Source of the DNA: Anaerolinea sp.
GTDB taxonomy: Bacteria > Chloroflexota > Anaerolineae > Anaerolineales > Anaerolineaceae
Length of the DNA: 64,000 bases
Direction: 5' to 3'
NCBI GenBank assembly: GCA_013824865.1
Contig: PNON01000001.1
Span: 1-64,000 of the forward strand
The notes below the pieces were generated by a model, which saw only the letters and a program-made list of their open reading frames with translations, was not told the DNA's origin and ran no database searches. The number at the start of each line of letters is the position of its first letter. Position 1 is the first letter of the stretch. This document shows positions 1-64,000 of this stretch, one piece after another. The position numbers were made by a program, and so were the translations under genes.

Positions 1-16
1 TTGAGAGAGAATTCAT

Positions 17-45
17 TTGACTTGACTCTTAAAATGCTATATACT
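17..45 (+). promoter_or_regulatory. Sigma70-type promoter upstream of the SWIM gene
   Basis: TTGACT (17-22) and TATACT (40-45) are separated by exactly 17 bp, a near-consensus housekeeping promoter. It would start transcription near position 52, giving a leader of about 120 nt before the SWIM-domain gene at 171, or a short RNA ending at the hairpin at 109-144. Confidence 0.6.
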
Positions 46-108
46 TAATTTAAGGAGCCAGTATACGGCTATGCGAGAATTAATCTCAAAAAGTAGAAAG
101 CCTTAGTA

Positions 109-144
109 AGCGGCATGCGAATTTATACGCGTGCTGCTTTTTTT
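109..144 (+). terminator. Terminator-like hairpin with T7 tract in the leader of the SWIM gene
   Basis: An 11-bp stem (109-119 with 128-138, two G-U wobbles) closes an 8-nt loop and runs straight into seven T residues. It has intrinsic-terminator form and lies between the promoter at 17-45 and the downstream start codon. It could end a roughly 93-nt small RNA or act as an attenuator for the downstream gene. Confidence 0.55.
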
Positions 145-170
145 ATCACACCTTAATAAGGAGAGAACTA

Positions 171-413
171 ATGGATTACGGGATGATCGGCAAGATCGAC
201 AAAGCAAAACGGTATGCACAGGAGCGGAAGCGCATTCACCTGAACGCTATGACGGTTACCTTTGAAGGTGAGAATAATAACCACAATGTTGTGTATAAAG
301 ACGGCGAATGGCAATGCGACTGCGACTTCTTTCAGACCAGGTCGCGCTGCAGCCATACCATGGCTTTGGAGATGATCCTTGATGGGCTGGTACCAGAGTC
401 GGCAATCGAATAA
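171..413 (+). CDS. Small SWIM-type zinc-finger protein
   Basis: An 80-residue protein. Its second half carries a C-x-C-x(n)-C-x-H arrangement (CDCDFFQTRSRCSH), the signature of the SWIM zinc-binding domain, which in other proteins binds nucleic acid or protein partners. The domain makes up nearly the whole protein and no other module is visible. The start at 171 is supported by AAGGAGA about 7 nt upstream. A strong terminator follows directly, so it is monocistronic. The leader contains a separate promoter and terminator-like hairpin. The molecular function is unknown; the SWIM assignment is fairly secure from the spacing of the Cys and His residues. Confidence 0.8.
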   Translation: MDYGMIGKIDKAKRYAQERKRIHLNAMTVTFEGENNNHNVVYKDGEWQCDCDFFQTRSRCSHTMALEMILDGLVPESAIE

Positions 414-430
414 AGCTCGCAAGACCATTC

Positions 431-457
431 AAAGCAGGCCAGCCGGCCTGCTTTTTT
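431..457 (+). terminator. Rho-independent terminator after the SWIM gene
   Basis: Perfect 10-bp stem AAAGCAGGCC / GGCCTGCTTT around a 4-nt loop, followed by more T residues. Confidence 0.9.
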
Positions 458-566
458 TGTTGTTTCCGAGATATACGTCTCCTATTGCATCCAAATACTG
501 GCGTGCTACAATGTTTTTAAGGAAACGATGGCATGATTGATGCTTGAACAGCATGACGGAGGTAAT

Positions 567-1502
567 ATGGACGCGGTTAATAATTTACCTAAAAGAATAA
601 TAAGATTGGGAATCCTCCCCCTTCTGATAGTATCGCTGATGCTGGGCAGTTTCACGCCTGTGCAGGCTGCCGCGCCAACAGGCGGGACATACACTTGCGA
701 GACACCTTATCTCGTCCAGTGGGGGGATACCCTATACAAGATTGGGTTAAGATTTGGGGTGAGCTGGCCGATGATCGCCGCGAACAATGGCATTGGATAT
801 CCATATTGGGTGTATGCCGGGCAATATTTATGTATATCTGGCCCCGGTTATTCTTACGGTTACCCTGGATACAGCTACCCTTATTATAGCTATTACGGAT
901 ATAACTACTACAATTACGGCGTCGGTGTGACAATCACGAATAACATCGTCGATAAGAATGTCAGCATCCAAACCTCGTGGCTTCCGCGGTATGAGGTCTA
1001 TGATGTGTTGATAGGTACCTGCCAGAACGCGGGCTATGGCGGAACCTGGGTCGGAAAGATAGCCACTGATGGGGTGGATGGCGTGTATTCCGGTAAATAC
1101 AAAATCCCGGCAGCATATCACGGGATAAGCTGCCGGGCGGTACGACTTACCAGCCAGGTTTCGGGCAGCACCGGCTATGCTACCTTTTCCAATGGAACAG
1201 GATCGAGCGTTACTGCACCCCTGGATTTTTCAGTCATCAGCGTGGTCCGGAATAAGACCGTTACCATCATCATCAACAATGCCACCAAAGGGTTGAAATA
1301 TAAGATCTATATTGGCCATGAAGGGACTGGCGCAACGGGTGGTACTTATGTGGCCACATTTATTCCGGATTCGAATAAACCTGCCACACTCACTTACAAG
1401 ATCCCTGAGAAGTTGAAAGGTTCAACCAGGCTGGACTTGCGTATAAAAGGCATGTCCACTGGCGAAGATATTTACCACACCTTCCGCAATTCCACTCACT
1501 AA
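567..1502 (+). CDS. Secreted LysM-domain protein with a Tyr/Gly-rich spacer
   Basis: An exported protein of 311 residues. A basic N-terminus and hydrophobic stretch ending in VQAAAP form a Sec signal peptide. A single LysM domain follows (about residues 43-82, 'YLVQWGDTLYKIGLRFGVSW'), a fold that binds peptidoglycan or other GlcNAc polymers. Next comes an unusual tyrosine/glycine-rich tract (about residues 85-118), then about 190 residues of beta-rich sequence resembling two repeats of an extracellular domain that I do not recognise. The ORF track starts at 537, but ATG 567 is preferred because GGAGG lies just before it. A terminator follows directly. The role is probably at the cell surface; there is no catalytic signature. 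Confidence 0.8.
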   Translation: MDAVNNLPKRIIRLGILPLLIVSLMLGSFTPVQAAAPTGGTYTCETPYLVQWGDTLYKIGLRFGVSWPMIAANNGIGYPYWVYAGQYLCISGPGYSYGYPGYSYPYYSYYGYNYYNYGVGVTITNNIVDKNVSIQTSWLPRYEVYDVLIGTCQNAGYGGTWVGKIATDGVDGVYSGKYKIPAAYHGISCRAVRLTSQVSGSTGYATFSNGTGSSVTAPLDFSVISVVRNKTVTIIINNATKGLKYKIYIGHEGTGATGGTYVATFIPDSNKPATLTYKIPEKLKGSTRLDLRIKGMSTGEDIYHTFRNSTH

Positions 1503-1520
1503 TTCTGGTTTATTCAACCT

Positions 1521-1557
1521 AAGCTGACCTGCCCTTATGGTGAAGGTCAGCTTTTTT
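1521..1557 (+). terminator. Rho-independent terminator after the LysM gene
   Basis: Stem AAGCTGACCT / AGGTCAGCTT (10 bp) around a 13-nt loop, followed by a run of T. Confidence 0.88.
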
Positions 1558-1660
1558 TGAAAACAGGCAAAGCTTACGACCAGAATTCCAATCAACAGCG
1601 AGTGGCTGTTTAATAAGGTAAAATTAAAGTTAATATAAGTTATAAGGAAAGGGAAATCTA

Positions 1661-2578
1661 TTGTTTGAGATCGTATTTCTGGGAACCTCAGCATCCGCAC
1701 CATCGGTTCACCGCGGCCTCTCCGCCCAGCTGGTGAAGCACGATGAGCACCGCTTTCTGATAGACTGCGGCGAAGGCACCCAGCGGCAAATTTTACAATC
1801 AGGGCTTGGTTTTAAACATATGAACCGCATCCTGATCACCCACAGCCATCTGGATCACATTTTGGGGTTGGCCGGGCTGCTCTCCACTTTCATGCGCTGG
1901 GAGGCGATTGAAGCTTTGGATATCTACGCGGGCAAAGCCTCGATCGAGCGCATTAACGATCTATTATACGGTGTGGTGCTGCGTAACACGCCAGCGCCCA
2001 TGGCGATCAACATGGTTCAGATACAGCCTGGCGTGATTCTGGAAGAGAAAGATTTCACTATTTCAGCGTTCCCGGTTTTCCACCGCGGGCAGGATTGTTA
2101 CGGCTTCCGGTTTGAAGAAAAAGGCAAGCAGCCTTTCCTGGCTGAAAAAGCTGACGAGTTGGGTGTTCCATCGGGTCCGTTGCGACGGGAACTGGTGCAG
2201 GGGAATACGATTACGCTGGAAGACGGCCGGCTGATAAGGCCAACAGATGTACTGGGGTCATTAAAAGAAGGTACACGCCTGGTGCATGTTGGGGATGTGG
2301 GGCAAACGGAGAACCTGGTACAGGAGTGTATGGGGGCGGATACGCTGGTTATCGAAGCCACCTACCTGGAGGAGGAAGCCGCCATGGCGAAGCAGTTTGC
2401 CCACCTTACCGCAAAACGCGCGGCAGAATTGGCGGTGGCAAGTGGCGTTAAGCAATTGCTCTTAACCCATATCTCGCGGAGGTACCGCGAAAAAGATGTT
2501 CTGGCGGAGGCGCAAGTTGTATTCCCAAATACCACCGTGGTCAGGGATTTCGACACATTTTTATGTAAGAGAATATGA
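1661..2578 (+). CDS. rnz: Ribonuclease Z (tRNA 3'-endonuclease)
   Basis: A 305-residue metallo-beta-lactamase-fold protein matching bacterial RNase Z, which removes the 3' trailer of tRNA precursors. The N-terminus 'FLGTSASAPS' and the zinc-binding motif HSHLDH (about residues 62-67) are diagnostic. Later His and Asp ligands are in place ('HVGDVGQT', 'LLTHISRRY'). The length is normal for the family. The start is a TTG preceded by AAGGAAAGGG. The tRNAs in this window do not encode their CCA end, consistent with a need for RNase Z processing. Confidence 0.93.
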   Translation: MFEIVFLGTSASAPSVHRGLSAQLVKHDEHRFLIDCGEGTQRQILQSGLGFKHMNRILITHSHLDHILGLAGLLSTFMRWEAIEALDIYAGKASIERINDLLYGVVLRNTPAPMAINMVQIQPGVILEEKDFTISAFPVFHRGQDCYGFRFEEKGKQPFLAEKADELGVPSGPLRRELVQGNTITLEDGRLIRPTDVLGSLKEGTRLVHVGDVGQTENLVQECMGADTLVIEATYLEEEAAMAKQFAHLTAKRAAELAVASGVKQLLLTHISRRYREKDVLAEAQVVFPNTTVVRDFDTFLCKRI

Positions 2579-2652
2579 GCAGAAAAAATAAATATTGCTA
2601 TCTAGGGAAAGGCTTGTGCGTTTCATATTCAATCAGCTCCGGCTCCGTGATG

Positions 2653-3062
2653 TTATTGTAGTAATGGAGGACGATTAAAGACGGTGTAAAGCAGCCAGGC
2701 GATCATGGCAATGATCACGAGCCAAAAGACTATCACGACCAACGCGGCTTTTCGGTTCTTTGCCAGATCTTCAGGTCGAATGTCTCGGGCTTTATTGCGC
2801 GAATCTGCCATCACCTCAGCTGGTATCATGCGGATGGCCAGCCAGATGCCGATAGGGAGGAATAAGGCGTATCCAGGTATCCAAGAAAGGGAATGAAATC
2901 CGGAATCAGATCAATGGGACTGATGGTGATGGCTACCAGGAACGCACAGAACGCCCGGGCGTACCAGGGAGTGCGGGGATCGCGATAGGCATACACTAGC
3001 ACGACCAGTTCTTTTTCCAACGTGCCTGACCAGGCTTTAAGCTGCTGCATGAATTGACGCAT
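2653..3062 (-). pseudogene. DUF1232 (YkvA-type) membrane protein broken by a 1-nt deletion
   Basis: The ORF track shows only 78 residues (2826-3062), ending in nonsense after 'IPFLGYLD'. On the same strand, another frame continues with 'LPIGIWLAIRMIPAEVMAD', the conserved second half of DUF1232, followed by a hydrophobic segment and a stop at 2653. One missing base between 2871 and 2870 would restore 'GYLDDALFLPIG' and a 136-residue protein. The DUF1232 core motif 'SPIDLIPDFIPFLGYLD' is intact. DUF1232 proteins are small membrane proteins of unknown function. Either a recent frameshift or a base-calling error explains this; the good preservation of the second half favours a recent or artefactual event. 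Confidence 0.85.
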
Positions 3063-3154
3063 AAGGATATTATAGGATGATATTGACCATGGGAATACGT
3101 TCGCAGCAATTTGCTTAGCTTGACTCCCTCAGCAGACAAAGGTAAGATTTCTGC

Positions 3155-4435
3155 ATGTATCTAAAAGGCAGTAAGTGGAGCATGCTTAAAAAACGCAAGC
3201 CATTGCGGCTGGGGCGTATCCTGTTCCTGTTGGTACTGGTGGGCGGTGTCTTATACTTCAACCAGGTGATCGTTCCAGTCACGGCTCCGTTCTTTATTCC
3301 CACTACCACCCCCACGCGAGCACCGGAAGCTTACATCGCGGATGCAGAAGCGCTCACTTTGGATGGGAAATTCCTGCAGGCGGTGGATGCTTATAAGCAA
3401 GCCATTGAAGTGGATCCGCAGAATGCCGCAAATTATGTGAACATAGCCAAGATCCTCATCTATACCCAGCAGTATGCCAACGCGCGAACTTCCGCTGAGA
3501 ATGCGCTACTGCTCAACCCCAACAACCCACAAGCGCATGTCATGCGCGCCTGGGCGCTGACATTACAGGGGGAGTATCAATTGGCTGAGGCGACAGTGAA
3601 ACGCGCGTTGGAGTTGGATAGCAATAACCCAATGGCACACGCCGTTTATGCTGAATTGCTGGTGAAGATGCTGGAGGTAGGCCAGGCGCCAATCAATGCC
3701 GCGGAAAAAGCCGCAGAGGAATCCCGCCTGGCGCTGGCTCTTGCCCCTGAGATTATGGAAACGCATCGGGCTCGCGGTATTGTGTTGCACAATACCGCCA
3801 ACTATGAGTTAGCCATACAGGAATACCTGACAGCCATCAATCTCAACCCGAATTTGCCAGACATCCACCTGGCTTTGGGTCTGGCATACCGCTCATTGGA
3901 TCCACCTCAATATGACCAGGCAGTGGAGGAATTTACTAAAGCAAACGCCCTGAATCCCGCCGATCCGCTGCCGGATACTTACATCGCCAGGACTTACGTT
4001 ACCATCGGTGAATATGCCAAGGCCATACAGTATGCAGAGCAGGCCAAGAATGATGCACCCTCAGACCCGTACATGTGGGGGAATCTGGGTACCATGTACT
4101 ACCGCAACCGGCAGTATGAAGACGCGGTGCTGCCATTGCAACTGACTGTCCGTGGTGGCAATGTCCCTGAGAGCGATGTGGTGGTGGAAGGTTTGGCGCT
4201 GGACTATGGCCGCATCGCAGAGTACTACTACCTTTATGGTTTAACCCTGGCGCGGCTGAACCAGTGTAATGAGGCTATTCAAGTATCGTCTCTTTTGATT
4301 CAGGGCGTGCCGAATGACGAGACCTCTGTGTATAATGCGAATGAGATGGTCAACATCTGCCAGGCGAACTTGAATGTCACTCCGGGGGCAGAATTGCAGG
4401 CAACCGAATTGCCCACAGAGACCCCTCAACCGTAG
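3155..4435 (+). CDS. Membrane-anchored TPR protein (first of a tandem pair)
   Basis: A 426-residue protein with one N-terminal transmembrane segment ('ILFLLVLVGGVLYF'), a short Thr/Pro linker ('TTTPTRAPEAY') and then consecutive tetratricopeptide repeats ('AVDAYKQAIEVDPQNAANYVNIAKI' type) to near the C-terminus. The tail is again Thr/Pro rich. TPR arrays are protein-protein interaction scaffolds; no enzymatic domain is seen. The same architecture in the next gene, one nucleotide downstream, indicates duplication and co-translation. An alternative start at ATG 3182 removes nine residues; neither start has an ideal ribosome-binding site. Probably exposed on the outer face of the cytoplasmic membrane. 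Confidence 0.8.
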   Translation: MYLKGSKWSMLKKRKPLRLGRILFLLVLVGGVLYFNQVIVPVTAPFFIPTTTPTRAPEAYIADAEALTLDGKFLQAVDAYKQAIEVDPQNAANYVNIAKILIYTQQYANARTSAENALLLNPNNPQAHVMRAWALTLQGEYQLAEATVKRALELDSNNPMAHAVYAELLVKMLEVGQAPINAAEKAAEESRLALALAPEIMETHRARGIVLHNTANYELAIQEYLTAINLNPNLPDIHLALGLAYRSLDPPQYDQAVEEFTKANALNPADPLPDTYIARTYVTIGEYAKAIQYAEQAKNDAPSDPYMWGNLGTMYYRNRQYEDAVLPLQLTVRGGNVPESDVVVEGLALDYGRIAEYYYLYGLTLARLNQCNEAIQVSSLLIQGVPNDETSVYNANEMVNICQANLNVTPGAELQATELPTETPQP

Positions 4436-4436
4436 A

Positions 4437-5801
4437 ATGAACTTAACCGGCAAACAGATTTCGTTTCACCGTAAAAAGAGTTTGTTTAACCCGTACAAAG
4501 TCCTTTTGCTGCTTACATTGATCTTTGGTGGGGTGATGTTGCTGCGGGCAATCAACCAGGGAGATGTCAAACCCATGTTTGCTCCCACCATGACACCCAC
4601 GCGCACAAACCGCTCGCACATCCTGGAAGCACAAACGCAATTCGAGGCTGGCAACCTGAATGCAGCCATTGCTGCCTACCAGGCGGCGATTGAACTTTCT
4701 CCCAATGATGGCACGTTGTGGGCAGAGCTGGCCAGGATCCAGACATATTCTTCCGCCAGCCTGACTACAGACGCAGCTCGAAGTCAGCGGTTAAATGAAG
4801 CGCTGGAATCCATCAACAAAGCCCGCGACCTGTCCCCGGATAGCTCGATAGTCCATGCCATACGCAGCTTTGTATTGGACTGGAATGCAAACCCGGTCAT
4901 TGCGGGGGAAAAGACACAAGCGTATCTGACGGAAGCCGAGCAGGAGGCTGTCAGGGCACTGCAGTTGGATAACCGAAACACCCTGGCGCTGGCTTTCTAC
5001 GCGGAAATCCTGATCGACTCATTGAAATGGACTCAGGCGCAGCAATACATTGAGCAGGCAGTGGCCAGGGATGACACCCTGATGGATGTACACCGCATCT
5101 ACGGGCAGCTATGGGAATCGATGGGAGATTACCCCTCGGCTATCGAGGAGTACAAGAAAGCCGCCATGCTCGCGCCCAATATGACCTTTTTATATATCTA
5201 TATTGGGGCCAATTACCGGCGTATGGCAGCCAATGACCCAGAATCCCCTTATTATATTAATTCATTGGAGTACTTTGAGAAAGCTGCCAACATCAATGAA
5301 CAATTGGGGGTTAAAGACCCTGTGCCTTATCTTTCAATCTCAAAGACTTACTCGCAGATGGGCGAATTCTTCATTGCATCGCGCAATGTGCAAAAAGCCT
5401 TGACCTTCGATCCATCCAACGCGGATGTTTACGGCCAGTTGGGCATTGTTTACTTCAAAGCCAAGAACTATGAGGGCTCTATCCCGGCTTTAAAGTGCGC
5501 GGTGTACGGCTGCAACGCGGTGGAAAGCTGCGAAGCGCGGCAGTGTGATGCAGAGACAGACCCGGATATCGTGATTGCCGGGTTGCCAATCTCAAATACG
5601 ACAGTGGTTTATTATTACACCTACGGGTCGGTGCTGGCCGGGCTGGCGCGTACAACGAATGATTATTGCACTGAATCTCTGCGGGTGTTTTCGGAAGTGC
5701 GGGCACAATACTATCGGGATAAAGACATCATGAGTATTGTTCAGGCGGGTGAGCAGATCTGTGAGTCGCTGTATGCCACGCCAACTCCGCGCGGGCCGTA
5801 A
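4437..5801 (+). CDS. Membrane-anchored TPR protein (second of a tandem pair)
   Basis: A 454-residue paralogue of the preceding gene with the same layout: basic N-terminus, one transmembrane helix ('VLLLLTLIFGGVMLLRAI'), Thr/Pro linker ('APTMTPTRTNRS'), then TPR repeats. The C-terminal region contains several Cys residues ('CAVYGCNAVESCEARQCD') absent from the first copy, which could form disulphides in an extracytoplasmic domain. The track start at 4374 lies inside the previous gene out of frame; ATG 4437, directly after the previous stop, gives the homologous N-terminus. Likely co-translated with the first copy. Function unknown beyond scaffolding. Confidence 0.8.
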   Translation: MNLTGKQISFHRKKSLFNPYKVLLLLTLIFGGVMLLRAINQGDVKPMFAPTMTPTRTNRSHILEAQTQFEAGNLNAAIAAYQAAIELSPNDGTLWAELARIQTYSSASLTTDAARSQRLNEALESINKARDLSPDSSIVHAIRSFVLDWNANPVIAGEKTQAYLTEAEQEAVRALQLDNRNTLALAFYAEILIDSLKWTQAQQYIEQAVARDDTLMDVHRIYGQLWESMGDYPSAIEEYKKAAMLAPNMTFLYIYIGANYRRMAANDPESPYYINSLEYFEKAANINEQLGVKDPVPYLSISKTYSQMGEFFIASRNVQKALTFDPSNADVYGQLGIVYFKAKNYEGSIPALKCAVYGCNAVESCEARQCDAETDPDIVIAGLPISNTTVVYYYTYGSVLAGLARTTNDYCTESLRVFSEVRAQYYRDKDIMSIVQAGEQICESLYATPTPRGP

Positions 5802-5848
5802 GGGCACGGTGTCATCGCGGGCTTTTTGGTAGGTTGGATAGAGCCGGT

Positions 5849-5867
5849 TCCCGAGCTTGTCGAGGGA
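5849..5867. repeat. Short palindromic intergenic repeat (TCCC-GAGCTTGTCGA-GGGA type)
   Basis: TCCCGAGCTTGTCGAGGGA is an imperfect palindrome of a kind often dispersed between genes in bacteria. It lies in the 267-bp gap between the TPR pair and groESL, upstream of the groE promoter. No function is evident. Confidence 0.4.
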
Positions 5868-5965
5868 CAACGAAATCCAACTAATAGGAAAACCATAGAT
5901 TGCTTAGGTCGTAAAAGGCACTCCCCAATAATATATAAGAGTTGTATAAGAATCGCATTTTCCAC

Positions 5966-5994
5966 TTGACTCCATGTTTGAAGACGGGTATTAT
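5966..5994 (+). promoter_or_regulatory. groESL promoter
   Basis: TTGACT (5966-5971) and TATTAT (5989-5994) with a 17-bp spacer. The predicted transcription start (about 6001) lies at the left edge of the CIRCE operator, the usual geometry for HrcA repression. Confidence 0.85.
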
Positions 5995-6002
5995 AGGGTG
6001 TG

Positions 6003-6029
6003 TTAGCACTCACTTCACGAGAGTGCTAA
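6003..6029 (+). promoter_or_regulatory. CIRCE operator (HrcA binding site)
   Basis: A perfect match to the CIRCE consensus TTAGCACTC-N9-GAGTGCTAA, 40 bp upstream of groES. CIRCE is bound by the heat-labile repressor HrcA, so groESL here should be induced by heat and misfolding. hrcA itself is not in the window. Confidence 0.97.
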
Positions 6030-6068
6030 CCATACCCAAAGTTTACACATTCTATATTGGAGGATTTT

Positions 6069-6368
6069 ATGGCAATAAACTTAAAACCCCTGGGCAGCCG
6101 CGTGGTTGTCGAACCCATCGAGCAGGAAGAAGTACTTCCGAGTGGCCTCGTCTTACCGGAAACAGCAAAAGAAAAACCTCAGAAAGGCACTGTCCTTTCC
6201 GTTGGCGCTGGAGACCGCGATGATGAAGGCAAGCGCGTCCCCATGGACGTAAAAGTTGGCGATGTCGTGCTTTATGCAAAATACGGCGGCACCGAGATCA
6301 AGCTGGAAAGCAAGAAACTACTCATCCTGCGCGAATCTGACATTCTCGCCATTGTTGAAGGCAAGTAA
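6069..6368 (+). CDS. groES: Co-chaperonin GroES
   Basis: A 99-residue GroES: '[17 protein letters not shown]' at the N-terminus, the mobile-loop region '[21 protein letters not shown]', and the beta-barrel ending in 'DILAIVEGK'. It caps the GroEL cylinder and closes the folding chamber. The track start at 6057 is too early: GGAGG (about 6059-6063) is the ribosome-binding site for ATG 6069. First gene of the CIRCE-controlled groESL operon, with groEL 30 bp downstream. Confidence 0.97.
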
Positions 6369-6386
6369 TTTTTAGTAAATTAATAA

Positions 6387-8030
<1,644 letters not shown>

Positions 8031-8057
8031 ATCGACTCAGGGAATTACAAACACACA

Positions 8058-8087
8058 CCGGACGGGAATTTCCCGTCCGGTTCTTTT
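8058..8087 (+). terminator. Rho-independent terminator of groESL
   Basis: Perfect 10-bp stem CCGGACGGGA / TCCCGTCCGG with a 3-nt loop, then TTCTTTT. Confidence 0.9.
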
Positions 8088-8248
8088 ATTGATATTTCAG
8101 TTGCATCCGCAGGGACTAGTCCCAGCAGTTTATTCTCCCGCCTCCTTGACATTAATACTATCCCCGGTCAGGAGAACGAATGCAGCCATTGGAGAGGATG
8201 TCTGCGAAGCAGTAAACGAACAAAAGCAGCCCCCGATATATAACCTTC

Positions 8249-8279
8249 TTGAACCAGCTTCGCCTAACGTTGTTATAAT
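8249..8279 (+). promoter_or_regulatory. Putative promoter of the DsrE-family gene (extended -10)
   Basis: TGT-TATAAT (8271-8279) is an extended -10 element, with a possible TTGAAC -35 at 8249-8254 (19-bp spacing). It lies about 45 bp upstream of the DsrE-family start codon, which has its own GGAGG at 8313-8317. The rest of the 8088-8324 gap holds no recognisable gene. Confidence 0.5.
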
Positions 8280-8324
8280 TAGCAAATTAGCGGTATATCT
8301 AACAGCATTCTTGGAGGTAATCCC

Positions 8325-8672
8325 ATGAAAATTCTATTTATCCTTAACGATTCCCCTTATGGCATTGAGCGGCCATACAATGGGCTGCGACTGGCGATGA
8401 GTCTTTCAAAAAAACCGGATGTTGAACTATCAGTCAGCCTGATGGGGGATGCGGTTCTTTGTGCCAGGAAAGGGCAAAAAACGCCGGATGGTTTTTATAA
8501 CATCGAACGCATGATTCAGAGCCTTGTCCGAAAGGGCATGGTAGCCACCTGAGGCACTTGTTCTGAAGCCCGCGGGCTCGGGCAAAATGATTTGATTGAT
8601 GGCGTTCAGCGAAGTTCTATGGAAGAGCTGGCAGACAAGGTGATTGAAGCGGATAAAGTTTTGGTGTTTTAA
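8325..8672 (+). CDS. DsrE-family protein, candidate selenoprotein with in-frame UGA (Sec76)
   Basis: The ORF track stops at 8552 (75 residues), but translation continues in the same frame for 39 more residues to TAA 8670-8672. Read through the TGA at 8550-8552, the product is 115 residues, the normal length of DsrE/DsrF-like proteins: 'MKILFILNDSPYGIERPYNGLRLA' at the start and 'GTCSEARGLGQNDLIDG ... ADKVLVF' at the end. Homologues have CGTCxxARG at this point; here it would read U-G-T-C, a Sec version of a CxxC redox motif. A hairpin with a bacterial-SECIS-like apical loop begins 16 nt after the TGA. Selenocysteine in DsrE-like proteins is known from prokaryotic selenoproteome surveys (recollection). 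The alternative is a nonsense mutation of the Cys codon. Likely a cytosolic sulfur-transfer or redox protein. Confidence 0.75.
8568..8583 (+). promoter_or_regulatory. Candidate bacterial SECIS hairpin
   Basis: A GCCCG/CGGGC 5-bp stem (8568-8572 with 8579-8583) closes the 6-nt loop CGGGCT. The loop starts 21 nt after the UGA and has G at its second position, which fits the loose bSECIS model (short stem, small apical loop with an early G, placed just after the UGA). An alternative shorter fold (AGCCC/GGGCT) also exists. Structure is judged by eye only. Confidence 0.45.
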
Positions 8673-8695
8673 TTCGGGCGTTCTTTCAAAGCTGA

Positions 8696-8719
8696 CTCCT
8701 CACCGTCCCTGGCGAGGAG
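8696..8719. repeat. Small inverted repeat in the gap after the DsrE gene
   Basis: CTCCTC...GAGGAG with a 12-nt loop, followed by a G-rich stretch. It resembles the pyrimidine/purine palindromes found inside the restriction-modification genes of this window (13421, 51289, 51550), so may belong to the same dispersed repeat group. Nothing else recognisable occurs in 8673-8950. Confidence 0.35.
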
Positions 8720-8953
8720 AGATGGGGGGAAACGCAACCGCGTAGTAGCTAGATCGATTGGGGTAGGTTCAACCGTTTCGCGTGGAAGGGTATTGTAATT
8801 GTATAGACAAATTGTATAATTAAAAATATGCAGTGAATTTTGCCTTTCAGCATCCATTCACTGGTTTTCGGATTATTTACGCTGCTGAGTGATCAGGATT
8901 CTTTTTGCATGTGTTCTTAAATCACAAGGACCTAATGATCGAAAGGAGTAATG

Positions 8954-9334
8954 ATGAGCACAGAAGAACCTACTCAAAATAAAAGGGGAGGGTGCCTTAC
9001 AGTTTTCCTTATCGTCTTATTCATCGTAAGCCCACTATACATACTCATAAGCGTTGTCCCGCCTTCAGAACAGTTGCAGGAATCGCTTCCAAACTGGCCT
9101 GTGTGGGCAATGTATCTGATGGGTTTACTTGGATTGCTAAACCTGGTGTCTGCCATTGCCATGTGGAAATGGAAAAAATGGGGCGCATTTGTTTTTGCCA
9201 GTGCTGTTACCATTTTCTTTGGTATGAGTATACTCAGAGGCGCCATAAGCCCACCAGGCGCTCTCTTTGGGCTTGCCATTAGTATTGCAGTTCTGGTAAG
9301 AATTTTGAAACCAGTCTGGCAAAAGATGAAGTAG
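8954..9334 (+). CDS. Small integral membrane protein of unknown function
   Basis: A 126-residue protein with about four hydrophobic segments: 'LTVFLIVLFIVSPLYILI', 'AMYLMGLLGLLNLVSAIAM', 'AFVFASAVTIFFGMSI' and 'GALFGLAISIAVLVRI'. A short polar N-terminus and basic tail are consistent with a cytoplasmic-membrane protein. No family is recognised. AAGGAG lies 5 nt upstream of ATG 8954; the track start at 8951 is the adjacent ATG. It stands alone between the DsrE gene and the accessory region that begins at 9361. Confidence 0.6.
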   Translation: MSTEEPTQNKRGGCLTVFLIVLFIVSPLYILISVVPPSEQLQESLPNWPVWAMYLMGLLGLLNLVSAIAMWKWKKWGAFVFASAVTIFFGMSILRGAISPPGALFGLAISIAVLVRILKPVWQKMK

Positions 9335-9360
9335 CAAGTAGAGACACGTCCCTGCGCGAA

Positions 9361-9447
9361 TTAACGCCCCTCCACAATCTTGATCTCTTCCTCGGTCAGC
9401 CCGCATAACTCATACACCAGCATGTCGGTCCGCTGGTCGGTCTGGTC
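9361..9447 (-). repeat. Detached copy A of the restriction-gene 3' end
   Basis: On the minus strand this encodes '...LVYELCGLTEEEIKIVEGR' and a stop, matching the C-terminus of the Type IIG-like enzyme at 12011-15115 ('LVYELYGLTAEEIKIVEG'). It has no gene body attached. It lies just downstream of the DUF5677-like gene, so the two cargo genes 9539-11552 are bracketed by this copy and copy B (11618-11761). Confidence 0.8.
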
Positions 9448-9538
9448 AGTCTGATGCTTATGCAGACACAGGCAGTTGATGCAATCGGTCAATTCCTATG
9501 CATCTGGGTTGCGTTCCAAGGATTGGTTCAAATGAATT

Positions 9539-10282
9539 TTATTTGCTTGGTTTTTCATACCTTTCGATAAAGCTCTTTAAAAAATCATAAGTTTTGTTTA
9601 AATCTTCATGTCCAATATTATGAATAATATCAGGATCATTAGGGTATGGTTTTGTGTTGTTGTCCTGTAATAGTATTAGAGCCAATGGATCAAGAGCCAT
9701 TAAAGAATAAATAGCACCACAAATCAGTTCTTCAGTCATGTCAGCATCTTTGGCAGAATCCATTTCATCTTTTAACCTGAAAGCATTGCCAATGGTATTT
9801 CGATTGTGAATATGACCTGCAGGGCCTTCAATTTTTGAATGTACGACTTTGCTAAATGTACTATAGAGTATCATCCAATTCGAAATTGGTTTTTGCTTTG
9901 CCCACCTAGTTGCTTCCGAAAAAGGTGAGAGTTTACCTGAAAAGTAACGTGGTATTAACTCCCTATTTTCACCGAGATACCCAATTATTGCGATTCTTTC
10001 CATTAGTGATCTAAGTAGGGTAATCGCATCTGCCTGGTACCCGATTCTAATTAACTGTATGATGGCGAGAAGTGCTTCATATCCAGAGAGTGATATTAGT
10101 GAAGCCTGCGGGTCGGCTTTACCTGAAATACCTGCTTTACGAGAAAGTGAACAACCCCTCCAGATATAAAAAAGGAGAATGCGAATTACCGCCCCATAGT
10201 CATTGTCAACACTTGTCAATGATATCTCGGAGATAAACGAGTCGCGAAATGCGATTGAATCGGATCGAATGTTTTGGTACAT
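9539..10282 (-). CDS. DUF5677-like protein in the restriction-modification region
   Basis: A 247-residue, largely helical soluble protein. The central segment ('LLAIIQLIRIGYQADAITLLRSLMERIAIIGYL') resembles the DUF5677 family of uncharacterised helical proteins, often met in accessory regions. No catalytic motif is obvious. GAGG precedes the ATG. The base composition is visibly more AT-rich than in the housekeeping genes, suggesting transfer. It is the downstream member of two cargo genes on the same strand as, and downstream of, the Type IIG-like enzyme. A defence-related accessory role is inferred only from location. Confidence 0.65.
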   Translation of the reverse strand: MYQNIRSDSIAFRDSFISEISLTSVDNDYGAVIRILLFYIWRGCSLSRKAGISGKADPQASLISLSGYEALLAIIQLIRIGYQADAITLLRSLMERIAIIGYLGENRELIPRYFSGKLSPFSEATRWAKQKPISNWMILYSTFSKVVHSKIEGPAGHIHNRNTIGNAFRLKDEMDSAKDADMTEELICGAIYSLMALDPLALILLQDNNTKPYPNDPDIIHNIGHEDLNKTYDFLKSFIERYEKPSK

Positions 10283-10376
10283 ATTAGCCTCATTTTTGAT
10301 TATATATTATTGTATTTTCACAAAAATATATATTTAACTTTTTTTCATCTCCCCACAATTTTGGTCTCATTATCGG

Positions 10377-11552
10377 TTACCCGAACAAAGCACGGCTTTT
10401 TCTTAACTTGGTTTTGGAGATTTCCGCACCAAAAATTTCCGAAATATTATGTAACTGTCGAATCGCAATTTCGAGGATTTCTTCATGACTTTTGCCACAT
10501 AATCCAACCAATACATCATCAAGTGGGTCACCTGAATTTGTCAAAAATTGTGAGGCTCTTCGTAATTCATAATGGGCCAAAATATTCCGAACATTACTTG
10601 CTCTAAGGATGAAGTTTGAATCGGAAGAATTTATGATGAGCTCTATCATTTCAATAAATTTTGACGATTCATTTATATTATTTCGCTCTTTTAATTGCTT
10701 TAATGAACTTGTTGCATGAAACGCAGCCATAAAGCTGGATCTTAATAAAAAGTTCGATGTTATAGGAAGGAGTTTTGTGAGAATTTTATCTACAAAATTG
10801 ACTTGGGTTAACAGAAATATAATAGTTGGAGCCAGCATCGGTTGACTTAGTTCAAGGTGATCAATAATATTTTTATAAACAAGGGCGGCATAATAATCAT
10901 TATAAGAAATTAGCTGAAAGTTTTCTTTTGCCATTGGTAAAGTAGAAGGCTCGGTCCAATACCCTCTTTCACTAAGGAATTTTGCGAGTTCGCCTAAGTA
11001 TTCACCGGTCATCACGCTGAATTCTTTAGAATGATTTTTCAGTACTTCCATCATTTCTAACGGTTTGAGAGCTACGATTTGTTCATCTGTAAGTCCTACT
11101 GTAAGAATTGCTGTGTGGGTCGTAGAAATGAGATGGTCTTCGAAGTAAAAAATTCCAAGATCAGGTTGTAACAGCCTTATGAATCTGCCGAAGAAACCTC
11201 GATGAGGAGATAAAAATGATTCCAGGCTTTTCTTATTTACAATGGCCAAAGTATCATTAAGTGCATCCAGACCTCCCCGATTATCATCAAGTATCTTTTC
11301 ACGGACACGTAATTTTCTTATTGTTTTTGCATACTTTTCAAACAATGGATTCTCAAACTGACCGAAAATTTTCTGTTGCTTGTCAGCAGTTTCATAGTTA
11401 TTACATCCTTCGACAACAAGAGCAATAAACGGGGGTAATCCCAGCCCAATGACGCCCATTTTAGGATTTTCTTTGTTACCCAAGACAATTTGAATAATTG
11501 AACGGATATCTTGAGAAATAAAATTTAGCTCATGTTTTGTGACATTATGCAT
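10377..11552 (-). CDS. Uncharacterised protein with a HEPN-like RxxxxH motif
   Basis: A 391-residue AT-rich gene product of mostly helical character. I do not recognise a named family. Near the C-terminus 'RNILAHYELRRASQF' contains R-x4-H, the catalytic motif of many HEPN-fold ribonucleases, placed in a helical context after 'NFILRASNV', as in HEPN domains of abortive-infection and toxin proteins. A hydrophobic segment ('LAPTIIFLLTQVNFV') lies in the middle. The start is supported by AAAGGAA upstream. The gene sits between copy B of the restriction-gene 3' end and the DUF5677-like gene. A defence or toxin role is a hypothesis from motif plus context. Confidence 0.6.
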   Translation of the reverse strand: MHNVTKHELNFISQDIRSIIQIVLGNKENPKMGVIGLGLPPFIALVVEGCNNYETADKQQKIFGQFENPLFEKYAKTIRKLRVREKILDDNRGGLDALNDTLAIVNKKSLESFLSPHRGFFGRFIRLLQPDLGIFYFEDHLISTTHTAILTVGLTDEQIVALKPLEMMEVLKNHSKEFSVMTGEYLGELAKFLSERGYWTEPSTLPMAKENFQLISYNDYYAALVYKNIIDHLELSQPMLAPTIIFLLTQVNFVDKILTKLLPITSNFLLRSSFMAAFHATSSLKQLKERNNINESSKFIEMIELIINSSDSNFILRASNVRNILAHYELRRASQFLTNSGDPLDDVLVGLCGKSHEEILEIAIRQLHNISEIFGAEISKTKLRKSRALFG

Positions 11553-11617
11553 TACGAAATTTCCTTTGGACTATTATTTAAATTTAATAAGTCATTAAAT
11601 TGATTTTTGACTAATAG

Positions 11618-11761
11618 TTATTCATTCTCCACAATCTTGATCTCTTCCTCAGTCAGCCCGTATAACTCATACACCAGCGCGTCGATCTGCCGGTCGGTGG
11701 TGTCGATCTGGCGCTGGAGGGGTTCTTTATCCTGCGGCAACCCGACCGCGGACAGGCGTTT
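11618..11761 (-). repeat. Detached copy B of the restriction-gene 3' end
   Basis: Minus-strand reading gives '...KRLSAVGLPQDKEPLQRQIDTTDRQIDALVYELYGLTEEEIKIVENE' and a stop: an intact frame of about 47 codons matching the last 50 codons of the Type IIG-like gene but with its own ending. It lies 65 bp upstream of the HEPN-motif gene. Confidence 0.85.
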
Positions 11762-11784
11762 GCGCTGCCATAATGGTTTTCATT

Positions 11785-11813
11785 GTAGGGACGAGGCGAC
11801 GCCTCGTCCCTAC
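11785..11813. repeat. 29-bp palindrome, copy 1
   Basis: GTAGGGACGAGGCG-A-CGCCTCGTCCCTAC: two perfect 14-bp arms around one base. An identical copy lies 201 bp downstream at 11986-12014. Such GC-rich palindromes are typical of small dispersed non-coding elements. Confidence 0.9.
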
Positions 11814-11962
11814 GGTATTGAACACCCTTCCACGAACTTGATCTCTTCCTCGGTCAACCCGTACAACTCATACACCAGCGCGTCGATCTGTAGGTCGGTC
11901 TGGTCGATCTGACGCCGGAGGGGTTCTTTATCCTGCGGCAACCCGACCGCGGACAGGCGTTT
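11810..11962 (-). repeat. Detached copy C of the restriction-gene 3' end
   Basis: Minus-strand reading gives '...KRLSAVGLPQDKEPLRRQIDQTDLQIDALVYELYGLT' and an ending identical to that of the intact gene ('VEGCSIP' plus stop), where the stop lies in the palindrome. A 112-bp block (11716-11827) is repeated exactly at 11917-12028, so copies B to D form a tandem array with a 201-bp period. Confidence 0.85.
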
Positions 11963-11985
11963 GCGCTGCCATAATGGTTTTCATT

Positions 11986-12014
11986 GTAGGGACGAGGCGA
12001 CGCCTCGTCCCTAC
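11986..12014. repeat. 29-bp palindrome, copy 2, overlapping the end of the restriction gene
   Basis: Identical to 11785-11813. The stop codon of the Type IIG-like enzyme (12011-12013) lies inside this palindrome, so the element supplies the last residues and the stop. Confidence 0.9.
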
Positions 12015-15000
12015 GGTATTGAACACCCCTCCACAATCTTGATCTCCTCAGCGGTCAGACCATATAACTCATACACCAGCGCGTCAATCTGACGGTCAGT
12101 CGTGTCGATCTGTCGCTGCAGCATTTCTTTCTCCTGCGGCAGCCCGGCCGTGGACAGGCGCTCGTGCAGGCTGAGCATATTCTCCACCAGCGCTACCATA
12201 CGGTCGTGTTTAGTGACATCCAACGGGTTGGAGAAGTCAATTGCATGAATTGGAAGTTGCTCAATATATTGGCGATTGTATGCAAAGTACCCACCAGAGA
12301 ATGGCGAACTTATTGATTTTAAATAATAATCTAGCAATTTAGAGTTTAATAGACCCACAATATATTTATTTGAAAGTCGATTATTATTTAGGGTAATCCC
12401 ATAACCACCTCCACCACCACCGCCACTGCCAACGAAATAATAATGGCATCCGTCATCAATAGAGAATGAACTCCGATTGGCTATACTCGGGGTTAATATT
12501 TTGTTTTGTTCCATCTCCGATAAATTCTGTGAGCGACCAAATGCATACCAATTTTCATGCTTCCATTTCCCCTTCTCACGATCTTCTAAAATCTTTCGAT
12601 TCTCAATCAGGTAACCCCAAAACTTTGGGTATTGTTTGCTCAGTTCTTTTGTAGTTAATAAAACTGCTTTTCCTTGTATCAATTTGTAAGGGAAAAGGAT
12701 TGCTTTTTCTAACTCCGTAATGAAGTATCGTCGAATATTAATTGATCCTTTGCATAACTGGTGAATAATTTCTATTTCAAAATCATATTCCTTTTTTGTG
12801 GCTTCTGAATAATATTTCCCATTTTCTTTTTGTTTAACAATAAAAACACTATCTGCGCCTGTAATTAATCCTTGGAATATTCTATTTGATATATCCTTTA
12901 GTTTTAAAGGATAATCTGCCAATTTCGATAAGACTGAAATTTCCCCATAGGATGAAAAATTCCATTCAAGATAATTAAGTTTTGAACTTAATAATTGATT
13001 AGATCTTTCTTCTTGGTGATTTTTCCATGTAGAAATTGAAGGTACTTTTTCAAATTGTATGTAATCTAAACTACTGTGATTCAAAAACATTAAACAGGTA
13101 TAGGTTGTTGCACCATCGAATACCTGTTGGTCGCCAAAATGAACAACCTTGGCAAGGTGTTTACCGGATGAAATCAAACCGCGAAGAGGTGCTCCATATT
13201 GAGCATTGAAAAACTTGTGTGGCAAAATAAAACCCAATCTCCCCTGGGGATTCAGTAGGCTCAACCCTTTTTCTACGAACACCACATAAATATCGTAATT
13301 CCCCTTACTGGCAGACACATATTCCGTTTTGTAGAACTCCACTTCTTGCGGAGCCCATTCTTTAAGTGCCTGAATGCGGATATATGGTGGATTGCCAATC
13401 ACCGCATCAAACCCGCCTTTCTCCTCCAAATGCCCCGCATTTGGAGGAGATGTCCGCAGGACAGAGGGGGCCGAAAACACCTGCGGGAAAGCCTTGTGCC
13501 AGTCAAAGGCGTTCACCCGGTACTGCTCCTCCTCATCGAACATCGTCATTTGCTTATCGTAATAATCCGGTCCGATCAGCGAGTTGCCGCACTGGATGTT
13601 CCTGCCCAGGTCGGGCAGAATACGCTCATCCAGCATGCTGAGCTGGCCGGGGTTCTCCACCACCTTCAGCAATAGCGAGAGCTTGGTCACCTCCACCGCC
13701 TGCGCGTCAATATCCACGCCGAAGATGTGGCGCGTCAAAATGCCCTTCTTCTCCTCCATCGTCAACTGCCAGCCATCCCGCCCTTCGAACACCACCGGGT
13801 CCTTACCCTTTGCCCATCGGGCTGGATCGTTCTGGCTGTACCAGTTCAAATACCAATCCAGCAGGTACTGGTACGCGCCCAGCAGGAAGGAACCTGACCC
13901 GCAAGCCGGATCCACAATGCGGATGGGCTTTACCCTCTGTTCCTCAGCGGTACTTTCTTTGAGCAGCTCGCCCACCGTGTTTTTAACGATGTAATCCACA
14001 ATATAGGTGGGGGTGTAATACACGCCGCCCGCCTTGCGCACTTCCGGTTTCTCTTCCACCTTGGCTGTGTGCCCGGCGGTCAGGCGGATAACCTTGCCCA
14101 GGAAGCGTTCATACACCGAACCGAGGATATCCGCCGGGATATATTTGAAGGCGTACGGGCTGTCCGGGTAGTACAGGTGCTTGAGGATATCTTTCAGCAC
14201 CCTGTCATCAATCTTTATCGAGGGGGTAAGGGTATCCGGCTGGCTGGTCTGGTTCTTCTCCGCATTGAAATGGAACAGCCCGGAGTTGTATTTGCGGTCC
14301 GCTTGCTGGAAGAGCACCATCAGATCCTGGTAGACATCCCTGCCATCGGTGGCGTTACGCAATGCGTCTTCGGGTTCGATGCCGCGTTCCTCGCAAATGC
14401 GCAGGAAGATGATGCGGTCAATGGTGGTCTGCACTGCGGCGTTGATTTCGCGAGTGGTCAGAACGGGGTTGCGCAGGGCGATGTTGCGCGCCAGGTCTTC
14501 GCGCCAGCGTTCCATCTCGGCCAGAAATTCATCATCCACATCCGCCGTGCCCCGTTTCCCCTTCATGCCCTCGGCAAACGAATCAAAAGAGCCTTTATAG
14601 ACCGCCTCACGCGAGAAGACCGCCGCGATCTCATCCCACTTATCAATATAGTCTTTGAAGTGGTAGAGCTTGATCCGGCCTACGGCGGGGATGTCACCCG
14701 GTTTGGGCTTGCTGCGGCAGTCATACACAGCCAACTGCTCAAAATCCGTCAACAGGTTGATGGGCAGCTTGGCAGACCAACCGTAGCGTTTGATCTGGAA
14801 AGCCGGTTCAGGGTTGACGGCGATATTCACCGCTGGTTTCTTGGCTTCCACCAGGAAGATGGCTTTTTCACCCACGCGGAAAGCATAATCGGCAGCTTTT
14901 GCCTGACCTTCCACCTCCACAGAAATCTCATGAATCACCTCGCGATATTTTTCTGCAGAATCCTTTATGTTATCCATGTCCCACCCCAGCGCCTTGAAAA

Positions 15001-15115
15001 ACGGGTCCAGGTAATCGCGGCGCAGTTGAGTTTCGTTATATTTCCCCGCGCGGTAGGCGGCGATTTGATCGTCAAAGCGGTTGACTAAAGATTGGATAAT
15101 TTCAGGCGCTGGCAT
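12011..15115 (-). CDS. Type IIG-like restriction-modification enzyme (Eco57I/TaqI-type)
   Basis: A 1034-residue single-chain enzyme. The N-terminal 110 residues carry a PD-(D/E)xK-like nuclease pattern ('AADYAFRVGEKAIFLVEAKKP'). A helical linker leads to an N6-adenine methyltransferase: SAM motif 'VDPACGSGSFLLGAY' (about residues 400-415) and catalytic 'NPPYI'. Downstream is a TaqI-type specificity region that is distinctly AT-richer (about 12240-13080), typical of exchanged recognition domains, and a coiled-coil tail ('QRQIDTTDRQIDALVYELYGL'). One protein should thus modify and cleave DNA. GGGAGA precedes the ATG. Oddities: a palindromic element in frame between the methyltransferase motifs (13421-13449), and a 3' end repeated in three detached copies downstream. 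Two cargo genes follow on the same strand. Confidence 0.9.
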   Translation of the reverse strand: MPAPEIIQSLVNRFDDQIAAYRAGKYNETQLRRDYLDPFFKALGWDMDNIKDSAEKYREVIHEISVEVEGQAKAADYAFRVGEKAIFLVEAKKPAVNIAVNPEPAFQIKRYGWSAKLPINLLTDFEQLAVYDCRSKPKPGDIPAVGRIKLYHFKDYIDKWDEIAAVFSREAVYKGSFDSFAEGMKGKRGTADVDDEFLAEMERWREDLARNIALRNPVLTTREINAAVQTTIDRIIFLRICEERGIEPEDALRNATDGRDVYQDLMVLFQQADRKYNSGLFHFNAEKNQTSQPDTLTPSIKIDDRVLKDILKHLYYPDSPYAFKYIPADILGSVYERFLGKVIRLTAGHTAKVEEKPEVRKAGGVYYTPTYIVDYIVKNTVGELLKESTAEEQRVKPIRIVDPACGSGSFLLGAYQYLLDWYLNWYSQNDPARWAKGKDPVVFEGRDGWQLTMEEKKGILTRHIFGVDIDAQAVEVTKLSLLLKVVENPGQLSMLDERILPDLGRNIQCGNSLIGPDYYDKQMTMFDEEEQYRVNAFDWHKAFPQVFSAPSVLRTSPPNAGHLEEKGGFDAVIGNPPYIRIQALKEWAPQEVEFYKTEYVSASKGNYDIYVVFVEKGLSLLNPQGRLGFILPHKFFNAQYGAPLRGLISSGKHLAKVVHFGDQQVFDGATTYTCLMFLNHSSLDYIQFEKVPSISTWKNHQEERSNQLLSSKLNYLEWNFSSYGEISVLSKLADYPLKLKDISNRIFQGLITGADSVFIVKQKENGKYYSEATKKEYDFEIEIIHQLCKGSINIRRYFITELEKAILFPYKLIQGKAVLLTTKELSKQYPKFWGYLIENRKILEDREKGKWKHENWYAFGRSQNLSEMEQNKILTPSIANRSSFSIDDGCHYYFVGSGGGGGGGYGITLNNNRLSNKYIVGLLNSKLLDYYLKSISSPFSGGYFAYNRQYIEQLPIHAIDFSNPLDVTKHDRMVALVENMLSLHERLSTAGLPQEKEMLQRQIDTTDRQIDALVYELYGLTAEEIKIVEGCSIP
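13421..13449. repeat. Perfect palindrome in frame inside the Type IIG-like gene
   Basis: CTCCTCCAAATGC-CCC-GCATTTGGAGGAG: 13-bp arms with a 3-nt loop, within codons for 'PPNAGHLEEKGGF' just before the catalytic NPPY. The encoded 'APSVLRTSPPNAGHLEE' stretch looks foreign to methyltransferases and is read without disrupting the frame. Confidence 0.85.
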
Positions 15116-15208
15116 GATTTATTTCTCCCGGCAAGTTGCATTAATTATACGGTCGATAGGGAAAAAGGGCATAGTATCTATCAAATTAAAATCTGAAAAT
15201 TTTGTTGC

Positions 15209-15238
15209 TTGACCTTGATTGCAATATATTACTATAAT
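15209..15238 (+). promoter_or_regulatory. Putative nrfHA promoter
   Basis: TTGACC (15209-15214) and TATAAT (15233-15238) with 18-bp spacing, about 95 bp before the nrfH start. The leader contains an inverted repeat TCCAT...ATGGA (about 15262-15285) that could be an operator. Confidence 0.6.
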
Positions 15239-15331
15239 AAGGGCATACTTATGAATTTAATCCATGTCTAATCCGATAAAATGGACTAAAATAGTGTATA
15301 TTATTCATCGCAGCTTAACTGGAGCCTAAGT

Positions 15332-15844
15332 GTGAAATCCATTCTCAAATCCCCGCCCTTAATTCTTGCGCTGGTTTGCCTGCTGGTGGTCATGGTTGTG
15401 TTTATTGGCGTTACCGATATGCCGCGCTACCTGACCAGTTCTCCCCGTACCTGCACCAACTGCCATGTAATGGATGCCGCTTACGAGAACTGGTATCACG
15501 CCCCGCACGAGTCCGAAACCAAATGTGTGGACTGCCACCTGCCGCATGACAACATCTTCTCCTATTATTATGTAAAATTTGCCTCCGGAGCGCACGATGT
15601 GCTCTACTTCAGCACCGGCCGCACCCCGGATGCCATCCGCATCAAGCCGGAAACCGCTGAGATCATCCAAACCAACTGCATCCGCTGCCATAACGAAACA
15701 GTAGCTGACCTTTCTGCTCATGATATGGGGCGCGATTGCTGGGCCTGTCACCGGGATGTGGCGCATGGCCAGCGTGGATTAACACTGCTGCCAGTGCAAG
15801 ATTCGCTCATTTATCCAGTTGAAGAAGAAAGAGGTCTGGAATGA
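15332..15844 (+). CDS. nrfH: Cytochrome c nitrite reductase small subunit NrfH
   Basis: A 170-residue tetrahaem quinol dehydrogenase of the NapC/NirT family. One N-terminal membrane helix ('LILALVCLLVVMVVFIGV') anchors it; four CxxCH haem sites follow (CTNCH, CVDCH, CIRCH, CWACH). NrfH takes electrons from menaquinol and passes them to NrfA on the outer face of the membrane. The start is GTG 15332 with GGAG 7 nt upstream. Its stop overlaps the nrfA start (ATGA), showing translational coupling. Confidence 0.95.
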   Translation: MKSILKSPPLILALVCLLVVMVVFIGVTDMPRYLTSSPRTCTNCHVMDAAYENWYHAPHESETKCVDCHLPHDNIFSYYYVKFASGAHDVLYFSTGRTPDAIRIKPETAEIIQTNCIRCHNETVADLSAHDMGRDCWACHRDVAHGQRGLTLLPVQDSLIYPVEEERGLE

Positions 15845-17160
15845 AAAAACACCTTACCACCATCATCTTATCGGCTGTGATCGTAGTGCTGGCGGCTGTC
15901 CTGGTCGGCATCTTGATCTTCCTCAAGAATCAACCTGTCCAGCAGCGCGCCACCGAACCATTGGTGGATATCAAAGCCTACGAACCGGATTCCTCCAAAT
16001 GGGGTCTCAATTTCCCCAACCAGTATGATTCCTTGAAGAAGACCAAAACCAACAAGGAAGATACGCAATTTGGCGGGTCTTCCGGTTTCTCATGGCTGGA
16101 ACGCGATCCGCGGCAAGTCATACTTTTTGGCGGCTACGGATTCAGCAAGGAATACAACGACGATCGCGGCCACGAATGGAGCCTTGAAGATGTTAACAAT
16201 ACCAAACGGGTAAATGAAAAGACACCCGGAACATGCTACGCCTGCAAGTCCTCCAATAACCCGGGCATCTGGAATACGATTGGCTTGGAAGCCTTTAGCA
16301 AGATGCCATTCGCGGAACTTGGCAAGCAGATCAATGAACCGATAGGCTGTGCCAACTGTCACGAAGCCGGCACGATGAAGCTGACCGTAAACAACCCGGC
16401 TGTCATTGCGGGTTTCGAAGCGCAGGGCATCGATTGGACAGAGTTCAGCCGGCAGGAGATGCGCACGGTAGTGTGCGCCAACTGCCATGTGGAATATTAT
16501 ATGGCAGGCGAGAGCAAAGTGCTCACCGTACCGTGGGAGGATGGCACAGATATAGAGTCCATCCTGGGCTATTATGAAAACATTGGCTTTAAAGATTGGG
16601 AATACCCGGAGGCGGGAACAGCCACGCTGAAAGCTCAACATCCTGAATATGAATTCTTCAGCGCGGGCAGCACCCACTATGAAGCTGGAGTTGCCTGTGC
16701 AGATTGCCACATGCCTTATGTGCGGGATGGCGCTGCCAAATACTCCATGCACGACATCCACAGTCCGCTGCTCAACCCGGAACTGGCTTGCGGCGCCTGT
16801 CACACAGACGTGGAGTATGTTATCAGCCGGGTGAATGAGATTCAGGGCCAGGTGAGCGATACCAAGATCGCCGCAGAAGACGCGATCATTGATGCCATCA
16901 CTGCCATCAAAGCCGCGAATGCCATATCTCCCAATGATGGCGCTCTCCTCGACCAGGCCAGGGCGTTTCACCGCAAGGCGCAGTATTTGTGGGATTTTGT
17001 ATCCGCTGAGAACAGCACCGGATTCCACAACCCGGAATATGCGTTGAAGCTGCTGGCGGAAGCCACCAATTATGCCCGCCAGGCGCAGATGCTGGCTGCC
17101 CAGTCTGTGGGCAACCCGGCGCTTCTAACAACCGGGGTTTACTATCAACCCCCCGAGTAA
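15841..17160 (+). CDS. nrfA: Ammonia-forming cytochrome c nitrite reductase NrfA
   Basis: A 439-residue pentahaem enzyme reducing nitrite to ammonium with six electrons. It has an N-terminal signal anchor ('LSAVIVVLAAVLVGILIFL'), the diagnostic catalytic haem site CYACK in place of CxxCH, and four further haem sites (CANCH twice, CADCH, CGACH). Catalytic-pocket sequences such as 'CHMPYVRDGAAKYSMHDIHSP' are present. It forms the membrane complex with NrfH encoded immediately upstream (4-nt overlap). This supports nitrite ammonification as respiration or detoxification. A strong terminator follows. The length is near the family norm. Confidence 0.97.
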   Translation: MKKHLTTIILSAVIVVLAAVLVGILIFLKNQPVQQRATEPLVDIKAYEPDSSKWGLNFPNQYDSLKKTKTNKEDTQFGGSSGFSWLERDPRQVILFGGYGFSKEYNDDRGHEWSLEDVNNTKRVNEKTPGTCYACKSSNNPGIWNTIGLEAFSKMPFAELGKQINEPIGCANCHEAGTMKLTVNNPAVIAGFEAQGIDWTEFSRQEMRTVVCANCHVEYYMAGESKVLTVPWEDGTDIESILGYYENIGFKDWEYPEAGTATLKAQHPEYEFFSAGSTHYEAGVACADCHMPYVRDGAAKYSMHDIHSPLLNPELACGACHTDVEYVISRVNEIQGQVSDTKIAAEDAIIDAITAIKAANAISPNDGALLDQARAFHRKAQYLWDFVSAENSTGFHNPEYALKLLAEATNYARQAQMLAAQSVGNPALLTTGVYYQPPE

Positions 17161-17173
17161 ATTCAATGGGAAA

Positions 17174-17207
17174 AGCAAAACCTCCGCTGATATGCGGAGG
17201 TTTTGCT
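17174..17207. terminator. Bidirectional terminator between nrfA and the GNAT gene
   Basis: Perfect 14-bp stem AGCAAAACCTCCGC / GCGGAGGTTTTGCT with a 6-nt loop. The A/T tracts on both sides can serve the convergent genes nrfA (+) and GNAT (-). Confidence 0.85.
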
Positions 17208-17658
17208 ATGTTATAGCCCTCAGCTTTCGCATCACCAGTCCATCCTCACCATCCTTGTAATATGCTTCCCATGTTTCAATGGACGAGTAGCCCAACTCCT
17301 CATACATCTTGATGGCTGGCTGGTTCGACTGGCGAACAGTCAGGCGGATCTCGGGCGTGCTCACATCTGCTTCGAAGGCTTTGAGCAGAGCCGCGCCGAC
17401 ACCCATCCTCCGGTATTCGGGGAACACACCAATAGTGCTTACCCATCCGATATTCTGATTATCAGCATCCCCGGCGATGAATCCGGCTATCTTGTAATTT
17501 ATGACTGCCTTCAGGCGGATAATCCGCGGCAGGGTCAGCACGCCGGCCAGGTCGAGTAAAGGCCATGCGTCCTTATCAAAGCAGGCTTTTTCCAGCTTCT
17601 GCAGAACCAGCAGGTCGCTGAAGCCAGCCTTCTCAATAATAATGGGTCCGTTCTGCAT
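17206..17658 (-). CDS. GNAT-family N-acetyltransferase
   Basis: A 150-residue acetyltransferase with the acetyl-CoA pyrophosphate-binding motif A 'RRMGVGAALL' (R-x-x-G-x-G/A) after 'VSTIGVFPEY', and the family's C-terminal 'NQPAIKMYEELGYSS'. The general layout resembles RimI-type enzymes that acetylate protein N-termini or small amines; the substrate cannot be told from sequence. It stands alone, convergent with nrfA. A TAGGAT hexamer 6 nt before the ATG could be a -10 of a leaderless mRNA or contain a Shine-Dalgarno (AGGA). Confidence 0.85.
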   Translation of the reverse strand: MQNGPIIIEKAGFSDLLVLQKLEKACFDKDAWPLLDLAGVLTLPRIIRLKAVINYKIAGFIAGDADNQNIGWVSTIGVFPEYRRMGVGAALLKAFEADVSTPEIRLTVRQSNQPAIKMYEELGYSSIETWEAYYKDGEDGLVMRKLRAIT

Positions 17659-17669
17659 GGCGGCATCCT

Positions 17670-17708
17670 ACAAACGGCGAAGGATGATGTATTTCCTTCG
17701 CCGTTTGT
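17670..17708 (-). terminator. Terminator of the SPFH-NfeD operon
   Basis: Perfect 15-bp inverted repeat ACAAACGGCGAAGGA / TCCTTCGCCGTTTGT with a 9-nt loop, just after the SPFH stop codon and before the next minus-strand gene. The T tract is weak, so it may act mainly as a stable 3' hairpin. Confidence 0.7.
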
Positions 17709-17731
17709 TATGAACTGTTACATCCAGCAGT

Positions 17732-18631
17732 TTACTCTTTATTGGCTTTGATGAAGTTGCTCAGCAGACCGGTAAATTCCATGGGGAAAATAAACTTGGT
17801 GGAAGAACCGGAAGCCATATTCCTGAGGGTTTCAAAATATTGTACCGTGAGCGCTTTTTGATCCACACCTTTGGCGACCTCATTGATCTTTTCCAGAGCG
17901 CTGGAGTAGCCTTCAGCCCGCAGCAATTGAGACATTTTATCGCCTTCAGCTCGCAGGATGTTGGACTGTTTATCGCCTTCAGCATTCAAGATGGCGGCTT
18001 GTCTCTCACCATCCGCCACATTGATCGCCGCGGCGCGTTGGCCTTCAGATTCGGTAACAACAGCTCGACGAATACGTTCTGCTGTGAGCTGCCTGTTCAT
18101 CGAATCCTGAACGTCCTTGGGCGGGATGATCTCGCGGATTTCCACATTGGTTACTTTAACACCCCAGCGCTCGGTGACTTCATCCAGGCGGGTGCGTAAT
18201 AGATTGTTGATATGCTCCCGTTCTGAAAGGACAGAATCGAGCATAATACCGCCAATAACTGACCTTAAAGTTGTTGAGGCCATACCCTGGGCGGCCATTT
18301 CGAAATTGCCGACCTGCACTACACTATCGGTCGGTGTCATCACTTTAAAGTACCATAGAAAATCGATGGAGATGGGCGCATTATCTTTGGTGATGCTCAC
18401 CTGGTGTGGGATATCACGCACCTGTTCGCGCAGATCGACTTTCACCGGACGATCAATGAATGGGATGAGCAATACCAGCCCGGGGCCTTTATCTCCGATG
18501 CAGCGCCCCAATCGGAAGACCACCAGGCGGTTATATTCTGGTACTACTTTGATGGCGTTGACCAAAAAAACCAAAACCAACAAAACAACCACACCAACAA
18601 GACACAAAATGAGGTATTGAGGATCGTTCAT
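17732..18631 (-). CDS. SPFH/Band 7 (stomatin-like) membrane protein
   Basis: A 299-residue stomatin-like protein: an N-terminal membrane helix ('YLILCLVGVVVLLVLVFLV'), the Band 7 domain ('VVPEYNRLVVFRLGRCIGDKGPG' onward), and an alanine/glutamate-rich coiled-coil region with repeats like 'EGQRAAAINVADGERQAAILNAEGDKQ'. Such proteins form large oligomeric rings in the membrane and are linked to membrane microdomains and protease control. It follows the NfeD gene by 12 bp on the same strand; this pairing is a conserved bacterial operon and the two proteins are expected to work together. Confidence 0.93.
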   Translation of the reverse strand: MNDPQYLILCLVGVVVLLVLVFLVNAIKVVPEYNRLVVFRLGRCIGDKGPGLVLLIPFIDRPVKVDLREQVRDIPHQVSITKDNAPISIDFLWYFKVMTPTDSVVQVGNFEMAAQGMASTTLRSVIGGIMLDSVLSEREHINNLLRTRLDEVTERWGVKVTNVEIREIIPPKDVQDSMNRQLTAERIRRAVVTESEGQRAAAINVADGERQAAILNAEGDKQSNILRAEGDKMSQLLRAEGYSSALEKINEVAKGVDQKALTVQYFETLRNMASGSSTKFIFPMEFTGLLSNFIKANKE

Positions 18632-18643
18632 TCTTTCTCCTTA

Positions 18644-19258
18644 CTATGATTGATTGGGAGATTGGGGGGAAATCTCCGCAACCTCCAGGATATATCCATT
18701 TCTGGACACGACCACCACTTTTTTATTTTCCGCTATTGGGCGGTCACTGCAAGCAGTCCACAGCTCACCGAAAAGCTGCACTGTTCCTTCAGTGTGCACC
18801 CTGGTGCGGGTTTCACCAATCGCACCAACAGTATCCACCAGCTTATTCTGCGGTTTGGAAGTGATCGCATCCCAGCCTTTACGCAGCACCATCCAGAAGA
18901 AACCCACCAGCAAGAGGTTCACCACCACCGCCAGGATCGGATGGACAGCAGGGCGCCAGCCTTTTTCTACGAACAGGAAGGTGCTGCCGAGAGTGATGGC
19001 CAGCAAGGCGATGATGAAATGGTACCATTTGCCGGTTTTGCGTAACGCCAGAATGAATGGAAAGACGCCGACGATAAGCAGAGCCAGCGCGAACCAGTTG
19101 AAGGCGAGTTGGGTGATCTGCCAGCCGGCGATGATGAGCAGGGATAGACCAATCACTTCCAACACGCCTGTGCCAGGTGAAAAAAGCGCCAGGATGGCAA
19201 TCAGGAATCCGATGACCAGCACGAGATAAGCCACGTTTGGATTAATGAGCAAGTCCAT
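18644..19258 (-). CDS. NfeD-family membrane protein
   Basis: A 204-residue protein with four membrane helices in the first two thirds (for example 'VAYLVLVIGFLIAILALF', 'LLLVGFFWMVLRKGW') and a small beta-rich C-terminal domain ('DTVGAIGETRTRVHTEGTVQLFGELW') typical of the NfeD OB-fold. It is the usual partner of the SPFH protein encoded 12 bp downstream. The track start at 19327 is too early: AGAAAGGA precedes ATG 19258. This is the short NfeD type, lacking the serine-protease domain of long versions. Confidence 0.88.
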   Translation of the reverse strand: MDLLINPNVAYLVLVIGFLIAILALFSPGTGVLEVIGLSLLIIAGWQITQLAFNWFALALLIVGVFPFILALRKTGKWYHFIIALLAITLGSTFLFVEKGWRPAVHPILAVVVNLLLVGFFWMVLRKGWDAITSKPQNKLVDTVGAIGETRTRVHTEGTVQLFGELWTACSDRPIAENKKVVVVSRNGYILEVAEISPQSPNQS

Positions 19259-19432
19259 ATTTTCCTTTCTCATTATCATTATACATACATTGGGCCTTGT
19301 ATCCAACAAGAACACATGGGAAAGCACAAGTAATGAAACGCATTAGAACAGGATCAAGCAAGCTGACCTGATTGCATCTGAAACGGAGTAAAATTAAGAA
19401 TATGACCCCTATCATGGTAAAAGGATGAGCTA

Positions 19433-20275
19433 ATGACTGGATCAACCCACCCACCTGTAGACTTATCGATCAACACAGACCTGGCGCGCCAGATTCTCAC
19501 CGGATTCATACGCAGTGAGCTGGAAAAGGCAGGCATTCAGAAGGCAATCCTGGGTCTCTCTGGTGGATTGGATTCCGCGCTGGTATGTTTCCTGGCAGCC
19601 GAAGCGCTCGGCAGGGAAAATGTGCTGGCTGTCCGCATGCCATACCGAACTTCATCCCAGGATTCGCTGGATCACGCGCAGCAGGTGATTGACCTACTGG
19701 GCGTGCAATCGGTCACTGTACCAATCACCGAGATGGCCGATTCGCTGATTAATCTTTACCCGGACATGGACAATACCCGCCGCGGGAATATTATGGCACG
19801 CATGCGTATGATCGTACTTTATGATCTATCAGCAGCGCAGCACGGGTTGGTGATCGGTACCGGCAACAAGACCGAAATCTTGCTCGGTTATTCCACCCTT
19901 TATGGGGATACCGCCTGTGCCATTAACCCTCTGGGCGATTTGTATAAAACCCAGGTACGCCAGCTCGCACGTGAGATGGGAGTGCCAGAGGTGATCCTTG
20001 CCAAGCCACCCACCGCCGACCTGTTTATAGGTCAAACGGATGAAGGCGACCTGGGGTACTCCTATGCTGAAGTGGATCAACTGCTTTACCTGCTGGTTGA
20101 CCAACGTAATTCCATTCAAGACTGTGTAGAGGTTGGTTTCAGCAAAGACTTCGTGGAGAAAGTGGTGGAGCGCATCCACCGCAGCCAGTTTAAACGGGTT
20201 ATGCCACCGATTGCCAAGTTGACTGATCGCACTATGGGTTACGATTTTCTGCATCTGCGGGACTGGGGACCTTAG
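19433..20275 (+). CDS. nadE: NH3-dependent NAD+ synthetase
   Basis: A 280-residue enzyme that amidates deamido-NAD to NAD, the last step of NAD biosynthesis. The ATP pyrophosphatase P-loop 'LGLSGGLDSALV' lies at about residue 40, with 'IGTGNKTEILLGYSTLYGD' and 'PPTADLFIGQTDEGDLG' further on. There is no N-terminal glutaminase domain, so it should use free ammonia. AAGGA precedes the ATG. The next reading frame (truncated MFS) starts 6 bp downstream. Confidence 0.95.
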   Translation: MTGSTHPPVDLSINTDLARQILTGFIRSELEKAGIQKAILGLSGGLDSALVCFLAAEALGRENVLAVRMPYRTSSQDSLDHAQQVIDLLGVQSVTVPITEMADSLINLYPDMDNTRRGNIMARMRMIVLYDLSAAQHGLVIGTGNKTEILLGYSTLYGDTACAINPLGDLYKTQVRQLAREMGVPEVILAKPPTADLFIGQTDEGDLGYSYAEVDQLLYLLVDQRNSIQDCVEVGFSKDFVEKVVERIHRSQFKRVMPPIAKLTDRTMGYDFLHLRDWGP

Positions 20276-20280
20276 CAGCT

Positions 20281-20952
20281 GTGGTAGTTCCCCCTTCATT
20301 AAGGAGGCGGCCATTCCGGCTGTTGTGGATCGGGCTGATCATTTCCATCAACGGGTCTCAAATGCAGCAATGGGCGCTATACTGGCACATCCGGCAGCTT
20401 ACCGATCAACCCATCGCAGTGAGTGTGCTGGGACTGGTGCGCTTTGTTCCGATCGTGATATTGTCGCTGTTTGCCGGGGTAATTGCAGACAGGTTCAATC
20501 GCCAGAAGCTGGTGATCGTTACCCAGGTTGCACTGGGGTTGGTGGCACTGACACTGGGTTTGATGACCTATTTCAATGTCATTAGTTTAAGGGCAATCTA
20601 TATACTGTCTATCGTTCAATCTGTGGCCATCACATTTGATCTTCCAGCCAGGCAGGCTATCATACCCAACCTGGTCACCCCGGAGGAGCTTCCCAACGCC
20701 TACAGTATGAACTCCATCTCTCACAAAGTGGGAGCCATCGTGGGATCCGGCATCAGCGGAATGGTGATTGCTTATCTTGGGCTGCAGTGGGTGTACTGGT
20801 TCAACGCAGTATCCTACCTGGTGGTGGTCAGCGCGGTGGTGATAATGGGGACGATTTCCATGAAGGTAATCAAGAAGCCTTTGCGATTTGACCTGATCCG
20901 GGTGGATATCCGGGAAGGTTTACGCTTTATGCACTTTAACCCAAAAGGGTAA
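20281..20952 (+). pseudogene. MFS exporter, N-terminal half only
   Basis: A 223-residue protein matching the first six helices of an enterobactin-exporter/MFS_3-type permease ('QMQQWALYWHIRQLTDQP', 'GVIADRFNRQKLVIV', 'TFDLPARQAIIPNLV'). Full-length relatives have about 400 residues and twelve helices. The frame ends at '...GLRFMHFNPKG' and the ABC-F gene end lies 40 bp further on, so the C-terminal half is absent in every frame. It begins with GTG 6 bp after nadE. Most likely a remnant left by a deletion; a six-helix product could be made but is unlikely to function as a normal transporter. Confidence 0.75.
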
Positions 20953-20992
20953 TTATCCAATATGTAGATTCATTTAATGCAGAAACGATGAA

Positions 20993-22879
20993 TTAACGTT
21001 CGATCAAAGCGCCCCATTCATCCATCAAGCGGGTATGCTCCTCTTCCATGCGGACGTAATCACTGCCGAGCTGTTGTACCTTTCCGGCATCTCCAGTTGA
21101 CTTAGCCAGCTGCGTTGTGATGGCTGCCAGTGATTTTTCGGATTCAGCGATGCGTTTTTCCAGCTCGGAGAGCTTTTTTTGTTTCTTCCAGGGAGAGAGG
21201 CTGGGGTTTGATTTCTGAGCCGCCTGGTTTTTATCTTTTTCCAACCGCGGTATGGTAATTGTGGGCTGGGTGGCAGCCTGAACGCTCTTATACTCGCTAT
21301 ATGTGCCGGTGAAAGTTTTGAGCAAACGTTCATCCGGGCAGACTTCCCATATCTGCGTAGACAGGGCATCAATCAGGTAGCGGTCATGGGAGACGAGCAG
21401 GATGGTGCCTTTGTATTCAGAGAGAACAGACTGCAATATTTCCTGGGATGGCAGATCCAGGTGGTTGGTGGGTTCATCCAGCAGCAGCAGGTTGTAATTT
21501 TGGAGGGCAAGTTTTGCCAGCGCCAGGCGGCCACGTTCACCGCCTGAGAGCAGGCTAACGGGTTTGAAGACATCATCACCGGTAAAGAGGAATTTGGCCA
21601 GATAATCGCGAATGTCTCCTGGCAGCATGGAAGGAGTGATTGAATTAATCTCTTCCATCAAGGTGAGAGCGGGGTTTAAGCCCTCATGAGCCTGGGCAAA
21701 GTAACCGACGGACAAAGAGGCACCCAGGTCCACCTCACCGGCGAAGGGCGGCAGCTGGTTCAGAATGGTCTTTAAGAAGGTGGTCTTACCCGCGCCATTG
21801 GGTCCGATGATGGCTGCGCATTCCAGGCGTTTGAAGGTCAAGTCTGGTACTTTGAAAAGCGGGTTGCCTTCGTCAGCGTAACCCACCTGCAAACCGTAGG
21901 TGCGCAGCACCAGGTTGCCAGAACGACCACCACTCTGGATGCCGAAGTGCAGAGAACGGCTCTTGTGCGGTTTTGCGAGCTGGCTTTCCGCCAGCAGCCG
22001 TTCGAGTCGTTTGAGCCGCCCTTGAGCCTGGCGGGTGTTCTGCCCGGCCATGTTGCGCCGGATGTAGTCTTCTTCCTTATCTACGAACTCACGTTGAGCT
22101 TCATATTCCAACGCCAGGCGGCGATAGCGTTCCTCGCGCTGCTTAAGGTAAGCGGAATAATTACCACGGAAGACTTCCAGGTCAGGCGACATTTCAAAGA
22201 CAGTGTTGGCTACCTGGTCAATGAAATAGCGATCGTGTGAAACGAATAAGACCGCCCCGCCCCACTCTTTGAGGAAATTTTCCAGCCACTCAACAGCATC
22301 AATATCCAAATGGTTGGTAGGTTCATCCAACAGTAACAGGTCGGGGTTGGAGAGCAGCAGCTTCGCCAGCAAGGCACGTGTGCGCTGTCCGCCGGAGAGA
22401 TGCTTAAGCGGTCGGTGAAAATCAGCTTTGGTAAAGCCCAACCCGGTGAGGGTCATCTTGATCTGATTTTCATAACTATAGCCACCCATATGTTCAAAAA
22501 GGATTTGTAACCGACCGTAGCGTTCCAGGTCACCTGGATCAGCTTCCCCGTGACTGATGTGCTCTTCCAGTCCAGTCAGTTCCTCCTGGCGGGTTCGCAG
22601 TTCACTGAAAACCAGCATGCATTCTTCCCACAGGTGATTATCGGAGTCAAAAACGGCTTCCTGCGGGAGATAGCCAATACGGATATTTTTGGCAAAATGG
22701 ATTGAACCTGAAGACGCTTCGTCCATTTTGAGCAGGATGCGCAATAAAGTGGTCTTGCCAATCCCGTTGGCGCCTACCAGGGCGATCCGCGCGCGGTGAG
22801 GGATGCTGAAGCTGATACCAGAGAACAGGTCTTCAGCCCCGAATGACTTACCAAGGGCGGTGGCGGTGAGCAGCGGCAT
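20993..22879 (-). CDS. ABC-F family ATPase (translation factor type)
   Basis: A 628-residue protein with two ABC ATPase domains and no membrane helices. The first has 'GANGIGKTTLL', 'LSGGQRTRALLAKLLL' and 'LLLLDEPTNHLD'; the second has 'GPNGAGKTTFLK', 'LSGGERGRLALAKLAL' and a second LDEPTNHLD. An arginine/glutamate-rich inter-domain linker and a C-terminal coiled coil ('KKQKKLSELEKRIAESEKSL') follow the Uup/EttA pattern. ABC-F proteins act on the ribosome. The track start at 22978 is too early: ATG 22879 begins the conserved 'MPLLTATALGKSFG'. It has no Shine-Dalgarno but a TGT-TATACT element whose predicted start site is the A of this ATG. Confidence 0.93.
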   Translation of the reverse strand: MPLLTATALGKSFGAEDLFSGISFSIPHRARIALVGANGIGKTTLLRILLKMDEASSGSIHFAKNIRIGYLPQEAVFDSDNHLWEECMLVFSELRTRQEELTGLEEHISHGEADPGDLERYGRLQILFEHMGGYSYENQIKMTLTGLGFTKADFHRPLKHLSGGQRTRALLAKLLLSNPDLLLLDEPTNHLDIDAVEWLENFLKEWGGAVLFVSHDRYFIDQVANTVFEMSPDLEVFRGNYSAYLKQREERYRRLALEYEAQREFVDKEEDYIRRNMAGQNTRQAQGRLKRLERLLAESQLAKPHKSRSLHFGIQSGGRSGNLVLRTYGLQVGYADEGNPLFKVPDLTFKRLECAAIIGPNGAGKTTFLKTILNQLPPFAGEVDLGASLSVGYFAQAHEGLNPALTLMEEINSITPSMLPGDIRDYLAKFLFTGDDVFKPVSLLSGGERGRLALAKLALQNYNLLLLDEPTNHLDLPSQEILQSVLSEYKGTILLVSHDRYLIDALSTQIWEVCPDERLLKTFTGTYSEYKSVQAATQPTITIPRLEKDKNQAAQKSNPSLSPWKKQKKLSELEKRIAESEKSLAAITTQLAKSTGDAGKVQQLGSDYVRMEEEHTRLMDEWGALIER

Positions 22880-22885
22880 GCCCAA

Positions 22886-22903
22886 AGTATAACATGGTAG
22901 AAT
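22886..22903. promoter_or_regulatory. Back-to-back extended -10 promoters of two divergent leaderless genes
   Basis: On the minus strand TGT-TATACT (22894-22886) lies 6 nt before the ABC-F ATG. On the plus strand TGG-TAGAAT (22895-22903) lies 7 nt before the ATG at 22911. The two nine-base elements abut without a gap, and neither gene has a Shine-Dalgarno sequence. Confidence 0.6.
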
Positions 22904-22910
22904 TAATCTC

Positions 22911-23921
22911 ATGAAAAAATGGATATTCTGGCTGGGGATGCTCATCAGCGTGGCGCTGATGTATTTTTCTCTACGCAAATTGAATCTCCTCGAAGCCTGG
23001 CATACCCTGCAAACTGCACAATATCTGTGGTTGATCCCCGGTGTGGCGGTTTATTTTGTGGCGGTGTGGGTACGTGCCTGGCGCTGGCACTACTTGTTGC
23101 GTCCATTGAAACAAATTTCCACCCGGGCAATGTTCCCGGTGGTGGCCATTGGCTATATGGGCAATAATATCTACCCCTACCGCGCAGGTGAGGTGTTGCG
23201 CGCGGCGGTGTTGAAGCGCAGGGAAGGTGTACCGATCTCAGCATCCCTGGCAACCATTATTGTGGAACGGGTTTTCGATGGGGTGGTGATGCTGGCTTTC
23301 GTGTTCCTCAACCTGAATGAGCTTTCCAAACTTACCGGCAGTTCAGGTTTCATCGGCGATATTAGATCACTGGCAATTGTAGGCGCAGTGATCTTTATCG
23401 GGGTGCTGCTGGTGTTTCTGTTGGCTGCCATGTTCCCGCGGGTAACCCGTCACCTGGTGGATTGGGTGAATGGGCGGCTGGTACCAGTCAAGTTGCGGGC
23501 GAAGGTGGAAGGGTTGGCATACCGATTCCTGGACGGGCTGGAGGCGCTGCGCTCTCCATTGGATGCGTTGATGATCTTCTTCACCTCTGTCATCATCTGG
23601 CTGTTGGAAACGGGAAAATATTGGTTTGTGATGCACGCATTCCCGTTCGAGGTCAGCTTTTTTGCTCTGATGTTGATGAATGGGATCGTCAACCTGGCGA
23701 CCACCATACCCTCGGCGCCTGGCTATATAGGCACATTCGACGCACCCGGTATTGCCCTGTTAAAGGCATACAACGTTCCCAATGCGGTGGCTGTAGGGTA
23801 CACGTTAGTGCTGCATGCAGCCTTATGGCTGCCCATCACCGCGCTGGGGTTATACTATTTCACCCGAGAAGGATTGCAGTGGGGCATAGTACCCGAGGAT
23901 AACAGCGAGGTGCAGGCGTGA
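22911..23921 (+). CDS. Flippase-like membrane protein (LPG synthase TM / UPF0104 family)
   Basis: A 336-residue integral membrane protein with about eight helices. Conserved family segments are 'VWVRAWRWHYLLRPL', 'IGYMGNNIYPYRAGEVLRA' and 'IIVERVFDGVVML', matching the membrane part of lysylphosphatidylglycerol synthases and the UPF0104 proteins. Members move or modify lipids or polyprenyl-linked sugars; no aminoacyl-transfer domain is present, so a flippase-like role is more likely. Its TGA overlaps the ATG of the next gene, so the two are coupled. Probably leaderless. Confidence 0.85.
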   Translation: MKKWIFWLGMLISVALMYFSLRKLNLLEAWHTLQTAQYLWLIPGVAVYFVAVWVRAWRWHYLLRPLKQISTRAMFPVVAIGYMGNNIYPYRAGEVLRAAVLKRREGVPISASLATIIVERVFDGVVMLAFVFLNLNELSKLTGSSGFIGDIRSLAIVGAVIFIGVLLVFLLAAMFPRVTRHLVDWVNGRLVPVKLRAKVEGLAYRFLDGLEALRSPLDALMIFFTSVIIWLLETGKYWFVMHAFPFEVSFFALMLMNGIVNLATTIPSAPGYIGTFDAPGIALLKAYNVPNAVAVGYTLVLHAALWLPITALGLYYFTREGLQWGIVPEDNSEVQA

Positions 23922-25222
23922 TGGATCAAAGAGTTGCGGTGATCGGGGCAGGGCTGGGAGGAATGGCGGCAGCATACGACCTGGCAAAAGCAGGCAAGGA
24001 TGTTACCATCTTTGAAGCAGCCGGGCATGTTGGGGGATTGGCAGCAGGTTTTAAGGAACCCCACTGGGGTTGGACGGTGGAGAAGTTTTACCATCATTGG
24101 TTCGCCAGTGACAGCCACATGCTAGGGTTGATCAAAGAGTTGGGGTTGGATGACCAGGTGTTATTTCTGCGACCCTATACCGTGATGTACTATAAAGGTA
24201 AGTTTTATCCATTCGATTCGATCCTGGCCGCATTGCTGTACCCTGGATTGGGGTGGGGCATCAACAAGATCCGATTTGGTTTGGTGGGGCTGTTTCTACG
24301 GCTGTCGACGAACTGGAAAGTTCTGGAAACCACCACTGTCGACGCCTGGATGCGTAAATGGGCTGGCAAAAAAGTCTATGAACAGATGTGGGAACCAATG
24401 TTGATTGGTAAATTCGGAGAGACGTTCTCCAGCCAGGTAAATATGGCCTGGTTGTGGGCAAGGTTGCACGTGCGCACTACCCAGCTGGGCACATTCAAAG
24501 GCGGTTTCCAGCGATTCGCGGATTTGTTCGCGGAACGGCTGCAGGAAATGGGAGTGACGATCGAGTTGAACACTCCCATTGTATCCGTTCAGCCATCTGA
24601 TTCATCTAGGCTGGGTCTGCAGGTGAATGGGGAAAAGCGCATGTTCGACCAGTGTCTGGTAACGACTTCGCCAGCCCTGCTGGCAAAAATCGCTCCATCC
24701 CTGCCTGAGGATTATCTAAAAGGTTTGCTGGCATTAAAAAGCATGGGCGCGGTCGTGATGATCTTATCGCTTAACCAGCCTCTGTCAACAGATGGGTATT
24801 ACTGGTACAACATCCCCAAGAGCGCTGGTTTCCCTTTCCTTTCGCTGGTGGAGCATACTAATTTCATTACATCTGCGCATTATGGAGGGGATAACATTGT
24901 GTATATCGGGGACTATCTGGAAGTGGGGCATGAGTACTATAATTTAACTCCGAAAGAATTGCTGCAGCGTTTCATCCCTGGTATCCAGAGTATTAATCCA
25001 CAATTCAAGGAGAGCTGGGTGAGTAAGGTGTGGGTCAACAGTACGAATTACGCGCAGCCAGTCCCCACGATAAATCATTCCCGTAACATCCCAACTATCG
25101 AAACGCCCATCCATGGATTATTCTTTGCCAGCATGAGCCAGGTTTACCCTTGGGATCGCGGGACGAACTTCGCGGTGGAGATCGGCCGACGGGCGGTTCG
25201 ACTAATGATGCATTGCATGTAA
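23921..25222 (+). CDS. FAD-dependent amine-oxidase/desaturase-like oxidoreductase
   Basis: A 433-residue flavoprotein with an N-terminal dinucleotide-binding motif 'VAVIGAGLGGMAAAYDLAKAG' followed by 'FEAAGHVGGLAAGF', the pattern of the phytoene-desaturase/protoporphyrinogen-oxidase superfamily. The C-terminus closes the FAD site ('DRGTNFAVEIGRRAVRLM'). The substrate is not deducible. Translational coupling to the flippase-like gene (TGATG) suggests a role in cell-envelope lipid or glycan metabolism. ATG 23921 is preferred over the overlapping GTG 23918. Confidence 0.85.
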   Translation: MDQRVAVIGAGLGGMAAAYDLAKAGKDVTIFEAAGHVGGLAAGFKEPHWGWTVEKFYHHWFASDSHMLGLIKELGLDDQVLFLRPYTVMYYKGKFYPFDSILAALLYPGLGWGINKIRFGLVGLFLRLSTNWKVLETTTVDAWMRKWAGKKVYEQMWEPMLIGKFGETFSSQVNMAWLWARLHVRTTQLGTFKGGFQRFADLFAERLQEMGVTIELNTPIVSVQPSDSSRLGLQVNGEKRMFDQCLVTTSPALLAKIAPSLPEDYLKGLLALKSMGAVVMILSLNQPLSTDGYYWYNIPKSAGFPFLSLVEHTNFITSAHYGGDNIVYIGDYLEVGHEYYNLTPKELLQRFIPGIQSINPQFKESWVSKVWVNSTNYAQPVPTINHSRNIPTIETPIHGLFFASMSQVYPWDRGTNFAVEIGRRAVRLMMHCM

Positions 25223-25663
25223 ACGAGATTCCGATTTTGGCGCATGGCAACCCAACAGACCAGGCATTGCGATTCAAATCATTTTTAGAACGTATTTTCA
25301 AGAATTATCCACGTTCAGCTATGCGATGTGAGTCTGTGTCAGATATAGCCATTTTCCTAAATGTGCACCCATATATGGGGGATAAAAGTCATGTGGGAAT
25401 GCTGAAAAGATAATGTTAAAAAAGGTGGATATTTAACATTGAGCAACCTTAAAGATTCATAGATTTTTATAAACCCGTAGGGATTCCGACTTGTTATCCA
25501 GGCATCTCTCTGCTAGAATCCTATTGTCTCTGATTGTCAGGGAGCAATGTAACACCCCATAGCATTCCTAATACAATTTAATTCGTTTCCCATTTAATAC
25601 AAATGGGCTGGTATTTTTTACAATTTTTACCAGAAACACTCACCAAATAAGCTGGAGACGGTT
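25223..25663 (+). promoter_or_regulatory. Region upstream of dnaA with DnaA-box-like sites and a promoter
   Basis: A 440-bp stretch without a credible gene. It holds TTATCCACG (25305-25313) and TTATCCAGG (25494-25502), each one or two bases from the DnaA-box consensus TTATCCACA. The second overlaps the -35 of a promoter TTGTTA-N17-TAGAAT (25491-25519). This fits DnaA autoregulation. It could be part of oriC, but two boxes are too few to claim an origin. Confidence 0.4.
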
Positions 25664-27016
25664 ATGAATGCAGATCAAGCCTGGTTAGCGACAATGGGAC
25701 AATTGAAAATGGACATGTCGAAGGCTGCTTATGAGACATGGGTAAAAAATTGCGAATTGGTCTCTCATGCGGATGAAAGATTTACGATTGCCGTTCCCAA
25801 TCCATTTGCCCGCGACTGGTTGGAGAGCCGGCTATCCAGCACTGTAAATCGCATGTTGACAGGTTTCATGAATCTTCCCCAACAAGTGGATTTCGTATTG
25901 CAGCAGCACGAAATACAAAAAGATCATATCAGTATGCCAACTGAAATCATTCCAGCAGAGGCTTCCCCGGTAATTCTCCCAATATATAAAAAACTCGTCC
26001 GTATCAACCCGCGATACACATTTTCCAGTTTTGTCATCGGGCCATCCAATCGGCTGGCGCATGCCGCATCTATGGCAGTGGCTGAAAACCCGGCTGCGGC
26101 TTACAACCCTCTCTATCTCTATGGTGGCGTTGGATTGGGAAAAACACACCTCTTGCATGCCATTGGCAACCTGGGACAGCAACGGGGATTTCAGGTTTTA
26201 TATGTCACTTCTGAGGAATTTACCAACGACCTCATTCAAGCCATCCGCAATCATTCCACGCCGGACTTCCGCGACAGATACCGTGATGTAGATATTCTCC
26301 TCATCGATGACATCCAGTTCATTGCCGGAAAAGAGGCAACCCAGGAAGAGTTCTTCCATACCTTTAACGCGCTGCATGAAATGAACAAACAAATCGTCAT
26401 CTGCTCAGATCGGCCGCCAAGATCGTTGATCACTTTGGAAGAGCGGCTGCGTTCACGATTTGAGATGGGACTCACAGCTGATATTCAGACCCCCGACCTT
26501 GAGACACGTATTGCGATTTTACGCGCCAAGGCAGAGAAAGCCGGGAAAAAGATCCCGGCGGAAATTTTAGAGCTTATTGCCAGACGCTTCCAATCCAACA
26601 TCCGCGAGTTGGAAGGCGCCCTGAACCGGGTAATCGCCTTCTCCGATTTGAGTGGTCTGCCAGTCAATGGCCAGTTGGTGCAAACCGCTGTTTCTGATCT
26701 GATTCCAGCTTCAACATCGGTTGAGCCAGGACAGGTTATCAATACTGTGGCAAATGTGTTTAAAGTTACCAGGGACCGTTTGATCAGTAAAGACCGTTCC
26801 AGGGATATCGCCTTACCGCGGCAGGTGGCCATGTATATCATGCGCGAGGACGCAAATTTCTCCCTTCAGCAAATTGGCAATGAGCTGGGCGGGCGAGATC
26901 ACACAACAGTGATGTACGCCTGTGATAAGGTAGCCGGTCTGCTTAAGAAGGATGACCGGCTTCGCAAACAGGCGCACCATGTGCGTGAAATGTTGTTCGG
27001 CCCTACTTTTTCTTGA
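25664..27016 (+). CDS. dnaA: Chromosomal replication initiator DnaA
   Basis: A 450-residue DnaA with all four domains: helical domain I ('AWLATMGQLKMDMSKAAYETWVK'), a linker, the AAA+ domain III with Walker A 'GGVGLGKTHLLHA', Walker B 'ILLIDDIQFIAGKE' and an arginine-finger region, and domain IV with the DNA-binding signature 'LGGRDHTTVMYACDKV'. It binds DnaA boxes and opens the origin. dnaN, its usual downstream neighbour, is absent; the next genes run on the opposite strand. GGAGA precedes the ATG. Confidence 0.98.
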   Translation: MNADQAWLATMGQLKMDMSKAAYETWVKNCELVSHADERFTIAVPNPFARDWLESRLSSTVNRMLTGFMNLPQQVDFVLQQHEIQKDHISMPTEIIPAEASPVILPIYKKLVRINPRYTFSSFVIGPSNRLAHAASMAVAENPAAAYNPLYLYGGVGLGKTHLLHAIGNLGQQRGFQVLYVTSEEFTNDLIQAIRNHSTPDFRDRYRDVDILLIDDIQFIAGKEATQEEFFHTFNALHEMNKQIVICSDRPPRSLITLEERLRSRFEMGLTADIQTPDLETRIAILRAKAEKAGKKIPAEILELIARRFQSNIRELEGALNRVIAFSDLSGLPVNGQLVQTAVSDLIPASTSVEPGQVINTVANVFKVTRDRLISKDRSRDIALPRQVAMYIMREDANFSLQQIGNELGGRDHTTVMYACDKVAGLLKKDDRLRKQAHHVREMLFGPTFS

Positions 27017-27048
27017 TCATTTTTATTAATAATGGTTTTAACAAATGG

Positions 27049-27363
27049 TTATGACTGACGCTTGCCATAACCCAGTTTATAGCTTAATAAAGCTCCAAGG
27101 AAGATGATCAATACTAAAACGATAGCGCCAATGATAATACCAATGGGTCGGCCAGCAGCCAGTTCCTGCTCGGTGAATCCCAGCGGAACAGGCGTGGGAG
27201 TACCAATTTCTCCCGCGGTGGCTTGCGGCAGCACGTACTGTCTCTGACTTCCTGACTCATTTTCCGGGGTTGCTTGAGCACTCTGAACGCTAGCAAAAAG
27301 AATGAGAAACAGGAGAGACAAGAAGAGCTGAATTACTCTGGAAGAACGGGGGAACTCCATCAT
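27049..27363 (-). CDS. Small secreted/membrane protein downstream of the binding protein
   Basis: A 104-residue protein with an N-terminal signal sequence ('LFLSLLFLILFASVQSAQA'), a short extracytoplasmic segment with a 'TPTPVPLG' linker, and a C-terminal membrane helix ('IGIIIGAIVLVLIIFLGALLSYKLGYG'). No domain is recognised. It follows the solute-binding lipoprotein gene by 9 bp on the same strand and is probably co-transcribed. It might be an accessory or anchor of that protein, but the sequence does not show a function. Confidence 0.6.
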   Translation of the reverse strand: MMEFPRSSRVIQLFLSLLFLILFASVQSAQATPENESGSQRQYVLPQATAGEIGTPTPVPLGFTEQELAAGRPIGIIIGAIVLVLIIFLGALLSYKLGYGKRQS

Positions 27364-27372
27364 CCTCCTGAC

Positions 27373-28662
27373 TTACTGGTTAATCCTGGCAATGGCAGCG
27401 GTCACAATTTCTTCGATCGGATCATCAGTAGTATATGCCCTGATGGCAGCATCGCGTAAGACGGGGCCTACGGTGGTCATCAGCGCGTTTTCTGGAAGCG
27501 GTTCGGAAATCTTAAGGATCGATTGGAATGGCAACAATTCAACGTTGCTTTGCGGCCAGTATTGATCGGATACAGGTAAATACCCGGCGGTAGTGCTCCA
27601 TGGAGAACCGAAAGCTGGTTCGGTCAGGAAACCAAGCAGTTCCTGGCGGGCAGCTTGTTTCGCAGGAGCAGGATTAGATGAAGCCCAGTACCAACCTGTG
27701 AGAGTCGTTGCTGGTGTGTCGCCCAAGCCTGGCAGGATGGAATGTTGAAAGGAATCCGCGGCACTCTCACTGACGGAGGAATACCAGTTGATCTGATATG
27801 GCACATCACCTGCGATAAATCGGTCGGATACCTGGCTCCAATCAGGTGTGAGGAGAGTCCATTCCGGGAAGACAGCTGATTTTCTGGCCTGACGCATGGT
27901 ATCCAGCAGTAAAGTCAAGGTTGACGGATCAAGGTATGGTTTGCCTTTGTCATCTATTAATTTGCCACCAGCAGAAAGATAAAGCGTGACAAATAGTGTG
28001 CCATCCGGGTCGTTTAAGTTAGCGCCAAGCTTCATCCCGGAGCTAAACACATTCGTCCAAGTATCCATTTGGTTGGATTTATCCGTGGAACTAATGATCA
28101 CCAGAGCGTCACCAGCTGCAGGGAAACCGAATAAGCTGCCTTGCAATGTCCCTGTTAATGAAAAACCAGGAAAAATACCATTTCCGTCTGCAACCGATTC
28201 CATCGAGTCGAGTGGGGCAAGTAACCCTTTCAATGCAGCGGTTTCCATATCCTTACGTGTGAGCAGGACGATATCGGGTAATACTGCCGGGGCTACCCTG
28301 CTGGTGGAATTCAACAGATCCAGCATATTTTCATATTGTTTCACATTCTTATAACGCAGGTCCAGAGTGATATCCGGGTGGGATTTCTGGAAAGTATCCA
28401 TTCTATCCATCAACATTTTTTGAGTCTGCTCGCCGGAGCGGAGGGAGAAATTATCCGGGATCCAGATAAATAAGGTAACTGGCTTAATTGCAGTGGTGAT
28501 CTCCACAGTCTCAGGGGAGGCAGAGCTGGAGGCTGAGGGGGAGAGGGGGGTGGCTGCCTGATCAAGCAAAGAAGGTTGATTTGCGCCAATCTGACCCGGA
28601 AAGATGGAACAACCGGTTAGCAAAAAAATGACGCAAAAGCAGAATGTATTTTTATATGACAT
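27373..28662 (-). CDS. Extracellular solute-binding lipoprotein (family 1 type)
   Basis: A 429-residue lipoprotein with lipobox LLTGC at residues 14-18, a Ser/Ala/Pro-rich linker, and a mature domain that looks like the family 1 (sugar-type) ABC binding proteins ('VTLFIWIPDNFS', 'HPDITLDLRYKNVKQYENMLDLL', 'LPDIVLLTRKDMETAA'). It would bind a sugar or oligosaccharide outside the membrane. No permease or ATPase genes are adjacent, so it is an orphan here or works with a remote transporter. A TATAAT lies 7 nt before the ATG with no Shine-Dalgarno, suggesting a leaderless mRNA. Confidence 0.8.
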   Translation of the reverse strand: MSYKNTFCFCVIFLLTGCSIFPGQIGANQPSLLDQAATPLSPSASSSASPETVEITTAIKPVTLFIWIPDNFSLRSGEQTQKMLMDRMDTFQKSHPDITLDLRYKNVKQYENMLDLLNSTSRVAPAVLPDIVLLTRKDMETAALKGLLAPLDSMESVADGNGIFPGFSLTGTLQGSLFGFPAAGDALVIISSTDKSNQMDTWTNVFSSGMKLGANLNDPDGTLFVTLYLSAGGKLIDDKGKPYLDPSTLTLLLDTMRQARKSAVFPEWTLLTPDWSQVSDRFIAGDVPYQINWYSSVSESAADSFQHSILPGLGDTPATTLTGWYWASSNPAPAKQAARQELLGFLTEPAFGSPWSTTAGYLPVSDQYWPQSNVELLPFQSILKISEPLPENALMTTVGPVLRDAAIRAYTTDDPIEEIVTAAIARINQ

Positions 28663-28669
28663 TATCTAC

Positions 28670-28675
28670 ATTATA
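28670..28675 (-). promoter_or_regulatory. -10 element of a probable leaderless gene (binding lipoprotein)
   Basis: TATAAT on the minus strand, 7 nt before the ATG at 28662, with a weak TTGCTG 16 bp further upstream. There is no Shine-Dalgarno. Confidence 0.5.
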
Positions 28676-28707
28676 TCCTGCAAATGACAAGCAGCAATCG
28701 ATAGGCA

Positions 28708-29172
28708 TCATGGCGTAGCTGTGGGAAAGATGGGATCCGGGGGGGCGAGAAGTTCGGTAGGAGTCTGGCTTGGCTCAGGGCTGGGAGACGGGGTAACGGG
28801 AGTCTCGGTTGCAGTGGGCAGTGGCGTGAACGTTGGAGTTGTGGTGGCTGTAGCTGTTGGTGTCTGAGTGAGAGTGGGAGTCAACGTTGGCAATTGTGAG
28901 GCTGTGATTGTTGGAACCATTGTCGGGGTTGAAGTGGCTGTCGGTGTGAGTGTGGCAGTCGGAGTCTTATGCTCCCTTTGAGTTGCCAGGATACGCAGAG
29001 ATACAATGCCCAGGCAATAACAAGGCAGGGTGCAAAGTAAGATCACAATCAAGATCCGGCGGGTACGAATAACACGATCAGGATTCACCGGATTGGAGGG
29101 GTTGATTTTCACTGTATGAATCATAACATCTGCAATAGAGTCATGCAAGGAATACCAGGAAGACGCGTTCAT
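28708..29172 (-). CDS. Membrane protein with a long Thr/Pro-rich tail
   Basis: A 154-residue protein with one membrane helix ('RILIVILLCTLPCYCLGIVSL') followed by about 85 residues of Thr/Pro/Ser repeats ('TPTATLTPTATSTPTMV'). Such TPT-rich segments are frequent in Chloroflexota as extracellular linkers or glycosylated stalks. There is no folded domain after the repeats. An internal ATG (29124) is an alternative start. It may be a stalk, a truncated surface protein or simply a low-complexity ORF. Confidence 0.5.
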   Translation of the reverse strand: MNASSWYSLHDSIADVMIHTVKINPSNPVNPDRVIRTRRILIVILLCTLPCYCLGIVSLRILATQREHKTPTATLTPTATSTPTMVPTITASQLPTLTPTLTQTPTATATTTPTFTPLPTATETPVTPSPSPEPSQTPTELLAPPDPIFPTATP

Positions 29173-29237
29173 TTGGATGATCGCAAACTGAAAGTATATA
29201 CCTGTTACGTGTTACCGGCTGGCCAGGTACTTTGGAC

Positions 29238-29243
29238 TATAAT
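29238..29243 (+). promoter_or_regulatory. -10 element of a probable leaderless rnd
   Basis: TATAAT followed by exactly 6 nt and the ATG at 29250, so the predicted transcription start is the first base of the start codon. Confidence 0.5.
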
Positions 29244-29249
29244 CAGGAC

Positions 29250-30383
29250 ATGACCACCACCGATCTGGATCCGCCTGTCTGGGTGGAAACCCCTAACGAA
29301 CTCAACTCGATGTGTGCCTGCCTGGAAAGTGTATGCTGTATCGCAGTGGATACCGAATCTAATAGTCTACATGCGTATAAAGAACAAGTTTGCCTGATCC
29401 AATTTTCGATTTCTAACCAGGATTTCCTGGTGGATACACTGGCCTTACACGACATTTCCAGGTTGGCACCCATATTTGATAACCCGAATATCGTGAAGAT
29501 TTTCCACGCTGCAGAATATGACTTGCTTTGCCTGAAAAGAGATTACCATATCCATATTCAGAATGTCTTTGATACCATGCTGGCAGCCAGAATCCTAGGC
29601 TATCCGGTATTCGGCCTCGGAGCCATTTTGAAAGATAAGTTTGGAGTGGAAATGGATAAGCGCTATCAGAAAGCAGACTGGGCAAAACGGCCGATGCCGG
29701 CTGCCATGCTCTCCTACGCTCGCATGGATACCCATTACCTGGTGGCGCTGCGCGAAATCATGCTTCAGGAGCTGAACGAACGCCATTTAATGGAGTTGGC
29801 AGAGGAGGATTTTCAACGCATCGCGAAAGTCAATGGTAACGGACAGGAACCTGATCTAAACAGCTTCTGGAAAGTCAATGGGGCTCACGACCTCAATCCG
29901 ATACAAGCAGCAGTTTTGCGCGCTTTATATCACGTCCGAGACCACGAAGCCCGCAGAAGGAATATCCCGCCATTCAAGGTATGCCCGAATGAATTCCTGC
30001 TTGCACTTGCAACAACTAAGCCTCAAAACTTGGAAGAGCTGCTGGCAACCGGATTAAATGAACGGTTATTGAAACGTTACAGCCATGAATGGCTGACAGC
30101 AGTAAAGGTGGGTTTGGAATCAGAAGGGCTTCGCCCGCCACGGGCAAAGAAAAGAGATGTATTGTTGAAAGAACGGATTGATGCACTTAAAGAGTGGCGC
30201 AAAAAAACCGCCGCCGAATTAAATGTGGAATCGGATGTTATCCTGCCCAAAGACCTGATGATCGCGATTGCGGAGAAAAAGCCAGCTACATTTGAGCAAC
30301 TCGCAGAAATAATGGCATATTTTCCATGGCGATATACCAATTACGGTTCGCAGATTATTAAAGTAATGCAATCTACAAAGTGA
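29250..30383 (+). CDS. rnd: Ribonuclease D
   Basis: A 377-residue 3'-5' exoribonuclease of the DEDDy group: Exo I 'IAVDTESNS', Exo II 'FHAAEYDLLCLKRD' and Exo III 'YARMDTHYLVAL', followed by HRDC-type helical domains (one around 'AVLRALYHVRDHEARRRNIPPF', a second towards the C-terminus). It trims tRNA and other stable RNA 3' ends. The track start TTG 29232 is less likely than ATG 29250, which sits 6 nt behind a TATAAT. The next gene, also an RNA-processing type nuclease, starts 7 bp downstream. Confidence 0.92.
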   Translation: MTTTDLDPPVWVETPNELNSMCACLESVCCIAVDTESNSLHAYKEQVCLIQFSISNQDFLVDTLALHDISRLAPIFDNPNIVKIFHAAEYDLLCLKRDYHIHIQNVFDTMLAARILGYPVFGLGAILKDKFGVEMDKRYQKADWAKRPMPAAMLSYARMDTHYLVALREIMLQELNERHLMELAEEDFQRIAKVNGNGQEPDLNSFWKVNGAHDLNPIQAAVLRALYHVRDHEARRRNIPPFKVCPNEFLLALATTKPQNLEELLATGLNERLLKRYSHEWLTAVKVGLESEGLRPPRAKKRDVLLKERIDALKEWRKKTAAELNVESDVILPKDLMIAIAEKKPATFEQLAEIMAYFPWRYTNYGSQIIKVMQSTK

Positions 30384-30390
30384 GGAGCTA

Positions 30391-31812
30391 ATGCAAATTC
30401 ACTTCAATGGCGCAGCTCGCACGGTGACCGGGTCACAGTATCTGTTGGAGATCAATGGCAGCAGGCTGCTCCTGGAGTGCGGATTATATCAGGGGCATCG
30501 TGACGAAGCTTTGAACAGGAACCGCGGTTTCCGTTTCGCAGTATCCAAGCTGGACGCAGTGATCCTTTCTCACGCGCATATAGATCATAGCGGCAACCTG
30601 CCAAGCCTGATTGCTGCAGGATACACTGGACCCATATATGCCACGCCAGCCACCAAAGATCTGACAGACATCATGCTGCAGGATTCAGCTCATATTCAGG
30701 AAGCAGACGCGGAATACATCAATAAGAAGAATTTGCGCAGGGGGTTACCTCCTGTGCATCCGCTCTACAACTACCATAATGCTACCCAGGTGAGCCAGCA
30801 GGTGCTGCCAGCGGAATACAATCAAGAATTTCCTGTCATACCTGGAGTTACAGCCCGTCTGTTAGATGCGGGACATATTCTTGGCTCAGCGGCTGTGGTG
30901 CTTAACATTGACGACCACGGGAAAAAGCTCAAATTCTGGTTCTCAGGAGATATCGGCAGGCGTGGTCTGGCTCTGGTGCGCGACCCGATCATGCCGGAGG
31001 ATGGTATTGATCTCATGATGATGGAGTGCACATATGGCGATAAATCGCACTCCAATCCAGATATTGCAATTGAGGAATTAAAGAATGTTATCTTGCGTAC
31101 GATTGAAAGACGGGGGAAGGTCATCATACCGGCTTTCGCAGTGGGCCGCACACAAGAGCTGGTATACGTATTGAATCAGTTGATGACTGAAAGAGATCTT
31201 CCCCGTATCCCGGTTTATGTGGACAGTCCGTTGGCAGTACGCACTACTGAAGTCTATACCCGTCACCTGGAATGCTACGACGCGGAGACACGTCTTTTCG
31301 TACAGGAAAATCGCCACCCAGCGCTTGAGTTTGATATGCTGACGTATATTAAATCCGTGGATGAATCCAAAGCATTGAATGACCGGCATGACCCCATGAT
31401 CATCATTTCCGCTTCCGGCATGTCAGAATTCGGACGTGTGCTGCATCATCTGAAAAACAACATCGAAGATCCGCGCAACACTGTGATCATTGTGTCATGG
31501 CAGGCACCGCACACCTTGGGTCGGCGAATCGCTGAACGACAACCGGTGGTTAAGATCTATGGCGAGGAATATCAACTACGGGCGGAGGTGGCCACCATTG
31601 GTGGACTTTCAGCACATGCGGGGCAGGACCAGCTTGTGCAATATGCAGGCAGGTTGAGCGCAGATGCGCAGCAATTGATCCTGGTGCATGGCGAAGAGAA
31701 TGCTTACGCTGGTTTGAAATCAAGGCTGGATACCATGAAGCTGCCAGCGGTCATCTACCCTGAGTATAGGGATGTCTACGAGAGTGAATCGAGAACCCTG
31801 GTAGCAGGATAA
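30391..31812 (+). CDS. Beta-CASP metallo-beta-lactamase RNA nuclease (CPSF/YsH-like)
   Basis: A 473-residue metallo-beta-lactamase/beta-CASP protein. The zinc motif 'SHAHIDHSGNLPSL' is at about residue 57, with 'DAGHILGSA' and 'SGDIGRRG' next, the beta-CASP cap around 'PAFAVGRTQELVYVLNQL', and motif C 'VATIGGLSAHAGQDQL'. Family members process or degrade RNA, as the eukaryotic 3'-end factor CPSF-73 does. GAGGAG precedes the ATG, 7 bp after rnd, so an RNA-decay operon is likely. The C-terminal 'RMM-CTD' ('LVHGEENAYAGLKSRL') is present. Confidence 0.92.
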   Translation: MQIHFNGAARTVTGSQYLLEINGSRLLLECGLYQGHRDEALNRNRGFRFAVSKLDAVILSHAHIDHSGNLPSLIAAGYTGPIYATPATKDLTDIMLQDSAHIQEADAEYINKKNLRRGLPPVHPLYNYHNATQVSQQVLPAEYNQEFPVIPGVTARLLDAGHILGSAAVVLNIDDHGKKLKFWFSGDIGRRGLALVRDPIMPEDGIDLMMMECTYGDKSHSNPDIAIEELKNVILRTIERRGKVIIPAFAVGRTQELVYVLNQLMTERDLPRIPVYVDSPLAVRTTEVYTRHLECYDAETRLFVQENRHPALEFDMLTYIKSVDESKALNDRHDPMIIISASGMSEFGRVLHHLKNNIEDPRNTVIIVSWQAPHTLGRRIAERQPVVKIYGEEYQLRAEVATIGGLSAHAGQDQLVQYAGRLSADAQQLILVHGEENAYAGLKSRLDTMKLPAVIYPEYRDVYESESRTLVAG

Positions 31813-31884
31813 GGTGGTGTCAGGTTCCATGGAATGATTCTAGAGCTGATGCCAAGATCTGCGTAATATTCGCAGCGGGTCTGA

Positions 31885-31890
31885 TATAAT
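31885..31890 (+). promoter_or_regulatory. -10 element of tRNA-Ser
   Basis: TGA-TATAAT (extended -10, 31882-31890), 12 nt before the tRNA 5' end. Confidence 0.55.
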
Positions 31891-31902
31891 TCAATTTGGA
31901 TT

Positions 31903-31990
31903 GGAGAGGTGCCGGAGTGGTTGATCGGGGCGGTCTCGAAAACCGTTGTGGCCCTCTGGACCACCGTGGGTTCGAATCCCACCCTCTCCG
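31903..31990 (+). tRNA. tRNA-Ser (anticodon CGA)
   Basis: An 88-nt cloverleaf with acceptor stem GGAGAGG/CCTCTCC, anticodon loop CTCGAAA giving CGA, a long variable arm typical of class II tRNA-Ser, T-loop GGTTCGAATCC and discriminator G. The CCA end is not encoded. Confidence 0.96.
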
Positions 31991-31991
31991 C

Positions 31992-32016
31992 AAAAACGCC
32001 ACAAGGCGTTTTTTTC
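31992..32016 (+). terminator. Rho-independent terminator of tRNA-Ser
   Basis: AAAACGCC / GGCGTTTT stem with an ACAA loop, continuing into a T tract. Confidence 0.88.
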
Positions 32017-32098
32017 TTTATATGGTGGGAAATTAACTAATTCGGCATGAATCCTGCAAGCTCTACCTCAAGTGATGTATATGTCGCAAAGGATAACC

Positions 32099-34402
32099 AT
32101 GGCAAAACAGGTTAAGTATACGAGAGGTGGCAAAAATGGTGATTCGCGCATGGGCAGCAGCCGGGGGAAGGTGGTGCGCGGGGTATATACACCAACATCA
32201 CAGCAGCGAGCCAAGTCGGCGAAAAAAGGCGGCTTGAATGTTACTGCGGAACGGAAGCTGGATATTATTGGCGGTTTGCTGGTACTCGTGGGGATATTCT
32301 CCGGGCTTGCGTTGATGAGCCGCGGCAGCGATTTTGCAGCCTGGTGGGCAGGTGTGTTGAAATGGCTGGTGGGGTGGGGTGTGATTATCATTCCATTGGG
32401 GTTGATCGCTGCAGGCATGTTTCTTATTCTCCGGCGAATTGAAAAGCTTCCACACCTGCCACTTGAACAGATCTCCGGCATCGTGCTCCTTTACCTTGAC
32501 TTGTTAGCACTCATGCATTTTATGGGTGGTGGATTGGATAATCCTTACTTATTGGCGGAACAGGGGCGGGGTGGGGGGTTTATTGGAGGTTCCATCATGA
32601 ATTTCCTGGTGGAAACATTGGGCGGATTTGGTGCCTTCCTGGTGATGCTGGCAGCGCTGCTGGTCGGCCTCATCCTCGCCTTCGATGTTTCGCTGGCTCA
32701 GATCCTTGAATTAGCACGGGAGAATCTCCGCGGCATCCGGTTGCCAGTCAGCGGCTCGAACACAGAGATACACACCTACCGACCGCCACAAGATGCTTAT
32801 GATGACGAGTTCCAACCCATTCCATCGAACAGCTCACAGGCGACGGTGATCACCTCTTCTGCACAAGATATGCCGGAGAAGGAAAAAAGAGAGCCTGAGA
32901 CACACTGGGTGCTGCCAAAAATGGAAACCATTCTTGAATATGGCATTCCCCGGGTGGAAAATGAGAAGCAGGATATGGAACGGGCGCGGATCATAGAAGA
33001 GACTCTTGCGTCCCTGGGAGCGCCCGGCCGGGTGGTGGAAATTCTCAGTGGGCCATCAGTGACCCTATTTGGCGTGGAACCAGACTTTGTAGAGACCCGC
33101 TCAGGATCCATGCGGGTGAGGGTGGCCAAGATTGTTTCCCTATCACATGACCTGGCAATGGCGCTGGCGGCCACACGCATCCGCATCCAGGCGCCGGTTC
33201 CCGGGCAGAATTATGTGGGTATTGAAGTGCCCAATGAATCCATCAGTATTGTCCGTTTACGTGATGTGATGGATAGCCCGGCATATAAGCGTAAAAAATC
33301 CCCGTTGCGTATTCCATTGGGGAAGGATGTATCCGGAACTCCATTAGCCTCAGACCTGGCTTCCATGCCCCACCTGCTCATTGCAGGCGCCACAGGTTCA
33401 GGTAAATCAGTATGTGTTAATTCCATCCTTACCAGTCTGCTCATCAACAACACACCGGAAGACTTGCGCTTGATCCTGGTAGACCCCAAGCGAGTGGAGT
33501 TGATCGGTTATGACGGTATCCCGCACCTTCTTACTCCTGTTATTGTGGATGTGGACAGGGTGGTGGGTGCCCTGCAATGGATGATGCGCGAGATGGATTC
33601 TCGCTATCATAAATTCGCGGCAGCTGGTGCCAGGAATCTGGATGATTATAATGCCAGGATGCAACTGCGCGGCGAGCGCAAGCTGCCCATCCTGGTTATC
33701 GTGATTGATGAAATGGCAGACCTGATGATGCTGGCGCAAAATGAAACTGAAGCGGTCATTGCCCGGTTGGCGCAAATGGCCAGGGCAACCGGACTTCACC
33801 TGATTATTGCCACACAACGACCATCGACAGATATTATTACCGGAAACATAAAAGCTAACTTCCCTTCGCGCATTGCTTTTACTGTAGCCAGCAATACAGA
33901 TAGCCGGGTGGTGCTGGATCAGCCAGGTGCTGAGCGTTTATTGGGACGGGGCGACATGCTTTTCCAGGCTCCAGACGCCTCAGCGCCAGTCCGCATGCAG
34001 GGTACGTACGTGTCAGATGATGAGATTCAAAAAGTGGTGGATTATTGGAAGAATGCTGCCAATCAGGGGAGTGAAACGGAATTTACTGCAGGATTAGTCG
34101 ATCAGGCAGATGGCTTGCCAATAGGCGGCAATTATCAGCAACCCGATTTATTCAGCGAAACCGCCGTGGGAAAGCACCGGCTGGATCCAGTGACAAACGA
34201 AGCCATTGATCTAATCCGACGGGAAGGGCGGGCGAGTATTTCACTGCTGCAGAAACGCATGCGTATTGGGTACACCCGTGCCGCCCGGCTGATCGATTAC
34301 ATGGAAGAGAATAAGATCATCAGCCCGCAACTTCCAAATTCGCAAACGCGCGAGGTACTGGATTATGGACCTACTGCTCCACCAGTGGATGATGGTATAT
34401 AG
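32099..34402 (+). CDS. ftsK: FtsK/SpoIIIE-type DNA translocase
   Basis: A 767-residue chromosome-segregation motor. The basic N-terminus is followed by four membrane helices (about residues 55-220), a linker, and the ATPase core with Walker A 'IAGATGSGKSVCVNSILTSLL' and Walker B 'ILVIVIDEMADLMM', plus 'ATQRPSTDIITGNIKANFPSRI'. A C-terminal winged-helix gamma domain ('EAIDLIRREGRASISLLQKRM') would read orienting DNA sequences. It pumps DNA through the division septum. ATG 32099 has AAAGGA 5 nt upstream; the track start is 27 bp earlier. The length is typical of compact FtsK. Confidence 0.96.
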   Translation: MAKQVKYTRGGKNGDSRMGSSRGKVVRGVYTPTSQQRAKSAKKGGLNVTAERKLDIIGGLLVLVGIFSGLALMSRGSDFAAWWAGVLKWLVGWGVIIIPLGLIAAGMFLILRRIEKLPHLPLEQISGIVLLYLDLLALMHFMGGGLDNPYLLAEQGRGGGFIGGSIMNFLVETLGGFGAFLVMLAALLVGLILAFDVSLAQILELARENLRGIRLPVSGSNTEIHTYRPPQDAYDDEFQPIPSNSSQATVITSSAQDMPEKEKREPETHWVLPKMETILEYGIPRVENEKQDMERARIIEETLASLGAPGRVVEILSGPSVTLFGVEPDFVETRSGSMRVRVAKIVSLSHDLAMALAATRIRIQAPVPGQNYVGIEVPNESISIVRLRDVMDSPAYKRKKSPLRIPLGKDVSGTPLASDLASMPHLLIAGATGSGKSVCVNSILTSLLINNTPEDLRLILVDPKRVELIGYDGIPHLLTPVIVDVDRVVGALQWMMREMDSRYHKFAAAGARNLDDYNARMQLRGERKLPILVIVIDEMADLMMLAQNETEAVIARLAQMARATGLHLIIATQRPSTDIITGNIKANFPSRIAFTVASNTDSRVVLDQPGAERLLGRGDMLFQAPDASAPVRMQGTYVSDDEIQKVVDYWKNAANQGSETEFTAGLVDQADGLPIGGNYQQPDLFSETAVGKHRLDPVTNEAIDLIRREGRASISLLQKRMRIGYTRAARLIDYMEENKIISPQLPNSQTREVLDYGPTAPPVDDGI

Positions 34403-34544
34403 TATTTTCTTTGTCTCTGATATGATAACCAACCTATAATCTTTCGTTCAATTCCATAAAGGGGGTTGATTAATATTATTCTGAGGTGACCCCAGACCAG
34501 TACCAGGATAATGAATGTCATCATCAGGCGGTCCTATCAAATTA

Positions 34545-34553
34545 TGGTATCAT
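34545..34553 (+). promoter_or_regulatory. Extended -10 of a probable leaderless gene
   Basis: TGG-TATCAT followed by 6 nt and the ATG at 34560. There is no Shine-Dalgarno. Confidence 0.5.
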
Positions 34554-34559
34554 TTGCAC

Positions 34560-34898
34560 ATGGACGACAAAATTACAATCATAGAAGGACCCACTCCGCA
34601 GTTCATCCATGTGGATGAGGACTGGGCCAGGGGTATTGCCGAGGGGCCGATGAGCCACCATTTCCGATTAACAAATTTACGTACCTTCAATGGCTCTGCG
34701 CTCATCGAACGATGTTACCGGGCCTGGCATACCCAGGGAATGATGTACCTGGAATATAGGGATGAGATGGGATTGACTTTGGAGACTCCCATCCTGGCAG
34801 CCCGGTCTATGGAATCGCCAGAGGGGCAGGTACTCCAGCTCTGGGTGCGGATGGATGAAGAAGAGGAGCCGGAACCACATTCCGGCGAAGAAGAATAG
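34560..34898 (+). CDS. Conserved-looking small acidic protein of unknown function
   Basis: A 112-residue soluble protein beginning 'MDDKITIIEGPTPQFI' and ending in an acidic tail ('RMDEEEEPEPHSGEEE'). No family is recognised. The central part ('LTNLRTFNGSALIERCYRAWH') may form a small alpha/beta domain. The start at 34560 rather than 34515 is chosen because an extended -10 lies 6 nt before it and the added residues look like translated promoter. It lies between ftsK and the left edge of the tRNA-Arg island. Confidence 0.6.
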   Translation: MDDKITIIEGPTPQFIHVDEDWARGIAEGPMSHHFRLTNLRTFNGSALIERCYRAWHTQGMMYLEYRDEMGLTLETPILAARSMESPEGQVLQLWVRMDEEEEPEPHSGEEE

Positions 34899-34965
34899 CT
34901 ACAAAATCTCCCGGTGAAAAGCCGGGAGTTGAATATTTCTAATTAGTTTATTTACCTAAAAAAGC

Positions 34966-35004
34966 AACAAACGTGCGGGTGAGGGGGGCACCCGAACGTT
35001 TGTT
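34966..35004. terminator. Long hairpin just outside the island edge
   Basis: AACAAACGT/ACGTTTGTT (9 bp) and inner GGGTG/CACCC (5 bp), separated by a 2-nt mismatch, with a 7-nt loop. It probably terminates transcription from the 34560 gene. A smaller hairpin CTCCCGG/CCGGGAG lies at 34908-34928. Confidence 0.55.
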
Positions 35005-35068
35005 AATTTAATGATATCATGTCTAACTAAAAAGTCAATAGTTAAATATTAGAAAATATTAATATTTA

Positions 35069-35096
35069 GTGCCCCAGGAGGGACTCGAACCCTCAA
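35069..35096. repeat. attL-like 28-bp fragment of the tRNA-Arg 3' end
   Basis: Identical to 46300-46327, the T-arm and acceptor 3' half of the intact tRNA-Arg(CCU). No other part of a tRNA is present here. A displaced 3'-end fragment is the classic scar of integration into a tRNA gene. Confidence 0.9.
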
Positions 35097-35112
35097 AGGT
35101 ATTTTTATTGTT

Positions 35113-35121
35113 TGATATAAT
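35113..35121 (+). promoter_or_regulatory. Extended -10 of the histidine kinase gene
   Basis: TGA-TATAAT, 8 nt before the ATG at 35130 and only 17 bp inside the attL-like repeat. There is no Shine-Dalgarno, so the mRNA should have a leader of 0-2 nt. Confidence 0.5.
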
Positions 35122-35129
35122 CGAAGACA

Positions 35130-36821
35130 ATGGATAGCAAAATTAAGATCAATACACCGCGTATCAGTTCTCCTGCCGAAATAGACCTCGCTGCATTTGA
35201 TCTTTGGTTAAAAAATGGAGTACGGAATTCCGAAAAAGATTTCCATATAGCTCAACTATTACAATTAATTTTAGACAATATTCCTCAGGAAGTCTTTTGG
35301 AAGAATCGTGATTCAGTTTATGTTTGGTGTAATAGTAAATTTGCCATTGCAGCTGGTGTAGGGACCCCGGATAAGATAGTTGGCAAGACAGATTATGATT
35401 TAGCCTGGACAAAAGAGCAGGCTAATTGGTTCCGTCTTGTCGATCAGCGTGTTATGCAAAATAACTCTCCTGAATACCACATATTCGAACCACAAACGCA
35501 AGCAAATGGCCGAAATGCTTGGCTAGTTACGAACAAAATGCCTTTACATGATAAAGATGGTAATGTAGTGGGAATTCTGGGTACAGCTGAAGACGATTCA
35601 AAACGGAAGGAAGCTCAAGACACCTTACAAAAGGCGCATACTGAACTAGAAATGCGCGTTAAGGAACGTACAGCAGCTGAACGGGAGCAGCGGAATCTGG
35701 CAGAGGCTTTACAGGAGACTTCCTCGATACTAAGCAGCACACTTAACTTGGATGAAGTTCTTGACCGAATTCTGGTTGCAATAGGACGTGTTGTTCCCCA
35801 TGAAACAACGAATATCATCCTGGTTAACGAATCACAGGCACATGTAGTGCGTTCACGTGATCAGGCTGGTAAGTATGGTATTTCGCAAAATCAGGACGAG
35901 GTTTTCCCCCTAAATGATTTCCCGAATCTTTCGTCTATGGCCTCGAACCAACAACCCTTGATCATCAGCGAAACACAAAGCAATCCGTTTTGGATCCAAA
36001 AAGCAAAAACCTCTTGGGTTCGTTCTTATCTCGGTGCACCAATTCAAAAAGATGGAAAAGTAATTGGCTTTATTAACCTAAACAGTGCTACCCCAAACTT
36101 CTTCAATGCATTACACGCTGAGAGGTTAAGAGCCTTTGCTGATCAAGCAGCTATTGCGATTAATAATGCGCGCCTATACAGCCAAGCACAGGAATTGGCC
36201 ACATTAAAGGAGAGACAACGTTTAGCTCGTGATTTACATGACGCTGTCAGTCAAACCTTATGGACAGCCTGTTTAATTGCAGATGTCTTACCAACCATTT
36301 GGAAAGAAGACCCAATCGAAGGACATCGTAATCTTGAAAAATTGCAGCGACTTACCCGCGGAGCTTTGGCTGAGATGCGGACATTACTCCTTGAATTACG
36401 ACCAAAGGGATTAGTGGAAGCCACTCTCGGAAATTTGTTGGAACAACTTGCCCAAGCGCTTATGAGCAGAAAAAAATTAAATATCACAGTAATAACAGAG
36501 GGAGCAAGTCAGATACCTCCAGATATTCAGATAGGTTTTTATCGACTTGCTCAAGAGTCTTTGAATAATATTGCAAAGCATTCTAGAGCAACAACCGCAG
36601 TAATCAACCTTCAATGTCAAGCCGAGAGAGTAAAGCTAGTTATCCAGGACAACGGACGAGGATTTGAAATGAATAAAATTTCTCCAGAGAGTTTGGGAAT
36701 TAGTATAATGAAGGAACGTGCTGATACTATTGGTGCCGCTTTAGAAATTTTAAGTGATCAAGGTCATGGAGTTTGTGTCACGGTGGTGTGGCCGGCAACT
36801 ACCTCAGGGAATGCAAATTGA
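35130..36821 (+). CDS. PAS-GAF sensor histidine kinase (NarL-type, HisKA_3)
   Basis: A 563-residue soluble sensor kinase without membrane helices. Domains in order: PAS/PAC (about 45-165, 'ILDNIPQEVFWKNRDSVYVW'), coiled coil (165-200), GAF (about 200-350), HisKA_3 dimerisation domain with the phospho-accepting His in 'ERQRLARDLHDAVSQTL' and a HATPase domain ('LAQESLNNIAKHSRA', 'IQDNGRGFE'). It should sense a cytosolic signal and phosphorylate the LuxR-type regulator encoded next (TGATG overlap). First gene of the island, next to the transporter operon it may control. Confidence 0.92.
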   Translation: MDSKIKINTPRISSPAEIDLAAFDLWLKNGVRNSEKDFHIAQLLQLILDNIPQEVFWKNRDSVYVWCNSKFAIAAGVGTPDKIVGKTDYDLAWTKEQANWFRLVDQRVMQNNSPEYHIFEPQTQANGRNAWLVTNKMPLHDKDGNVVGILGTAEDDSKRKEAQDTLQKAHTELEMRVKERTAAEREQRNLAEALQETSSILSSTLNLDEVLDRILVAIGRVVPHETTNIILVNESQAHVVRSRDQAGKYGISQNQDEVFPLNDFPNLSSMASNQQPLIISETQSNPFWIQKAKTSWVRSYLGAPIQKDGKVIGFINLNSATPNFFNALHAERLRAFADQAAIAINNARLYSQAQELATLKERQRLARDLHDAVSQTLWTACLIADVLPTIWKEDPIEGHRNLEKLQRLTRGALAEMRTLLLELRPKGLVEATLGNLLEQLAQALMSRKKLNITVITEGASQIPPDIQIGFYRLAQESLNNIAKHSRATTAVINLQCQAERVKLVIQDNGRGFEMNKISPESLGISIMKERADTIGAALEILSDQGHGVCVTVVWPATTSGNAN

Positions 36822-37456
36822 TGAAATCAAGGAAGATTAGAGTATTAATCGTAGATGATCATGATATGTTACGTGAAGGTTTGACTTCCTTTCTGCGCGC
36901 ATTCCCTGATCTAGAAATGGTAGGAGAGGCGTCCAGTGGAAGTGAAGCTATTAGATTGTGCCGTGACCTGAAACCAGAAGTTGTTTTGATCGATCTCATA
37001 ATGCCAGAAATTGATGGTGTGTCTGCTATTCAAGTTATTCATCAAGAACTTCCGGATATCCACTTTATTGCGCTTTCCAGTTTTAATGAAGACGATTTAA
37101 TAAAAGCTGCATTAAGAGCAGGTGCGACTGGTTACTTATTAAAGAATGTCTCTGCGGATCGGTTAGCAGAAGCAATCCGCGCATCTAATGTTGGACTTCC
37201 AATTCTATCCCCGGAGATTGCCCAGATAATCTTACAAAAGCATGATTCGCCTGTCACACCAAATGGAAATAGATTGTCTCATCGCGAAAAAGAAGTTCTA
37301 AACTTGATGATTACAGGACTATCCAATGCGGAAATTGGGAGTCAACTGAACATTAGTACATTTACAGTTAAGAATCACGTAAGTAATATCCTGGTAAAAA
37401 TGAACGTTTCCAGCAGAACTGAAGCCGTTAGTCAAGCGTTACAACGAGACAAATAG
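36821..37456 (+). CDS. LuxR/NarL-family response regulator
   Basis: A 211-residue two-domain regulator. The receiver domain has the acidic pair 'VDDHD', the phosphorylated Asp in 'VVLIDLIMPE' and the conserved Lys in 'YLLKNV'; the C-terminus is a LuxR helix-turn-helix ('LSHREKEVLNLMITGLSNAEIGSQL'). ATG 36821 overlaps the stop of the kinase gene; the track start at 36773 is inside that gene. The likely target is the liv operon starting 370 bp downstream, inferred from position only. Confidence 0.93.
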   Translation: MKSRKIRVLIVDDHDMLREGLTSFLRAFPDLEMVGEASSGSEAIRLCRDLKPEVVLIDLIMPEIDGVSAIQVIHQELPDIHFIALSSFNEDDLIKAALRAGATGYLLKNVSADRLAEAIRASNVGLPILSPEIAQIILQKHDSPVTPNGNRLSHREKEVLNLMITGLSNAEIGSQLNISTFTVKNHVSNILVKMNVSSRTEAVSQALQRDK

Positions 37457-37828
37457 TCCGATTGGACTACTCCTTTATTCATAGCAATAATCCCTCCTCG
37501 TAGCCACAGAGAAATGATTATTTTTTTGTATCATAAGTAAATGTAATACGGTTTCTTAAAATTGATGAAAGCTTAGAATTCATTGAGGATTTATTATTAG
37601 CTTGTAATTATTAAACTTTCCAAACCGCCATTAATCAATACTGGTTCAATGACAAACCACATCATAGTATCTTGTCAGGAGGATAATGTATTACTTAAAA
37701 CTAGTTAGGTATACATTAAGGTTGAATTCTATTCTGGTCTGAATAGCGGGGAATGATATGAATGTCTTAAGTACCAGGCACCCAACTATCCAATCTCAAT
37801 AATTCCAATTGAAACCAGGACAATCTTT
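37457..37828 (+). other. 372-bp gap between the two-component genes and livH
   Basis: AT-rich with no credible ORF. It is where the promoter and any binding site for the adjacent regulator should lie. I see no unambiguous -35/-10 pair or long inverted repeat. Confidence 0.3.
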
Positions 37829-38689
37829 ATGGAACTAAAATTCACAATTTTAATTCTCAATGGATTAACGCAAGCAGCAATCCTTTTTGTGTTAGGATCC
37901 GGTTTGACATTAGCTTTTGGTCTGATGCGTGTTGTGAATTTAGGCCACGGCGCTTTTTATATGCTAGGGGGATATCTGGGGTGGTCTGTTGTAAAGGCCA
38001 CAGGAAACTGGCCATTGGCACTAATTGTTGGCGGTCTGGCTATTGCACTATTAGGTTTATTGTTTGAAAAGACAATGCTCGGTCGTGTAAGAGGTAGAGA
38101 CCTCCCTGAAACACTTCTTACGGTTGCCCTCTCGATGATCATTTCGGATATTTGTTTGATATTTTGGGCACGCACCGCAATCACATTAAACGTGCCGCAA
38201 TACCTGAATCCACCAATCACCCTCTTGGGATTAACATACCCGGGTTTTCGTTACTTGATGATGGCTATCAGTATTTTCATTGCAGTTTCTCTTTGGGTCA
38301 TTCTTTACAAGACAAACCTTGGAAGAGCGGTTCGCGCTGGGGTTGATGATCGTGAAACAGTCAGCGCATTAGGCATAAACATCAATAAAATATACTCTAT
38401 TGTGTTTGTTCTTTCTGCTCTTTTAGCCGGTCTAGCAGGAGTTCTTGGTGGGTCATATCTGCAGCTTAGCCCAGGCGGTGATACTACGATCCTGACATTA
38501 TCCCTTGTTGTAATTATTGTTGGAGGAATGGGCAGCTTACTGGGTGCAGTTGTTAGCTCGATTATTTTAGGACAAATTATGTCCTTTGGCTTGGCTTTTG
38601 CCCCCCAATATTCTTACTTCCTGATTTTTATCCCTATGGCCCTGGTACTGGCATTACGCCCTCAAGGTCTATTTGGGAGGCAGATATGA
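37829..38689 (+). CDS. livH: Branched-chain amino acid-type ABC permease LivH
   Basis: A 286-residue permease with about eight helices. Family hallmarks are 'LTLAFGLMRVVNLGHGAFYMLGGYLGW' at the N-terminus and the EAA-like loop 'NLGRAVRAGVDDRETVSALGININKIYS'. It pairs with LivM to form the membrane channel of a HAAT-family importer. Substrates of this family include branched-chain amino acids, amides, urea and aromatic acids, so the true substrate is open. Its stop overlaps livM by 4 bp. Confidence 0.93.
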   Translation: MELKFTILILNGLTQAAILFVLGSGLTLAFGLMRVVNLGHGAFYMLGGYLGWSVVKATGNWPLALIVGGLAIALLGLLFEKTMLGRVRGRDLPETLLTVALSMIISDICLIFWARTAITLNVPQYLNPPITLLGLTYPGFRYLMMAISIFIAVSLWVILYKTNLGRAVRAGVDDRETVSALGININKIYSIVFVLSALLAGLAGVLGGSYLQLSPGGDTTILTLSLVVIIVGGMGSLLGAVVSSIILGQIMSFGLAFAPQYSYFLIFIPMALVLALRPQGLFGRQI

Positions 38690-39699
38690 GTTTCATGCGT
38701 AACAATACGATCAAATCAATCTTTTATGTCATTGCCACCATATTGTTGGTTCTTTTACCATTTTATGTAGGTCAATATACAGTCACGACATTTATCAGAA
38801 TTATCTATTTCGGATTTCTTTCCCTTTCAATGGGATTTCTGATTGGCCAAGGGGGCATGGTTAGTCTAACTCAAACAGCTTTTTTTGGACTAAGCGGATA
38901 TATCATTGGTCTTTTTGGTGTCGAGCGGGGATTAATTTTCCCCTGGCCGGATTTGATGGCGATTGGTGCCGTCTTGATTTTGGCTTTTCTGTTTGGAATT
39001 ATTGCAATGCGTACTCATAAGATCGTTTTCCTTATGATTACATTGGCTTTTGGACAAGTATGCTGGGCATTCGCAGCTCAAAATACAACAATACTTCGGG
39101 GTTGGTCGGGTATCCGCGGAATCCGTCCTTTTGTAATATACGGAATCAACTTCAATGAATATCAAAATTTTTATTGGGCTTCGCTTGTCTTGTTTTTCTT
39201 GAGCGTTTTTATCCTTTGGCGAATAACTAAATCGCCATTTGGTTTAGCGCTGAATGGTATCCGTGAGAATCCAAAACGCATGGCAGCAATTGGTTACCCA
39301 GTTTATTGGATTCGAGTCGTTGCTTTCCTGATTGCCGCAGTCTATGCCGGTCTGGGGGGAATTCTCGCAGCATACAACACCGGGATCATCATGCCCACCA
39401 CTATTCAATTAAGTCGAACAATTTGGGTGTTGTTGACAGTTATTCTGGGTGGAGCTTCCTACTTTTTTGGTCCTATCGTCGGAACAGCAATTGCGGTTTG
39501 GTTGGATGTGCTAATCAGCGGTGTCACAGAAAGATATAACCTAGTCATTGGAGTGATTTTCCTATTAATTGTGCTCTTTTCGCCTACAGGCGTGATCGGT
39601 ATTTTCGATACTTTGCGGAAAGACAAGAAATTTACGATTACTAATATATTTTCCTTTAAAAAGAGAAGATATATCCAAAAACATAAAAGGAGGTGGTGA
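38686..39699 (+). CDS. livM: Branched-chain amino acid-type ABC permease LivM
   Basis: A 337-residue permease with about nine helices. The family segments 'LSMGFLIGQGGMVSLTQTAFFGLSGYIIG' and 'SPFGLALNGIRENPKRMAAIGYPVY' identify LivM. It overlaps livH by 4 bp and precedes the binding protein gene. The basic C-terminal tail ('KKRRYIQKHKRRW') is cytoplasmic. Confidence 0.93.
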   Translation: MSFMRNNTIKSIFYVIATILLVLLPFYVGQYTVTTFIRIIYFGFLSLSMGFLIGQGGMVSLTQTAFFGLSGYIIGLFGVERGLIFPWPDLMAIGAVLILAFLFGIIAMRTHKIVFLMITLAFGQVCWAFAAQNTTILRGWSGIRGIRPFVIYGINFNEYQNFYWASLVLFFLSVFILWRITKSPFGLALNGIRENPKRMAAIGYPVYWIRVVAFLIAAVYAGLGGILAAYNTGIIMPTTIQLSRTIWVLLTVILGGASYFFGPIVGTAIAVWLDVLISGVTERYNLVIGVIFLLIVLFSPTGVIGIFDTLRKDKKFTITNIFSFKKRRYIQKHKRRW

Positions 39700-39790
39700 G
39701 AATCTCGTGTAATTGTATCCATAGGCTGGAGTAAAGCTAACCCTGTTGGAAGATGTATTCAAACCAAATTATAAAAGGAGAGAATAAGAA

Positions 39791-41143
39791 ATGATGAAAA
39801 AGCTGTTATTGATTGTCACGATTGTAATGATAACCAGCATGCTTTTATCCGCATGTGGTGTACCCGCTGTCGCCCCTGCACCAGCAGAACCAGCCGCTCC
39901 TGCAGCGGTTGGTGAAATTAAAATCGGCATGATCAGTGCTTTTACTGGTCTATTCTCGGGTTTTGGTGAAATGCAGAAACAGGGCGCGGTATTAGCATTG
40001 GAAGAAGCTAATTATATGGCCGGCGGTAAAAAGATCGTTCTCATTATGGAGGATGATCAGCTCGATAATGAACAGGCTATCACAAAATCCAAAAAACTTG
40101 TAGAGCAGGACAAAATCGACATATTAACGGGTATGGTGTCAGGTGACGAAGGTCTTGCAGTTGCAGATTATATGAAAGATAAGAACATCCCTGTCATTCC
40201 TATGTATTCTGCCTCAGAAGATATAACAATGCGCGAATTCCATCCAATGATTGTGCGCACAACCTGGACAGGTGCTCAATCAATGGACGTTTTCGGTTAT
40301 TGGCTAGCAACCCAAAAAGGTTGGAAAAAGGTTTATCAAATCGGCGAAGATTATTCGTATCCCTGGAACCAGGGCGGTGGCTTCATGCGTGGTTTCTGCC
40401 GCGGTGGTGGTGAAGAAGTTACAAGTGTTTGGTCTCCACCAGGATCCACTTCCGACTTTTCTTCAATGATCGCTTCCATTCCTTTGGATCAAGGATATGA
40501 TGCGGTTCTGTATAACGGTGGTGGTGGCGATGCGGTTAACTTTGTAAAGCAATTTGTGGAATTGGGATATCACAAAAAGATCGCATTGATTGGACAATCA
40601 AATACGTTTGAAAAACCTGATCTTGACGCTTTGCCTGCCGATATTGTTGGCGCCTATTCCCCACACCATACAGCTGACGATCTCAATACTCCAGAATGGA
40701 ACACTTTTAAGGAAGCTTTCAACAAGCGTTGGGGTCGGAATCCATCAGCTGCTTCTGAATTCGCCTATTCTTCAATGCGGGTGATCCTACGCGCTATCGA
40801 TGCTTTGAATGGTGACATCTCTGATAAGACCGCTCTGGTTGACGCAATGCTCAAGGTTGATATGACTGATGATCCGCGCGGACCGGTTTCCCTTGATCCG
40901 AAATTTCATGCTGCAATAGGGAACGTTTATATCCGTGAAGTATCCAAAGCGGAAGATGGAACCTTATATAACAAGGGAATTTGGACTGTAAAGAATGTAA
41001 GCCAGTTTGGTCCATACGATCCTGATACCTACTTGAAGCAACCGATTGATGGTAATACGTATCCACCACAGAAATGCTCTGACTTCCCACCCGAGATGTT
41101 GGAAGCTGCAAATATCTATGAATTTGTGGAGTTTGGCAAATAA
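39791..41143 (+). CDS. HAAT-type substrate-binding lipoprotein
   Basis: A 450-residue LivJ/LivK-like binding protein with lipobox LLSAC (about residue 18-22), an Ala/Pro linker and the Periplasmic-binding type 1 fold ('KIGMISAFTGLFSGFGEMQKQGAVLALEE'). The pocket segment 'PVIPMYSASEDITMREFHP' differs from leucine-binding proteins, so the ligand may not be an amino acid. AGGAG lies upstream. It belongs to the liv-type operon, between livM and livG. Confidence 0.92.
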   Translation: MMKKLLLIVTIVMITSMLLSACGVPAVAPAPAEPAAPAAVGEIKIGMISAFTGLFSGFGEMQKQGAVLALEEANYMAGGKKIVLIMEDDQLDNEQAITKSKKLVEQDKIDILTGMVSGDEGLAVADYMKDKNIPVIPMYSASEDITMREFHPMIVRTTWTGAQSMDVFGYWLATQKGWKKVYQIGEDYSYPWNQGGGFMRGFCRGGGEEVTSVWSPPGSTSDFSSMIASIPLDQGYDAVLYNGGGGDAVNFVKQFVELGYHKKIALIGQSNTFEKPDLDALPADIVGAYSPHHTADDLNTPEWNTFKEAFNKRWGRNPSAASEFAYSSMRVILRAIDALNGDISDKTALVDAMLKVDMTDDPRGPVSLDPKFHAAIGNVYIREVSKAEDGTLYNKGIWTVKNVSQFGPYDPDTYLKQPIDGNTYPPQKCSDFPPEMLEAANIYEFVEFGK

Positions 41144-41189
41144 TTGCATTTCTGATATATCTACTGAAATAAATTAACAGGAGAATTTG

Positions 41190-41954
41190 ATGGAAAAGCC
41201 CGATCAGCAGCATGCATTAACCGTTAAATCTGTTTCAAAAAACTTTGGCGGAGTTCGTGCAATGCGCTCAGTTAGTTTTGATGTTCCAGTTGGTGAAAGA
41301 CGTGCTCTGATCGGGCCAAATGGCGCGGGGAAAACAACCCTTTTCAATACGATTGCAGGTGAATTAGTTCCTAATGAAGGTAGTATAAGTTTCTTTGGTA
41401 TTGATATTACTCGCAGCAGCGTTCAGAAACGCGCCAACCTGGGTTTAGGACGAACTTACCAGATCTCTCAACTGTTCCTAGACCTTTCTGTTGAAGAAAA
41501 CCTCTATTTATCTGGTTCTGGTGGGGCAACGAAAGCCTTTAAATTTTTGGGATCATGGAAAAAGAATAAGGTAGAACGCGACTGGGCTCAGGAAGTTGCA
41601 GATCAGGTAGGGTTGAAAGAGTATAAAAATTCAACGGTATCCGAACTATCGCACGGTTTACAGCGTCAGCTTGAAGTAGGGATGGCAATTGCCATGCGTC
41701 CGCGTTTGATCATGTTGGATGAACCTGCAGCTGGTCTCTCACCGTCTGAGAGAATCATCTTAACTGACTTGATCAAAAAACTACCACGAGATGTAACCCT
41801 GATCCTTATCGAGCACGATATGGAAATAGTCCTCGATATCGCTGACAGGATTACGGTAATGTACCATGGTTCAGTAATTGCGGAAGGAACACCTGCGGAA
41901 ATCCGTTCGAATCTAGAAGTACAAAAAGTATATTTAGGGAGTTCCTATGTCTGA
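41190..41954 (+). CDS. livG: ABC transporter ATPase LivG
   Basis: A 254-residue ATPase: Walker A 'GPNGAGKTTLFN', a signature region with the variant 'LSHGLQRQLEVGMAI', Walker B 'LIMLDEPAAGLSP' and the switch His in 'LIEHDME'. The C-terminal 'VYLGSSYV' is the family ending. AGGAG lies 6 nt before ATG 41190 (the track starts at an adjoining TTG). It overlaps livF by 8 bp. Confidence 0.94.
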   Translation: MEKPDQQHALTVKSVSKNFGGVRAMRSVSFDVPVGERRALIGPNGAGKTTLFNTIAGELVPNEGSISFFGIDITRSSVQKRANLGLGRTYQISQLFLDLSVEENLYLSGSGGATKAFKFLGSWKKNKVERDWAQEVADQVGLKEYKNSTVSELSHGLQRQLEVGMAIAMRPRLIMLDEPAAGLSPSERIILTDLIKKLPRDVTLILIEHDMEIVLDIADRITVMYHGSVIAEGTPAEIRSNLEVQKVYLGSSYV

Positions 41955-42672
41955 ACCGATTGGCGATCACCATGCAAATCTGGAAGTCTCGGACCTTCAA
42001 ACCTATTATGGTGATAGCCACATTCTGCAAGGCTGCACATTAAGTGTAGGACAGGAATGTGTTGCTGTTTTAGGCCGCAATGGTATGGGTAAAACCACAC
42101 TGATGAGATCTGTTATGGGATTGACGCGTCCAAAAGCTGGAAGTATCCGTTGGAAAGACTTGGAAATTTCCAAAAAGGAACCCTTTGAAATAGCAAATTT
42201 AGGAATTGGGTATGTTCCCCAAGGACGTCGTCTTTTTCCCTCATTATCTGTTGAAGAGCACATATCTTTAACTTATCGAAAAACTGGAGAAGAAGAAATT
42301 TGGACACCCTCACGGGTGTACGACCTTTTCCCCGAATTGGCAAATCGCCGTAAAATCAGTGGTACACGTTTGAGCGGAGGAGAACAGCAAATGCTTGCTA
42401 TTGGGCGGGCGCTGGTTACTAATCCATCCATCATTTTATTGGATGAACCATCAGAAGGTCTATCTCCAATTGCGGTTGATCTCGTTATCGAAACTTGTCG
42501 GAAATTGCTCAAAGAGAATATCTCGATTCTTCTTGTCGAACAAAACATTCATGTAGCTGAGGCACTTGCCAGCCGTGTTTATATTCTTGTTAGCGGAAGA
42601 ACAGTGTACAACTCTGAGGCAGCTAAGTTCTTAGATAACCTGGAACTTCGCGAAAAATATCTTGGCGTGTAA
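41947..42672 (+). CDS. livF: ABC transporter ATPase LivF
   Basis: A 241-residue ATPase: 'LGRNGMGKTTLMRSVMG', 'LSGGEQQMLAIGRALVTNP', 'IILLDEPSEGLSP' and 'LLVEQN', all matching LivF. It completes the importer. The overlap with livG indicates coupled translation. Confidence 0.95.
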   Translation: MSEPIGDHHANLEVSDLQTYYGDSHILQGCTLSVGQECVAVLGRNGMGKTTLMRSVMGLTRPKAGSIRWKDLEISKKEPFEIANLGIGYVPQGRRLFPSLSVEEHISLTYRKTGEEEIWTPSRVYDLFPELANRRKISGTRLSGGEQQMLAIGRALVTNPSIILLDEPSEGLSPIAVDLVIETCRKLLKENISILLVEQNIHVAEALASRVYILVSGRTVYNSEAAKFLDNLELREKYLGV

Positions 42673-42833
42673 TTCAATATGCTCTCAATCAGATTTGTAG
42701 CCAGAGCCAAGTTCTTAGATTTTCAATCCAAGTCATATCAAGCATTTTTAACACCATGCAGTCAGCACTCATCAGGCAAGCACAGCATATACTATTGTTG
42801 GCATGATCAAAAAACTTGTTAGGAGAAAATCGC

Positions 42834-44048
42834 ATGACGAAAACAGTTGCAGTAATTGGTGCATTTGATTCCAAAGGGCAGGAATTTGCTTTCCTAAAGT
42901 CCGAAATTGAAAAGCACGGTTGTCAAACATTGATGATCAATGTTGGAGTATTAGGTGAAGGTCCATTTAAGGCGGATATATCCGCAGAAAAAATAGCTCT
43001 AGCAGGTGGAAGTAACCTACAGAAATTGGCTGCTGACAAGGACCGCGGGATCGCCATGGAAGTGATGACTCGCGGTGCCGCAATAATTGCCAAGCAGCTT
43101 TACGACGAGGGAAAATTTGACGGTGTAATCTCAATGGGAGGTAGTGGTGGTGCTGTTGTCGGTACGAGTGCCATGCGTGCACTACCTGTTGGAGTTCCAA
43201 AACTTATGGTAACTACGGTTGCATCAGGTGAGACAAGTGCATATGTTGGTACAACAGATATCACTATGATGCCTTCTATAGTTGATGTTTCAGGATTGAA
43301 CCGTATCAGCCGCTCGATTTTTGCAAATGCAGCCGGTGCAATAAGTGGTATGGTGAATGTTGAAAAGGTAAAAAGTACTTCCGATGAAAAACCACTAATT
43401 GCAGCTACTATGTTTGGGAATACTACTCGGGCTGTCGACCATGCAAGGAAGATAATGGAAGATAAGGGGTATGAAGTTCTTGTATTTCACGCAACGGGCA
43501 CTGGTGGCCGGACTATGGAAATGCTGGTTGACAATGGATATTTCTCAGGTGTTTTAGATATTACTACAACAGAATGGGCTGACGAAGTATGTGGTGGTGT
43601 TCTGAGTGCAGGAAATACCAGGCTTGAAGCCGCTGCTAAAGCCGGTGTTCCCCAGGTTGTGACGCCCGCTTGTATTGATATGTGTAATTTCTGGGCTCCT
43701 GATACTATTCCTGCGCAATTTAAAGACAGACTTTTGTACAAATGGAATCCGAACATCACTCTTATGCGTACAACGCCAGAAGAGAATACACGCATGGGTG
43801 AAATATTTGCTGAAAAACTAAACATGGCAAAGGGTCCAGTGGCAGTATTTATTCCTATGGGTGGTTTCTCAGAGGTTGATTTTCCCGAAAAACCTTTTTG
43901 GTGGCCAGAAGCAAACCAGGCATTCGTTGATGCATTAAAGAAAAATTTACGTCCTGATATCCAGGTTGTAATGAGTGACAAAGATGTCAACGATCCCGAG
44001 TTTTCCGGGATGGTTGCAGATAAACTGATTGAATTTTTGAAAAAATAA
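42834..44048 (+). CDS. Tm-1-like ATP-binding domain protein (UPF0261)
   Basis: A 404-residue protein homologous to the N-terminal domain of plant Tm-1. Landmarks are 'VAVIGAFDSKGQEFAFLK', the glycine-rich 'GVISMGGSGGAVVGTSAMRALP' and 'FHATGTGGRTMEMLVDNG'. In Tm-1 and many fungal and bacterial relatives this domain is fused or linked to the TIM-barrel domain encoded by the next two genes. The domain binds ATP; the bacterial reaction is not established. AGGAG precedes ATG 42834. The location next to an importer suggests metabolism of the imported compound. Confidence 0.88.
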   Translation: MTKTVAVIGAFDSKGQEFAFLKSEIEKHGCQTLMINVGVLGEGPFKADISAEKIALAGGSNLQKLAADKDRGIAMEVMTRGAAIIAKQLYDEGKFDGVISMGGSGGAVVGTSAMRALPVGVPKLMVTTVASGETSAYVGTTDITMMPSIVDVSGLNRISRSIFANAAGAISGMVNVEKVKSTSDEKPLIAATMFGNTTRAVDHARKIMEDKGYEVLVFHATGTGGRTMEMLVDNGYFSGVLDITTTEWADEVCGGVLSAGNTRLEAAAKAGVPQVVTPACIDMCNFWAPDTIPAQFKDRLLYKWNPNITLMRTTPEENTRMGEIFAEKLNMAKGPVAVFIPMGGFSEVDFPEKPFWWPEANQAFVDALKKNLRPDIQVVMSDKDVNDPEFSGMVADKLIEFLKK

Positions 44049-44060
44049 AAGGAGAACATA

Positions 44061-44891
44061 ATGGCAATATCACGTGATGAAATTCTTCGAAGACTTCATG
44101 CTCAGGTTGATGCTGGTAAACCAATCGTAGGCTGTGGGGCAGGAACTGGGATCAGTGCAAAATTAGCTGAAGCAGGTGGCGCTGATATCATCATCATTTA
44201 CAACTCGGGTCGCTATCGAATGGCTGGGCGCGGTTCACTTGCTGGTTTGATGCCCTTCGGTGATGCGAATGGTATCGTAGTCGATATGGCGTCAGAAGTC
44301 TTGCCAGTCATTAAAAATGTTCCCGTTTTAGCCGGCGTTTGCGGTACAGATCCATTCCGCTTAATGCCATTATTTATCAAGCAACTTAAAGAGATGGGCT
44401 TTTCGGGGATTCAGAATTTCCCAACGGTTGGATTGATAGATGGAAACTTCCGTGCCAATCTTGAAGGTACCGGAATGGGCTATGATAAAGAAATCGAAGC
44501 CATTCGGATTGCTCATGATATGGACTTCTTCACTTCCCCGTATGTTTTTGATGCTGAAGATGCAACTGCAATGGCAAAAGCTGGTGCAGATCAATTAGTA
44601 GCCCATGTAGGACTAACGACTGCGGGATCGATTGGCGCCGTTGTTGCCTTTTCCATCGATCAAGCAATTGAAAAAGTGATGGTAATCGCTGAAGCTGGTC
44701 GCAAGGTGCGAAAGGACATCCTGGTAATTTGCCACGGCGGTCCATTTGATGAACCCGAATCTGTCGGCAAAGCGCTTCCTCGGATGCCAGGAATCAATGG
44801 ATTTTTTGGTGCATCCAGTATTGAGCGGTTGCCAACTGAACGCGCAATCACTGCCCAGGTTAAAGAATTCAAATCACTCAAATTGGGATAG
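44061..44891 (+). CDS. TIM-barrel 'phosphoenolpyruvate hydrolase-like' protein, copy 1
   Basis: A 276-residue TIM-barrel protein of the PEP-hydrolase-like/Tm-1 C-terminal domain family: 'GAGTGISAKLAEAGGADIIIIYNSGRYRMAG', 'NFPTVGLIDGNFRANLEGTGMGYDKEIE' and 'CHGGPFDEPE'. It starts 12 bp after the Tm-1-like gene with AGGAG upstream. The name reflects fold similarity to PEP mutase/isocitrate lyase enzymes; the real substrate is unknown. It probably works with the Tm-1-like protein as the split equivalent of the two-domain protein. A paralogue follows. Confidence 0.85.
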   Translation: MAISRDEILRRLHAQVDAGKPIVGCGAGTGISAKLAEAGGADIIIIYNSGRYRMAGRGSLAGLMPFGDANGIVVDMASEVLPVIKNVPVLAGVCGTDPFRLMPLFIKQLKEMGFSGIQNFPTVGLIDGNFRANLEGTGMGYDKEIEAIRIAHDMDFFTSPYVFDAEDATAMAKAGADQLVAHVGLTTAGSIGAVVAFSIDQAIEKVMVIAEAGRKVRKDILVICHGGPFDEPESVGKALPRMPGINGFFGASSIERLPTERAITAQVKEFKSLKLG

Positions 44892-45063
44892 ATTCCAGGA
44901 TCTATACTCCTATATGAGATGTCTGCCATAATCACTTTAGAGAACCGACTGCTGTAAAATTGATTCCAGCAGTCGGGAAAATCTTCTCTTAAGGAAAATA
45001 GCTGGATTTCCACTGTTCAAGATTGAATCCGTTCTCAATTCTTTGTAAGTAAAGGAGATTACC

Positions 45064-45906
45064 GTGACAATTCCTAGAAGTGAAATTCTAAAAAAACTCC
45101 ATACCAAGGCTCAGAAGGGTATTCCGATTCTTGGTGGTGGTGCTGGTACAGGAATTTCGGCAAAGAGTGAAGAGGCTGGAGGTATTGACCTGATCATTAT
45201 CTATAACACCGGGCGATATCGTATGGCTGGAAGAGTTTCAATGACAGGTCTATTCGCATATGGAGATGCTAACGCGATAATGATGGAAATGGCAGGGGAA
45301 GTATTACCAATCGTAAAGAATACACCTGTCCTCGCAGGAGTCAATGCCACTGATCCTTTCAGAATGATGCCATTTTTTCTTAAGCAAGTAAAAGAGATTG
45401 GTTTTTCTGGTGTCCAGAACTTCCCGACAGTTGGTCTTTTCGATGGAAAGATCCGAAGCAACATGGAAGGTACTGGCTTGGGATATGATAAAGAAGTTGA
45501 AATGATTTTTCTTGCCCATAAGATGGACATGTTAACAACTCCCTACTGTTTTACAGAAGATGAAGCACGAGCTATGGTCAAGGCAGGTGCAGATTTAATT
45601 GTTGCTCACGTAGGGATGACGACTGGTGGGACTATCGGTGCTACGGATTCAATGACCCTAGATCAGGCAATAAATACCACGATGAAAATTGCAGATGCAT
45701 CTAGGAACATAAGAAAAGACATCCTCGTAATCTGTCATGGCGGACCATTCGATGAACCGGATACTGTGGAAAAAGCTCTGAAGATGATGCCTGGTATAAA
45801 TGGCTTTTTCGGTGCAACAAGCATGGAGCGTCTGCCCGTCGAACGGGCTATCACCGCACAAGTGCGAAAATTCACTGAGATGAAAATATTACCGTTTAAA
45901 GGGTAG
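45064..45906 (+). CDS. TIM-barrel 'phosphoenolpyruvate hydrolase-like' protein, copy 2
   Basis: A 280-residue paralogue of the preceding protein, similar over the full length ('GAGTGISAKSEEAGGIDLIIIYNTGRYRMAG', 'NFPTVGLFDGKIRSNMEGTG', 'CHGGPFDEPD'). The differences are scattered, so the duplication is old and both copies are probably functional, perhaps with different specificity or as a heteromer. It starts at GTG 45064 behind AAAGGAGAT. The 172-bp gap before it holds no gene. Last gene of the island. Confidence 0.85.
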   Translation: MTIPRSEILKKLHTKAQKGIPILGGGAGTGISAKSEEAGGIDLIIIYNTGRYRMAGRVSMTGLFAYGDANAIMMEMAGEVLPIVKNTPVLAGVNATDPFRMMPFFLKQVKEIGFSGVQNFPTVGLFDGKIRSNMEGTGLGYDKEVEMIFLAHKMDMLTTPYCFTEDEARAMVKAGADLIVAHVGMTTGGTIGATDSMTLDQAINTTMKIADASRNIRKDILVICHGGPFDEPDTVEKALKMMPGINGFFGATSMERLPVERAITAQVRKFTEMKILPFKG

Positions 45907-46299
45907 TTCTTTCGAATGATAAAATTATGCAAAATTGTGCCAGATCAATGAATCAAATCCAAAAAATTTAATAGTAATAATTATTGCCTCTATTCTTACC
46001 CAATCAGGTAAGTGTGGGAAACGCCACTCATACGGGGTCAAAGGCCCCTTATGAAAGTAAATTCACTTTGCGATTTTAACTTACATCCATAATGTTGTTA
46101 CTGAACCACCACTTCCGCATGACCCTGCAGTCGAAAATGAACTGACTATCCAGCTTATTTTTTCCATCTAGTTTTGATACTCTTTGTGATCTGACCTACA
46201 ACCTCAACCAAGCATATATTGTTTTGGTGTACCAGTAGTAACGCTAATACATACCCTCAATGGGTACGCTCAATCTAATTTTGAATTTTCGGATTAATT
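45907..46299 (+). other. 393-bp gene-free right end of the island
   Basis: AT-rich, no credible ORF. A small hairpin GGGG-TCAAAGG-CCCC lies at about 46037-46051 and could stop transcription. There is no sign of an integrase relic. Confidence 0.35.
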
Positions 46300-46327
46300 G
46301 TGCCCCAGGAGGGACTCGAACCCTCAA
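46300..46327. repeat. attR-like 28-bp repeat inside tRNA-Arg
   Basis: Perfect direct repeat of 35069-35096, covering the T arm and acceptor 3' half of the tRNA. Confidence 0.9.
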
Positions 46328-46374
46328 TCTAGGCGTTAGGAGTGCCTCGCTCTGTCCACTTGAGCCACTAGGGC
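46301..46374 (-). tRNA. tRNA-Arg (anticodon CCU)
   Basis: A 74-nt cloverleaf on the minus strand: acceptor GCCCTAG with CTGGGGC, anticodon loop CTCCTAA giving CCU, T-loop GGTTCGAGTCC, discriminator A. CCA is not encoded. Its 3' end faces the island. Confidence 0.95.
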
Positions 46375-46640
46375 ATGAATTTATTTTACTCCAAACCGAA
46401 CCCGCGTGCAAATTCATTCATCTGCTGGCTTCCTTAATTTACAGGATTAACATTTTAGGTATACCGTTTTATAAGGAAAATTTGGCCATTTCAATTCAAA
46501 TATCCTACGGAAAAAGAATATCTGACCAAACATCTTTTCCTCCCTTCTGTCCTATATTCATAAAAATATTACTTATAGATAGATGTTTAACACACAAATA
46601 GTGGAGAAAGTTATCCACTTTCCAATTTCGATTCTCTTTC

Positions 46641-47399
46641 CTACCGATACGTCCCTTGCGGATCTAACTCTTCCCTGAGGATATGCAATTCCTTTTCTGA
46701 AGGCGATTCGGTATAGTGCAAATGCTCTGCCACCTTCAGTTCCCAGCCGGTATTGGCACGAGCCTGTTCCACCGAGGCGCCAGTGTGCAGGGCGGTGAGG
46801 ACCAGCTCGCCATTTGCGTCCGGTTCCATCAAACCCAGGTCAGTAACGACGCACTGTGTACCGCCACCGCGCGCACCTGTGGCTTCGCGCTGACCGCCTC
46901 CGCCCAAAAAGCCGGCTGAGGTGACGAAGTCGCACTTCTCGGGGAAGCGGCGCTTCTGATGCGGGGTCATCACATAACAGCGGTTAGCCCAGCCAGCAAT
47001 TTCCATCGATCCGCCGGAGCCGGGCATGCGCACCTTGGGGTGAGCATAGTCGGAACCGATGACCGTGGCATTGATATTGCCAAATTTATCGATCTGCGCG
47101 CCGCCCAGGAAAGCCACATCCACATTGCCGCGCTGCAGGTAGAACGCAAAAATATCATACATGCTGGTGACAGCAGCCGCACCGCTGACCAGGGTGGGAT
47201 CGCCAATGGAAAGCGGCAGGCGGGAAGGGCGCGAACCGATGACACCGGCTTCATAGATCATGAGCAGGCTGGGGGCATGGGTGCGCATGGCCAGGTTGCA
47301 GGCCAGGTTGGGGCTGCCGACACCCACGAAAACGGTATCGCCATCCTTCAAAAGGCGGGCAGCGTTGATGATAAGGAGTTCTGATAATGTATATTCCAT
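46641..47399 (-). CDS. CoA-transferase subunit B (GctB/IpdB-like)
   Basis: A 252-residue beta subunit of a class I CoA-transferase. Conserved parts: 'GDTVFVGVGSPNLACNLAM', 'MIYEAGVIGSRP' (probable catalytic Glu), 'GGAQIDKFGNINATVIG' and 'MPGSGGSMEIAGWANRCYVM'. Together with the alpha subunit encoded 9 bp upstream it would move CoA between carboxylic acids. The best resemblance is to glutaconate and steroid-ring-type CoA-transferases, but the substrate is not determined. Last gene of a three-gene operon with an aldehyde dehydrogenase. Confidence 0.88.
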   Translation of the reverse strand: MEYTLSELLIINAARLLKDGDTVFVGVGSPNLACNLAMRTHAPSLLMIYEAGVIGSRPSRLPLSIGDPTLVSGAAAVTSMYDIFAFYLQRGNVDVAFLGGAQIDKFGNINATVIGSDYAHPKVRMPGSGGSMEIAGWANRCYVMTPHQKRRFPEKCDFVTSAGFLGGGGQREATGARGGGTQCVVTDLGLMEPDANGELVLTALHTGASVEQARANTGWELKVAEHLHYTESPSEKELHILREELDPQGTYR

Positions 47400-47408
47400 A
47401 GCGTCTTC

Positions 47409-48311
47409 CTAATAATCCCCGTAATTGACCGGTGCAGCCAGGCGCGGTTTTACTTCCAACCGCTTATGCACGTCAGCACCCAGCTTGATCCAATATTCCG
47501 CGCGGTCTTTTACCCCATACACCCACTCATCCAGCCAGGCTTTCACCCTCGCTGGGTCTTCGGTGACCTTATCCCACTCCAGGTAAAAGGTGTTGTCGCG
47601 GTCGTAATAGCCCTGGGTGTAGGAGGGATGGCTGGCATAAGGCACCAGGCAGACGGCATCCACGATGAAATCCGGGATGACGGTGCGGTTGGGATCGGAG
47701 CGGATGACGGATTCATCCACGATCTCTTCGGTGGTCAGGATGACGTGTTTGGCGGCAAAGGCAGCTTCCTTTTGCTCGCCGATGATTCCCCATATCTGGG
47801 CGTTGCCATTGGCATCGCAGCGCTGTACATGGACGATGGCTACATCCGGGAGCAAAGGCGGCACCACCACCACCTCACGCCCGGTGTAGGGGTCTTTCAC
47901 CCGGCGGTATTGGGGATTGGCGTGCTCGAGGTCGGTGGCGGCGGTCTGATTCATGGGCATAAAAGGAAGCCCGCTGGCACCAGCCTGCAGGCGGCAGATC
48001 ATGGAGAAGTGGGAGTACTCCTCCCATTCCAGATGTCCGGCTTCCAGCTCAGCGCGAATGATGCGCAATGAGCCAACACCGGGGTTGCCGATGTATGAAA
48101 AGATGATCTTCTTCGCGCAGCCAGCTGCCACCATCATTTCGTAGATCAGGTCGGGTGTCGCGCGCGCCAGGGTCAGGTCTTTGCGCCCCTGGCGGATGAT
48201 CTCGTGCCCGGCAGCAAAAGGGATGAGATGGGTGAAGCCGGCGGCGTAAATGGTGTCGCCATCCTTCACGTAGCTGGCGACAGCCTCGGTAAGCGTTGTC
48301 AGTTTCGTCAC
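47409..48311 (-). CDS. CoA-transferase subunit A (GctA/IpdA-like)
   Basis: A 300-residue alpha subunit: 'SYVKDGDTIYAAGFTHLIPFAAGHEIIRQG', 'LLPDVAIVHVQRCDANGNAQIWG' and 'DAVCLVPYASHPSYTQGYYDRD'. The track ORF begins at 48413, but its first 34 residues overlap the dehydrogenase gene in another frame. The likely start is GTG 48311, 2 bp after that gene's stop, with GAGG upstream. It forms a heteromer with the subunit encoded next. Confidence 0.87.
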   Translation of the reverse strand: MTKLTTLTEAVASYVKDGDTIYAAGFTHLIPFAAGHEIIRQGRKDLTLARATPDLIYEMMVAAGCAKKIIFSYIGNPGVGSLRIIRAELEAGHLEWEEYSHFSMICRLQAGASGLPFMPMNQTAATDLEHANPQYRRVKDPYTGREVVVVPPLLPDVAIVHVQRCDANGNAQIWGIIGEQKEAAFAAKHVILTTEEIVDESVIRSDPNRTVIPDFIVDAVCLVPYASHPSYTQGYYDRDNTFYLEWDKVTEDPARVKAWLDEWVYGVKDRAEYWIKLGADVHKRLEVKPRLAAPVNYGDY

Positions 48312-48313
48312 TT

Positions 48314-49900
48314 TTACCCTCGCTTGACGATGGTGTGGATCTGTTCGTGCATGTAGAGCGGCAGGTAGTAATGCCCGCCGGCGTTCTTGCCGCTGGAGCC
48401 TGAGCCTTTCCATCCGCCAAAGGGTTGGAAACCCGGCCAGGCGCCGGTGGTGGCTCCCTGCGGGCGGTTTGCGTAGGTGACGCCGGCTTCGATCTTATCG
48501 AAGAACCACTCCACTTCCTGCTCGCTGCCATAAAAACCGGCGGTCAGCCCGTAGAGGACATTGTTTGCGCGTGCCATAGCTTCCTCAAGGGTATCGAAGG
48601 GGGCAGCCATGGTGATGGGCAGGAACATCTCCTCCTGCCACAGGCGGTGATCAGCAGGCACACCTGATACAACCGTGGGTGTGCAGAAGTAACCATTGGC
48701 ATACGAGCCATCGGTGATGACCTTCCCGCCAGTGAGGATCTTGCCTGCTGTGTTGAGCTCGCTGCAGAAAGCCTGGTAATCGCGATAGGCAGCTTTATTG
48801 ACCACCGGTCCCATATTCGAGGTGCGGGCAGTTGGGTCGCCCACCACCAGTTTGCTGGTCAGATCCACCACTTTGGCTAACAGGGTGTCGTAGACAGGCC
48901 GTTCAATGAAAATGCGAGAGAGGGCGGAGCATTTCTGCCCCTGCAACCCAAACGCTGAGCGGACGATTCCGGTGGCGGCATCATCCAGATTGGCGTGCCT
49001 GGAAACGATGACCGGATTCTTGCCGCCCAATTCGAGGATGGCGGGACGCGTCCACTTGCCGCTGCTGAAGTCGCGGCCGATCTTCATGCCCACATCATAG
49101 GAACCGGTGAAGGTGATGCCGGCCACCTGCGGATGATCAATCAGCGCCTGACCCACCGTACTGCCCGGGCCGGATACATAATTGAATACGCCAGCCGGAA
49201 TGCCTGCGTCGCGGAAGCATTCAGCAATCAGGCGCACAGTCCAGGGGGTATCGGTGGCGGGCTTCATCACCAGGGTGTTGCCGGTGACGAGCGCCGCGCC
49301 GGCAGGTCCGCCGGTGAGGGCGGCCGGGAAGTTGAAGGGGGAGATCACCAGCCAAACGCCATAAGGGCGCAGTACCGAGGTGTTGCGGGAGGTGAAACCG
49401 ACCAACGGATCGTTGCCTAATTCCACGATAAAACCGTTGTTGGCTTCCATACGGTCACAGGAGTAACGGATCAGGTCAGCGGTCTCAGCGACATCACCGA
49501 TGGCTTCCATGCGGTTCTTGCCCACTTCGAGGGAAACGACCGCGCCCATCTCGAAGGTTCGCTGGTCCATGATGTCCGCGGCTTTGCGAAGCAGGCAGAC
49601 GCGCTCCTGCCAGGGGGTGCGGCTCCACATCGGGAATGCCCGTGCTGCTGCATCCATAGCCAGGTTGGCGTCGGCAGTGGTACCTTTTTGGAAGACGCCA
49701 AGCAGAAGATTGGTATCAGTAGGGGAACGGTCTTCAAATTTTTCAGTAGTGAAATGCTCTTTGCTGTCGATGATCATGCCATGCTCTTTGCCCAGGTTGG
49801 GTTTGAGCGCGGCCAGGGCTTCATCAAAACGGGTGTGAAGTTCTTCGGGGGGATTGAACATGGTGGCATAAGTCAGCTTGAAATTGGTTTCAGGTGTCAT
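48314..49900 (-). CDS. Aldehyde dehydrogenase, 1-pyrroline-5-carboxylate dehydrogenase type
   Basis: A 528-residue NAD(P)-dependent aldehyde dehydrogenase. The catalytic Cys lies in 'GLQGQKCSALSRIFIE', the general-base Glu in 'ILELGGKNPVIV', and NAD-binding 'SPFNFPAALTGGPAGAALVTGN' is present. The 'FGxQGQKCSA' form and an N-terminal extension ('FNPPEELHTRFDEALAALKPNLG') point to the RocA/PutA branch that oxidises glutamate semialdehyde. GGAGG precedes ATG 49900. In an operon with CoA-transferase subunits; the combination suggests amino-acid or dicarboxylate fermentation, by inference. Confidence 0.85.
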   Translation of the reverse strand: MTPETNFKLTYATMFNPPEELHTRFDEALAALKPNLGKEHGMIIDSKEHFTTEKFEDRSPTDTNLLLGVFQKGTTADANLAMDAAARAFPMWSRTPWQERVCLLRKAADIMDQRTFEMGAVVSLEVGKNRMEAIGDVAETADLIRYSCDRMEANNGFIVELGNDPLVGFTSRNTSVLRPYGVWLVISPFNFPAALTGGPAGAALVTGNTLVMKPATDTPWTVRLIAECFRDAGIPAGVFNYVSGPGSTVGQALIDHPQVAGITFTGSYDVGMKIGRDFSSGKWTRPAILELGGKNPVIVSRHANLDDAATGIVRSAFGLQGQKCSALSRIFIERPVYDTLLAKVVDLTSKLVVGDPTARTSNMGPVVNKAAYRDYQAFCSELNTAGKILTGGKVITDGSYANGYFCTPTVVSGVPADHRLWQEEMFLPITMAAPFDTLEEAMARANNVLYGLTAGFYGSEQEVEWFFDKIEAGVTYANRPQGATTGAWPGFQPFGGWKGSGSSGKNAGGHYYLPLYMHEQIHTIVKRG

Positions 49901-50273
49901 ATAAACGCAGCCTCCGGAATTGGATTGTGATACCAGTATAGTATAGGTCGGGTGGCAAGTCAAAATGATTTACTTGAACGCAAAGGGCGCATAGTTTGCA
50001 AAGTAGTTTTACTAATCACAATTTTCCATTCTCTAACTTGCATTTATGTCCACAGGACTTCACTTCGTTTCGTAATGAAATGTTGTGTAATGAGGAAAAT
50101 TTCTCATTCTCTTTCGATTATATGTTCTATATACATTATAAGCACAAAATCGAGGTTGTATAGCTGTCAATAGTGACAGGTGGTAGGGGAAACAAAAAAG
50201 ACAAATGAAACAAAAACCCTGCATGTTCAGCGGGGACGCTGAGTCAAGTGAAGAAGAGACTCTACTTACCTTC
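49901..50273. other. 373-bp gap between the dehydrogenase operon and mod
   Basis: Two track ORFs here (49952-50173 and 50060-50290) have no protein-like features and overlap each other on opposite strands. The gap holds the promoter side of the minus-strand dehydrogenase operon and the end of mod. No clear terminator hairpin was found. Confidence 0.3.
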
Positions 50274-53135
50274 CTAAGGTTTCGTTTCATTCACATCAAA
50301 GACTTTTAAAACCTCATCCCCATAGTGATTGATGACCTTAACAGCGATCTTGCCCTTCGCTGGCGGGTCAAACGGCAGGCTTACGGTGCGATACAATGCT
50401 AACCAGGCTTCTTCATTGATCTCCGCGCGCAATGCTCGTTTTAGTTTGTCATAAGGTTGGTCGGCACCGGTGAAGTAGGCGTGCCGGACGTAAAAGCTCT
50501 CGCCGTTATAGTCAGTGTCCACTAACCAGCAGGCGATCTCATCCGGCTTATTAGAACGTACTTCACCTGTAGTCGGGTCGTAGATATCCACGCCCAACAT
50601 TTCGACCACCACTTTACCGTCCTGTTTGGTGATCTTCACATCCGGTTCACCGAAGACCATGAACAGGTTTCCGGCACCAGTTTTCTTAAGCAGCCCCTCT
50701 TCCATCATCAGATCCGGGCTCATTCGCACAGGCAGCACTTGTAATGCCCCATAATTCTTGGTCTCTTCTCCAACATGTGGATCAAACGCAAACCCCAACA
50801 TTACCAATAGATCAAAACCAATACCTTTGGATGCTTCTTTGGCGGCTTCACGGATCATATCCGGGGAGACGGTGCCATGTTCTGGGCCGATGCAAACCGC
50901 CACCCGGCGCGGCTTACCGTCTGCGTCGTTATACTCCCCGCTGGCATGCAGCCATTCTCCAGCAGATGCATCCAACCGTGTGAAATGGATGCGCTCATCA
51001 CGGCGGGTATTTTGCACCCCAGCTTTACGTAGATTATCCAATATGCGCTGGTGGAAAGTGCTGCTGTTTTGGGTTTGGGCTTCTTTTTCAGATTCCGGGC
51101 GTTCTTCATCCATGGAGAGCATGCGGTGCGGTGAGAGACTCTCCACGGTGAACGGACCGGTGATCCGTACCCGTTTTTTGTCTTCATATGGTTTGTCATA
51201 TAACAATTCTACGTCTGCCCGCTTGCCAATGCTGGCGTCGATCTCTTTCTGCCTATCCCGCCGCAGCTCCCACCACTTTAGAATCAAGCCCTCTCCTTCG
51301 GGGAGAGGGTGGGGTGAGGGTTTTGATGAGGTTTCTTGGGATGAGGGCACCCTTGGCATTTCCCATTCTTCCCAGGCTGTGCCATTCAGCCGGTTGATCT
51401 CTGCCCTCAGCGGCTCCATCTCTTCCTGCCAACGTGCATAAATGACATCGATCTCTTCATTATTGGCTATGGATTTGAGTGTGATGTGAGGTACGCGTTC
51501 ATACACAAACCCTTTCCGGATATCGCCTTTCATCCCTTTAGCGGATTCTCCCTCTCCAAATTCACCGAATTTGGGGAGGGTTGGGGTGGGGCTGATCTCA
51601 TTTTCTTTCTTTTTACCATCAACCGAATCTGCCAACTGATAATATGGGTAACGCCCGGACATCAATCGCGTGCGCGCCAGGGCAACAGCCACCCGGCTTG
51701 TGTCGATAGTGATCCACCTTCTGCCCCACTGCTCTGCCACATAGGCGGTTGTACCGCTGCCGCATGTCGGGTCTAGTACCAGATCACCTGGGTCAGTGGT
51801 CATCAGCATGCATCGTTCAATAATTTTTGGGTTTGTTTGAACAACATATATTTTTTCGTCTCCAACAAAACCACCTTGTGATAAATCATCCCAGATATCA
51901 ACAATTTGGTTGTACCCAAAGTCGGATAAGTATTGAGAATAACGAATATTTTGCCCTTTTATTCCTAGTCTATTAGCTTTCTTTAAATTATTAATACCGG
52001 ATTGGTTTGTGCGCCACCCCCCCCGATTAGGAATAAAAGAGCGATTATTAAAGGATATTGAAAATCTGCTACTTTCACCACCAGTTTGAGAAGTAAGATC
52101 AGATAAATTCAATAATCGTGAGCCATTTTCAAATTTCTGTTTTAACCCTTCTATTTCATTGTGGGTAATCGGAATAATTGAACCATCAGGATATTCAATA
52201 TATTGATATGAGGTCTTAACTGCTTGCCCTAACGAAATTTCTTTATAACATCTTCTGAATTTAATATTTTCTTTATTTTTTGCATACCAGAGAAGATAAT
52301 CTACTGTTTCAGCTATTAAATCGGATGTTTGGCTTGTTGTTTTATAAACCTTAATAATTCTACAGAAATTTTCGCTCCCAAACACTTCATCCATTACAGA
52401 TCTCACAATGTGTACATTCTCGTCACCGATTTGCACAAAGATACTGCCACTCTCGGTCAACAATTCGCGGGCTACTGTCAACCGGTCACGTAGGTAAGCC
52501 AGATAACTATGAATACCCAGTTCCCAGGTATCGCGAAAGGCTTTGATCTGCTCCGGCTGGATGGTTACTTCTTCTTCCTTGCCGTCCTTTACATCGCGTT
52601 TGCGAGTGCTCACCTGCCAGTTCGAACCAAATTTGATGCCATAAGGCGGGTCCAGGTAGATCATCTGAACCTTGCCCTTCAAATTCTCCTTCTCTGCTAG
52701 TGAAGTCATTACGAGTAGAGAATCCCCCAGGATCATGCGGTTGGTCCAGTTCTGTTCATGGTGATAAAAATCCACCAGGTCTTCAAATTCGATGTGGTTG
52801 AAATCACCAAACATATCGGGTTGGTACTCTTCACCCTCACCCTTGCCAGTTACATTGCCAGAGAAGGTTATAATATTCTCAATGATCGCCTGCGGCTCGA
52901 TCTTTTCCTGGATATATACAGGCACAGCAGGAACCTCCAAAGGGTGCTGGTCTTGTTCATCCTTGCCGCGCCACACCAATTGTGGGTCCAGGCTGGGGTC
53001 GCGTGGGTAGAGGATAGTTTTAGGCTGCTTTTCTTCATCAGCAACGAACCCGCGCAGTTCTTCGGTCGGGATGTTGGTGCGTTTGTCCGCGTGACGGATA
53101 GAGGTTAAGGGGATGGTGATTTTAGGTTTGGGCAT
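50274..53135 (-). CDS. mod: Type III restriction-modification methyltransferase (Mod)
   Basis: A 953-residue N6-adenine methyltransferase of beta type: catalytic 'MIYLDPPYGIKF' (about residue 185) precedes the SAM motif 'LDPTCGSGTTAYVAEQWGRRW' (about residue 460). Between them lies an AT-rich stretch (about 51850-52400) that should hold the target recognition domain. A long C-terminal region follows. It methylates the recognition site and gives specificity to Res. Two palindromic repeats are inserted in frame (51289-51319, 51550-51580), coding for low-complexity 'SPHPLPEGEG' and 'SPTPTLPKFGEFGEGES'. It is the last gene of a five-gene minus-strand run, 5 bp after the AlbA_2 gene. Confidence 0.92.
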   Translation of the reverse strand: MPKPKITIPLTSIRHADKRTNIPTEELRGFVADEEKQPKTILYPRDPSLDPQLVWRGKDEQDQHPLEVPAVPVYIQEKIEPQAIIENIITFSGNVTGKGEGEEYQPDMFGDFNHIEFEDLVDFYHHEQNWTNRMILGDSLLVMTSLAEKENLKGKVQMIYLDPPYGIKFGSNWQVSTRKRDVKDGKEEEVTIQPEQIKAFRDTWELGIHSYLAYLRDRLTVARELLTESGSIFVQIGDENVHIVRSVMDEVFGSENFCRIIKVYKTTSQTSDLIAETVDYLLWYAKNKENIKFRRCYKEISLGQAVKTSYQYIEYPDGSIIPITHNEIEGLKQKFENGSRLLNLSDLTSQTGGESSRFSISFNNRSFIPNRGGWRTNQSGINNLKKANRLGIKGQNIRYSQYLSDFGYNQIVDIWDDLSQGGFVGDEKIYVVQTNPKIIERCMLMTTDPGDLVLDPTCGSGTTAYVAEQWGRRWITIDTSRVAVALARTRLMSGRYPYYQLADSVDGKKKENEISPTPTLPKFGEFGEGESAKGMKGDIRKGFVYERVPHITLKSIANNEEIDVIYARWQEEMEPLRAEINRLNGTAWEEWEMPRVPSSQETSSKPSPHPLPEGEGLILKWWELRRDRQKEIDASIGKRADVELLYDKPYEDKKRVRITGPFTVESLSPHRMLSMDEERPESEKEAQTQNSSTFHQRILDNLRKAGVQNTRRDERIHFTRLDASAGEWLHASGEYNDADGKPRRVAVCIGPEHGTVSPDMIREAAKEASKGIGFDLLVMLGFAFDPHVGEETKNYGALQVLPVRMSPDLMMEEGLLKKTGAGNLFMVFGEPDVKITKQDGKVVVEMLGVDIYDPTTGEVRSNKPDEIACWLVDTDYNGESFYVRHAYFTGADQPYDKLKRALRAEINEEAWLALYRTVSLPFDPPAKGKIAVKVINHYGDEVLKVFDVNETKP
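51289..51319. repeat. In-frame palindromic repeat in mod, element 1
   Basis: CCCTCTCC-TTCGG-GGAGAGGG with the purine-rich tail TGGGGTGAGGG. It codes for 'SPHPLPEGEG' on the minus strand, a peptide signature of dispersed palindromic elements found in coding regions of several bacterial groups. Confidence 0.8.
51550..51590. repeat. In-frame palindromic repeat in mod, element 2
   Basis: CCCTCTCCAAATTC-ACC-GAATTTGGGGAGGG (14-bp arms, one wobble) with tail TTGGGGTGGG. It codes for 'SPTPTLPKFGEFGEGES'. The tail and arm resemble element 1, so the two belong to one family. Confidence 0.8.
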
Positions 53136-53140
53136 AGGGT

Positions 53141-54166
53141 TTACCAGTTATTCTCATTTAGATCGACTAATTTAATATCTCTAAGTACAACTTTTCCGGA
53201 TTTACATGGTGCATTGTCAGCGTATAATTCATATTTTAGGTATGGTGAATCTTTTAGAAATGAAAACTTATACTGGTTGAAACGACTTGATAGATTTTGT
53301 ACATACGAGTGTGTTGTCCCCGGAAGAATAGGAACATATCGGCCAGGTGCTCGACCAATAATTTCACCGATAGGTGAAAATTGCTCATCAAAAACATTTT
53401 CTCTAGTTAATCGATGATATTTTATTGTATCTATCTCAATTGTGTTGGATTTTTGTTCATCTTTGATGTCAATAAATTCAATTAAATATGCTGGAATATA
53501 TAGGATGCAATTGACATAATTTGCATACACCCGCCCTTTATTCTTAATCTTCACCCTTAATACGGGCTGAATACCGTCCCTTCTGCAATGATTTGGATCG
53601 TCAGGGTTGATAAATGCATAGTTAAAAGATATTTCAAGGTCAGGGTATTTCCTACGTCCTAAAATATCCATTATCCATTGATGCTCTAGAGGTTTTGAGG
53701 AACTCGCTATTCTTCCGTAATAGCGATTATCCAATGCTTGATGAGGTGCGTTTTCACTATCAGGAATTTCTATTACATAAACAGCTTTTCCAGATTCTAT
53801 GAGAGAAATTTCGTTATTTCTGGTAATTTGCTGAATATCAAGCTTATTTAAGGTAGGTGTAACCAGATTGGGGAGATAGTTTTCTAACCATTCCTTAGTG
53901 CCATTAGCCTTGAGTTGAGTATCAATACCACCTCGATCAATTATATAATTTGAATGATCACCTTTGGTCATTCCACAAACAATGATACCGCCACCGGAAT
54001 TTGCCATAGCAGATATAGCTTTTGAAACATCCCCGGTTTTTAAATTGGATTCACCCTGCAACTTAAAATCGATAAATTCTGAACCTTTTATTTCAAGATT
54101 GCTAAACTCAGTTGATGGAATTACGTTAAATAAATCGTCTTCGATCCATTCAGATATCGGTTTCAT
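53141..54166 (-). CDS. AlbA_2 (Schlafen-type, divergent AAA-4) domain protein
   Basis: A 341-residue protein. The N-terminal 150 residues match the AlbA_2 putative nucleic-acid-binding domain: 'EFIDFKLQG', 'ISAMANSGGGIIVCGM' and 'LNKLDIQQI'. The second half is beta-rich and unrecognised. AlbA_2 domains occur in Schlafen proteins and in bacterial defence or regulatory proteins. The gene is AT-rich and sits between the TIR-like gene (35 bp upstream) and mod (5 bp downstream), so it belongs to the same transcript. No ATPase motif follows the AlbA_2 domain. Confidence 0.8.
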   Translation of the reverse strand: MKPISEWIEDDLFNVIPSTEFSNLEIKGSEFIDFKLQGESNLKTGDVSKAISAMANSGGGIIVCGMTKGDHSNYIIDRGGIDTQLKANGTKEWLENYLPNLVTPTLNKLDIQQITRNNEISLIESGKAVYVIEIPDSENAPHQALDNRYYGRIASSSKPLEHQWIMDILGRRKYPDLEISFNYAFINPDDPNHCRRDGIQPVLRVKIKNKGRVYANYVNCILYIPAYLIEFIDIKDEQKSNTIEIDTIKYHRLTRENVFDEQFSPIGEIIGRAPGRYVPILPGTTHSYVQNLSSRFNQYKFSFLKDSPYLKYELYADNAPCKSGKVVLRDIKLVDLNENNW

Positions 54167-54201
54167 AATAGACCCATAATCATTAGCCCATACTATAGTT
54201 A

Positions 54202-54696
54202 TTATTTTCCTGCTATTATTGCAGCTTCATCGACCCAAGAGCCAAGGTTAAGATAACCATTATCTGTCATCCAATCATATGTTTTATACCAAATTGATGG
54301 TTGGTGTAACTTGCTATCAAGAAAAATATAGTATTTTTCTAATGGGTTTTGCCCTCGATAATCCATCTGACATTCCCGGTTTTGACACATATTAATATAG
54401 ATACCTACCAGACCATTTCCTCGGGTTATACTACTCTGAATTTCATAATCAACCCATTTTCGTAAATATGTTTCAGCACCAATTAGTACAACTGTAACCG
54501 TTGTCCCTTGAAGTCCATTGTCTATCAATTTGCGTATCGATTGATCTCCGGATAGTTTTGTTCTTTCCCATAATGATTCATCCCAAAATCCTGCTTCCTG
54601 TTGAGTTCCGTAGGTCATCCAAGAGTTCCTAACTTGATTTACCCGCCAAATGTCTCGTTCATAGTGAAAACTAAAAAAAACTTTCCTTCCCATCAT
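54202..54696 (-). CDS. TIR-like (DUF1863, ThsB/MTH538-type) protein
   Basis: A 164-residue protein with a TIR-like fold of the DUF1863 family: 'RKVFFSFHYERDIWRVNQVRNSW', 'GDQSIRKLIDNGLQGTTVTVVLIGAETYLRKWVDYEIQ' and 'NGLVGIYIN'. This family includes the ThsB sensors of Thoeris, which make NAD-derived signals upon phage infection. No ThsA-like partner is seen. ATG 54696 is preferred over the track start 54789: GGGAGGGAG lies just before it and it overlaps the stop of the membrane-protein gene (ATGA), so the two are translationally coupled. The gene lies inside a Type III restriction locus, suggesting an anti-phage role. Confidence 0.87.
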   Translation of the reverse strand: MMGRKVFFSFHYERDIWRVNQVRNSWMTYGTQQEAGFWDESLWERTKLSGDQSIRKLIDNGLQGTTVTVVLIGAETYLRKWVDYEIQSSITRGNGLVGIYINMCQNRECQMDYRGQNPLEKYYIFLDSKLHQPSIWYKTYDWMTDNGYLNLGSWVDEAAIIAGK

Positions 54697-55109
54697 CTCC
54701 CTCCCATTATGTAATATAAGATTATTATTCCGGAAATTAGAATTCCATAGAAAGGAAGAATCGTTTTCGAAAATAGTAAACATACCCAAGAAGGTACATC
54801 TTGAATTTTGTCGGTCTGTAATGTGAATTTATCATTGTATTGTTCATAATTATCGATCAAACGGATATTATTGTATAAATATCGATATAATTTTTCTTGA
54901 TGAAGATAATATGAATCTAAACCCCAGAAAATTAATGCCGGAAGAAAAGTCATCAGAAAAAATTGCTGATTAGTATCTTTTGAGGAGAGTATAAAAATAC
55001 CAGCCATTAATGTAACCGCCCAACCTTTTAGGAGGAAAGAATTTGTTGACATCCGAGAAACAATAGCTTGAATAAATTCTAAGTGTTTTATTTTTTCGTC
55101 GGTCATCAT
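54693..55109 (-). CDS. Three-helix membrane protein coupled to the TIR-like gene
   Basis: A 138-residue protein with an amphipathic N-terminus ('KIKHLEFIQAIVSRMSTNSFLLKGW'), two close helices ('WAVTLMAGIFILSS', 'FFLMTFLPALIFWGLDSYYL'), a cytosolic polar segment and a C-terminal helix ('ILPFYGILISGIIILYYIMGG'). I do not know a named family, but the layout suits a membrane effector. Its stop overlaps the TIR-like start by 4 bp. It begins 30 bp after res. Possible role: membrane-disrupting effector or anchor acting with the TIR-like protein; this is inference. Confidence 0.7.
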   Translation of the reverse strand: MMTDEKIKHLEFIQAIVSRMSTNSFLLKGWAVTLMAGIFILSSKDTNQQFFLMTFLPALIFWGLDSYYLHQEKLYRYLYNNIRLIDNYEQYNDKFTLQTDKIQDVPSWVCLLFSKTILPFYGILISGIIILYYIMGGR

Positions 55110-55139
55110 ATCACCCTTTCTATAATATATTTATTGTTT

Positions 55140-58100
55140 TCAATTTCGAATAGAAATTCTACTTTCCAGAAACGCGCTGATCGTATTCTTCAAATCCCAC
55201 GGATCTTTCACTTCCAAAAACGCCCACCGTCCAAACTTGCCAAAATTATTAATCGCTGGCACCCACAAATTTCGCGCGGTATCCACCTTAATTCCCTTTA
55301 CTTCTAATGCTTCTCCAGATACTTCCAGAACCAGATTTAGGAACCCACCCTGGCCATTCCCTCCATGTGGTAGGATTATTTTCACTATGTAATCAGGGGT
55401 ATACTCATGCGGCTCGCCATCTAAAATGTAGGGTATGTTGAAACCCAGGTTGTGGTTCTTCACATAGCATTCCACTTCATCCATTTCTTCCAGGCTTTGG
55501 GCGACCTTTTGTTCCCAACTTTCGGTGTCAGCTACCACATGGCTGACATGGCATTTCAATGGGTCAGTTGTATAAACGGGTTTGGCGGTGTCAAAAGAAA
55601 CAAAGCGGGTGGAACCGATCTCATCGTAATTGCGTAATATCGGCAGCAGGGTTTTGTTGCCTGCAATTCCGCCCAGGATGGCATTGGCGATCTTACCGGC
55701 TGCACGATGCTGGTTTCGCGAAAAAAGCAGCAACTGTGGAAAGGTATCATCTTTGCAGGTCAGGCAAGTCTCACGCCACTGGCGGGTAATTTCGCGCACC
55801 TGGGGGAAAAGCCAGGGTTTGGTTTTGCCTTCACCATCGGTTAGATACTGCTCGCAAACGAGCTTGGCCAGTTGAAAATCCACTTCCTGCAACCGGCGGT
55901 CTTTGTACCCATAGAGGTCATGCAATTCGGCTACCCCCATCACATCACTAAGTTCTGTTTCTGTAGCCATATCCTGGGTTGTCAGTGCATAATGAGATTC
56001 AGGCTTGAAATCTACCTGCAATTTTTCGGTTTCAAAATCATATCGGTAACCCGTGACCCGCGGGAAGGTGATCTCGCAGCGAATGCGTTCTTCCAATGCC
56101 TGAACGTGAGTAAGATTCTTTGGTGGTTTGGGGTTGGAGGAAGATCCCGATGTTGGGATGAATGAGAACGGCACACCATACACCTCAGCATATTCGGGAT
56201 CAAACCCCTCAATCGTTATCTTCTCTCCGAGTATGTCCAAAACATGATCTGCTACGGCATAAGAACGCCGCCTTAATCCACGCCCGACCACCTGCTCACA
56301 CAAAAGCTGGGTACCAAATGCGCGCACACCAAGAATGTGGGTCACGGTATTGGCGTCCCACCCTTCAGTAAGCATGGAGACAGACACCACACAACGTACA
56401 TGCTCACCTAATTTTCCGGATTTACCGACGGTGTTCATCACCTCACGCAACAGGTCTTCATCGGTCAGGTCGTTTGCATCCCGGCCTTCGAAGCGTTGGC
56501 GATAATCGCTTTTGAACTCTTCGATTTGAACCGACATCAGCTTCTTATAGTCGTCGCTCATACCTTCGCCGCTCTCCAATTGTCCACTGTCGATCAGGAT
56601 GGTATTGAGGCGAATGAGCGGCAGATTATGTTCGACATTGGAGAATAATCCCAACTTGCCTGGTACCCAGGTAGAGGTGCCATCGTCCAGCTGTTTTTCC
56701 CAACCGGAGATGTAATCGAATACTAATTTTGAAACGCTGGTGTTGTTACAGACCACAATAAATACCGGCGGAGTCATACCACGTTCGCGTGCATCGGTGT
56801 CGCCGTTCCAAGCCTGAAAGTATTTCTGGTAATTATCATACAAGCTTTGCAAAGCACCTTCGAGTGCTGGCGGGAGTTTAGGTTCACTACTTCCAGCCTG
56901 GATAACCCTTCCACGGCGGGGTAGTTGATCACGAATACGACTCCATATATCCCGGTAAATCGGCTGCTCACCAGTCATGGCATTATCAGAAACGGGTACA
57001 CGCGGCACTTTGACAATGCCAGATTCAATCGCATCGATCAATGAGAAATCTGAGACCACCCAGGGGAAGAGCGTTCCCTCTTTGTAGCCTGACCCTTTCA
57101 AGAAAAAAGGTGTGGCTGAAAGATCGTAAAGAGCACGAATGCCGATCTTCTCAGCCACAGCTTCCAGGCCACTGATCCAAATGCGGGCTTCCTCGTTTCT
57201 TTTTTCGGCTTCTTTTTTTTCGTCTCCTTTTAATACTTCGTCTTCTTCAGCCTTTTCTTCTTCAGGTTTTCGGCGGTAGCAGTGGTGTGCTTCATCATTG
57301 ATGATGATGATATTTCGTTTATTTCCAAATTCCCGGCATACTCTTCGTACCATCTGCCCAGGGTTTTCAGTAAAAACCCCGCCATTCTGATTAAGAATTC
57401 CTTTTGTTAAACGTCCGGCTTCGATCGTTTCACGCGGTTTGAATGCATGAAAATTGGTAATGACAAATTTACCCTTTCCGAGTTCACCCATAAGATCCGG
57501 CGGGACAAGATCGTGTAGGCGGTAATAATTTTGTGGGTCAGAGGGCATTAATACCCTTAATCTGTCACGTATGGTAATTCCCGGAGTGACGATCAGGAAA
57601 GTATCTGAAAAGTGTGCATCCTGTGGATTGGCTTGTTTATTGAGAATCTGCCAGGCAATTAGCATGGCCATAACGAGTGTTTTCCCACTACCTGTCGCCA
57701 TTTTCATAGCCAAGCGGATTAATTTAGGATTGGCTTCTTTATTAGCTATCTTTATCGTATCAAGCAAATGCTGATCGCCATATTTTGTTGCTACCTCTGT
57801 CAGGTAAATGATCGTTTCCATCGCCTCTATCTGGCAGAAGAATAACCGGCGTTCGCGCCCATTCAGGGACCAATAATCCAATAATTTATGGGTGGTGGAT
57901 GTTATACCCTGGTAACCGCCTTTTCGCCACAGTCCAACCCGTCCGCGTACTTCATTTATGAACTTATTTTCCTTTACCCGATCCATCGTCCATTCGGTTT
58001 CAAACTCTAACTGGTGTGATCCCTTTTTTTTAGCTTTGGGTATGGGGACAAAATAGGTACTAATGCGTCGATGAGACGTGATCTCATCAGTGATACCATC

Positions 58101-58190
58101 TTCAGTAAACTTGAAGCAGCGTTTTGGTTCTTCAAATGGAGAGTTGATAACCGGATTTTCAATAACTACTTGAGGCATATTCACCACCAT
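55140..58190 (-). CDS. res: Type III restriction enzyme Res (helicase-nuclease)
   Basis: A 1016-residue SF2 helicase/translocase with nuclease. Motif I 'MATGSGKTLVMAMLIAW' is at about residue 165, followed by the DEAD-type 'INDEAHH', motif III 'LYDLSATP', and the helicase C-terminal part ('VSVSMLTEGWDANTVTHILG', 'EQVVGRGLRR'). Near the C-terminus 'YTPDYIVKI...LVLEVSGEA' resembles a PD-(D/E)xK site. It should cleave DNA with Mod after ATP-driven movement. Here res is first and mod last, with three genes between, opposite to the usual mod-res order. ATG 58178 behind GGTGG is an alternative start. Confidence 0.92.
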   Translation of the reverse strand: MVVNMPQVVIENPVINSPFEEPKRCFKFTEDGITDEITSHRRISTYFVPIPKAKKKGSHQLEFETEWTMDRVKENKFINEVRGRVGLWRKGGYQGITSTTHKLLDYWSLNGRERRLFFCQIEAMETIIYLTEVATKYGDQHLLDTIKIANKEANPKLIRLAMKMATGSGKTLVMAMLIAWQILNKQANPQDAHFSDTFLIVTPGITIRDRLRVLMPSDPQNYYRLHDLVPPDLMGELGKGKFVITNFHAFKPRETIEAGRLTKGILNQNGGVFTENPGQMVRRVCREFGNKRNIIIINDEAHHCYRRKPEEEKAEEDEVLKGDEKKEAEKRNEEARIWISGLEAVAEKIGIRALYDLSATPFFLKGSGYKEGTLFPWVVSDFSLIDAIESGIVKVPRVPVSDNAMTGEQPIYRDIWSRIRDQLPRRGRVIQAGSSEPKLPPALEGALQSLYDNYQKYFQAWNGDTDARERGMTPPVFIVVCNNTSVSKLVFDYISGWEKQLDDGTSTWVPGKLGLFSNVEHNLPLIRLNTILIDSGQLESGEGMSDDYKKLMSVQIEEFKSDYRQRFEGRDANDLTDEDLLREVMNTVGKSGKLGEHVRCVVSVSMLTEGWDANTVTHILGVRAFGTQLLCEQVVGRGLRRRSYAVADHVLDILGEKITIEGFDPEYAEVYGVPFSFIPTSGSSSNPKPPKNLTHVQALEERIRCEITFPRVTGYRYDFETEKLQVDFKPESHYALTTQDMATETELSDVMGVAELHDLYGYKDRRLQEVDFQLAKLVCEQYLTDGEGKTKPWLFPQVREITRQWRETCLTCKDDTFPQLLLFSRNQHRAAGKIANAILGGIAGNKTLLPILRNYDEIGSTRFVSFDTAKPVYTTDPLKCHVSHVVADTESWEQKVAQSLEEMDEVECYVKNHNLGFNIPYILDGEPHEYTPDYIVKIILPHGGNGQGGFLNLVLEVSGEALEVKGIKVDTARNLWVPAINNFGKFGRWAFLEVKDPWDLKNTISAFLESRISIRN

Positions 58191-58282
58191 GCGAGATTGT
58201 TGTTTAACCCGCTAAAATTAATTATACAAGAACATGCAATTATTCCCAAACAAATTTGTCATTCATTATTTCCAAATCTACC

Positions 58283-58651
58283 TCAGTACGTAGTCTCCTG
58301 TCCCATCATCCGCTGCTGTATCCATTTTTCGCTGCGGCCGTGTTTTTGCCAGGTTTCCCTGGTGCGGTTAAGAGACCGGGCAGGGTCCACCATTTCTTGC
58401 ATGCGTTCATAGCCGACCTTCGCCAGCCAGAGGTTGGTCGGTTCAGCTTTGGGGCTGGGCACAGATTGGATCAATCGCAGCAAAATTTCCGGGTCAGTGA
58501 CATCGGTCAATCGTAATTTTCCATCAACTGCTAACATTTTCAACTGGTGACAATTTGTCACCGACTGACTGCCTTGTAAATGTTATTGGTTATTCATCAT
58601 AAAGCCTGCGGATATTAGTTCCTTCAAAAATTACCAGGTCTTTCTGCATTG
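58283..58651 (-). pseudogene. DinD/BRO-type gene relic with internal deletion
   Basis: From ATG 58651 (preceded by GAGGGAG) the minus strand reads 'MQKDLVIFEGTNIRRLYDE' and stops, the N-terminus of DinD/BRO-like proteins. In another frame, after about 50 missing codons, it resumes 'VTNCHQLKMLAVDGKLRLTDVTD...LWLAKVGYERMQEMVDP...EKWIQQRMMGQETTY' and stops; intact relatives continue beyond 'GQET' for some 100 residues or more. So the middle and the C-terminal half are lost. The track reports only the 92-residue piece. A decayed accessory gene next to the restriction locus. Confidence 0.8.
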
Positions 58652-58882
58652 ATTCTCCCTCTTATTAATGATGATCGCGCCGGTGTTAAAAGTGCAATAC
58701 TTTGTAATTGTTTTTCTGGTTTGTGCGGGTTTGGTGCAATATAAATTAACCTTTAACCGTCCTACAGTGGTTAATTTTGCAATCTCGGTCAGGCTCCTCA
58801 GCGATGTTGAGTTTAGATAGGTTTATAGGGGTGACATATCAAACTAGAAGGGAAGAATGGTTGGTGACGATCGATTCATTAC

Positions 58883-58920
58883 TTGTGTACAATGTGTACA
58901 TAGGGTATACTATGTACACA
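58883..58920 (+). promoter_or_regulatory. Promoter and operator of the toxin-antitoxin operon
   Basis: A perfect 11-bp inverted repeat TGTGTACATAG-N6-CTATGTACACA (58893-58920) covers the -10 TATACT (58906-58911) of a promoter with -35 TTGTGT (58883-58888, 17-bp spacer). A third half-site TTGTGTACA overlaps the -35. This suits autorepression by the Phd-type antitoxin and toxin. Confidence 0.85.
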
Positions 58921-58930
58921 TGGAGAGAAA

Positions 58931-59206
58931 ATGAATAATTATACGGTCAATACCAGAGATGTGCGCAACCGGCTGCGTGAAGTGCTGGATAGTGTCTACC
59001 TGCAGGATAAGGATGTGGTCATCGAGCGTAATGGCAAAGCCATTGCCGCCATCATTCCAGTGGAAGACTACCTGGCGCTACAGGAGGAGTTGGAAGACTT
59101 GCGTGCCGGACGTGTTGCTGACCTTGCATATACCAGCTGGAAAAACCAGCCTCAAAATGCTGTTACCCTGCAAGATTTCGAAGCCAGTTTGAAAAGAGAT
59201 GAGTGA
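58931..59206 (+). CDS. Type II antitoxin, Phd/YefM family
   Basis: A 91-residue antitoxin: 'MNNYTVNTRDVRNRLREVLDSV' with 'VVIERNGKAIAAIIPVEDYLAL' forms the Phd/YefM DNA-binding fold; the flexible C-terminus ('WKNQPQNAVTLQDFEASLKRDE') would wrap the toxin. It overlaps the toxin gene by 8 bp and lies 10 bp after the operator it is expected to bind. Confidence 0.93.
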   Translation: MNNYTVNTRDVRNRLREVLDSVYLQDKDVVIERNGKAIAAIIPVEDYLALQEELEDLRAGRVADLAYTSWKNQPQNAVTLQDFEASLKRDE

Positions 59207-59477
59207 AGTTCGCTGGCAGGTAAGGCTTCTCAAAGGACCGCAGAAAATCCTGCGCAAGCTGCCGGCAGATGCTCGCAACCGGCTGCTTGTGGTTTTACAT
59301 CAGCTTGAGGTTAATGCCTATCCAGAAGGTTGTAAGAAACTCACCGGTTATGAGCATTTTTACCGCATCCGCGCGGGAGATTGGCGCATTATTTACAGCG
59401 TAGAATCGGGTGAATTGGTCATCCTCGTATTGGAAATTGGGGCTCGTGGTGGAGTCTATAAGAATTTAGAAAAGTAG
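59199..59477 (+). CDS. Type II toxin, RelE/ParE family
   Basis: A 92-residue RelE/ParE-superfamily toxin: 'WQVRLLKGPQKILRKLPADARNRLL', 'KKLTGYEHFYRIRAGDWRIIYSVE' and 'LVLEIGARGGVYKN'. RelE members cleave mRNA in the ribosome. Arginines typical for the active surface (in 'YRIRAGDWRIIY') are present. It overlaps the antitoxin gene. The pair may stabilise the neighbouring defence locus. Confidence 0.92.
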   Translation: MSEVRWQVRLLKGPQKILRKLPADARNRLLVVLHQLEVNAYPEGCKKLTGYEHFYRIRAGDWRIIYSVESGELVILVLEIGARGGVYKNLEK

Positions 59478-59676
59478 AATTCCATTAAGCAATGGAATGA
59501 TATTCATTAGGCACTTGTACATTGAGAATCGAGAATGGAAAACCGGGGTAAGAAGGTCAAAAGCCAGATGGGTGGAGAATGGGGATAAAGGAGGTAAAAC
59601 AGGCGGGCACATAATTACACAGATGGACATTCATGTACAGGGTGGACAAAACATGCCCGTAAATGATGCAGGTATT

Positions 59677-59698
59677 GGGTGGACACACCGGTCCACCC
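59677..59698. repeat. Palindrome GGGTGGAC-N6-GTCCACCC
   Basis: 8-bp perfect arms and a 6-nt loop, followed by CTACG as after the palindromes at 11785 and 11986. The 254-bp gap (59478-59732) holds nothing else recognisable; the 70-residue track ORF here reads through this repeat and looks spurious. Confidence 0.6.
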
Positions 59699-59732
59699 CT
59701 ACGATGTGAATGTGCAAATTGAACAGGTCGAA

Positions 59733-60911
59733 TTAGATCACGCCGAGCTTTTTGCCGACTTTAGCGAAGGTATCCAGCACCTTATCGAGTTGTGCATCAG
59801 TGTGGGTGGCCATGTAGCTGGTGCGCAACAACTGGCGCCCGGGAGCCACAGCCGGTGAGATGACCGGGTTGACGAAGATGCCTTCGTCAAACAGGGTCTT
59901 CCACATCAGGAAGGTCATGTCGTTATCGCCGATGATGATGGGAACGACCGGGGTGACCGAGTTACCAATATCAAAGCCCAGAGACTTATAGCCTTTGCGC
60001 ATCTTATCCGCGTTGGCAAGGACGCGCGCGGGGCGGTCTGGCTCTTCGTGCATGACATGCAGGGCAGCCAGGGCAGCGGCGGTATTGGCAGGCGGGATGC
60101 TGGCGCTGAAGATGACCGAGCGGGCAAAATGCTTGATGTATGAAATGACATCCGTGTCACCGGCGATGAAACCGCCCAGGGAGGCAAAAGATTTGCTGAA
60201 GGTGGACATGATGAGATCAACATCATTTGTGACACCGAAATGCGCCACCGTGCCGCGTCCGCCGCCCATCACGCCCATGCCGTGGGCATCATCCACCATC
60301 AGGCGGGCGCCATATTTTTTCATCAGTGGGATCATCTGTGGCAGCGGAGCCAGGTCGCCTTCCATGCTGAAGAGGCCGTCCACTACCACCAGCTTGCCGA
60401 TATTCTCAGGGATGGATTGGAGGGTACGTTCGAGGTGGTCCATGTCGTTGTGGACATAGCGCTCGATCTTGCCATAGCCCAATCGGGCGCCATCCACGAT
60501 GCTGGCATGGTCATCTTTATCGAGGATCACTACATCACCGCGGCCGACCAGGGCGCTGATGGTTCCCAGGTTGACCTGCATGCCAGTAGAAAAGATGAGC
60601 GTGGCTTCTTTACCGACCCACTCGGCCAGCTCGTGTTCCAACTGCTCGTGCAGTTCAAGCGTACCATTCAAGAAGCGGGAGCCGGTGCAGGAGGTGCCAA
60701 AGCGCTTGATGGCTTCTATGGCGGCTTCCTTGACTTTCGGGTGGGTGGTGAGACCCAGGTAGTTATTGGAACCGCACATGATGAGGCGGTGACCTTTGAA
60801 CACTGCTTCGGTGCCCTCGTTCTCAGTCAGAGGGATGAAGTAGGGATAAATACCGGTTGCCTTGGCGTTCTTTACATCCAAAAAATCGTTGCACTTCTGA
60901 AAGATATCCAT
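59733..60911 (-). CDS. Serine-palmitoyltransferase-like alpha-oxoamine synthase
   Basis: A 392-residue PLP enzyme of the alpha-oxoamine synthase family (KBL, BioF, SPT). The PLP Lys lies in 'MSTFSKSFASLGGFIAGD', with the conserved His/Asp in 'VVDGLFSMEGDLAPLP' and 'VDDAHGMGVMG'. 'GTSCTGSRFLNGTLELHEQLE' and 'GIFVNPVISPAVAPG' are closer to bacterial serine palmitoyltransferases than to glycine acetyltransferases. It would condense serine with an acyl-CoA to 3-ketosphinganine. The gene lies 25 bp after a ketosphinganine-reductase-like gene, supporting that reading. GGAGG precedes the ATG. KBL remains the main alternative. Confidence 0.8.
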   Translation of the reverse strand: MDIFQKCNDFLDVKNAKATGIYPYFIPLTENEGTEAVFKGHRLIMCGSNNYLGLTTHPKVKEAAIEAIKRFGTSCTGSRFLNGTLELHEQLEHELAEWVGKEATLIFSTGMQVNLGTISALVGRGDVVILDKDDHASIVDGARLGYGKIERYVHNDMDHLERTLQSIPENIGKLVVVDGLFSMEGDLAPLPQMIPLMKKYGARLMVDDAHGMGVMGGGRGTVAHFGVTNDVDLIMSTFSKSFASLGGFIAGDTDVISYIKHFARSVIFSASIPPANTAAALAALHVMHEEPDRPARVLANADKMRKGYKSLGFDIGNSVTPVVPIIIGDNDMTFLMWKTLFDEGIFVNPVISPAVAPGRQLLRTSYMATHTDAQLDKVLDTFAKVGKKLGVI

Positions 60912-60936
60912 GATAAAACCTCCAATAATAAAATAA

Positions 60937-61776
60937 TTACTGACGCCGTTTCATAATTCGGCGGATGGCATTTTTGACTTCCATATCCATGACCACATAA
61001 GTGAAGTCACCCAGAATGGAGGTGAGGGTGTAATAAAACCAGCTCTGGAAACCGGGCAGGATGGTGTAGCGACCTTTGCGCATGTCTTTAACGATGACGC
61101 TGGCCACTTTTTCGGCGGTGAGCACGCCAGCGTTATCAGCAAGTTCCTTGGTGATGGCAGGCTTCAAGTCCTTTTCAAATGCCAATTGGGGGGTGAGCGT
61201 ATCGGGTGGGAATACGACCGATACCTGCACACCACGCGGTTTCAGCTCCGCGCGCAGCACATCAGAAAATCCGCGCACGGCATATTTGGAGGCACCGTAC
61301 CCACTATAGCCGTAAGTGCCGATGAAACCAGCCATTGAAGAGATGTTGACGATCCAGCCGCTGCCGCGCTTGAGCATCCCGTTCACAAAGGCACGGGTCA
61401 CATACACCGTGCCCAGGTAGTTGATATTCACCAGGTCGCGGAAGATCTCCGGCGCAAGGGTGGAGAACTTGCCGGGGTAGGTGATGCCGGCTGAGTTGAT
61501 GAGAAAATCGGGGGTGCCATGTTCCTGCTCGTATTTTGCCAGGGCGGGCATGACCTTCTCCAGGTCGGAGACATCGCCGGCGACCAGGCGCAGTTGCTGG
61601 GCAGGGTTGACAAAATGGGAGCGGATCTCGTCCGCGGCTAGGTGAAGCTGATGATTGCGGCGGGCCATGATAGCAATATCCGCGCCCTGGCTGGCAAGCA
61701 GATTGGCCAGCGCCAGGCCGATGCCGCTGGAGCCACCGGTGATGAAAACGTGTTTAGCTGAGAAGTTTAATTTCAT
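60937..61776 (-). CDS. 3-ketosphinganine reductase-like SDR
   Basis: A 279-residue short-chain dehydrogenase. The NADP-binding 'FITGGSSGIGLALA' is followed by 'MARRNHQ' and the catalytic Ser-Tyr-Lys ('NISSMAG', 'YGASK'). After it 'VVFPPDTLTPQLAFEKDLKP' and 'GRYTILPGFQSWFYYTLTSILG' match the KDSR/TSC10 type, which reduces 3-ketosphinganine to sphinganine. A C-terminal hydrophobic stretch suggests membrane contact. First gene of a two-gene operon with the SPT-like enzyme. No Shine-Dalgarno; a TATACT lies 9 nt before the ATG. Confidence 0.8.
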   Translation of the reverse strand: MKLNFSAKHVFITGGSSGIGLALANLLASQGADIAIMARRNHQLHLAADEIRSHFVNPAQQLRLVAGDVSDLEKVMPALAKYEQEHGTPDFLINSAGITYPGKFSTLAPEIFRDLVNINYLGTVYVTRAFVNGMLKRGSGWIVNISSMAGFIGTYGYSGYGASKYAVRGFSDVLRAELKPRGVQVSVVFPPDTLTPQLAFEKDLKPAITKELADNAGVLTAEKVASVIVKDMRKGRYTILPGFQSWFYYTLTSILGDFTYVVMDMEVKNAIRRIMKRRQ

Positions 61777-61867
61777 GGTTTATATAGTATACGATAAGAA
61801 AGGATTGATAAAGATAGCCTATTATAGTTTATAAATTTTTATTGATAGAAATTAGTCACTCATAAAC

Positions 61868-61898
61868 AACGAACCTCCCTATCAAAGGAAGGTTCGTT
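61868..61898 (-). terminator. Hairpin downstream of the cytochrome operon
   Basis: AACGAACCT / AGGTTCGTT 9-bp stem with a 13-nt loop, just past the restored stop codon of the cytochrome b gene (61907). Confidence 0.6.
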
Positions 61899-61906
61899 GA
61901 TCGAAT

Positions 61907-63089
61907 CTACTTTTCTGGCGCGCCGGCCAGTATCCAGGCTTTCAAGGCATCCAGCTCTTCAAGCGAGAGCTGCCCGGGGTGGCCGCCGGCTTCCATGATC
62001 TGGATAACCAGGCTGGCAGCCGGGTCACCAATGGTAAAGGCTTGCCCTTTAGCCACCATTCACCGCGTCCGCGTAAGTGGCCAGGGATAAATCGCCAGAA
62101 GCGCCGTGACACATTCCGCATTTCTGCTGCATCAAAACGCCGATTCCTCCATCCCAGGTGGTGAGGTCAAGGTCGGTTTCCTGAGGTTTATTGGGGTTCA
62201 TATTCAGGGTTACAACAGTGGGCGTGGCAGTGGGTATGGGTGTCGGGATGCTGGTGGCGAGGACCTGAACCTGTTCAGCCGGTGGCAAGGTGGAGATGGC
62301 AGTAGTCTCAACCGTGACGAAGAAATAGATGCCGACCAGGGAAGCGAGGGAGAACACTGCAGCTATTGGAAAGAAAATAGAGCGGCGTTTCTTGATGACT
62401 TCAGGTGGAAAGGAGAATTTTCCGACCCCGGCTTTGATTTTTTCCAGCTCCAGGGCGTGATCTTCTTCCATCTCGTGGTGTTCTAGTTTGCCGTTGAATA
62501 TGGATTTATTGAAGCGCTTGGAGTGAACATGGTAGAAGTGCCAGACGAGGATAGCCAGCACTGCCAGCACGGATTCACCGCCGTGGGCAGCTTTGGCTGC
62601 CGGGATGAAGACACCGGGCAGGAGATGGGCAGTCACGATCGGGTTCCAAAGCATGAAACCTGTGATGGCCATCACTGCGCCGCCCCACATCAATGCCCAG
62701 TATTCAGCTTTCTCATCGAATGTGTAACGGCCTTGTTTTGGGCGGGATTTTTTCAGCCCGAAATTGTAACCAAAAGCCTGGATGCCATCTTTTACATCTT
62801 TAATGCCGGGAAGCATGGTCATTTCTGCGCATTCCACATAGGATTTGTAACCGATCAACACGAAATGGTAGATGATCTCGAACAGGAAGATGGTGGCGGA
62901 CACGCGGTGAATGATGCGCATCGCACTGATACCGCCAAATACCTGGATCAGCCATAGGGAAATATCCACGTTGATATATTTCTGCACCAGGCCAGTAATG
63001 GCGAGGGTGGTAAAAGAAAGGAACAGCAAGAGATGCTCAATACGTTGAGCTACCGGAAAGCGTTCGTAGGAAGAGGGTTTGTCGCTCAT
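61907..63089 (-). pseudogene. Cytochrome b with C-terminal haem c domain, frameshifted
   Basis: The track ORF (62049-63089, 346 residues) has an N-terminal cytochrome b561/formate-dehydrogenase-gamma-like part with about four helices and several His ('RFPVAQRIEHLLLFLSF', 'RIIHRVSATIFLFEIIYHF'), a further helix, a 'TPIPTATPT' linker and a c-type site 'CGMCH'. It stops early at 'ADAVNGG'. In another frame the sequence continues 'AKGQAFTIGDPAASLVIQIM' to 'LSLEELDALKAWILAGAPEK' and a stop at 61907, the standard end of a cytochrome c domain including the likely axial Met. One extra base (or two missing) near 62052-62056 explains this. The b domain should pass quinol electrons to the multihaem cytochrome encoded upstream (4-bp overlap). 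Recent mutation or sequencing error. Confidence 0.85.
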
Positions 63090-63997
63090 GATTCCTTCAC
63101 TCCTTTGCGCTTATCGATCAAGCGGCGGATATAGTCGGAAATTACATATAAAGCCATGACACCAATCACCAGCGGGATCATGATCTTATAAAAGAGATTT
63201 ACGTAGAATACAAGCGGAGCTTTAGTGGGGCTGGCAGTGTAATGGCTCATCCATGAGGCGGGGAAGTTTTCACTGGCATCCGGGTGACACTTCTGGCAGG
63301 TCTTCAGCAAATTGCTCTTGATGTGCAGGCCGTTGGCAGGGGCATCTGAACGGGTCATATTATGGACACCATGGCAATCGATACACACCGGGGTGTTGGT
63401 TTGCTGATCGGGGGCTGTTTTTTCAAAGATGGTCACTGTTGTGCCATGGAAGTCTGCGATATAGGTGCTGTTGACTTTGGAGGAAAGACCATACTTATCC
63501 ATTAGTGCTTTATCAGCGTGGCATTTAGAACAAATACCAGGTGAGCGGAGACGGAAGGCATTATCGATGGCGGAAACATTGTGCACGCTGTGGCAATCTA
63601 TGCAGGTGGGGGTGTCGATGTTGCCTTCCAGCAGCAGGCTGGATCCGTGCACAGAGCCTTTGTATTGCCCATAGATCTCGTTGTGGCATTTGGAACAGGT
63701 GAGGGGAATATTCACCCGTGCCTCTCCCAGGGTGTTGCCATTCTTATCCACCAGCAGGGTCTGGGTATGCGGATTGTGACAATCGGTGCAGGCCGGGGCG
63801 AGCACATTACCGGCTTCATGAGCCTGCATGTGGATGCTGTCTTTCACAGCAGCATACTGTTCTGCGTGACATTGCTGGCAGGCCTGGGTGGCTTCAAAAC
63901 TGAATTCTTTATGAGTATCGATGGTCAACTCAGGATGGGGATAGCCAGTAATGGATATATGGCAAGTGGTGCAGGGTAAACCCTGATTACCGTGCAC
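63086..63997 (-). CDS. Multihaem cytochrome c, partial at the window edge
   Basis: At least 303 residues with eight CxxCH sites (CTTCH, CQQCH, CTDCH, CSKCH twice, CIDCH twice, CQKCH) and a C-terminal membrane helix ('IMIPLVIGVMALYVISDYI'). The apparent GTG start at 63997 is preceded by an open frame and lies 3 nt from the edge, so the true N-terminus with its signal peptide is outside. It probably receives electrons from, or gives them to, the cytochrome b encoded next with a 4-bp overlap. The NrfB/c3-like spacing suits respiratory electron transfer outside the membrane. Confidence 0.88.
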   Translation of the reverse strand: MHGNQGLPCTTCHISITGYPHPELTIDTHKEFSFEATQACQQCHAEQYAAVKDSIHMQAHEAGNVLAPACTDCHNPHTQTLLVDKNGNTLGEARVNIPLTCSKCHNEIYGQYKGSVHGSSLLLEGNIDTPTCIDCHSVHNVSAIDNAFRLRSPGICSKCHADKALMDKYGLSSKVNSTYIADFHGTTVTIFEKTAPDQQTNTPVCIDCHGVHNMTRSDAPANGLHIKSNLLKTCQKCHPDASENFPASWMSHYTASPTKAPLVFYVNLFYKIMIPLVIGVMALYVISDYIRRLIDKRKGVKES

Positions 63998-64000
63998 TGT

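Follow-up and report, generated by a model that had tools for sequence, protein, structure and literature searches.

The in-frame UGA codon at positions 8550-8552 of the window (the whole 64,000-nucleotide stretch of Anaerolinea sp. DNA analysed here) is very probably read as selenocysteine (Sec). The DsrE-family gene that it interrupts, at 8325-8672 on the forward strand, would then encode a YchN-type selenoprotein of 115 residues with Sec at residue 76. Judging from sequence comparisons, we put the probability of actual Sec insertion at about 0.96.

The gene and its reading frame

The frame runs from ATG 8325 to TAA 8670-8672, and the TGA at codon 76 is its sole interruption. A GGAGG sequence on the same strand (8313-8317), 7 nt 5' of the ATG, is the predicted ribosome-binding site. 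Under the standard code, ORF prediction yields an ORF of 75 aa only. When the UGA is read through, the product matches the DsrE profile PF02635 from position 1 to 116 of 116 (E = 1.2e-22), scoring 80.7 bits against a gathering score of 22.7 bits, so that the first-pass annotation was right that the frame is open on both sides of the TGA and that the two parts make a DsrE-like protein of 115 residues. The motif at the site is U76-G-T-C79-S-E-A-R-G, in which Cys79 (codon 8559-8561, forward strand), the second residue of the UxxC pair, is invariant in the homologue alignment. A second gene with a DsrE domain, this one lacking a UGA, is found elsewhere in the genome (L097, G000:C3:65640-65885).

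Conservation of the UGA codon

The HMM search for homologues drew on a set with one genome for each species and, in addition, on 400 genomes from the phylum and 400 from the order. Among the 159 distinct homologues that cover the site, the window's included, codon 76 is TGA in 57, TGC in 86 and TGT in 16, and no other codon occurs there. The proposal that the TGA stands where relatives have Cys, to give a U-x-x-C motif, is thus upheld by an alignment of 57 UGA genes and 102 Cys genes. Fifty-six of the UGA genes form one group, whose members come from the window's order or are labelled Chloroflexota, except for one MAG labelled Pseudomonadota (L037). In a protein tree of 111 columns and 159 rows, in which few deep forks are resolved, these 56 genes form a single cluster, into which a long branch bearing two Bathyarchaeota Cys genes also falls. 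The Cys/Sec state requires 3 changes on the tree, versus about 47 when the labels are shuffled.

The remaining UGA gene is from Marinimicrobia (L090, 5001-5333), in a genome that also has selA. It is YchN-type, has the UGA at the same codon, and adjoins MerT-like, ArsR and SQR-like genes. Because its hairpin differs from the others, it possibly represents an independent Cys-to-Sec change.

Might the gene be a decaying dsrE whose UGA arose by random nonsense mutation, or is a sequencing error? The standard code does predict truncation, to the 75 aa ORF, and further stops are found in some relatives (L172, L146 and L147). On the other hand, the UGA occupies the identical codon in 57 distinct genes, and in nearly all of them the frame is open on both sides. 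Codon variation 3' of the UGA is of the coding type: mean diversity at codon positions 1, 2 and 3 is 0.22, 0.16 and 0.58 upstream of the UGA, and 0.31, 0.24 and 0.60 downstream of the hairpin described below. Variation at third positions is therefore about 2-3 times that at first and second positions on both sides of the UGA, and the excess on the 3' side argues that selection at the protein level extends past the UGA. The hairpin, which covaries, is confined to UGA genes, and the genome has the full Sec machinery. It had been noted at the outset that a random nonsense mutation would hit this one codon only by coincidence; the independent occurrences refute such an origin, and we leave it almost no probability. 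Nor do related species have TGT or TGC beside a decaying window copy, a pattern that the first-pass annotation had contemplated. The congener genome G551 carries a UGA gene (L141) identical to that of an uncultured Leptolinea sp. (L024), and this gene, like dozens in the order, has TGA and an open frame to either side of it.

Some copies are damaged. L172, in genome G718, is a decaying UGA copy that has lost its start region and gained an extra TAA, and in which the bSECIS core is still visible. G718, a member of the family, has only weak selA-like matches, none of them convincing, and decay of L172 is what one would expect if the gene is useless without Sec. L146 (G581) and L147 (G610) are UGA-type copies with extra in-frame stops in genomes that do have selA; they are pseudogenes or assembly errors.

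A second stop-based explanation is that termination at the UGA is programmed or regulatory, so that the 75-residue short form is the functional product and readthrough is minor. The short ORF exists, and Sec insertion is often inefficient. However, coding constraint has preserved the C-terminal 40 residues, among them Cys79 and the strands that complete the DsrE fold, and we regard a functional short form as very unlikely.

The bSECIS hairpin

If the UGA is a Sec codon, a hairpin that binds SelB should follow it closely. The conserved pairing in the window lies at 8568-8583 on the forward strand: five base pairs join 8568-8572 with 8579-8583 around the loop CGGGCT (8573-8578), with G at loop position 2, and the hairpin comes 20 nt after the UGA. 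The published bSECIS model calls for a loop of 3-9 nt, a stem of 4-16 bp, a G in the first two loop positions, a spacing of 16-37 nt and an MFE of at most -7.5 (PMC13188914). The window hairpin fits this model, with a loop of 6, a stem of 5, the G at position 2, the spacing of 20 nt, and a free energy of -9.0 kcal/mol. Most other UGA genes have the loop AGGTCT, CGGGTT or CGGGAT.

The hairpin is, across the aligned genes, specific to UGA genes and covarying. All five core pairs are formed in 53 of 57 UGA sequences versus 0 of 101 Cys sequences, the best of which reaches three pairs, and sliding the 3' partners by one base lowers the paired fraction of cells from 97% to no more than 53%. The pair 8570-8581 is C-G in 33 sequences, T-A in 18, T-G in 3 and G-T in 1. 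This pair joins the third base of codon 82, which is silent (GCC/GCT), with the second base of codon 86 (Gly/Glu), and so silent changes and amino-acid changes move together. The pair 8568-8583 is kept by two-sided changes (G-C, C-G, U-G) in genes where codon 82 specifies Pro or Ser (L143, L147). Residues 86 and 87 differ between the two classes of gene, being mostly Thr or Lys and Asp or Glu in Cys relatives, versus Gly/Glu and Pro/Leu/Gln in UGA genes. A separate count on 17 sequences, three of them chosen for unusual pairs, agrees on the covariation.

Folded alone, the window hairpin gives no signal (z = -0.13), and the MFE pairing of the window sequence is slightly the more stable of the two, at -11.0 versus -9.0 kcal/mol for the conserved hairpin. 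The evidence for the hairpin is therefore comparative. Outer stem pairs found in many relatives are missing from the window hairpin. With the pairing so defined, the initial suggestion of a hairpin with a G-containing loop at bSECIS distance proves sound. One UGA-type gene, L170 (G710), lacks the conserved bSECIS pairing (GCCCGTGGGCTTAAT); an alternative hairpin is possible there.

Selenocysteine machinery of the host

The host genome assembly (2.1 Mb in 57 contigs, about 86% complete) contains selB (342 bits), selA (530 bits), selD (357 bits) and tRNA-Sec (68 bits). All four scores exceed the curated cut-offs, and ARAGORN likewise calls tRNA-SeC. The search for selA, selB, selC and selD that had been proposed as a check thus found all four, and absence of a Sec system is not the case. 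Host selD (L009 1140-2090, contig C43) has one in-frame UGA, in SNCAGUASKL, at U16 of the translated stretch, which we take to correspond to Cys17, the catalytic residue of E. coli SelD; by its sequence, selD is itself a selenoprotein gene. The presence of selA fails to discriminate between genomes with the UGA gene (43 of 47) and those without it (27 of 33), as many members of the order have the Sec trait.

One might suppose instead that UGA is read as another amino acid in this lineage, as Trp (as in code 4) or Gly, since any residue at the UGA would open the frame. UGA is otherwise an ordinary stop, however: TGA terminates 10 of the window's 42 long ORFs, and TGG serves as a codon 237 times, so that UGA is not reassigned. 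Relatives carry Cys at the site, never Trp or Gly, and the Sec system and a bSECIS are present. The chance that the codon means Trp or Gly is in our estimate negligible. During translation, SelB with Sec-tRNA(Sec) would bind the hairpin just 3' of UGA 8550-8552 and the ribosome would insert Sec at residue 76 rather than stopping.

Fold and active site

What kind of DsrE protein is this? By sequence, E. coli YchN (1jx7; profile E = 6e-26) is the nearest protein of solved structure. Fold comparison with an AlphaFold model made from the UGA family (pLDDT 87, pTM 0.81) also gives YchN 1jx7 as the best match (TM 0.83), followed by subunits of DsrEFH and TusBCD. The NCBIfam equivalog scores for TusD, TusC and TusB, at 19.5-22.5 bits, are far below the cut-offs of 49-94, which places the protein in the DsrE family as YchN-type and not as a Tus subunit. 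E. coli YchN is thus nearest in both sequence and fold and has a CxxC at the same place, the first Cys of which aligns with Sec76, but it has Cys in place of Sec, and a bSECIS is not expected in it.

In the profile alignment the Sec column coincides with the Cys of A. vinosum DsrE (2hy5_A) and of E. coli TusD (2d1p_A), that is, the TusD/DsrE Cys78. For DsrE, sulfur was located on Cys78 by mass spectrometry and is then handed to DsrC, and the authors proposed that this Cys marks the active site throughout the superfamily (PMC3397948). The TusD and DsrE subunits of the TusBCD and DsrEFH relays therefore share with the window protein the fold and the position of the persulfide Cys; they differ in being heterohexamer subunits that lack both the second Cys of the CxxC and Sec.

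Gene neighbourhoods and possible function

Among the 57 UGA genes, an ArsR-type regulator (several of these regulators carry a fused rhodanese domain) lies within 112 nt upstream in at least 23, and adjoins at least 24 once L090, where the regulator is downstream, is counted. A flavoprotein resembling sulfide dehydrogenase, SQR or FCSD adjoins at least 13, and a persulfide-dioxygenase-like protein with a beta-lactamase fold and a rhodanese domain at least 4. The same neighbours (ArsR or ArsR-rhodanese, SQR-like, beta-lactamase-fold plus rhodanese) adjoin at least 50, 28 and 8 of the 102 Cys relatives; all these counts are lower bounds because several loci are short. ArsR repressors of sulfur oxidation that sense sulfane sulfur are known (PMC12423496, PMC10451225).

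The window copy itself stands alone, with no sulfur operon around it, behind groES-groEL and an intrinsic-terminator-like hairpin 3' of groEL (8057-8081, forward strand) that divides the chaperonin operon from the DsrE gene. The protein therefore probably works with partners encoded elsewhere in the genome; rhodanese-domain genes are present on other contigs.

From the alignment with Cys78 and the neighbouring sulfur genes we infer that Sec76 accepts sulfane sulfur and that Cys79 aids its release. Sec76 would replace the catalytic, sulfur-accepting Cys of DsrE/TusD proteins, and Cys79 would be the likely resolving residue beside it. Sulfane sulfur would be accepted on selenium (Sec-Se-S-) and then passed on or released as sulfide, and this step would serve the handling of sulfide and polysulfide. 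We lean, without great confidence, towards such sulfur-carrier or persulfide-reductase chemistry.

Might the Sec protein instead be a redox enzyme (a thiol-disulfide oxidoreductase, a peroxidase-like enzyme, or one for handling metals and metalloids) that carries no sulfane sulfur? Thiol redox selenoproteins typically have a UxxC motif (PMC1088965), the Marinimicrobia gene has MerT-like and ArsR neighbours, and two others (L017, L021) adjoin a large protein that by eye resembles a heavy-metal ATPase. Yet the fold is that of DsrE and not of thioredoxin, the Sec column is that of the DsrE persulfide Cys, and the neighbours are mainly SQR-, rhodanese- and persulfide-dioxygenase-like. A redox enzyme is, on this evidence, rather unlikely, though it is a more serious contender than any of the other alternatives considered above.

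Relation to known DsrE-like selenoproteins

DsrE-like selenoproteins (PF02635, UxxC) are already in the literature, with reports on the Sargasso Sea (2005), Desulfovibrio vulgaris (2006) and the GOS data (2008) (PMC1088965, PMC1794560, PMC2398784), and a 2026 review lists them among families with largely uncharacterised functions (PMC13188914). The statement in the first-pass annotation that such proteins had been listed in prokaryotic selenoproteomes was therefore correct (PMC1088965, PMC1794560, PMC13188914). The published proteins (Zhang & Gladyshev 2005/2006/2008 and later lists) resemble the window protein in belonging to Pfam DsrE and in having a U-x-x-C motif and a bSECIS. Published members from Desulfovibrio vulgaris and marine metagenomes (WP_014524487.1, AACY01486889) were compared with it by motif and Pfam only, and both agree. 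Literature searches on YchN with DsrE, and on Sec in Anaerolineae, returned nothing on the present gene.

Several DsrE subfamilies of Thermodesulfobacteriota also have an in-frame UGA (L203-L222), in the motifs UIPCAKARQ, UIPCIEER, UGVCMKSHG, UGACARARG and UAPCSRARG. Where BLAST aligned them with the window protein, these proteins have 24-36% identity over about 100-120 residues. The YchN-type genes of Thermodesulfobacteriota gave no TGA among 15 matches sampled, all of which have Cys. The other motifs, the low identity and the Cys-only state of these YchN-type genes suggest that the Chloroflexota YchN-type clade is separate: it looks like a distinct subfamily of a known kind, given that published members were compared by motif and Pfam only. 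Because lists of selenoproteins have included DsrE-like UxxC members since 2005, the YchN-type proteins are to be seen as a well-supported subfamily of that kind.

From these sequences, replacement of the active Cys by Sec seems to have happened repeatedly among DsrE proteins. A broader proposal, which we offer tentatively, is that the Sec forms are selenium-based sulfur carriers, forming a Se-S adduct in operons that oxidise or detoxify sulfide, and that the exchange of Cys for Sec took place more than once in the DsrE superfamily: in the Chloroflexota YchN-type, possibly in Marinimicrobia, and in other DsrE branches in Thermodesulfobacteriota.

Standard annotation calls the present gene truncated, and the same error is probably found in dozens of Chloroflexota genomes. 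The gene set supplies a family-specific, covarying bSECIS together with a matched control group of Cys genes. It further allows a question of chemistry to be put to the test, namely what advantage Sec has over Cys where a DsrE sulfur-transfer protein carries its persulfide.

Follow-up and report, generated by a model that had tools for sequence, protein, structure and literature searches.

Gene content and sequence of the locus

The stretch of DNA analysed here (the window, 64,000 nucleotides) forms the first part of a 103-kb contig in the 2.1 Mb draft genome of a member of the Anaerolineaceae (Chloroflexota), whose relatives include Longilinea, Leptolinea, Levilinea, Bellilinea, and Thermanaerothrix. 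Two of its genes face away from each other across a very short intergenic region. The minus-strand gene (hereafter ABC-F) codes for an ABC-F ATPase with two ABC ATPase domains and an ABC_tran_Xtn linker (Pfam domains ABC_tran, ABC_tran_Xtn, and ABC_tran_CTD), scoring 452 bits against NCBIfam NF000355 (cut-off 380). The product of the plus-strand gene (hereafter LPG) is a full-length LPG_synthase_TM/flippase-like protein that matches PF03706 with 185 bits over profile positions 2-302 of 302 and TIGR00374 with 108.8 bits (cut-off 43.2). Both start codons are backed by conserved N-termini of orthologues (MKxW... and M(P/S)L(L/V)...), and no Shine-Dalgarno (SD) sequence was found upstream of either gene. 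The plus transcript probably includes an FAD-dependent oxidoreductase gene as second cistron, and LPG is followed by this gene also in the relatives G001, G023, G036, G011, and G024. In the window (22911-27016), dnaA adjoins this pair, and the order LPG, FAD oxidoreductase, dnaA recurs in G001, G036, and G011. The main features are as follows.

20993..22879, minus strand: ABC-F ATPase gene of the ribosomal protection-like ABC-F family, 628 aa, predicted leaderless (NCBIfam NF000355, Pfam, conserved N-terminus)
22880..22885, minus strand: 6-nt discriminator TTGGGC separating the minus -10 from the ATG, predicted transcription start 22879 (direct reading)
22886..22894, minus strand: extended -10 TGT-TATACT of the ABC-F gene, hexamer 22886-22891 (direct reading; TATACT kept in orthologues)
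22895..22903, plus strand: extended -10 TGG-TAGAAT of the LPG_synthase_TM gene, hexamer 22898-22903 (direct reading; orthologue conservation)
22904..22910, plus strand: 7-nt discriminator TAATCTC, predicted transcription start 22911 or 22910 (direct reading)
22911..23921, plus strand: LPG_synthase_TM/flippase-like membrane protein gene, 336 aa, predicted leaderless (PF03706, TIGR00374)
23918..25222, plus strand: FAD-dependent amine oxidoreductase gene whose first bases overlap the 3' end of LPG (NF005560, 443.8 bits, cut-off 252)

The divergent ATGs (22879 on the minus and 22911 on the plus strand) are separated by 31 bp, which read GCCCAA AGTATA ACA TGG TAGAAT TAATCTC on the plus strand from 22880 and are flanked by CAT (22877) and ATG (22911). 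On the minus strand, TGT-TATACT (22894-22886) is followed by 6 nt and the ATG (A = 22879), and on the plus strand, TGG-TAGAAT (22895-22903) by 7 nt and the ATG (A = 22911). The preliminary description of this DNA had reported two divergent extended -10 elements with no bases between them, 6 and 7 nt from ATGs that both lack an SD, and reading the sequence reproduced this exactly. The extended elements abut, their hexamers are 6 bp apart, and each hexamer is identical to TATAAT in five of six positions.

Conservation of the individual promoters

A TANNNT motif precedes the start by 5-8 nt in 31 of 51 LPG orthologues of the order (by 6-8 nt in all 31), compared to a mean of 4.5 and a maximum of 13 in 500 shuffles of the upstream sequences; the remaining 20 have no element at that distance. 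The typical form is TGG-TA(G/C/A/T)AAT at 7 nt, and Levilinea saccharolytica carries TGTTATAAT-N7-ATG. A second collection of 80 named genomes, partly overlapping with the first, contains TGG-TANAAT upstream of LPG in 67 cases (6-9 nt allowed). When the 31 orthologues were aligned on the -10, the TG extension reached 1.3-1.6 bits and no conserved -35 appeared (~0.1 bit in that region); likewise, a consensus scan gave no match to a two-hexamer promoter at the LPG/ABC-F junction. The base preceding the LPG start is C or T in 30 of these 31 orthologues, which would fit a transcript beginning at the purine of the start codon; in the second collection, it is C or T in 56 of the 67 element-bearing genes. 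The -10 elements and the nearly constant spacing between them and the start codon have been preserved in different genera, in contrast to the intervening sequence. Since most element-bearing LPG genes have no divergent ABC-F neighbour, the LPG element can be regarded as a self-contained promoter.

For ABC-F, TATACT was found upstream of 21 of 29 orthologues, preceded by TGG or TGT in nearly all of them. Its distance to the start is 6-10 nt in ten of the 21 and 17-43 nt in the other eleven, where the longer leaders partly contain an SD (e.g. in G014, G015, and G032). Because the distance between the conserved TGGTATACT and the start codon ranges from 6 to 43 nt in these orthologues (L052-L081), ABC-F seems to have switched between a leaderless and a leadered, sometimes SD-led state within one family. 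All five genomes in which ABC-F and LPG are divergent neighbours (G000, the host, and G023, G036, G011, and G024) have TATACT 6-9 nt from the ABC-F start; a distance within 10 nt is thus seen in 5/5 divergent genomes compared to 5/16 others with TATACT. This association of leaderless ABC-F with divergence is suggestive only, as the genomes are related to each other. Leaderlessness is apparently not essential to either gene, given that 20 of 51 LPG genes have no close element and about half of the TATACT-bearing ABC-F genes have longer leaders.

The abutting junction and its history

The same abutting arrangement is present between the same two genes in two further genera, where it occupies 32 bp (G023) and 31 bp (G036). 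When these junctions were aligned with that of the host, 15 of 18 core positions were invariant compared to 2 of 13 discriminator positions, and the minus discriminator TTGGGC is not conserved among the three genomes. Such a pattern is as expected if the promoter elements, not their surroundings, are under selection. The 18-bp abutting core occurs in three of 147 genomes of the family, each time at the ABC-F/LPG locus. Among 400 genomes of the order, the pattern CAT-N6/7-ANNNTANCATGNTANNNT-N7-ATG was found only at the ABC-F/LPG loci of G000, G023, and G036, with no matches for the reversed-pattern control. In an 863-kb sample of the host genome, the ABC-F/LPG pair is the sole convincing divergent gene pair with both elements, and no further abutting divergent leaderless pairs were detected in this sample or in the 400 order genomes (6/7 and 7/7 spacing).

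In G011 and G024, the two genes are also divergent and lie 100-120 bp apart, with promoters separated by tens of bp and each half staying with its own gene. Abutment is therefore a variant state and not a requirement. The ABC-F tree (a quick run) places G023, G024, and G036 together and G000 elsewhere; together with the LPG tree (a careful run), it is compatible with either ancestral abutment or more than one origin.

Other arrangements were observed in further relatives. In G001, a member of the same genus, other DNA splits the ABC-F/LPG junction (L125:8629-10036, L126:1-378); LPG is located downstream of a membrane-protein gene and still has CATGGTAGAAT-N6-ATG, and the close -10 of ABC-F is lost. 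In G042, LPG is divergent from another gene (457 aa) across 46 bp (L028:1452-1501). TATAAT and TGATACAAT are located at a distance of 6-7 nt from the two start codons and flank a GC-rich inverted repeat, making this a second compact, doubly leaderless pair by prediction. In G009, LPG and a short gene diverge across 67 bp (L037:1445-1515), and TATAAT precedes the ATG of the short gene by 6 nt; judged by eye, we take the product of the latter to resemble an alkyltransferase-like/MGMT domain.

Leaderless genes in the host genome

TANNNT shows a sharp peak exactly 6 nt before the first ATG, with 34 of 660 ORFs (5.2%) compared to 0.7% of internal control ATGs, and SD-like strings precede 35% of first ATGs compared to 3% of controls. 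These genome-wide figures come from 863 kb in stretches and a crude longest-ORF gene finder, so that the percentages are rough and the 6-nt peak is robust. The TG extension is only mildly enriched in the genome's own leaderless class. A proportion of 4.0-5.7% leaderless genes has been published for four Chloroflexi genomes (Zheng et al. 2011, PMC3160421), and in light of both figures leaderless genes can be considered a normal minority class in the host. The leaderless-gene literature that we searched contained no transcription-start data for Anaerolineae. Four more candidate start codons in the window, at 28662 (minus), 35130 (plus), 17658 (minus), and 29250 (plus), have a -10-like box 6-8 nt upstream (TATAAT, TGATATAAT, TAGGAT, and TATAAT, respectively) and likely belong to further leaderless genes.

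Interpretation of the junction

Given that the promoter elements are conserved in relatives, the layout is very probably real. In all likelihood, the junction consists of two independent, mutually exclusive extended -10 promoters standing back to back, each producing a leaderless mRNA. Both would be complete promoters for the housekeeping sigma factor, of the extended -10 type (TGn-TAnnnT, no -35), fitted into 31 bp. With 6-7 nt between each promoter and its ATG, the mRNAs would begin at the A of the start codon or 1 nt before it and would be translated as leaderless. The elements, their spacing, the missing SD, the lack of a visible -35, and the conservation can be observed directly. The leaderless pair proposed in the preliminary description is very probable in view of the conserved elements and distances, the C or T before the ATG, and the leaderless class of the genome, with 22879 and 22911 as predicted starts. 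Its 31-bp bidirectional promoter region is better described as two separate promoters, each found alone in other genomes, than as one symmetric -10.

From the geometry, the sigma contact regions would abut and each polymerase, at the size generally known for this enzyme, would cover the opposite start site. Only one polymerase at a time should therefore fit on the junction, and ABC-F and LPG would draw on a single binding window.

Both genes agree with the definition of TA-led (leaderless) bacterial genes, which have TANNNT ~10-12 bp ahead of the start codon (Zheng et al. 2011, PMC3160421) and lack an SD. As in TA-led genes, the spacing of the -10 would put the transcription start on the start codon; the junction differs from them in having two divergent genes, abutting -10 elements, and the TGn extension.

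Extended -10 promoters recognised by sigma-70 consist of TGn-TATAAT and function without a -35. The junction resembles them in that TGn stands immediately 5' of the hexamer (TGT-TATACT, TGG-TAGAAT). No conserved -35 is visible in the 31 anchored LPG orthologues, and the elements of the junction, unlike established promoters of this type, are known from sequence alone.

Prokaryotic bidirectional promoters likewise transcribe divergently from a short stretch and exclude two polymerases at once (Warman and co-workers; PMC12825309, PMC10268837), and the ABC-F/LPG junction may compete in a similar way. A further parallel is lysG-lysE of Mycobacterium tuberculosis (PMC5648196), a divergent pair whose promoters overlap and produce a leaderless transcript in one direction. 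Its intergenic region comprises 108 bp and is regulated by a LysR-type factor; the junction described here differs in its 31 bp and in having no regulator gene.

Among the alternatives to two back-to-back promoters with leaderless products, the main starts might be located at a greater distance, within the opposing gene, so that the mRNAs would be leadered and the close elements minor or decayed. The 11 of 21 TATACT-bearing ABC-F relatives with longer leaders, some with SD, and the ABC-F frame that is open upstream to 22978 would fit this scenario. We nevertheless consider it unlikely, as there is no conserved upstream promoter or -35, the SD is missing at both genes, and orthologues begin at the proposed ATGs.

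Alternatively, the near-palindrome TATACCATGGTA could be an operator for a factor regulating both genes, with the promoters elsewhere. The core AGTATA(A/C)CATG(G/A)TA(G/A)AAT is indeed imperfectly symmetric, and short divergent regions often contain operators such as the inverted repeat of lysG-lysE (PMC5648196). An operator would keep its symmetry, however, while each half occurs alone at promoter distance in orthologues without the neighbouring gene and, in G011 and G024 with their 100-120 bp between the two genes, remains next to the gene to which it belongs. Moreover, the conserved positions are those of TGn-TAnnnT and neither gene encodes a regulator, which renders this explanation highly improbable.

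Just as improbable is a bidirectional promoter as defined by Warman and Grainger, with a single symmetric -10 serving both directions. Bacteria commonly possess promoters of this kind (PMC12825309), and divergent starts from one short stretch with a near-symmetric core are reminiscent of them. By definition, their divergent starts are 7-25 bp apart with reciprocally overlapping -10 elements (PMC10268837), whereas the junction has separate hexamers 6 bp apart, predicted starts at a distance of 32 bp, and elements that are found alone elsewhere; we therefore did not assign it to this class.

Finally, a chance occurrence of -10-like strings near two ATGs is barely conceivable: TANNNT is short and appeared on both sides in 0.3% of 200,000 shuffles of the 31 bp, but both TGnTAnnnT elements at 6-7 nt did so in only 5e-6 of cases, and conservation, the stronger test, shows the elements retained in other genera despite diverged flanks, with the arrangement confined to this locus in 400 genomes.

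Two mutually exclusive promoters might further act as a selected competition switch, in which the shared polymerase window reciprocally limits initiation of ABC-F and the membrane-protein gene with no need for a regulator. Translation of a ribosome-protection-type factor could then continue from the leaderless ABC-F mRNA when SD-led initiation is impaired. We regard this idea as rather doubtful.

Implications

The ingredients of the junction are already known, and its layout, being compact, conserved, and leaderless on both sides, represents an uncommon variant of them; the finding is sound but modest. It represents a minimal divergent promoter that holds both promoters and both predicted 5' ends in 31 bp, is conserved in three genera, and is unique in the order. 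The junction also supports leaderless expression in Anaerolineales. Moreover, the distance between one conserved -10 and the same start codon varies from 6 to 43 nt among the ABC-F orthologues, a natural series that would permit a direct comparison of leaderless and leadered translation of one gene.
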